Shown here in pieces: positions 1 to 23,148 of a stretch of DNA of 23,148 nucleotides; within the stretch, counting starts at the first letter, position 1; each line of letters opens with the position of its first letter. Under the pieces are notes generated by a model, which worked only from the letters and a program-made list of their open reading frames with translations, did not search any database and was not told the origin of the DNA. Source of the stretch: a virus. The position numbers and the translations under genes were made by a program. The stretch spans positions 1-23,148 of IMG/VR virus record IMGVR_UViG_3300009034_000214, one strand, 5' to 3'.

Positions 1-239
1 TAATCCATCCTGGGTAATTGAGAGACTTCATTAGCCAGTTTTTGCATCAATAGATTGTACTGATTCTTATACCTGGACTCTTCTAATCCACGATATCCAC
101 GCTCTCTTGCTCCAATCTGCTTCATCTGGAAGCCATGGCGTTTTTTCATAACGTCCATCTGCATCAAATACTGAAGAAGCTCCTCAAGTTGTCTATTAAC
201 CTGACCGAATCTACCGCCTCTTTGTTGCATCATAGCCAT
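1..239 (-). CDS. Partial Met/Gln-rich late protein, cut by left edge
   Basis: This is the N-terminal 79 residues of a gene that continues beyond the window. The start ATG at 239 has an AGGAGGGATA ribosome binding site 3 to 4 bases upstream. The protein begins MAMMQQRGGRFGQVNRQLEE and is polar, rich in Gln, Met, Arg and Lys, and probably almost all helical (QLEELLQYLMQMDVMKKR). No domain is recognised. It is the most distal gene seen in the late operon and follows three other Gln/Gly/Met-rich genes. Together they resemble the small internal or ejection-type virion proteins often found at the end of podovirus structural operons, but that role is inferred from position and composition. Confidence 0.8.
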   Translation of the reverse strand, partial: MAMMQQRGGRFGQVNRQLEELLQYLMQMDVMKKRHGFQMKQIGARERGYRGLEESRYKNQYNLLMQKLANEVSQLPRMD

Positions 240-249
240 TTATCCCTCC

Positions 250-666
250 TTATCCTCCCCAAGTAGGTAAATTCTCGAATATTCTTGGTGCTGGAGTGGT
301 TGTGGCTGGAATCTCTGGAGGCGTGAGAAAGTCATAAATATTTATACCCTGTTGCCCTGGAGTAACCGGAAGATTAACATCGCTTCCTGCTCCCTGTCCC
401 TGCATGAGCATCATAAGGATCATCATTAGGTTTCCCCAATTCAAAGGTTCTTCTGGCTGAGTTAGGGTAGATGTACTAACAGTCCTTCGCGGTTGTCCGG
501 CTCTAGCCATCTGGGCATTAATATTCTCAGCTATTCCTTCAAACCTTCTTTCTGGTAGATCTGCAATAGTGGTGCGTTGCTGAGTAGCCTGCTGTCCCCC
601 TGGCCTTGTTAGGCCCTGTAAAAGCCCTGGTGCTAACATGAGTAGATATTTCAAAATATCGTCCAT
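250..666 (-). CDS. Late-operon protein, Gln/Met/Pro-rich, unknown
   Basis: A 138-residue protein starting MDDILKYLLMLAPGLLQGL, whose N-terminal 20 residues form a hydrophobic helix. Residues 22-75 are polar and Gln/Arg/Thr-rich. A second Met-rich hydrophobic stretch, NLMMILMMLMQGQG, lies at about residues 79-92, and the C-terminus is Pro/Thr-rich. No known domain is seen. The last codons TGG GGA GGA TAA supply the Shine-Dalgarno region for the next gene. The start is one base away from the stop of the cysteine-rich gene at 668. Two amphipathic or membrane-active segments in a late virion-region gene would fit a protein that interacts with membrane during DNA delivery. That is inference. Confidence 0.75.
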   Translation of the reverse strand: MDDILKYLLMLAPGLLQGLTRPGGQQATQQRTTIADLPERRFEGIAENINAQMARAGQPRRTVSTSTLTQPEEPLNWGNLMMILMMLMQGQGAGSDVNLPVTPGQQGINIYDFLTPPEIPATTTPAPRIFENLPTWGG

Positions 667-667
667 C

Positions 668-1720
668 TTATCCTCCCCATCCAGCCATTTGAGTCTGGAG
701 AAGCCGTAAAATCATCTCCAAAGCCTGAGCGCCTTCTCCACGCCTGGCTGCATTTATAGCCTCTCTAAGCTGAGTGTAGCCCATTCCTCGTCCAAAGATA
801 TCGCCTGCTGCACCGGTGAAGCCAAGCAGATCCTGTTTAATCTTTTCTTCCTGACCAACCATAAGATCACGCTTAAGATCTCCTATCCGTCTTTCTGTCT
901 CCCAAGCTTGTTCCTGCGGTATCCCTACTCCTGCACCTGTGCCTAAGAGTCCCTGAGAGGCAAGCCAATCCGTCATTTCTTCTCTTCCTCTTCCACCAAT
1001 ACCACGAATCTGCTCGAAATCTCTTCCGAATATAGCTCTCATAGCAGCATCGGAGAATCCAGGTCGCCTTCCTAAAAACTCTCCTCCCCTTTGCATAAGC
1101 CTTTCATAAAGCGCTCGAAGCTCGGGAGGCCAATCAAACTCTCCTAATCCATCTCCAGGTTGTTGTGCGCCTGGATCATGCGCTATCATCCATCGAGTAC
1201 ATTCGCATCTTCCTTTCATGCCTTCTTCATATAGTTCCCATCCTTGTCCACCTCTAGGAACCCAGGTATAGTTTGAAGGGCATTTACTTCCATCTGGTGC
1301 AGGAAAGGCTACTCCACATTGGCAGTCCTGGTAGGCAGGTCGAGTAGGCCCCATCTTATAACATTCGCCTTCCTCTCCCTTGCCCTCGCATATACCATTT
1401 ATACAACGCTGTCCTTCAGGACAATCGCGATGATCAACGCACTCATCACCCACTCCACAGCCAGCTATACAGCTTTGATAGGTAGTAGAGCATTTGGCTA
1501 TGCAGCCAGCGCTTATCCCTTGACCGGTCTCGCAAGCTTCCCTGCAGGCATCAAAGGTTTCTCTACATCTAGTTCTGCAGTCTCCTTCACCACCAGGACC
1601 AGGGCCAGGAACGCGAGGGTCTGGCTCTCTCGGTCCTCTTCTTCCCTCTCCTGGTCGGCCCAGAGCTTCAGGCGTTGCTCCTATGCCTCTTAAAATTGCA
1701 TCAACGTATGGGCTTGGCAT
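668..1720 (-). CDS. Cysteine-rich virion-region protein (18 Cys)
   Basis: A 350-residue protein with three zones. Residues 21-47 are Gly/Pro/Arg-rich. Residues 48-174 hold all 18 cysteines. Residues about 190-350 are Gly/Arg-rich and helical, and end in WGG. The cysteine zone starts with two copies of C-x3-C-x6-C-x3-C (C48/52/59/63 and C73/77/84/88). A motif of the type C-x5-DCPxGxxCxNGxC follows at 94-111. That last motif is common in small disulfide modules of secreted proteins. The C-terminal part resembles the neighbouring Gly-rich late proteins. A ribosome binding site lies within the last codons of the upstream gene (GGGAGG). It may be a disulfide-stabilised virion or tail-tip component. 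Alternatively some cysteines bind metal. The function is not known. Confidence 0.8.
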   Translation of the reverse strand: MPSPYVDAILRGIGATPEALGRPGEGRRGPREPDPRVPGPGPGGEGDCRTRCRETFDACREACETGQGISAGCIAKCSTTYQSCIAGCGVGDECVDHRDCPEGQRCINGICEGKGEEGECYKMGPTRPAYQDCQCGVAFPAPDGSKCPSNYTWVPRGGQGWELYEEGMKGRCECTRWMIAHDPGAQQPGDGLGEFDWPPELRALYERLMQRGGEFLGRRPGFSDAAMRAIFGRDFEQIRGIGGRGREEMTDWLASQGLLGTGAGVGIPQEQAWETERRIGDLKRDLMVGQEEKIKQDLLGFTGAAGDIFGRGMGYTQLREAINAARRGEGAQALEMILRLLQTQMAGWGG

Positions 1721-1721
1721 A

Positions 1722-2120
1722 TTAGAACCTCCCGCCTAATTTTGGTAATTTCTCACGCTGCACAGGCTGTCTTAATAATGAAGAGATACGTCCCCCTTCA
1801 CGCCTACCGGCACCTCTATATCCAGCTAGAAGCTCAGGCCACTGTTCACCCAAAAGCCTCATGATCTCTTGAGTCGAGGCACTCAAGCCTCCTTGACCTC
1901 CAGGCATCCCTGCGCCAGCAAGGAGTCCATATCTGCCAAGGAGATTTTCCATCATCCAAGGATCTAAGAGGCCGACAAGTGGAGATTGATAGCCACCTGG
2001 CTCCTGCTCTGTTATGGTTTCCTGCTGCTGTTGCTGAGTCCCTCCACCACCACCAAATAGACCGCCAATTAGATTGATAATCCCAGGTATAGCCAATAAC
2101 CATGTTGGGTCAAAAGGCAT
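1722..2120 (-). CDS. Small Gly/Gln-rich protein with hydrophobic N-terminus
   Basis: A 132-residue protein. Residues about 7-24 form a hydrophobic helix (LLAIPGIINLIGGLFGG), followed by a Gly run and a Gln run at about 25-36. The remainder is Gly/Leu-rich, and the C-terminus is basic (LPKLGGRF). ATG at 2120 is preceded by AGGAGGT, made from the last two Arg codons and the stop of the upstream gene. No family is recognised. A short hydrophobic helix followed by a glycine/glutamine linker recurs in many small phage virion-associated proteins. Together with the genes at 250, 668 and 1-239 it forms a compositionally similar terminal set. A membrane-interacting or internal virion role is possible but unproven. 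Confidence 0.75.
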   Translation of the reverse strand: MPFDPTWLLAIPGIINLIGGLFGGGGGTQQQQQETITEQEPGGYQSPLVGLLDPWMMENLLGRYGLLAGAGMPGGQGGLSASTQEIMRLLGEQWPELLAGYRGAGRREGGRISSLLRQPVQREKLPKLGGRF

Positions 2121-2122
2121 TT

Positions 2123-2446
2123 TTACCTCCTATTTGCAAAACCATTTAACTTAATAATAAAAGTCCTGTGCCATTCTTCGTTGCTCCTTTCTAAGGAGTC
2201 GAATTTAGCACCAAATGAAGAGCAAAATTTATGAATATCTAAAAGAGAATCATCTATTTTTTCTAAAGCTTTTTTGTTATCTCTAATTAAATTATCATGC
2301 TCCTTGCAAGGAAATGGATTGTTTGGATTGGAGATAATTTTATTTCTTCCATTCTTTTCGGATCTCCATTTAACAAGGATCAAAATTACATTGGCTAAAA
2401 GCCCAATAACTATTATAAGTGCATAAACTAATTTTATTTCTATCAT
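2123..2446 (-). CDS. Small membrane protein with coiled coil (holin-like?)
   Basis: A 107-residue protein with one N-terminal membrane helix at residues 5-26 (VYALIIVIGLLANVILILV). A basic stretch, a PCKEHD motif at 46-51 and a long helical, probably coiled-coil region to about residue 95 follow. The topology would be a membrane anchor with a soluble helical tail. Phages often carry such proteins near the end of the late operon, in the general class of XhlA-like or accessory lysis proteins, but no holin motif is decisive here. ATG at 2446 overlaps the ribosome binding site region GGAGGATAA made by the last codons of the lectin-like gene. The stop is followed at once by the next gene. It could instead be a virion membrane-contact protein. 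Confidence 0.75.
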   Translation of the reverse strand: MIEIKLVYALIIVIGLLANVILILVKWRSEKNGRNKIISNPNNPFPCKEHDNLIRDNKKALEKIDDSLLDIHKFCSSFGAKFDSLERSNEEWHRTFIIKLNGFANRR

Positions 2447-3412
2447 TTATCCTCCATCCGGCCCAAGATGTCTCCGCATCTCAAAGTGGTCAAAATAAGC
2501 TGTAACTGGAGCATAAGTAGCTGCCCAATTTTGGACAAATATTCCTGTCGTTATTACAGCAACAGCAGTAGGCCATTGACCAGAAGCAGGAGTCCCTTGA
2601 GGTAGAGTATATAAGTCAGTCCATGTATCTCCATCAGAACCATAAGAGAAAACCATATTTGACGCACCCTTATGGGCAAACCCTAGCCTTATCCTAAACC
2701 ACGCACTATCGGCAGGCCAAGCTACATAAGCTTGTTCTGCACTCCCTACCCTCCAAACTTGAAGTCCATCTTTAGGAGTAGCATCCACTCTAATCCTATG
2801 GAAAAATATCGCAGTATCGCTTCCATAGCCTGTTGCATTATAGCTTACAAATATCCCTGCTCTTGTTAAATCAGTATCTGTCCAATCTTTAAGATGGACA
2901 ATTATTTCACAGGGGAATCCTATAAGCCCGATTATTAACTTAGGAGCTTCATTCGCAGTAGTTGACCAATCAGCATGAGTGCCTGATGTAACGCCTAGCT
3001 CAACAGACCTATCTGTTTCAATTATGCTTTTCCCTGCTGCCGATGCTCCCTTCCACTGCATCCAAGTCCAATGAATAGAGCTATCTCTGAATTTATCTAA
3101 ATAAACTAAATCATCTTCACCAACAGTCGGGATAGTTATCTTATCAAAACCAAGCTGTTGTCCTTGTACTTGAACATATTTCTTATCATCTCCAGAATAA
3201 GAATCCGGAGTATCCTCGAGCTTAAGAAAGTTCATCCCAGTAATTTCATTTACCTCGATGCTCACGTTGTCCACCGGTAAGCCTACACGCTCGGGGATAT
3301 CATCAGGCAAAAGCCCTTCATTAAGTGGCACTCCACAGGTATTGAAAGCCGGATCCAACCAAGGATTTAGCCTCGCTCTTTCGGCTTCATCAACATCCCA
3401 AATAGTTGGCAT
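2447..3412 (-). CDS. Lectin/ConA-like virion surface protein
   Basis: A 321-residue protein. Residues 1-110 form a non-catalytic N-terminal part ending near a beta-rich linker. Residues about 112-316 read as a concanavalin-A-like (LamG/DUF1349-type) jelly roll: SIHWTWMQWKG, EIIVHLKDW, FHRIRVDATPKDG, WFRIRLGFAHKG, FSYGSDGDTWTDLY and the closing strand TAYFDHFEMRR. The phrase SxDGxxWxxL and the terminal Y[FI]D strand are characteristic of that fold. Such domains bind glycans, so a role in adsorption to the host surface is plausible. The gene follows the nozzle gene with a 2-base gap. A similar jelly roll lies inside the nozzle protein itself. It has no catalytic motif of a depolymerase that I can see. 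Confidence 0.75.
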   Translation of the reverse strand: MPTIWDVDEAERARLNPWLDPAFNTCGVPLNEGLLPDDIPERVGLPVDNVSIEVNEITGMNFLKLEDTPDSYSGDDKKYVQVQGQQLGFDKITIPTVGEDDLVYLDKFRDSSIHWTWMQWKGASAAGKSIIETDRSVELGVTSGTHADWSTTANEAPKLIIGLIGFPCEIIVHLKDWTDTDLTRAGIFVSYNATGYGSDTAIFFHRIRVDATPKDGLQVWRVGSAEQAYVAWPADSAWFRIRLGFAHKGASNMVFSYGSDGDTWTDLYTLPQGTPASGQWPTAVAVITTGIFVQNWAATYAPVTAYFDHFEMRRHLGPDGG

Positions 3413-3414
3413 CT

Positions 3415-6063
3415 CTAATCCCCTTTAATTTCTCCTTTCCTTTCAAATATTCCATACCAAAGCTTAAACCAATTCAATTTGAGATCACTACCAACGTCCT
3501 CGTTGTTGGAGTATTTGACTGCCAGATATTTCCCATTAAGGGCAAGCTCGGACTCGTTCTTGATAGGCAATCTTATACTCTGATCGGTAGCTGCTGGCGT
3601 GGATCCGGCTAAAGTTTTAGTTGCTCTAGAAGTTTTTGCAAAATTTACATAATAATCTACTGTCAGATTCTTGTCTGTTGGACATTCATACTCATGCTCA
3701 TTCAATCTAACTTGAGAATACCTCGGAAATGTTAGCCATGATGTGCGGACGTAGGCATCGATATTTGTTCCTCCATCATTGGTTCCGCTTTCAGCCTCAT
3801 ATAGATAACCATCCCTGGTGCCTACATAGTTTTTCAATACTTTATTGGTATCCCTGGCCTCCATAAAGCATGATGGGGTCTTATGAAAGCCGAAAGTATA
3901 AAAAGCATTTTTGAAGTAATTAACTACACAGGTTATTGCTGAATTTCCTCCGGTTCTATCAGGAATATTGAGCCAGATCTCGTTGTTAGATCTGTTTGGG
4001 CCAGCGATGATCAGATCCAATTTAGATCCTGATTTATCGATGGTATCCAATGTTTTCTTAATCGCCATAGACCAGAGAATTGTATAAGCCTGGCAGCCAT
4101 TGAAGATCTCCCATCCTCGATCACTCACAAAAGTCAGGAGTCCGAAAGTAGATTGAAGGCTCCAGGGCGCTATGCAGCCGAAATCATCGCAAACCTCATA
4201 TCTCCCATAATAGCCACCCTGTTTTTTTCGGATCATGTAAATCGATTTTCTCTTAAAGGCATAAAGATAGCTCTTGTAGTCAACGATTCCGGTTAGCTGA
4301 TCATCTGATTCTCCGCGCCTGACGCTAACAAACTTCTTGTCTGTATCGAAGGCATCCGGAATATTTGTTTTGGAGTAATAAATAATGTTTTCATCTGCAT
4401 CTCCAATCCAGACGCGATCATCAAAAAACTCAACAAATTTCCCCAAGGGAGGAACATCGTTCTCTTCTGACATAGCTGCTCCAAGCAATCCATCGGAGAC
4501 ATTATCAACGAAAGAAGTCGTGGTATTATCATTTATTGTTGCCATCAAATAAAAGGCCGTCCCCCCTGGCAAGGTTCGATAGATCCTTCTTTGATCTACC
4601 TGGCTGTCGCTTGAGGTTGGGATACTTGAGAGCGTAACTTTTTGGTGACAGGGGTTTGCAGTTAGGGCAGAACAGGTGAGGTCCCAGTAATCCCCAGAGG
4701 TGTGTCCTGTAATCGCTCCCCAATTTAACTCTATTCCGTAATTCAGATACATTTTGAGAGTTATATTCATCGTCTGGGTATGCCATGTAGTCCCTCCATC
4801 GTAAGATATTTTAACCGTATCCGGAGTCGTGCCATCTATCTGGACTCGAACATCGATATCTTCTTCCCCTGTATATGTTCCTCCGGCTGTAAGATCATCA
4901 AGACCCGCACCGGTGATCGTTGGAGAGCCAACCAGACTTTTAATCGGATTCGATTCTCCAGGGTAATTCCCTGAATTTCGTCTATAGGTGATAGCATATC
5001 TATAAAGTCCATTTAATTCTCCTCCTGAAGCATCGCCTATTTTCATGTAGTCGATATAGGCATCCGTAGATGTGGCATCCCCATAAAGACTGACCTGGAC
5101 TTTACCGGCATCGGTATCAACTTCCGGTCCGATATTAAAAGCTCCATAGGCTTTTCCGTCCATGTAAATTTCGCAATAGGGATCATTAGGATCTGTTGTG
5201 TTTATGTAAATCTTAAACTCTAGCCAAGTGTCAATCTTTATCGGGAGATAGCCACTCACCCAATAAAAGCCGTCATAAACAGCAAGATCGTTCTGGTCGA
5301 TTCTAACCTTGGTCTTGATTTTGCCGTTATTTATCTCAAAAAGGAAATAATCATTGTCTGGATAAACTCCGAAAACATCGAAATAAGCAGAAAATTCTAT
5401 GGTGATTTCATCGCCTACATCAGCTACAGTCCGATACATTCTGGCGATATCCCCTGCGGTCCCTGTGTTTAAGAGCCTCATACAGCTTTTTGAATCAAAG
5501 GTGGCCTGAGTGCTTGCTGCCGAGCCTTGATCATCATCTGTCCAATCGCCTATAGCAGCCATATCCTCATCTAAAAGGGTCGCGTTATAGGCTTCTGTGA
5601 GCGTAGGAATGGTTGCTGGAGCAGTTATCCCAAACTGGACCTTGGTGCCATCTGCAAGAATCATTATGTTTTCTATTTCAGTAACAATAATCTGCTTCCC
5701 CTGGATCTCTAAAACCTTAACCGGATGAGCAAGAGTAGAGGCCCAAGTGTGGATTGAACCCCAGGCTGCAGCGCCAACCTTTCTCCAGACCTTTTCTTCA
5801 GTAATCACAAGCTGGCAGAAGGCAGGTGTCGAATCATAGTAGGTATGGTAGCCGAAGATATCTTTAGTGCCGAAGGTGCTGGAGGTGGCGATTGCAGTCC
5901 CTAAGCCATCTCTCTTTTCTATTCTATCCCCGACATCAGAAAGTCGCCAGTTGTGCATCTGGATAAGCTTATTGATGGGGACGTTGGTAACTGCAGAGAC
6001 TTCATCAACGCCATCATTTAAGACGATCTCTATCGGTCTTAAGTTCTTTGTTTTGTCAATCAT
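3415..6063 (-). CDS. Tail nozzle / hub beta-propeller protein (P22 gp10-like)
   Basis: An 882-residue protein with the layout of podovirus tail nozzle or tail-hub proteins (P22 gp10, T7 gp12 class). The entry motif is NWRLSDVGDRIEKRDGL (about 38-54). Propeller-type strands recur later (FFDDRVWIGDADENIIYYS at 546-564, YLYAFKRKSIYMI at 599-611, GLLTFVSDRGWEIFNG at 641-656). It would extend the portal-adaptor channel at the tail tip. Two extra modules are visible. A jelly-roll-like insert lies at about 160-345. A small beta module at about 383-468 holds TYTGEEDIDVRVQIDGTTPD and ITGHTSGDYWDLT. They flank a split FN3-like unit (350-380 and 472-525). The start ATG overlaps the adaptor stop as TAATG. 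It is larger than P22 gp10 (about 470 residues), largely because of the inserts. Confidence 0.85.
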   Translation of the reverse strand: MIDKTKNLRPIEIVLNDGVDEVSAVTNVPINKLIQMHNWRLSDVGDRIEKRDGLGTAIATSSTFGTKDIFGYHTYYDSTPAFCQLVITEEKVWRKVGAAAWGSIHTWASTLAHPVKVLEIQGKQIIVTEIENIMILADGTKVQFGITAPATIPTLTEAYNATLLDEDMAAIGDWTDDDQGSAASTQATFDSKSCMRLLNTGTAGDIARMYRTVADVGDEITIEFSAYFDVFGVYPDNDYFLFEINNGKIKTKVRIDQNDLAVYDGFYWVSGYLPIKIDTWLEFKIYINTTDPNDPYCEIYMDGKAYGAFNIGPEVDTDAGKVQVSLYGDATSTDAYIDYMKIGDASGGELNGLYRYAITYRRNSGNYPGESNPIKSLVGSPTITGAGLDDLTAGGTYTGEEDIDVRVQIDGTTPDTVKISYDGGTTWHTQTMNITLKMYLNYGIELNWGAITGHTSGDYWDLTCSALTANPCHQKVTLSSIPTSSDSQVDQRRIYRTLPGGTAFYLMATINDNTTTSFVDNVSDGLLGAAMSEENDVPPLGKFVEFFDDRVWIGDADENIIYYSKTNIPDAFDTDKKFVSVRRGESDDQLTGIVDYKSYLYAFKRKSIYMIRKKQGGYYGRYEVCDDFGCIAPWSLQSTFGLLTFVSDRGWEIFNGCQAYTILWSMAIKKTLDTIDKSGSKLDLIIAGPNRSNNEIWLNIPDRTGGNSAITCVVNYFKNAFYTFGFHKTPSCFMEARDTNKVLKNYVGTRDGYLYEAESGTNDGGTNIDAYVRTSWLTFPRYSQVRLNEHEYECPTDKNLTVDYYVNFAKTSRATKTLAGSTPAATDQSIRLPIKNESELALNGKYLAVKYSNNEDVGSDLKLNWFKLWYGIFERKGEIKGD

Positions 6064-6782
6064 TAATCTTCAAAAGGACTCCTTATATCAAAGAAAGCAG
6101 GATCGCGTGTTGAAAAGACTCGCTTCTCATGGAATGAAGGACCTAAGAATTTTGGCTGTTGCTGGATTCTATAGCCTATAACATCAGTAACTTTCGTAAG
6201 CCATTTTTGATAGAGAGCAGCCATTGTCTCCATCTTTCGAGATTCAACAGTTTCAGCGATCAGCACCCCTGCATAGAGGGGAATGAGCTTATGAGCCATG
6301 CGCGGAATATATGCCGGCCCTCCAGCTACCATAGTTGCAGCCTCGGCTGCTATGATCCAGCATCGATAATGATTTGTTTTAGCTGCGCTCGGAGTAGGTA
6401 TGAACTCAATATTATCTCCATAAAGAGTCCAGGCCAAAGGATCGGCTTGAGTCTCACCTACATACTTCCTATAGGTTTCACTCGTTCTTTCAATGTAGGG
6501 AAGTACCCTGGGAGATTCGTTGGTAACATTTCTGTTCATTGACCAGATCTGGATCCATTCCTTTGTCAGCGTATAAGGATTCGTATTGGCTGTGAGCGAG
6601 ATATCCTCATAAGTCAGGAAGCACTCTGGGATAAATTCCACCAGATCTAAAACCACCTGTTCACAGGCCATGTTGATATAGAAATCCAGCAATACATCTC
6701 CGGAAGGGAATAAGGCTCCAGAGTCGGTTTCCTGCTCCTTGATGAGATTATGAACTGCTGTGCGGATCTCGGCTAAAGTCAT
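6063..6782 (-). CDS. Head-tail adaptor protein (SU10-adaptor-like)
   Basis: A 239-residue protein matching the general profile of podovirus adaptor proteins (P22 gp4 / SU10 adaptor class). The helical N-terminus reads TLAEIRTAVHNLIKEQ. FPSGDVLLDFYINMACEQV then lines up subunits around the portal. A beta module follows with ISLTANTNPYTLTKEWIQI. The segment WTLYGDNIEFIPTPSAAKTNH and a C-terminal helix region with HKLIPLYAGVLIAE close the domain. Adaptors form a dodecameric ring under the portal and carry the nozzle, which is the next gene here. ATG at 6782 follows GGAGGTAAA and overlaps the previous stop as ATGA. Its own stop overlaps the nozzle start as TAATG, which suggests coupled translation of two stoichiometric tail parts. 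Confidence 0.85.
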   Translation of the reverse strand: MTLAEIRTAVHNLIKEQETDSGALFPSGDVLLDFYINMACEQVVLDLVEFIPECFLTYEDISLTANTNPYTLTKEWIQIWSMNRNVTNESPRVLPYIERTSETYRKYVGETQADPLAWTLYGDNIEFIPTPSAAKTNHYRCWIIAAEAATMVAGGPAYIPRMAHKLIPLYAGVLIAETVESRKMETMAALYQKWLTKVTDVIGYRIQQQPKFLGPSFHEKRVFSTRDPAFFDIRSPFED

Positions 6783-6985
6783 TTTACCTCCACCTTATCC
6801 ACCAAGCCTACTTTTATGATAAAGAGATTGCTTTCTCCTGCACTATCAAAGATTGTAGTAATTCCATAATCGCCCATTTCTCCAAGCCTCATCTCTCGTT
6901 TTATCTTTCCTTTCTCCTTGAATTTGGTAGGCTTCGGGATCCCATCTTTGAGTGTAATTGTGATATCTATTTTTTTCTTAGCCAT
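6779..6985 (-). CDS. Small basic late protein, unknown
   Basis: A 68-residue Lys-rich protein beginning MAKKKIDITITLKDGIPKP and ending in beta-like strands (LFIIKVGLVDKVEVK). ATG at 6985 has GGAGGACTGA upstream, a strong site with good spacing. The stop overlaps the adaptor start as ATGA. No domain is recognised. The composition suggests a small beta protein. Its place next to the adaptor gene suggests a tail or head-tail interface component, which is inference only. Confidence 0.75.
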   Translation of the reverse strand: MAKKKIDITITLKDGIPKPTKFKEKGKIKREMRLGEMGDYGITTIFDSAGESNLFIIKVGLVDKVEVK

Positions 6986-6999
6986 TCAGTCCTCCAAAA

Positions 7000-7455
7000 T
7001 TAAGGATTCTCTCTCTTATGTCTTTCGACCTCCTCCACGAACCTCTTTAATCCATCCCTGTAAATCAAAAAGTCTGACCAAGGAATATCAATGGCACCTC
7101 TGGCTGCAACAGTAACTTCATCGGTGGCTTTTAGCCATGACATATCAATAATTATGGCATCAACCTGAATAATCAAAGATACACCACTCGCATCAACCTC
7201 TAGCTCGATTTTGAATGGCTCTCTTATGCCTTCAACTGCTCCAACCTGCCTATCGACATCTCTCACCCAATTAATTACAGCCTTGGTTCCAGCCCAGGCA
7301 CCAGGAGGATCCACCTGCTGACCCCTCGCAGGGCTAGTAACATGATTCGTGGCTCTATCAAATTCAAAGTGCGTAATGGGAGTTCCATTATCAAAGAAAT
7401 CAATCCTGGCTATACCTGTCTGTGCATTAAAGCTTGTCTTTACATTTAAAGCCAT
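7000..7455 (-). CDS. Late protein of unknown function
   Basis: A 151-residue protein starting MALNVKTSFNAQTGIARIDF. The ribosome binding site AAGGAGGAGAG lies directly before ATG at 7455. The first 45 residues are beta-like. The middle (PFKIELEVDASGVSLIIQVDAIIIDM) is strongly beta. The C-terminus is an amphipathic helix (FLIYRDGLKRFVEEVERHKRENP). No family is recognised. It sits between the fibre-like gene at 7465 and the 68-residue gene before the adaptor, so a tail-fibre attachment or assembly role is possible, but nothing in the sequence proves it. Confidence 0.75.
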   Translation of the reverse strand: MALNVKTSFNAQTGIARIDFFDNGTPITHFEFDRATNHVTSPARGQQVDPPGAWAGTKAVINWVRDVDRQVGAVEGIREPFKIELEVDASGVSLIIQVDAIIIDMSWLKATDEVTVAARGAIDIPWSDFLIYRDGLKRFVEEVERHKRENP

Positions 7456-7464
7456 CTCTCCTCC

Positions 7465-9105
7465 TTAAACTGCTGTAAAGCAAGGAACATAATAATCAGT
7501 TCCGGCTACCTTCATCAGTAAGGCATACTTAGGATCCTCATCATCTGAGCCATCGGCACCAACAACTGTATCGCACCAAGTAGTTAGATCTACGCTTCCG
7601 TTGGCATTGACTGTAGTTATCGTCTGTCCGGAAAGGTCAACTGTTCCATCGCTGAGAACCCTGAATTTAGTCGCTGTGGCGAGTCTTAAGTCGAGCAAAT
7701 AATCCTGACCTGATCCTACGCTTGACTCTGTAACATCTACTAGGACTGCAACGTAATTAGCTGTATCGGTCTGAAGTATCTCTGGCTCTATTGCTATGAA
7801 AGCTTGCTCCGCATCGCTATCCGTAAGCTCTGCTGTTCCTGCAGAATTGAAAGTGAATTGATTTCCGGCTGCTAAATCAGCGTTTTGTGTGAAAACTGCT
7901 GTTCCTGCATGAAGATAAGTAAAGGCTCCTGTTGGATATAGTTGATTATATCTAAGAGCTACAGAATAAGCCGGACTCGCATCAGAGATTCTTAGAATGG
8001 GATATCCTGAACTCCAGTAAATCTCACAATATGTGCTTCCAGCTTTTCTAAAATCAAGAAGCTTATCTGTCCCAGAACCTACAGAACTTTCAGTTACATC
8101 GAATAGTATGCCTACATAGTTCGCTGTTGAAGTTTGAAGTATCTCAGGAGATATCTTTATGAAAGCCTGCTCTCCTGAAGATGCTGTCAATTCTTTAGAG
8201 GCAGCAGATTGTGTAAAGGTAAAGGCATCTCCACTCGCCATGTCTGCACCTTGAGCAAATACCATCCCTCCGGTTGATGAGTAAAGATAAGAAATTCCCG
8301 AACAAGTCCTAAAATCAAGTGCGTTATATTTCAGGCTCACATTTTGGGTGTTATCGCTATGGATAAGGGTGAGTTTGGCACTATCATTTGAAATAGTAAC
8401 CCTGTCATTCCCTCCAATCCTGAGTGCCATGAGTTCATTCGTTCCGGATCCTTTGGAGGTTTCGGTTACGTCCATCAAAAACCCTACATAACCTGCTGTG
8501 CTAGTCTGCTTAACAATAGGCTCCAATTTCATAAAGGCTTGTTCTGCATCATCTTCTCTTAGCTCGTATATCCCTCCAAAAGTATGAGCATCACCAGCGT
8601 TTAGATTGGCAAGTAATTCGTAATTCAAAAAACTCCCTCTTATTGTAAGAGATTCATTCGACTCTACCTTTTTGCTTTCAAGGAGTAATCTGTATGTTCC
8701 ATCTTTATCGTAGAGCAAAAAGGTAGGATCGCTAGCAGCAGATAGACCAAAATCAGTTCCAATATCTCCATAATCACAGACAACCATAGTCCTGGCTGTC
8801 TCATCTAATCCTACAGTAAGCCTTCCTCCCAAGCCTGTTTCTGCGACACCTTTAATGACATGAATATCTGTCCCATCAGAGAAATACCAAGATTCTACTC
8901 GATTATCATCACTAAGAACGAGGTCTCCACCTAAATCTAATGCTCTACTATCCCCATGAACTTTTATATATAAATTCCGATCCGAGCTATCATCTTCATT
9001 CCAATCTAAGTTAAGGTAGTTCGAGCCATCAGTATCATCCAGCTTCAAAGAAGTGGCGATAATGACTTCTTTATATTGTAGGGGCAAGTTTCTTGCTATA
9101 GGCAT
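7465..9105 (-). CDS. Tail-fibre-like protein with three internal repeats
   Basis: A 546-residue Gly/Ser/Thr/Asp-rich beta protein. Residues 1-170 are an N-terminal head. Residues about 172-478 contain three imperfect repeats of about 120 residues. Each has the core (D/G)xEQAFxxIxPxxxQTxTAxYV followed by DVTEtSxGSG and a Leu-Asp-(Leu/Phe)-Arg strand. EQAF lies at 188, 312 and 433. The C-terminal 65 residues end in DYYVPCFTAV, a closing strand typical of fibre tips. Repeats of this type occur in phage fibres and trimeric surface proteins. The start overlaps the previous stop as TAATG and has AAGGAGGAA upstream. It is probably receptor-facing or structural. No hydrolase active site is seen. Confidence 0.8.
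   Translation of the reverse strand: MPIARNLPLQYKEVIIATSLKLDDTDGSNYLNLDWNEDDSSDRNLYIKVHGDSRALDLGGDLVLSDDNRVESWYFSDGTDIHVIKGVAETGLGGRLTVGLDETARTMVVCDYGDIGTDFGLSAASDPTFLLYDKDGTYRLLLESKKVESNESLTIRGSFLNYELLANLNAGDAHTFGGIYELREDDAEQAFMKLEPIVKQTSTAGYVGFLMDVTETSKGSGTNELMALRIGGNDRVTISNDSAKLTLIHSDNTQNVSLKYNALDFRTCSGISYLYSSTGGMVFAQGADMASGDAFTFTQSAASKELTASSGEQAFIKISPEILQTSTANYVGILFDVTESSVGSGTDKLLDFRKAGSTYCEIYWSSGYPILRISDASPAYSVALRYNQLYPTGAFTYLHAGTAVFTQNADLAAGNQFTFNSAGTAELTDSDAEQAFIAIEPEILQTDTANYVAVLVDVTESSVGSGQDYLLDLRLATATKFRVLSDGTVDLSGQTITTVNANGSVDLTTWCDTVVGADGSDDEDPKYALLMKVAGTDYYVPCFTAV
7672..8592 (-). repeat. Three ~120-residue repeats inside fibre gene
   Basis: The EQAF core recurs at residues 188, 312 and 433 of the fibre protein, a period of 124 and 121 residues. 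DVTE cores follow each at 212, 336 and 457. Copies 2 and 3 are the more similar pair: both contain PEILQT and DVTESSVGSG. Copy 1 is more diverged, and copy 3 lacks the second half present in copies 1 and 2. Translation makes the repeat clear. The DNA copies have diverged, so the duplication is not recent. Confidence 0.8.
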
Positions 9106-9791
9106 TATTCCTCCTTAGATGTGTATTCGATGGTGCATACGAGAGTGGTGTTGGTATCAGATATGCAGAATATCCTGGCATCTGCTGTCAAATTAACATC
9201 TATAGCATCGCCTGGGCCTAACCTGTGGCCTACTGTGGCTCCATTGACCGCAGGCATAGAGTCATAGGAAAGGAGTTTGTTATAATAGCCGTAGGGAGTT
9301 TCTCCTGCCGGTGGACGGAAGTAGATCGTGTTGAATCCTAAACTATCTTTGTCGTGATAATCCCATTCATTTACCGCTAAAGAACTTGCAGTTCCCTCAG
9401 ACCTTGAGGTTTCTGTTACTCCTTTAACGCTAAAAAGATAAACAGGAGTGCTTAGGGATGGATCACTATCAGACCCATCATTCAGGACAACATACCATTC
9501 ATTCGTTCCACCTGTCGACTCTAGCCATTTATACATTCTGTTCTTTAATAACTGGCTGGTAGGGTCGTTGTCGTTGATTAAATCTACTGGATTTCTTGCG
9601 TTCCAATAGATATAAGCTGAAGCGTGATGGTTCTGGATGGTGATAGCTTTACGCTTAGACCTTACCACTACCGGCAAGGGTGCAGCAGCAGATGGCGCTG
9701 CGTTAATTGTTGTTCCTGTATTAAAAGCCTCATCCGCAGCTTCCAAAACCGATTTTGTCGGTATTGTTGCTTTAGGGCTTTTTTGTGCCAT
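9105..9791 (-). CDS. Fibre- or decoration-like late protein
   Basis: A 228-residue beta-rich protein. I place the start at ATG 9791, with GGAGGACATT directly upstream. An in-frame TTG at 9827 would add 12 residues but has no comparable site. The protein begins MAQKSPKATIPTKSV and has an Ala/Pro-rich early segment. Beta stretches follow (AITIQNHHASAYIYW, YVVLNDGSDSDPSL, SSLAVNEWDYHDK, RPPAGETPYGYYNKLL). It closes with DARIFCISDTNTTLVCTIEY, a strand pair often seen in phage surface or cement proteins. It contains a VTETS phrase similar to the fibre repeats. It starts inside the end of the upstream gene (20-base overlap). The stop overlaps the fibre start. A tail or head surface role is likely; exact function unknown. 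Confidence 0.7.
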   Translation of the reverse strand: MAQKSPKATIPTKSVLEAADEAFNTGTTINAAPSAAAPLPVVVRSKRKAITIQNHHASAYIYWNARNPVDLINDNDPTSQLLKNRMYKWLESTGGTNEWYVVLNDGSDSDPSLSTPVYLFSVKGVTETSRSEGTASSLAVNEWDYHDKDSLGFNTIYFRPPAGETPYGYYNKLLSYDSMPAVNGATVGHRLGPGDAIDVNLTADARIFCISDTNTTLVCTIEYTSKEE

Positions 9792-10167
9792 AATGTCCTC
9801 CAAAATCAAAGTATTTTTTGCGACCAAAGTTATGAATCCGAATGTAGCCTTCAGCCTGCATCTCTAATGCAACCTGCTTTCTTTTGGCTTTAGCTTCCGC
9901 GTTCATCTCCTTGATCCACTTGAGATATTCGCCTTTCTTGGCGTACTTTTTCCCAAGGTGCTTTCGATATCGGAGGTTTTCTAAGGCTGCTTGATTAAGC
10001 TGTTTAAAGACAGCCAGATTAAAAACAAGCCATTTAGGGACGTTCCCTTTTCTTATGGCTATTCTGCTCTTAATCTCAAAAACGTCATATTCCGGATTAT
10101 AGACCACTACATAATCAGGATCTATGATCTTTAGATCTTTCTCAAACCATTTAGGGACGATTCTCAA
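9772..10167 (-). CDS. Basic late protein, TTG start
   Basis: A 131-residue protein. The first half is beta-like (DLKIIDPDYVVVYNPEYDVFEIKSR, in pieces). The second half is strongly basic and helical (NLRYRKHLGKKYAKKGEYLK, then EAKAKRKQVALEMQAEGY). No ATG lies near the N-terminus. The start is taken as TTG at 10167, which overlaps the upstream stop as TTGA, so it is probably translated by coupling. The upstream purine stretch AGAAGAAAA is only a weak ribosome site. No family is recognised. The basic helical part suggests DNA or RNA contact, or a virion scaffold function, but this is not shown. Confidence 0.7.
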   Translation of the reverse strand: MRIVPKWFEKDLKIIDPDYVVVYNPEYDVFEIKSRIAIRKGNVPKWLVFNLAVFKQLNQAALENLRYRKHLGKKYAKKGEYLKWIKEMNAEAKAKRKQVALEMQAEGYIRIHNFGRKKYFDFGGHYGTKKP

Positions 10168-10541
10168 TTTTCTTCTATTTTAAGCTCCCTAATTTTCATG
10201 CAAAGATCCAGGCTGCTTTGAGTTATTTTCTGATCCTTATCAAGCCTGTCAACCTGGGCTTTAAGGAAGCTAACCTCTGCTCCTGTAAACCTGACGTTTT
10301 TACTGGCATCTTGTCCTGGCGTATCCTTCCACCGGACCTTGCCACCTTCGATTGTCTCTAAACCAATAAGAGTTTGTTCCTCTTGAGTAAGAGAAACCTT
10401 CTTATCGATATCCCTCACTAGGGTCTGGTTTATAAGATTGCTCTGTTGAGGATAAATTACCTGAAAGGTCAGCCTATCCTTTACAGTTAGCTTGATCTTA
10501 GCTCCTGTCTCCTGCATAGGGATCTTAGCTTTTTCAGCCAT
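10164..10541 (-). CDS. Small late protein, unknown
   Basis: A 125-residue protein. ATG at 10541 is chosen because GGAGGTATCT stands directly before it. The in-frame TTG four codons earlier lies within this ribosome site. The N-terminus, MAEKAKIPMQETGAKIKLTV, is followed by beta segments. The C-terminal third (FTGAEVSFLKAQVDRLDKDQ, then ITQSSLDLCMKI) reads as two helices. The pattern of a short beta part followed by a helix-turn-helix-like hairpin occurs in several small phage proteins of unknown role. It overlaps the next gene by TTGA. It follows a GC-rich hairpin at 10567-10597. Confidence 0.7.
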   Translation of the reverse strand: MAEKAKIPMQETGAKIKLTVKDRLTFQVIYPQQSNLINQTLVRDIDKKVSLTQEEQTLIGLETIEGGKVRWKDTPGQDASKNVRFTGAEVSFLKAQVDRLDKDQKITQSSLDLCMKIRELKIEEN

Positions 10542-10566
10542 AGATACCTCCAATGTTTTAGATTTA

Positions 10567-10597
10567 TGGGGGAGAAAGCCTGAAGCTCACTCCCCCA
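10567..10597 (-). other. Intergenic 8-bp perfect hairpin
   Basis: TGGGGGAG (10567-10574) and CTCCCCCA (10590-10597) are perfectly complementary, with a 15-base loop that can form a further 3-bp stem. The hairpin lies between the 52-residue gene and the 125-residue gene. No U-tract follows it on the transcribed strand, so it is not a canonical intrinsic terminator. It may stabilise or process the mRNA or cause partial termination between head and tail gene groups. Confidence 0.6.
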
Positions 10598-10606
10598 ATA
10601 TTCACT

Positions 10607-10765
10607 TCATTTTTTCGAGAGAAGATCGTTGATTACTGCGTATCTCTCCAAAAATTCAGGGGAACCCCTCCCAAATTTCTGCATCTCAAGCCTTAATTCT
10701 GTGTTCAGTTGTTTAGAACTCATTTTGCTATACTTCTCTCGCAAACTCTTTTCTTTCTTAGGCAT
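10607..10765 (-). CDS. 52-residue late mini-protein
   Basis: A 52-residue, highly charged helical protein beginning MPKKEKSLREKYSKMSSKQL and ending ERYAVINDLLSKK. The start has GGAGGAAAAT upstream of ATG at 10765. The frame is uninterrupted to TGA at 10607-10609. The helical, Lys/Glu/Ser-rich content and the small size fit an assembly helper or head-tail accessory protein, but nothing specific is recognised. It stands alone between the 66-residue gene and the hairpin at 10567. Confidence 0.7.
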   Translation of the reverse strand: MPKKEKSLREKYSKMSSKQLNTELRLEMQKFGRGSPEFLERYAVINDLLSKK

Positions 10766-10779
10766 ATTTTCCTCCTTGC

Positions 10780-10980
10780 TTATTTCACATCTTCTATTTC
10801 TGTTTGAGGGATAAAACTTCCTTTGGCTCCTTTATCTTCTTTCAGCTTTTTCTCAAGGTGCTTGAGTTTGTCCAAATTTTCATCAGACATAGTTGCTCCA
10901 AATTCTTTCCGCAAATTCGTTTCCTGTTCAGAACGACTCCTACCGAGTTTTGTCTTTCCCTTGATGATGATATTTGCCAT
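10780..10980 (-). CDS. 66-residue Lys/Glu-rich late protein
   Basis: A 66-residue protein starting MANIIIKGKTKLGRSRSEQE, with a charged helical centre (DENLDKLKHLEKKLKEDKG). ATG at 10980 directly follows the TAA of the beta-helix gene (TAAATG), and no clear Shine-Dalgarno sequence is present. Translation therefore probably depends on reinitiation by ribosomes finishing the upstream gene, unlike most genes here. No domain is recognised. Confidence 0.65.
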   Translation of the reverse strand: MANIIIKGKTKLGRSRSEQETNLRKEFGATMSDENLDKLKHLEKKLKEDKGAKGSFIPQTEIEDVK

Positions 10981-11955
10981 TTAAGTAGTAGCAATCAATC
11001 CGGTTCTATCATGACAACCAACGACCTCAAACTGACCTGAACCAATAAGAATTTCCTTGCCAGAAGTTCCACAAGTTACTGCATCCTCATTGAAAAAACA
11101 ATTTGTCATTAAACCATTCACAACGCCGAAATTTTCCCAAAACCTAGATTCATCTGGTATTCTGTCAAAGAAACAGCTATCAATAAGAACGTCCCATTGG
11201 CTGCCATTTATCCTTGCATATCTAAGCGCAACAGCAGAGGCAGAGCCAGCACCAAACCAACAGCCAATAATTCGATTAGACCAACCTGGTGTAGTTGAGC
11301 AATCAATCCATAGCTCATAACCTTGATATTCCTTAAACTGCTGGTTGAAATAACAATTAACAAGAGAAAGCCATCTTCCACCTAGGGTTCTAAATTGTCC
11401 GCTTTGGAATATGCAATTAAAAAAGCTTGCTCCAGCGTGTCCTGCTGCACTTCCACTACTATTTGCCAAAGTAACCAGATATAAAGGTGCAGTCGCAGTT
11501 CTATCCTCTGGCATCTGAAAATAGATATTTTCGCAGTTAAAATGAGCATTATTGACTGTAAGCCCAACAAGATTCTCTGTTTTAGGAATTAAAACTCGAA
11601 CAGGAACAGGACTCCTGTGTGGTGCAGATGCTCCAGATATGCCAATAATATTCAGACCATCATCGGCATAAGCAGTTACAATGCTTTCATTGTAGTATCC
11701 AGAATCTTCATAGGTTGGAGTTTTAGGGCGAACATAAATAACATCACCTCTACTGGCTGCGGTTACTGCAGCCTGAATAGTAGCCTTGGCAACTGAGGGT
11801 CCTTTTCCGGTATAGTTGTCACTTCCATTTGTGCCATCTACATACCAGACATCAGCCCAGGGTTCAAAAAATGCTGATTGAACCTGTTTATTGAATTTAA
11901 CAGGTATATTGATTTGAGTAACCCCATCAGTCTTGGGGCCTTTTAACCATGACAT
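10981..11955 (-). CDS. Right-handed beta-helix protein beside capsid genes
   Basis: A 324-residue protein. Residues 1-34 are an N-terminal adaptor part. At 37-77 the segment WYVDGTNGSDNYTGKGPS leads into an alpha-capped first coil (ATIQAAVTAASRGDVIYVRP), the usual opening of a pectate-lyase-like parallel beta-helix. Rungs follow with repeated (N/G/S)-C-x-F units near 181, 201, 232, 261 and 286. No catalytic Asp/Arg set of a polysaccharide lyase stands out, so a structural or binding role is more likely than hydrolysis. It follows the capsid and the small beta protein, so it may be a head fibre or decoration rather than a tailspike. ATG at 11955 has AAAGGAGGTTA upstream, just after a structured leader. 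Confidence 0.75.
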   Translation of the reverse strand: MSWLKGPKTDGVTQINIPVKFNKQVQSAFFEPWADVWYVDGTNGSDNYTGKGPSVAKATIQAAVTAASRGDVIYVRPKTPTYEDSGYYNESIVTAYADDGLNIIGISGASAPHRSPVPVRVLIPKTENLVGLTVNNAHFNCENIYFQMPEDRTATAPLYLVTLANSSGSAAGHAGASFFNCIFQSGQFRTLGGRWLSLVNCYFNQQFKEYQGYELWIDCSTTPGWSNRIIGCWFGAGSASAVALRYARINGSQWDVLIDSCFFDRIPDESRFWENFGVVNGLMTNCFFNEDAVTCGTSGKEILIGSGQFEVVGCHDRTGLIATT

Positions 11956-11971
11956 AGAATAACCTCCTTTA

Positions 11972-12008
11972 GCATAGCCGACCTACTATGTCGAGCCTGA
12001 CGCTATGC
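11972..12008 (-). promoter_or_regulatory. Structured leader before beta-helix gene
   Basis: GCATAGC (11972-11978) pairs with GCTATGC (12002-12008). CGAC (11979-11982) pairs with GTCG (11990-11993) inside it, leaving an 8-base asymmetric bulge. On the mRNA the structure ends 4 bases before the AGGAGG ribosome site of the beta-helix gene, so folding could alter access to that site. A candidate translational control element, seen in sequence only. Confidence 0.5.
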
Positions 12009-12014
12009 AAGTTT

Positions 12015-12044
12015 AGAGAGGGAACGCAGAAGCGCTCCCCCTCT
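12015..12044 (-). other. Strong 13-bp intergenic hairpin
   Basis: The arms 12015-12027 and 12032-12044 can form 13 pairs (two G-U on the mRNA) with a 4-base loop. It lies about 25 bases downstream of the 119-residue gene. On the transcribed minus strand the next bases are AAAC rather than a U-run. It is therefore not a standard intrinsic terminator for this operon, although read on the plus strand it is followed by TTT. It could protect the 3' end of capsid-region mRNA or cause partial termination. Confidence 0.6.
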
Positions 12045-12068
12045 TTTATTCCAATCCAATGCTTGCAA

Positions 12069-12428
12069 TTAACCAAGCGTAGCGTTCGTGATCAGTGTTA
12101 CCCAACTTCCTGCGTGAAAAACTCCGATCCAATACTCATAAGAGGCATCAAAGGTAACTGTGGTATATCCGGTGAGGTTGGCTGGTGTCAGAGTAACATT
12201 ATTGGTGTGAGTGCTGTAGTAGAGAATTTTCACCTGCCCTTCATATCCGTTGGCTAGGGTGAGCGCCACAGTTCCACCTGCGCTAGTCATGTAGGTAATT
12301 GGAACTTCCACGCTAACGGCTGCTGCTGCTGTAACGGTCTCAAAGCCTTTAAGAATCTCAAGTCGTTCTGAGACTTGAAGCCTTTTGGCTAGGATTTTAT
12401 CAACCCATTGTTTTGCTGCTTGTAGCAT
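12069..12428 (-). CDS. Small beta-rich capsid-neighbour protein (decoration-like)
   Basis: A 119-residue protein. Two ATGs stand in tandem (12431 and 12428). The AGGAGGTAG site is 3 bases from the first and 6 from the second, so 12428 is preferred. Residues 1-35 are helical (MLQAAKQWVDKILAKRLQV). The rest is beta-rich with Thr/Val strands (VEVPITYMTSAGGTVALTLA, then WIGVFHAGSWVTLITNATLG). The small size, beta sandwich-like pattern and position right after the major capsid gene fit a head decoration or cement protein. The stop of the capsid gene lies within the ribosome site of this gene. Homology to a named cement protein is not evident. Confidence 0.75.
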   Translation of the reverse strand: MLQAAKQWVDKILAKRLQVSERLEILKGFETVTAAAAVSVEVPITYMTSAGGTVALTLANGYEGQVKILYYSTHTNNVTLTPANLTGYTTVTFDASYEYWIGVFHAGSWVTLITNATLG

Positions 12429-12439
12429 CATCTACCTCC

Positions 12440-13723
12440 TTAACTCGAAGCGTGTTTGATCGCATAAAGGCGACCAAGCGCTTGAGGTTTTTCAGTTCCG
12501 AAGTTGTAGTACCACACCAGGTTTGCTGTCCATTCATCTTTACCTTGAACTCGAGTTAGGATCCTTCCGCTATCTCCAGGTAGCCAAGCCATCCCATTTT
12601 TTTGGGGGGCATAGACCTGAAGGAAATTGGTATCCAAGAAGAACATATTTCCGTCTGGACAATCTTCATCCATTATGATCGGGAGCTTTCCTCCCTTTCC
12701 ACCGTAGAATGATAATCCGCTTGTTCCTCCCCACATCGCTGGTTCGTTGGGGAGAGTCTTGTCTTGTTCTAGGATCTCATAATATGCACGCCAAATGATG
12801 TCGTTGGTGATGATCACCTTCACTCTTCCATATCTCTCAACTTTGTGAATGGTCTTTAGGATCTTGGAATTGGTGATTGCTACAGAACCCATATTCTCTT
12901 CATAAGCTTGCGCCCAGGTGTTAGTTGCTCGATCTATGTTCTGGAAGTCTGTCTGAGTTACCCCTGTGTATGGATCTGCTGTGGCTACGATTCCCCTTAG
13001 TCCTTGAGGGACTCCGGTTCCTGCAGCCTGAGAAGCAGCATAGGTATCGTGGTCGAAGATCTCTGCATTATTGGAGCAAGTAACATTGGATGCCATTGTA
13101 ACCGTTGAGGTCCCATCGGCATCATCAGCGAGGGTAGAGATCTCTACGTCCTCTTCCTCTAAATTTCCGGAAGAGTCGTAGATATCAATACTCATTCCTT
13201 CATCAAGGTACTGATGAGCTAGGGTGTATCCATTCGAGTCTTGTCCGAAGTAGCGATTGTCGATTGAAATGGTTGTGTCGTTTGTGTTTGCAGCATCTAG
13301 TTGAGCAAGCCGGCCAGATCCATCTCCCCAGAACTGGCGATTCAGCTTGTTGGATATGTATATCATGATTCCTTTGGTTTCTGCCTTGATTAACTCCATG
13401 ACCGCGCCTTTTCCCTGTCCGCAGGCCACCGCTAAATTATCGAACTGCAGCGTGGCGTACATCCCTCTTTTCATGTAGAGATGGAACTCATCATACACTC
13501 CCTGCTTTGCAGTAGGAAATGTGGTGCTAGATGATGGCCTAGCAGATTTGGGTGTAGATGTTAGGCATTTAAAGACAGCATATCTACCAAGGCATTTTGC
13601 GCTGTCTGTTCCGAAGCGATCATAGAGGACTGTGTTTTCCCTGACCTCAATATTCAGGCCAGGGAGTATGTACTCAAGGAACAATTTATCAGTTGCACTT
13701 GTTCCCATTGACATAACTGCCAT
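12440..13723 (-). CDS. Major capsid protein, HK97 fold
   Basis: A 427-residue protein with the features of an HK97-fold capsid subunit. A short N-arm precedes the start of the E-loop region (about 55-90, STTFPTAKQGVYDEFHLYM). A long spine helix (about 104-130, KGAVMELIKAETKGIMIYI) ends in NRQFWGDGSGRLAQL, a phrase common in phage capsid proteins. Ig-like and P-domain strands fill the centre. ITNDIIWRAYYEIL and the C-terminal WTANLVWYYNFGTEKPQALG belong to the A-domain and closing strands. It assembles around the scaffold encoded by the preceding gene. ATG at 13723 has AGGAGGATAAGAC upstream. There is no sign of an N-terminal delta domain, which fits the presence of a separate scaffold. Confidence 0.88.
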   Translation of the reverse strand: MAVMSMGTSATDKLFLEYILPGLNIEVRENTVLYDRFGTDSAKCLGRYAVFKCLTSTPKSARPSSSTTFPTAKQGVYDEFHLYMKRGMYATLQFDNLAVACGQGKGAVMELIKAETKGIMIYISNKLNRQFWGDGSGRLAQLDAANTNDTTISIDNRYFGQDSNGYTLAHQYLDEGMSIDIYDSSGNLEEEDVEISTLADDADGTSTVTMASNVTCSNNAEIFDHDTYAASQAAGTGVPQGLRGIVATADPYTGVTQTDFQNIDRATNTWAQAYEENMGSVAITNSKILKTIHKVERYGRVKVIITNDIIWRAYYEILEQDKTLPNEPAMWGGTSGLSFYGGKGGKLPIIMDEDCPDGNMFFLDTNFLQVYAPQKNGMAWLPGDSGRILTRVQGKDEWTANLVWYYNFGTEKPQALGRLYAIKHASS

Positions 13724-13746
13724 GTCTTATCCTCCTGAAATTTTCT

Positions 13747-14958
13747 TTATCCAGCTTTGGTAAGAGACTTAATCTCTTCCATCATTCCTTCTAGCTCAGG
13801 ACTCTTTTCTGCTTTTTCAAAAGCATCATCTAAGCCCTTGAACTTCTTTTCTTCGCTCGGAGTCTTAGCCTCTACAGAAATTTCTGACTTAACCGTTGGC
13901 GCGTTGCCTTCTTGCTCCTTGAGATAAAGAGCAACGGCATTTTGAGCCAGCGATTTTACCTGATCAGGAAATTTGGCAGTTATTTGCTCAATGGTGGCTT
14001 CAGCCGGAAGCCCACCACCTGAGTTTGCTCCAAATTTGGTTCGATAATGCTCTTCCATCTTGTGTAAGTCTTGCGCTGCCTCGACTACGAGTTCGGGCAG
14101 TTGACGTTTTTGGAAGTTATCATCGAGCTTTGCCTTGATGTTATCGTCAGTTACTTTAGCGGATATAAGACCGGCAAATAATTTTTGAGAAACAGACTGT
14201 TCGGATCCCTCTTCGGCTGGAATGTCCTCAAAAGGATAATCCTCCCGAGCCTTATTGACAACATTATTTAAGGTCACTGAGGCTTTCTCTAAGCTTTGCT
14301 CTGCAGAGCGTTGTCTGTGGACTTTTACTTCATCCGTAAGGGCATTTATTTTCTCATCTTGCTCATTGAGTTTTTTCTTCACTTCAGGTTCTACATCAAG
14401 TAACTCTTCTTCCTCTTCCATACCTAATTTTTTCGCTATAAGTTCCTTCCCTTTTTCGGATCCTAGTAGGTTCACAAGTTGCTGCAGAGGGCCTTCGACT
14501 CTTTCAAGCCTCTTATCAAAAAGCCCTTCTCTTGTTTCAAGGTTTCTTCTCTCTTCAGCGACAGTCTGAGTCTTTTGAGTGTAATCCAAGCCTTTGTGAG
14601 CAAGCTCATCATATTCCTCTTCGGTTTTTATGACGAAATCCTCACCTTTACGTTTGATCACTTTAAAAGGCTTTCCTTCCTTGGAAGGCTCGATTTTCTT
14701 CTTGCCTTCTGGACACTCAGCGCACAGTTCTTCGCCTTCTTTGAGTTCAACCTTTGGTTTTGTTACGGGTTGCTCTTCTTCATCGAGTCCCATTTCTTCG
14801 ACATACTTCTCCATAGCATCGCCTTCAAAGAAGCCCTTTTCTGGCAATACTCCTTTCTTCTCTTCAGTCTTAACCTCACCTTCCTTAGCCGGTACATCGG
14901 CTGGAGGTGTGGTATCAACCTTTTTTTCTTCTTCAGTTTTAACGACTTCTTCAGCCAT
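13747..14958 (-). CDS. Capsid scaffold protein
   Basis: A 403-residue, very acidic and Lys/Glu-rich protein between portal and capsid genes, the usual place for the scaffold. Residues 1-95 are low-complexity Glu/Lys/Pro and include the pair CAEC (about 78-81). The phrase KTEEEYDELAHKGLDYTQKT (about 110-130) is typical of phage scaffolds that carry a short domain before a long coiled coil. Residues about 130-250 are helical with heptad character. The C-terminus is charged and ends in EMMEEIKSLTKAG, which could be the capsid-binding helix. ATG at 14958 has AGGAGGAATAA upstream, right after a small hairpin. The protein would be removed or released during DNA packaging. No protease motif is seen in it. 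Confidence 0.82.
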   Translation of the reverse strand: MAEEVVKTEEEKKVDTTPPADVPAKEGEVKTEEKKGVLPEKGFFEGDAMEKYVEEMGLDEEEQPVTKPKVELKEGEELCAECPEGKKKIEPSKEGKPFKVIKRKGEDFVIKTEEEYDELAHKGLDYTQKTQTVAEERRNLETREGLFDKRLERVEGPLQQLVNLLGSEKGKELIAKKLGMEEEEELLDVEPEVKKKLNEQDEKINALTDEVKVHRQRSAEQSLEKASVTLNNVVNKAREDYPFEDIPAEEGSEQSVSQKLFAGLISAKVTDDNIKAKLDDNFQKRQLPELVVEAAQDLHKMEEHYRTKFGANSGGGLPAEATIEQITAKFPDQVKSLAQNAVALYLKEQEGNAPTVKSEISVEAKTPSEEKKFKGLDDAFEKAEKSPELEGMMEEIKSLTKAG

Positions 14959-14969
14959 TTATTCCTCCT

Positions 14970-14989
14970 GACTCCCTTTCGGGTTAGTC
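14970..14989 (-). other. Small hairpin with GAAA loop before scaffold gene
   Basis: On the mRNA, GACT-AA-CCC-GAAA-GGG-AGTC forms a 7-bp stem with a 2-base bulge and a GNRA-type tetraloop. It fills the portal-scaffold gap and ends next to the scaffold ribosome site. It could set the ratio between portal and scaffold or mark an RNA cleavage site; not a terminator, because no U-tract follows. Confidence 0.55.
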
Positions 14990-14993
14990 AAAT

Positions 14994-17048
14994 TTACATC
15001 TCTTCTGCTGGTGCCGGACCACCTAGCTCTTCGCCCATCCCTGGCCCTTCTTCCGGTGTCGGTCCTGGCATACCGCCTCCTGCCTCAAGTTCAGCTTCCA
15101 GTCCTGCTCCTGCTTCAGCACCGGCTCCTGGTTCCTCTGCGCCTGCTCCTTGCTGCAGGAAGGCTAAAAATTCAACGTGCTTCATTATGTGTTTCTCAAA
15201 TTCCTTCCATTTGGCTTCAGGCCATTTCTGAACATCCTCTTGCTTGCCGAAATCAGTATGGGTATTTACGTGAATAACATGATCATCGTGGATCCAGGGG
15301 AACACTCCACCTTCATCTCTTTCTTTATCATAAGTATCATCAAGAAAAGCCTGATTTTCTCTGAGCGCTTTATCTCTATCGACAATATCTGTTCTCAGCG
15401 CATGGGAGGCTGTCCCCATGTTTAGAAGCTCTATGATCTTCATCCTGTCCTCTTCCTTGTTGAAGATCCCTTCTCTCCATAGCTCAAGCAGGAGTCGCTG
15501 CTGGATAGTATTTGACTGATTCAGGCTTACTCCAATATCAAGTCTCATGTCAAAATTCTGGCTGAGATCTGATTTTGAGAAATATTCCACAGCAGCCTTC
15601 CGGTTCTCGCCTACGATCTTAATCATTCTCTCCTGGCTATAGTGCATATCCATAAGCTCTAGCCGGAATTGGTTTCTCTCCAGAATTACCTTATTGGTTC
15701 GCTTCATCATCGGATTGAGCTTTATGTTCTCCTGTTCCAGCATCATTGAATACAGAGAAGCTGGCGCTCTGGAGGCATACTGAGGAAGCCTGGCATATGA
15801 AACCTCATGGACGTTGGAGACTTTATCTACAGAGCCTTCCAGAAAGTCCCTGAAGGCCAGCACTTGCTGAGAAAGCTCAGGCATCCTTACCGCTACCGGT
15901 GGTCCACCTCTATTGAAATCCACCTCGACAATCTCAAAATCATCTATAGTCATAGATTGCGCACGTTTCAGCGCGCCTTTCCCGACTGCCATCTTTGGTC
16001 GCCATGCCTCGATATGCTCAAAGATCATTGACACCATGCGGTTAAAGGCTCTCTGTATATTCTGGACAAAGTGAAGAGGACCTTTCGCCCAGAATGAGTA
16101 ATTTGTCTTTTTATAAAAATGAAAGAAGTAAGGAAGTTTGTATTTAGGACTAGGGTTCTTATCTCCCCACAGGATTTTACCTCCACAGGAAAAAATCATC
16201 CTGCCTTTTTTAAGCTCATCATTCGGCTTCTGCCAATGTTCCCTGAGAATATAGGTATCTTCTTCTTTGTCCTTTTCTTCCTCAATTTCGTGCATCCCCT
16301 TGTATTTATCACCACCACCTGATTTTTCTCCCATTTCATCAATCTCTGCTTCGGTTAGCTTAGGAAAAGCCTTTTTAAGCTTCTGCCTAGTTACTTCTTT
16401 AAGCTCGATTATCCACCTCATTTGTTTGGGTTTCTTTGCTACCGGATCTGGCCTTATATTAAATATCGGCACCACTTCTCCCATGACCTCTCCTGGTGCT
16501 TTCACATCTTCGATTTTCCCCCCTTTTTTTTCTAATTTCATATATCCATAGGCTTCGTTATCCCAGATCCATTTCTCACAAGCTAATCCAGGGCGAAGAA
16601 GATCGTATTTTACGTCCTCCATAAACTCTTCCATGAAGTTTACGTAGTCGTTATAATCAATGAGCTTCGTGGCCACAGCAGCGCCTTTAATATCCTTTTG
16701 TTCTCCTGAGTTCGGCACTCCTATAGAGTGATGGAAGAAGTTAATCTTCCCTTCAAGAGTTTCATTCAAGGGCTTCATAAGGTTTACAACAATCTTTGCT
16801 TTCCTGATTCTTAACTCCACATCTTTAACAGCGCCATCTGCTTCATTCCAAAGAGCATATTGGTTGCCATCCTCCCATGAAATCAATTCCTTCCATTTGC
16901 CATGATGCACCTTGACTACTGGATGCTTCGTTACCTGATCATCTACCCAAGAGCAGTAATCTTCTTCGGTATCGAAGTCAGGAAGATAATCGTACTTTTC
17001 TTCCTTCTTCTCTTCTTTTTTCTCAGGTTCTTTCTTTTTTTCAGCCAT
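14994..17048 (-). CDS. Portal protein
   Basis: A 684-residue protein in the size range of podovirus portals (P22 gp1 is 725). Position between terminase and scaffold, length and composition support the call. Residues 1-17 are a Lys/Glu run. The body contains LVRPGL-type helical wing segments (EEFMEDVKYDLLRPGLACEK), RPDPVAKKPKQMRWII, and the crown or stem region FVQNIQRAFNRMVSMIFEHIE. RAPASLYSMMLEQENIKLNP follows and resembles the conserved central helix region of P22/N4-type portals. The last 50 residues are a Gly/Ala/Glu/Pro low-complexity tail. Twelve copies would form the packaging channel. ATG at 17048 has a weak GAGGGAATAA site. Confidence 0.85.
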   Translation of the reverse strand: MAEKKKEPEKKEEKKEEKYDYLPDFDTEEDYCSWVDDQVTKHPVVKVHHGKWKELISWEDGNQYALWNEADGAVKDVELRIRKAKIVVNLMKPLNETLEGKINFFHHSIGVPNSGEQKDIKGAAVATKLIDYNDYVNFMEEFMEDVKYDLLRPGLACEKWIWDNEAYGYMKLEKKGGKIEDVKAPGEVMGEVVPIFNIRPDPVAKKPKQMRWIIELKEVTRQKLKKAFPKLTEAEIDEMGEKSGGGDKYKGMHEIEEEKDKEEDTYILREHWQKPNDELKKGRMIFSCGGKILWGDKNPSPKYKLPYFFHFYKKTNYSFWAKGPLHFVQNIQRAFNRMVSMIFEHIEAWRPKMAVGKGALKRAQSMTIDDFEIVEVDFNRGGPPVAVRMPELSQQVLAFRDFLEGSVDKVSNVHEVSYARLPQYASRAPASLYSMMLEQENIKLNPMMKRTNKVILERNQFRLELMDMHYSQERMIKIVGENRKAAVEYFSKSDLSQNFDMRLDIGVSLNQSNTIQQRLLLELWREGIFNKEEDRMKIIELLNMGTASHALRTDIVDRDKALRENQAFLDDTYDKERDEGGVFPWIHDDHVIHVNTHTDFGKQEDVQKWPEAKWKEFEKHIMKHVEFLAFLQQGAGAEEPGAGAEAGAGLEAELEAGGGMPGPTPEEGPGMGEELGGPAPAEEM

Positions 17049-17056
17049 TTATTCCC

Positions 17057-17443
17057 TCAAAAAACCTTATCATGCTCAGTCGGCTCGGCTGGTTTTGTGC
17101 TTATAGCCATCTCAGTCGATTTTGCTTCAAGCTCAAAGAATTTAGACATCTTCTCTATCATGCTTGTTTCGAGTTTAATAAATGAAGCCATGATTATCCC
17201 TGTCCCCTCTTGTTCCTCTTTTAATTCATTCATAGCAACCTTAAGCTGAGAAACTTCCTCAACAAGCTCTTCTCTGAGTTTCACCACCTCATCAACAACC
17301 TGGACCATCGCTCCTTCACCTGTGTTGATTTTATCCATTTTCTCATTGAGCAGATGCGTATTCCTTGAGATCTCAGCAAGTCTCCTTATTGCCTCATCTC
17401 TTAGGTTTAAAAGCTCTCTCCTAGTCTTTTTAAAAAAGCGCAT
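17057..17443 (-). CDS. Coiled-coil protein between terminase and portal
   Basis: A 128-residue protein starting MRFFKKTRRELLNLRDEAIR. Residues about 5-80 are a long amphipathic helix with heptad spacing (VVDEVVKLREELVEEVSQLK), and no Cys is present. It overlaps the end of the large terminase gene by 14 bases. AGAGGAG lies 7 bases before ATG at 17443. The stop is 8 bases before the portal start. No family is recognised. It could be a packaging accessory or portal-assembly helper, inferred from position only. Confidence 0.7.
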   Translation of the reverse strand: MRFFKKTRRELLNLRDEAIRRLAEISRNTHLLNEKMDKINTGEGAMVQVVDEVVKLREELVEEVSQLKVAMNELKEEQEGTGIIMASFIKLETSMIEKMSKFFELEAKSTEMAISTKPAEPTEHDKVF

Positions 17444-18962
17444 CCATGTTCTCCTCTAATTTATTATCCAGGCCAAGCATCCGATCTATCTCCTCCTGAA
17501 AGCCTGGTGATGGTTCTGGTTCCTCTCTTTCTTTCTCAGCTTTCTTCGATGGGATATCAATTTCATCAAGCTGATAGGCTAGAGAGTCTAAGACATCATC
17601 ATTTTCGATATCAGGATAATTTAAAAGATCATACTCAAGGTCGCCCATCCCCTGAGCTAAGAATATTCTTCCGCTTTCAAAATACTGTTTGAGTTTGTGG
17701 ATCCTACTTTCTTTCTTCCTGCTTTTATGCTCAACGAAACGGAAGTCCAACTTTTCAGCATAATGCTCAACGGTATCTGCTATGGTAACTGAATACATCA
17801 TTTTCTCAATGAAGGTCTCATCAGGCTTAAATTCCTTCTGCAGCCTGGCGATCCTCCCTATTAGCTTCATGGGCGTTGTCCAGATCTTCTCTGTAAAAAC
17901 GATATACATATGCGCTCTCTCGTCCCAATCGATAATTGTAATTCCTGTAGCATCATTGGATTCTTTCTCTGTCCCTGCAGGATCTATAATCAAGTGCCTG
18001 ACATAGTTATCCGGTAGGAATCTCCAATACTTGATCCACTTCTCATCACAAAGCCTCTCTGCTTCCTCTTGAACTTTAAGCTCATACTGAGATGAGGCGA
18101 TAGACATTCCCTGCTCGTTGAATTTTTCCTCAAAGTCCTCCCAGGTGAACATTTCCGGAAAGGTGAGTCTTGCTCCTTCCCTTTTTATCTTCCACTGTTG
18201 ACCTTCCTTGTAAACAACTGGAGTCTTACCTTTGGCAGTAAGGGCATAGGGGATGCAGAATTTATCGTAGGTTTTGATTTTCTTAATCAGCATGGACATT
18301 AGATCTAGTGGATGGAATGGGGTTCCGACATCGATCTCCAATCCAACTTTGAATTTCTTATATTTAGTGATGATTGATTTCTGGAACTTCCATTTGCGGA
18401 TGCAATTTTTTCTCTCTTTCTCAGAGAAGGCATTATCATCGTTCACTAAGTCGTCATTGATGATAATTGTATAGTGGCGCGAAACCTGTTTAGTATCGAG
18501 TGAGGAAACGTGGAATTTCACCCACTTGTATTCAACCTTGTATCTCGAGAATTTACGATAAACTCCCTCATGGGGGTATGGGACTTCAGGAAAAATGTCA
18601 TGCAATAAATGACACTCGCGGAGTGCTTCCCTGAAGTCCTCCATAAATGCTTCAGCGTTCTCTTTGGTGGCTGTGTTATAACAGATTGATATTGGCTTCT
18701 TTGTTACGATATGCCAGCAAAAAAGCCATAAGCAATATCCGAGCAAAACTGTAGTCTTGAATGATCCACGAAATACGCTTATGAGCTTTTTATAAGTTTC
18801 TCTCTTCGCAAGAGTTAAAAAATCACAGAGCCTTTGATGGAGCAATCCAAAGTTGTGGAATTTATCGAGCCAGGTAGTAACCAGAACTTGAGTCTCAAAA
18901 AAATAGAGATCTCTACACTTCTCTATCCATTTGGATCTCGGCTGATAACTAAATGGGTTCAA
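17430..18962 (-). CDS. terL: Terminase large subunit
   Basis: A 510-residue DNA-packaging motor. The N-terminal ATPase has a P-loop at 65-71 (RGSFKTT), where Phe stands in place of the usual Gly before Lys. The Walker B-type strand IIINDDL (166-172) and the GTP coupling motif near 213-215 follow. The C-terminal RNase H-like nuclease shows the first acid in LIIDPAG (D327). The second lies near 382-386 (ETFIEKM). The third is in NDDVLDSLAY (455-463). It would cut concatemeric DNA and drive it through the portal. The start is TTG at 18962, inside the small subunit gene (14-base overlap). No in-frame ATG is near, and GGAGG/GAGG stretches lie upstream. The acidic C-terminus overlaps the next gene. 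Confidence 0.92.
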   Translation of the reverse strand: MNPFSYQPRSKWIEKCRDLYFFETQVLVTTWLDKFHNFGLLHQRLCDFLTLAKRETYKKLISVFRGSFKTTVLLGYCLWLFCWHIVTKKPISICYNTATKENAEAFMEDFREALRECHLLHDIFPEVPYPHEGVYRKFSRYKVEYKWVKFHVSSLDTKQVSRHYTIIINDDLVNDDNAFSEKERKNCIRKWKFQKSIITKYKKFKVGLEIDVGTPFHPLDLMSMLIKKIKTYDKFCIPYALTAKGKTPVVYKEGQQWKIKREGARLTFPEMFTWEDFEEKFNEQGMSIASSQYELKVQEEAERLCDEKWIKYWRFLPDNYVRHLIIDPAGTEKESNDATGITIIDWDERAHMYIVFTEKIWTTPMKLIGRIARLQKEFKPDETFIEKMMYSVTIADTVEHYAEKLDFRFVEHKSRKKESRIHKLKQYFESGRIFLAQGMGDLEYDLLNYPDIENDDVLDSLAYQLDEIDIPSKKAEKEREEPEPSPGFQEEIDRMLGLDNKLEENMDALF

Positions 18963-19398
18963 TTACCTCTTCCTCCTCCACGACTTCTCCATCAACAGCA
19001 TCCTCTCCCCAATCTACCTTATCAAGCCTTTCTTTATCATCTTTGGTTAGGTCATACCTGGCTTCTACCTTCCTAATATCAACTTTTTTAGGGGGAAAAC
19101 CATCTCTAATTTGTATTGTCATTTTTAATGTCTCTCTCTGCTCTTTGTTATCTGGCATCTCTGGTGCTAACGGATGCTTACATTCAAGAAGTTCATCAAT
19201 CTTTCTCACAAGGCGCGGAGCGCTTATTCCCTGGATATCAAGCTCTTGGTTAATAAGATCTCTAAATGCTGGATGCTCAAGAACTCTATTGGCTGAAACT
19301 ACAGCGCTATCCCCTTTATAGCCAGCTTTTATAGCGCACTCTGTCTTTCTTGTTTCATCAAAACCGGTGGCAGCATAGAGCTGTAGAAAGTCTCTCAT
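18949..19398 (-). CDS. terS: Terminase small subunit
   Basis: A 149-residue protein placed directly before the large subunit. Its N-terminal region has the helix-turn-helix-like signature of small terminases: FLQLYAATGFDETRKTECAI, then KAGYKGDSAVVSANRVLEHP and FRDLINQEL. It would recognise the packaging site in phage DNA and load the large subunit. The central part is an oligomerisation helix, and the C-terminus is very acidic (VDGEVVEEEEVIEPI), as is common for the part contacting the large subunit. The ribosome site is weak (AGGAAAAAG). The gene overlaps terL by 14 bases, so the two subunits are likely coupled in translation. Confidence 0.8.
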   Translation of the reverse strand: MRDFLQLYAATGFDETRKTECAIKAGYKGDSAVVSANRVLEHPAFRDLINQELDIQGISAPRLVRKIDELLECKHPLAPEMPDNKEQRETLKMTIQIRDGFPPKKVDIRKVEARYDLTKDDKERLDKVDWGEDAVDGEVVEEEEVIEPI

Positions 19399-19426
19399 CT
19401 TTTTCCTGAGCTTTAACCTGGGGACT

Positions 19427-20035
19427 TTACGTAAGTCTATCGCGTTTCTCCTTTTTTTCCTCAGCTTTCTTCAGGGCTGCTTTCTGGGCCTTTTCGCTTA
19501 TTGGCTTATCTTCATGGATCTCCTTGGCGAACACTTCCTTTAGATCCTCGGTGGTGAACTCTTCTGGCTTCCCTGGCTTGGCCTTGGGGATGCCTTTGTC
19601 GCGTTCCGGTAATTCAACAGGAGCTTCAGGTGGAGCTACAGGCTCTTCTTTCTTTACTTCACTGGCTCTTTTGGCCCTGGTGGGTGCCTCCTTCGGTTTC
19701 TTTTCTTCCTGCTTTGCTTCAAGTTCCTTAATCTTTGCCCTGAGATAAACATTCTCTTGCTCAACGGTCATGGGTCTTTTGGGTCTATCGTGGGTTTCAA
19801 AATAAGCTTTGATATCTGCCTGGGAGACAAAATAAGTTGTGAGCGCATAGTTGATAACAAGCCCCTTAGATTTTTCTGTGATCGGGTTCCCGAGTGAATC
19901 ATGTCCCGATATACCAAACTTGTGTTCCTCATTCTCAGCATCATCAATCATCAAAAGAAGCTTATTCTCAGGATAAGTTCCTCTGAGCAGTTCTAAAACT
20001 TCCTCAACTGTTATCTGCCTAAATTCGCGCTCCAT
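19427..20035 (-). CDS. Charged late protein upstream of terminase
   Basis: A 202-residue protein. Residues 1-90 look folded (EREFRQITVEEVLELLRGTY, KGLVINYALTTYFVSQADI). Residues 90-202 are Lys/Glu/Pro/Ala-rich, with a possible coiled coil (NVYLRAKIKELEAKQEEKK) and a basic tail. No domain is recognised. ATG at 20035 overlaps the previous stop as TGATG. The AGGAGG site is made from the last Arg codons of the 39-residue gene. It is the third gene after the late promoter, so a role in packaging or regulation of late events is possible, but only by position. Confidence 0.75.
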   Translation of the reverse strand: MEREFRQITVEEVLELLRGTYPENKLLLMIDDAENEEHKFGISGHDSLGNPITEKSKGLVINYALTTYFVSQADIKAYFETHDRPKRPMTVEQENVYLRAKIKELEAKQEEKKPKEAPTRAKRASEVKKEEPVAPPEAPVELPERDKGIPKAKPGKPEEFTTEDLKEVFAKEIHEDKPISEKAQKAALKKAEEKKEKRDRLT

Positions 20036-20154
20036 CAGCGCCTCCTAGTTCGTGGACGATAACCTTTAGGCTTTGCTCTTCTTGGTGGTCCCCTCAAGTC
20101 GCCTCTTTTTCTGGGCGCTCTTGTCCTTCTAACTCTTATTCCTCCTCTTGGCAT
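20035..20154 (-). CDS. 39-residue arginine-rich mini-protein
   Basis: A 39-residue protein beginning MPRGGIRVRRTRAPRKR and ending YRPRTRRR. It has 15 Arg and 3 Lys, one acidic residue (Asp19), and no Cys. ATG at 20154 has GGAGGTAAATA upstream, so it is clearly set up for translation. The last Arg codons AGG AGG also make the Shine-Dalgarno of the next gene, and the stop overlaps its start as TGATG. The composition is like protamine or an RNA-binding arginine-rich motif. The protein may bind DNA or RNA, for example late mRNA, packaging DNA or an antitermination RNA. None of these is proven. Confidence 0.75.
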   Translation of the reverse strand: MPRGGIRVRRTRAPRKRGDLRGPPRRAKPKGYRPRTRRR

Positions 20155-20157
20155 TAT

Positions 20158-20322
20158 TTACCTCCTTGATTTTTTTAGTGGGGGGACTCCGGCATGACGC
20201 ATATTGAGAACTTGAAGATATTTCTTTGCCTCGGCTACTGTGTTAGAGCAGCCTTTTAATGCACCTGCCGAACCATCCGCTTTTCTCCTATGAACGCACT
20301 TCCCCTTACGGATATAAGGCAT
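20158..20322 (-). CDS. 54-residue basic late leader protein
   Basis: A 54-residue basic protein beginning MPYIRKGKCVHRRKADGS, with GCSNTVAEAKKYLQVL in the middle. Its two Cys (C9 and C25) and the layout resemble small phage proteins often found just before terminase genes, of the form MPxxRKGKCVxxK...GC...AxxYLxxL. Their function is unknown to me. It is the first gene after the late promoter, and ATG at 20322 has CGGAGGACAACT upstream. The last codons AGG AGG TAA form the ribosome site of the next gene. Confidence 0.75.
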   Translation of the reverse strand: MPYIRKGKCVHRRKADGSAGALKGCSNTVAEAKKYLQVLNMRHAGVPPLKKSRR

Positions 20323-20386
20323 AGTTGTCCTCCGTTGATAGAGGTAGGATAGTCCCCTTAGACTTGCTTAGAGTAGTAAAATACTT

Positions 20387-20430
20387 AAGCATAAGCTCTT
20401 TGTCTATTAAATAAACATAGACTTATGCTT
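20387..20430 (-). promoter_or_regulatory. Candidate operator: dyads and direct repeat at late promoter
   Basis: AAGCATAAG (20387-20395) and CTTATGCTT (20422-20430) are a perfect 9-bp inverted repeat centred on the -10 box. A second dyad, GTCTAT (20402-20407) with ATAGAC (20417-20422), lies inside it. CTTTGTC also occurs twice at 20398 and 20428, exactly 30 bases apart. One arm lies in the promoter spacer, the other a few bases after the expected start of transcription. This arrangement fits binding by a dimeric regulator on one face of the helix. Confidence 0.55.
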
Positions 20431-20436
20431 TGTCAA
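20408..20436 (-). promoter_or_regulatory. Sigma-70-type late promoter
   Basis: On the minus strand, TTGACA (20436-20431) is followed by a 17-base spacer and TATTTA (20413-20408). An A-run of nine bases at 20446-20438, one base upstream of the -35 box, resembles an UP element. Transcription would start near 20401, giving a leader of about 79 bases before the 54-residue gene. It stands at the head of the packaging and structural operon and is the only strong promoter match I found in the window. Confidence 0.75.
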
Positions 20437-20538
20437 GTTTTTTTTTAAATTAATTTAAGGAAGGAGCCGGCCAGAGCCTTCGTTAGCGCCTTGGATAGCG
20501 TCCTGGACTTAGCCAGAAAAGGATAGCCGGCTGAGGTA
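20437..20538. other. Intergenic spacer, GC-rich core, no terminator seen
   Basis: This stretch separates the small-gene block from the late promoter. Its distal part (20461-20536) is more GC-rich than its surroundings and has AGCCGGC at 20465 and its complement GCCGGCT at 20526-20532, with about 54 bases between. A weaker CTGG/CCAG hairpin lies inside. On the transcribed strand it is followed by A-rich sequence, not a U-run, so read-through from the upstream block is possible. No gene or tRNA fits. Confidence 0.45.
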
Positions 20539-20940
20539 TTAATAGAAAGCTTTTGAATTATGATAGATCGCGTAAGTTTTTGCAAGCAGAAGCGCAGCTA
20601 CCATGATATAGGCGATGTAGGTTTTATCGTGCATCTGGAAATAATAGAAGATCTCATCAGTCAGCCAAAACACCAGCATATTACTCATCTGAGTTGCTGC
20701 TATGGCTAGAGGTGGCTTATCCATGTAGAGATTATATAGCGGATTTAGGTCCTCATAGCCATCGTCAGCCAGGACTGAGGACATAGCCAGGTCAACGTAT
20801 GTCTCAGCGAAATAAGACGCTCTGATCAGGTCATAGACGAAATCAGTCTTTTCATCTTCTTGGCCTATAGCCGAGTAGCTTGCCATGAGCATCATAGATA
20901 GGGTCATAAGGAACGCGATGCTTTTTTTCAATTTCATCAT
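20539..20940 (-). CDS. Exported/membrane protein with signal peptide
   Basis: A 133-residue protein with a typical signal peptide: basic KLKK, the hydrophobic core SIAFLMTLSMMLMAS, and a likely cleavage region near residues 24-28 (SAIGQ). There is no lipobox Cys. The mature part is acidic, then has hydrophobic stretches at about 88-104 (NMLVFWLTDEIFYYF) and 107-124 (YIAYIMVAALLLAKTYAIY). Two ATGs stand in tandem at 20940 and 20937; GGAGG is 3 and 6 bases away, respectively. It ends the small-gene block. It could act in the cell envelope during lysis or superinfection, but no family is recognised. Confidence 0.75.
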   Translation of the reverse strand: MMKLKKSIAFLMTLSMMLMASYSAIGQEDEKTDFVYDLIRASYFAETYVDLAMSSVLADDGYEDLNPLYNLYMDKPPLAIAATQMSNMLVFWLTDEIFYYFQMHDKTYIAYIMVAALLLAKTYAIYHNSKAFY

Positions 20941-21009
20941 ATACCTCCTCTAAGATTTTCTTAACTCTCTCCTTCTGGCTTGGCTCCTTATCTATGATAT
21001 CGTCAATTA

Positions 21010-21636
21010 TTACTCCTCTGTAGGTTCTTCCGGTGGGAGGGCCGTCGATGATGGATCTTCCGGCTCTGGGATCAGCGATGGCTCTTCTGGTGTTGGCTTT
21101 AACTTCTTCTCTGAAGTCGCTAAAAGTTTTTTTTTCTTCTCTCTGGCTGCGGTGGCTTTAAACAGTTTTTGCCTTCTGGCAAAGGCTCGTTTTTGCCTCT
21201 TTTTGTTCTCGATGATCTCTGTAATTTCTTTCTCAACATTCTTGAGGACTTCTGCTTTATTATGGCAGATATGCTGCCGGCAGCCGATGTTTAGGATCAT
21301 ATGCTTTTCGTCAGGGTGAAAAAGCAGAGAAGCGGTGTAATGCGCAGTAGCCTGTATCCCCTGCTCAGATCCAAGCAATCCCATTGGCTCGGTGAAAGCG
21401 TCCCATTTTTTTTGTTCGTCTGGCATTGTTAACTCCTTTATATGGTTTAGTAATCTTTCAAGGCGAGAAATAATCTCTGCCTTTTGTTGTCTATTCATCA
21501 TAATTGCTCCTCTATCAAAATATCCTTTTAAAGCATTAATTCTCTCTGCTTTATCTGTTGGAAAATTCTGAAATTGACTATACGTATCAAAATATTTAAC
21601 TGCTCTTTTAAAAGCATCTTCGGTAAGAGCAGTCAT
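21010..21636 (-). CDS. Unknown 208-residue charged protein
   Basis: A 208-residue protein. Residues 1-140 are helical with AFKRAVKYFDTYSQFQNFP, EIISRLERLLNHIKEL and a short segment with GCRQHICHNK (about 118-127) whose Cys and His could bind metal. Residues 140-180 are a Lys/Arg-rich helix (NKKRQKRAFARRQKLFKA). The tail is Pro/Glu-rich. ATG at 21636 has AGGAAG upstream and overlaps the stop of the 55-residue gene as ATGA. No family is recognised. A 69-base gap without a credible ORF follows before the exported protein. Confidence 0.7.
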   Translation of the reverse strand: MTALTEDAFKRAVKYFDTYSQFQNFPTDKAERINALKGYFDRGAIMMNRQQKAEIISRLERLLNHIKELTMPDEQKKWDAFTEPMGLLGSEQGIQATAHYTASLLFHPDEKHMILNIGCRQHICHNKAEVLKNVEKEITEIIENKKRQKRAFARRQKLFKATAAREKKKKLLATSEKKLKPTPEEPSLIPEPEDPSSTALPPEEPTEE

Positions 21637-21800
21637 TCTGACTTCCTAAATAAGTCCGACATCTTGGGCTTACGCCCTTGGAGATCTCCACTGCAAGAGC
21701 TTATGCTTAAGTGCGCCTTCGCCAGCGCAACAAGGTGAAAGATCAGAACAGCCAAGATGCCGGCTCCGATTTTTATGATTGTCGGTGTTAAGGGTCCCAT
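21633..21800 (-). CDS. 55-residue membrane mini-protein
   Basis: A 55-residue protein with a membrane helix at about 7-29 (TIIKIGAGILAVLIFHLVAL) and a polar basic tail ending SDLFRKSE. ATG at 21800 has GGGAG nine bases upstream. The stop overlaps the next gene as ATGA. It lies in the same frame as the winged-helix gene, nine codons after its stop. One of three tiny membrane proteins in this block. Function unknown. Confidence 0.6.
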   Translation of the reverse strand: MGPLTPTIIKIGAGILAVLIFHLVALAKAHLSISSCSGDLQGRKPKMSDLFRKSE

Positions 21801-21827
21801 ACTATATGACTCCCTGTTGCGAGATCC

Positions 21828-22037
21828 TCAACAAACTCTCCAAACGCTTCGGATGGTAAGGTCAGTCTGTTCATCGACATTCCGGACCAACCGCTTCTCG
21901 GCTAGGGACTCCAGGATCCGGAGGACTGCATCTGTATTTGGCATACTGATCAACCTGGCGATATCATAAGCTGTCATGTCCGGATAGATCCTTACTGCCT
22001 CAAGAACATGAAATTCAAGCTCACTTGTTTGCGTCAT
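21828..22037 (-). CDS. Winged-helix DNA-binding protein
   Basis: A 69-residue protein that reads as a minimal winged helix. Helix 1 is LEFHVLEAVRIYP. Helix 2 is TAYDIARLIS. The recognition helix is NTDAVLRILESLAEKRL. A two-strand wing (VRNVDEQTDLTIRSVWRVC) closes it. This is the DNA-binding core of MarR/ArsR/DprA-type regulators, without an extra dimer or ligand domain. It could be a phage transcription regulator and is the only such candidate in the window. The start at 22037 overlaps the end of the 41-residue membrane gene by 17 bases. AGGAAG lies about 10 bases upstream. Confidence 0.7.
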   Translation of the reverse strand: MTQTSELEFHVLEAVRIYPDMTAYDIARLISMPNTDAVLRILESLAEKRLVRNVDEQTDLTIRSVWRVC

Positions 22038-22146
22038 TTTTCATCGCTTCCTTGTGCCGAACAGCAATTATCACTAAGATAATGGCTGCTCCAACACACC
22101 AGATAAAAAACTGCCATAATGGTATCACAGGAAAAAAAGGTATCAT
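22021..22146 (-). CDS. 41-residue membrane mini-protein
   Basis: A 41-residue protein beginning MIPFFPVIPLWQFF, with one membrane helix at about 11-29 (ending IILVIIAV) and a short polar tail. ATG at 22146 has GGAGGTAGAAAA upstream and overlaps the stop of the 81-residue gene as ATGA. The two small membrane genes form a pair, which resembles holin-antiholin pairs in size but carries no diagnostic motif. Confidence 0.65.
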   Translation of the reverse strand: MIPFFPVIPLWQFFIWCVGAAIILVIIAVRHKEAMKNDANK

Positions 22147-22388
22147 TTTTCTACCTCCTTGTTTAATTTGCCCTCAAGCTCATCAATCCTCTTCTCAAAG
22201 GCTTTCTTTTTGGCTTTATTAGCTTGAATCCAGGCGACACAACAGAAAACCATATGATAGAGCCAGGCATAAAAGAACCATCCCATAGCAGCATCATAAT
22301 TGTCTATACCTGCCATCCAACAGCCGATTATAAAGCACGTTAATCCCAAGATAACCCCGACAATGCTCATGATGTGTATTATTTTCAT
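22143..22388 (-). CDS. 81-residue two-helix membrane protein
   Basis: An 81-residue protein with two membrane helices (about 3-24, IIHIMSIVGVILGLTCFIIG, and 33-55, AMGWFFYAWLYHMVFCCVAW). A charged helical tail (KKKAFEKRIDELEGKLNKEV) follows. This is the topology of class II holins, but small membrane proteins of other roles look the same. ATG at 22388 has GAGGAGGTTAAGG upstream. The stop overlaps the next gene as ATGA. Confidence 0.7.
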   Translation of the reverse strand: MKIIHIMSIVGVILGLTCFIIGCWMAGIDNYDAAMGWFFYAWLYHMVFCCVAWIQANKAKKKAFEKRIDELEGKLNKEVEK

Positions 22389-22390
22389 CC

Positions 22391-22570
22391 TTAACCTCCT
22401 CGAGTAAAGACTTTCTCTATAAGCAAATTTTTTATCTCTTCCCTCAACGCTCTAAGCTCGATATCTACGACATTCATGCACTCGATAAATCCCATCCTGC
22501 GCAGAACATCTAGCTCAAGCTCGATCACTCCCTTAATCTTTGTTTTTTCCTTTGTCGCCTTTATTTCCAT
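22391..22570 (-). CDS. 59-residue small helical protein
   Basis: A 59-residue protein beginning MEIKATKEKTKIKGVIELEL, with VVDIELRALREEIKNLLIEK in the C-terminal half. It is mainly helical and has no motif. ATG at 22570 has AGGAGTGGACT upstream. The last codons CGA GGA GGT TAA supply the ribosome site of the next gene. Its first 38 bases overlap the end of the upstream gene in another frame, a large overlap, but site and frame support both. Confidence 0.6.
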   Translation of the reverse strand: MEIKATKEKTKIKGVIELELDVLRRMGFIECMNVVDIELRALREEIKNLLIEKVFTRGG

Positions 22571-22772
22571 AGTCCACTCCTAGATATGACTTTACTAACG
22601 TGATCGCTACCTCTAAAGAATTTATAGAGCCTACCACCAAGCCTTGACCATAGCTGCCCTCAGAGGCTTTCCCTTTGAATCCCTTATTAAGCGATTGATG
22701 AAATTCAAGGCTGCCCTCAAGGGATTTAATAAGGGACAAGACCTTCGTTTCTGGGACCACTAAGTTTTTCAT
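22533..22772 (-). CDS. 79-residue small protein, unknown
   Basis: A 79-residue protein starting MKNLVVPETKVLSLIKSLEG. The centre is Gly/Ser-rich (FKGKASEGSYGQGLVVGSIN) and the tail Gly/Lys-rich. The start is placed at ATG 22772 because it overlaps the previous stop as ATGA and has GGAG 8 bases upstream. A GTG three codons earlier is less well placed. No family is recognised. Confidence 0.65.
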   Translation of the reverse strand: MKNLVVPETKVLSLIKSLEGSLEFHQSLNKGFKGKASEGSYGQGLVVGSINSLEVAITLVKSYLGVDYGNKGDKGKNKD

Positions 22773-22939
22773 GCTCCACACTCCTCACACTTAGTAATAC
22801 AATTATTTCCGAGAAAAACCAACTTTCCCCCATTTTCTTCATAAAGTTTTCTCTTCTTCTCCAGGCATGGCCGGCAGAGAAAAAAAGGCTCTCCCCATTC
22901 TTTCTTCTTTTCGTTATAGATCCTGTATCTAAGCGACAT
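22769..22939 (-). CDS. 56-residue zinc-ribbon-like protein
   Basis: A 56-residue protein with two Cys pairs: CRPC at 22-25 and CITKCEEC at 47-54. This spacing is typical of a zinc ribbon, with basic helical sequence between the pairs (LEKKRKLYEENGGK). ATG at 22939 has GAGAGGAGAATAA upstream. The stop overlaps the next gene as ATGA. Small zinc ribbons in phages often act in nucleic-acid or protein binding. The exact role is unknown. Confidence 0.65.
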   Translation of the reverse strand: MSLRYRIYNEKKKEWGEPFFLCRPCLEKKRKLYEENGGKLVFLGNNCITKCEECGA

Positions 22940-22969
22940 TTATTCTCCTCTCTTTTATTTGCCTGCGCT

Positions 22970-23134
22970 TCATTTCTTACAGCTAGGGTGAGCATACTCT
23001 ACCTGATATGTAGATCTATATATCCAGGTCCTTGGGGTCCTCATACGAATCATCTGTTTACACACATAGCACTCCTGCTCTTCATTAGACCCCAACTTCA
23101 TCCTCGCCCACACATGAGATTCTATTAGGCTCAC
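22970..23134 (-). CDS. 54-residue CxxC/HxxxC mini-protein
   Basis: A 54-residue protein with CYVC (about 22-25) and HPSC (about 49-52), a possible single zinc site. The start is taken as GTG at 23134 with AAGGGGAAAAA before it. ATG at 23101 would give a 43-residue form that keeps the whole Cys/His set. It is the first complete gene at the right edge. Bases 23135-23148 hold only its ribosome-site region. Confidence 0.55.
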   Translation of the reverse strand: MSLIESHVWARMKLGSNEEQECYVCKQMIRMRTPRTWIYRSTYQVEYAHPSCKK

Positions 23135-23148
23135 TTTTTCCCCTTACA

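Follow-up and report, generated by a model that had tools for sequence, protein, structure and literature searches.

The DNA that we analysed, referred to here as the window, is an entire virus record of 23,148 bases, and its gene content is that of a podovirus. The features that bear on this analysis are as follows:

17430-18962, minus strand, terminase large subunit (phrog_38, E 1.8e-56)
14994-17048, minus strand, portal protein (E 6.4e-24)
12440-13723, minus strand, major capsid protein (E 2.6e-18)
6063-6782, minus strand, SU10-type adaptor (E 2.5e-7)
3415..6063, minus strand, large tail/stabilisation protein (phrog_511, E 9.7e-16)
2123..2446, minus strand, protein of 107 aa with a coiled coil and, N-terminally, a single hydrophobic segment, found upstream in five of five phages
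1722..2120, minus strand, cassette neighbour of 132 aa with a hydrophobic, Gly-rich N-terminus and no cysteine, kept in five of five phages
668..1720, minus strand, gene for the cysteine-rich protein (350 aa, 18 cysteines), identified as an open reading frame and by its homologues
250..666, minus strand, cassette neighbour of 138 aa with an AGQPR..ST.T motif, a hydrophobic segment and no cysteine, kept in five of five phages
3..239, minus strand, start of a coiled-coil cassette protein without cysteine, cut by the contig end (339-350 aa in relatives)

The cysteine-rich reading frame is the second-last complete gene ahead of the contig end. It starts with ATG on the minus strand immediately downstream of a purine-rich GGGAGG, and a plus-strand reading of 668-1720 meets many stops. 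Two other genes of the window deserve mention. The product of 2447-3412, the gene next after that of the stabilisation protein, retains in its N-terminus a short motif (NPW-D--F or something similar) across relatives, and the remainder of it is replaced among L018, L019, L022, L023, L028, L033 and L036, as would be expected for a tail-fibre anchor with swapped tips. At 10981-11955, between the capsid and tail genes and outside the cassette, lies a 324-aa protein with nine cysteines (2.8%) and weak tail-fibre matches.

All 18 cysteines of the 350-residue protein fall within residues 48-174, at positions 48, 52, 59, 63, 73, 77, 84, 88, 94, 100, 106, 111, 120, 133, 135, 147, 172 and 174, and the C-terminal 176 residues are free of them. 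Residues 48-63 (CRTRCRETFDACREAC) and 73-88 (CIAKCSTTYQSCIAGC) each have an exact C-x3-C-x6-C-x3-C spacing, with starts 25 residues apart, and residues 99-111 (DCPEGQRCINGIC) match DCPxGxxCxNGxC. An earlier note on this DNA had reported the cysteine count, the two units and the motif, and our recount agrees with it on all three; the strand, which the note did not give, is minus. Confinement of the cysteines to 127 residues was seen in none of 20,000 shuffles of the whole protein. When residues 41-180 were shuffled 200,000 times, 110 trials produced at least two such units (approximately 5.5e-4, for a motif picked post hoc); that the CX3C spacing is meaningful is better supported by the homologues than by shuffling. 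The note had also called the units duplicated. In the genetic sense this is not supported and probably not the case, since their DNA is identical at only 24 of 48 bases and they have almost no non-cysteine residues in common. The two units read better as facing arms of a single hairpin.

On this basis the protein can be divided into four parts:

1457..1579, minus strand, residues 48-88, predicted hairpin of two helical arms (48-63 and 73-88) that carry four CX3C pairs, from spacing and AlphaFold2
1388..1444, minus strand, residues 93-111, DCPxGxxCxNGxC-type mini-module, from sub-threshold Dumpy_DPY and TIGR04201 matches and predicted strands
1199..1363, minus strand, residues 120-174, six-cysteine C..[GN]Y....CxC module, from a pattern scan, with low AlphaFold2 confidence
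671..1129, minus strand, residues 198-350, conserved cysteine-free helical C-terminal domain with a QGLLGTGA motif, from the alignment of homologues

When residues 42-117 were modelled with AlphaFold2 without an alignment, we observed helices at 48-64 and 73-87 in a block with a pLDDT of about 80-90, followed by a pair of short strands where the DCPxGxxC motif lies (mean pLDDT 77.2, pTM 0.52). The facing helical hairpin that had been proposed from the letters is thus also what AlphaFold2 predicts from the single sequence. Full-length modelling with five sequences again produced the hairpin, with helices at 45-66 and 71-86, and was otherwise poor (mean pLDDT 40.7). Positions 0, 4, 11 and 15 of a helix share one face, so that the two units are able to lie opposite one another; antiparallel geometry would then pair C48 with C88, C52 with C84, C59 with C77 and C63 with C73. 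Disulfides in the cysteine region are likely, judging from the even cysteine numbers, the paired spacing, the DCPxGxxC and CxC module types and the lack of a metal-family match. By eye, neither the window protein nor any homologue shows a signal-like segment at the N-terminus; synthesis presumably takes place in the cytoplasm, where the protein would be reduced.

Searches with the window protein returned no match in an IMG/VR peptide scan, in INPHARED by tblastn at E 10 or in a PHROGs profile search, and a PDB sequence search yielded only insignificant matches to Dumpy, ADAMTS-1 and fibrillin. No family match reaches its cutoff. The nearest are TIGR04201 (Myxo_Cys_RPT; E 0.012, score 15.7 against a curated cutoff of 25) and Pfam Dumpy_DPY (E 0.017-0.16, score 12.4-15.6 against 27), with weak EB-like matches arising alongside Dumpy, and the best of these sub-cutoff matches to the cysteine region span 19 residues. 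The family search gave no enzyme or metal-cluster family, the kind of match that the earlier note had said would speak against it, and zinc-finger and copper-storage families gave no match up to E 10. Neither Foldseek against PDB and BFVD nor VIA-align returned a significant match for the 76-residue model; small Tim proteins and alpha-hairpinins are absent from those lists, but so short a hairpin (76 residues) has little power as a query, and their absence does not tell against either. A literature search on cysteine-rich podoviral virion proteins returned nothing relevant.

Relatives were reached in IMG/VR by way of the portal, terminase and stabilisation proteins, the last of which (3415..6063) served as the synteny anchor. 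We found four homologues, all in uncultured podoviruses and all in the same gene slot:

G007, L015:697-2019, 440 aa, 16 cysteines
G013, L028:14814-15380, 188 aa, 4 cysteines
G014, L042:1210-1776, 188 aa, 4 cysteines
G015, L033:16495-17601, 368 aa, 10 cysteines

The family thus has five members, of which G013 and G014 are close to each other, and its alignment is thin. IMG/VR scans with the C-terminal domain returned solely relatives already found, and GTDB genome contigs gave no match to the stabilisation protein or to the C-terminal core. Common to the homologues is a cysteine-free helical C-terminal domain with a QGL[LM]GTGA core, over which G007, G013 and G014 are 43-50% identical to the window protein. 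The N-termini, by pattern scan, are wholly different. That of the window protein has four CX3C pairs and two other modules; G013 and G014 have one CX3C hairpin (CX3C-x14-CX3C); G015 has a hairpin (CX3C-x12-CX3C) and a C..GY..CxC module; and G007 has four C...C..[GK][YFH]...CC modules and no CX3C. The cysteine region therefore opens with CX3C-x12/14-CX3C in three of the four homologues, and the six-cysteine module occurs once in the window protein and once in G015, with about four CC-type copies in G007. N-terminal cysteine modules are exchanged between these phages and the C-terminal domain is kept. The cysteine number is even in all five members (18, 16, 10, 4 and 4), which taken alone is weak, at about 1 in 16 given about four independent lineages.

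In the relatives, the gene order runs from the tail fibre to a small protein with a hydrophobic segment and coiled coil (with one or two extra genes at this position in G007), a Gly-rich protein of 110-144 aa, the cysteine protein, a protein of 98-138 aa, a coiled-coil protein of 339-350 aa and a very large protein, of which the stretches read are between upwards of 1,100 and about 1,870 aa long. This order also holds in the window up to the contig end inside the coiled-coil gene, short of the large gene. The large protein of G014 has matches to phrog_22602, which groups virion structural proteins (E 1.7e-12), and to gp123 of Cellulophaga phi18:3 (E 2e-11), a protein that has been detected in virions by mass spectrometry, and in G014 and G007 a gene for an SLT-domain transglycosylase directly follows the large gene. 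This layout is that of podoviral ejection cassettes as reviewed in PMC8954989. The placement of the gene in a late virion cassette, claimed from the window alone, is thus supported by gene order, from which we infer the virion location.

Like T7 gp14-16, P22 gp7/gp20/gp16 and N4 gp50-52, the window protein occupies a slot after the tail genes and beside a very large virion-type protein, as its relatives show, and it shares with podoviral ejection proteins a helical character, cysteine-free neighbours and the lack of a visible signal peptide. It departs from them in its cysteines: the ejection proteins of T7, P22 and N4 have none or one, and the window protein has 18, all in its N-terminal part, although its neighbours are free of them. 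Neither T7 gp14 nor P22 gp7 resembles it (hhalign probability 0.1 for both, against a thin profile with Neff 1.8), and homology of the C-terminal domain to these proteins, or to the equivalent protein of the distant podovirus MW202554, was rejected as there is no profile similarity. Its assignment to an ejection cassette is accordingly one by position and composition. The equivalent slot of MW202554 (L002:12031-13095) holds a cysteine-free 354-aa protein, the C-terminus of which, by eye only, resembles an S74-type chaperone domain.

The frequency of cysteine in ejection proteins was also counted more widely. The flanking cassette proteins of the five phages contain no cysteine in 8,669 residues, compared with 76 in 6,660 for the remaining late proteins encoded by the window and the related phages; the Poisson probability of the absence, for the first 6,872 residues and ignoring shared ancestry, is about 7e-29. 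Cysteine density in the 350-aa protein is thus even more unusual than had been claimed, the surrounding cassette proteins being cysteine-free. The ejection proteins of T7, P22, Sf6, SP6 and P-SSP7 contain three cysteines in 9,665 residues, compared with 124 in 14,826 for the other late proteins, which makes cysteine by far their most depleted residue (ratio 0.04, with histidine next at 0.51). None is present in N4 gp50 (first 3,008 aa), gp51 and gp52 or in phiKMV gp35-37. The epsilon15 proteins gp14-17 have five in 2,574 residues, indicating that the exclusion is not absolute. Cellulophaga phi18:3 gp120-123 have none in 2,764 residues, and three of these four were seen in virions by mass spectrometry; the candidate cassettes of vB_Pun_Y3 (4,982 aa) and MW202554 (2,001 aa) have none either. 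For these last three phages the ejection role was assigned here by position and composition, and their evidence is correspondingly weaker. Over these eleven other podoviruses (L053, L054, L055, L056, L057, L058, L059, L060, L061, L062 and L002), ejection proteins or candidates contain eight cysteines in about 28,200 residues, five of them from epsilon15, compared with about 0.8% in other late proteins.

A lack of cysteine has been described for the N4-type virion RNA polymerase and tied to passage through the tail or to the oxidising periplasm (PMC3715699, PMC3915230, PMC2784036). In the literature covered, the principle is published for this polymerase only, and the wider count over eleven podoviruses is made here. 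The T7 ejection proteins function in the periplasm (PMC8954989).

We tentatively favour, as a reading that is plausible but still open to considerable doubt, that the cysteine-rich protein belongs to the DNA-ejection cassette of the virion and that its N-terminal modules become oxidised only outside the reducing cytoplasm, with the periplasm of the next host as the probable site. The conserved cysteine-free helical C-terminal domain would be the virion or cassette part, and the N-terminus would be a set of exchangeable disulfide modules, namely a predicted four-rung helical hairpin, a DCPxGxxC mini-module and a CxC module. Synthesis and packaging would take place in a reducing cytoplasm with the thiols free, and the protein would leave through the narrow portal and tail. 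Its cysteines would pair on arrival in an oxidising compartment, for which the next host's periplasm is the likeliest candidate. There the modules would adopt stable folds and so hold the ejected assembly in place or bind a component of the envelope. The cysteine-free neighbours favour such oxidation after ejection, which would be an unusual use of oxidation in phage infection.

A more specific version, which we regard as possible but rather unlikely, is that host oxidation folds a protein ejected in a reduced, flexible form and thereby turns it into a trap or ratchet that works in one direction only and holds the DNA-injection channel in place, with the exchangeable modules serving like heads for different host envelopes. 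The cysteine protein puts the exclusion idea directly to the test, since either it is not ejected or host oxidation is a folding switch, and either outcome would be something new on how short-tailed phages cross the envelope.

The first of these outcomes, a virion protein that is not ejected, is the alternative that fares best, and we consider it unlikely without dismissing it. Here the cysteine modules would sit outside on the tail or head, become oxidised after lysis and act as an exchangeable host-surface binding head or as a stabiliser. By the argument published for the N4 virion RNA polymerase, a cysteine-rich protein would be a poor ejection substrate; if cysteines do hinder ejection, this protein may be the non-ejected one, and the argument favours a displayed module. 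The complete swapping of N-terminal modules on a retained C-terminal domain is as seen in host-range proteins, and the gene comes after the tail-fibre gene, although swapping is compatible with ejected and displayed modules alike. Against display, the neighbours on both sides are cysteine-free, as ejected proteins typically are, an adhesin is already provided by the tail-fibre gene, which has a variable C-terminus of its own, and no known adhesin or decoration family was matched.

That the protein is instead a late product outside the virion, acting in the infected cell or its envelope in a role such as lysis or superinfection exclusion, we judge improbable. The transglycosylase gene that follows the large gene in two relatives would fit such a role; however, no signal peptide or membrane segment is visible, and the gene sits within a cassette of five genes, the last of which encodes a large protein of virion type, as judged by the phrog_22602 match and the homology to phi18:3 gp123.

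Binding of zinc or Cu(I) by the cysteines in the reducing cytoplasm or capsid, in the manner of reduced, zinc-loaded twin-CX3C or helical copper-storage proteins, appears quite improbable. The cysteines are dense, CX3C pairs on a single helix face are able to hold a metal, and reduced Tim9 and Tim10 bind zinc through all four cysteines (PMC3759932). This must be set against the silence of the zinc-finger and copper-storage families even at E 10, the resemblance of the DCPxGxxC and CxC/CC modules (x14 loops) to extracellular disulfide modules and the even cysteine numbers in all homologues.

Recent capture of the cysteine region from host secreted proteins, the origin suggested in the earlier note and echoed by the weak Myxo_Cys_RPT and Dumpy/EB-like matches, is very improbable, as GC3 is the same in the cysteine region (0.356) as in the C-terminal rest of the gene (0.349) and within the range of nearby genes, all matches lie under their curated cutoffs with the best spanning 19 residues, and cysteine modules at this slot in the window and the four other phages argue against a one-off capture. 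The homologues show an older swapping of modules among phages.

For the favoured reading, in which an ejected protein is fixed by oxidation, a parallel in working is offered by the small Tim proteins of mitochondria, which pass through the TOM pore in a reduced, unfolded state and are locked by oxidation afterwards (PMC3759932). These Mia40-oxidised proteins carry twin CX3C motifs on a helix-loop-helix. The same CX3C-spacer-CX3C arrangement occurs in three homologues, with spacers of 14 (G013 and G014) and 12 (G015), and the two helices are predicted for the window protein, for which a similar passage through a pore in the reduced state is proposed. The window protein differs in having four CX3C pairs with an inner spacer of 9 and two further cysteine modules, and in being a viral protein of 350 aa with a large C-terminal domain. 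No small Tim match was obtained in Pfam up to E 10 for the window protein, G013, G014 or G015, and the parallel is one of working, not of membership.

Plant alpha-hairpinins likewise combine C-X3-C-Xn-C-X3-C spacing with a helix-loop-helix (PMC11591084), as the window protein does by its spacing and predicted fold. They are short antimicrobial peptides with four to six cysteines, whereas the window hairpin is a module of a 350-aa phage protein with no visible signal peptide. The top Foldseek match of the 76-residue model, which is not significant (E 1.0, probability 0.54), is the nemertean neurotoxin B-IV (PDB 1vib), a helical hairpin with eight cysteines in four disulfides (PMC6410017). The window hairpin also has eight cysteines, and the likeness is an analogy of shape with no implied function. 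Residues 93-111 of the window protein have the DCPxGxxCxxGxC motif of the TIGR04201 (Myxo_Cys_RPT) and Pfam Dumpy_DPY repeats, but in one copy only and with scores below the cutoffs.

Two observations concern the relatives. The G007 record (43,306 bases) is listed as linear, and a protein encoded at its end (L016) recurs at its start (L051); the record probably has overlapping ends, although no exact repeat of 21-400 bases turned up in its DNA. In addition, the large cysteine-free protein contains a sigma-70 region 4-like helix-turn-helix in L044:3436-8829 (residues 943-986) and in L016:13704-19307 (residues about 1502-1589), with a Pfam match (E 1.6e-4) just under the cutoff and PHROG sigma-factor matches, and this protein might deliver a transcription-acting domain alongside the DNA.
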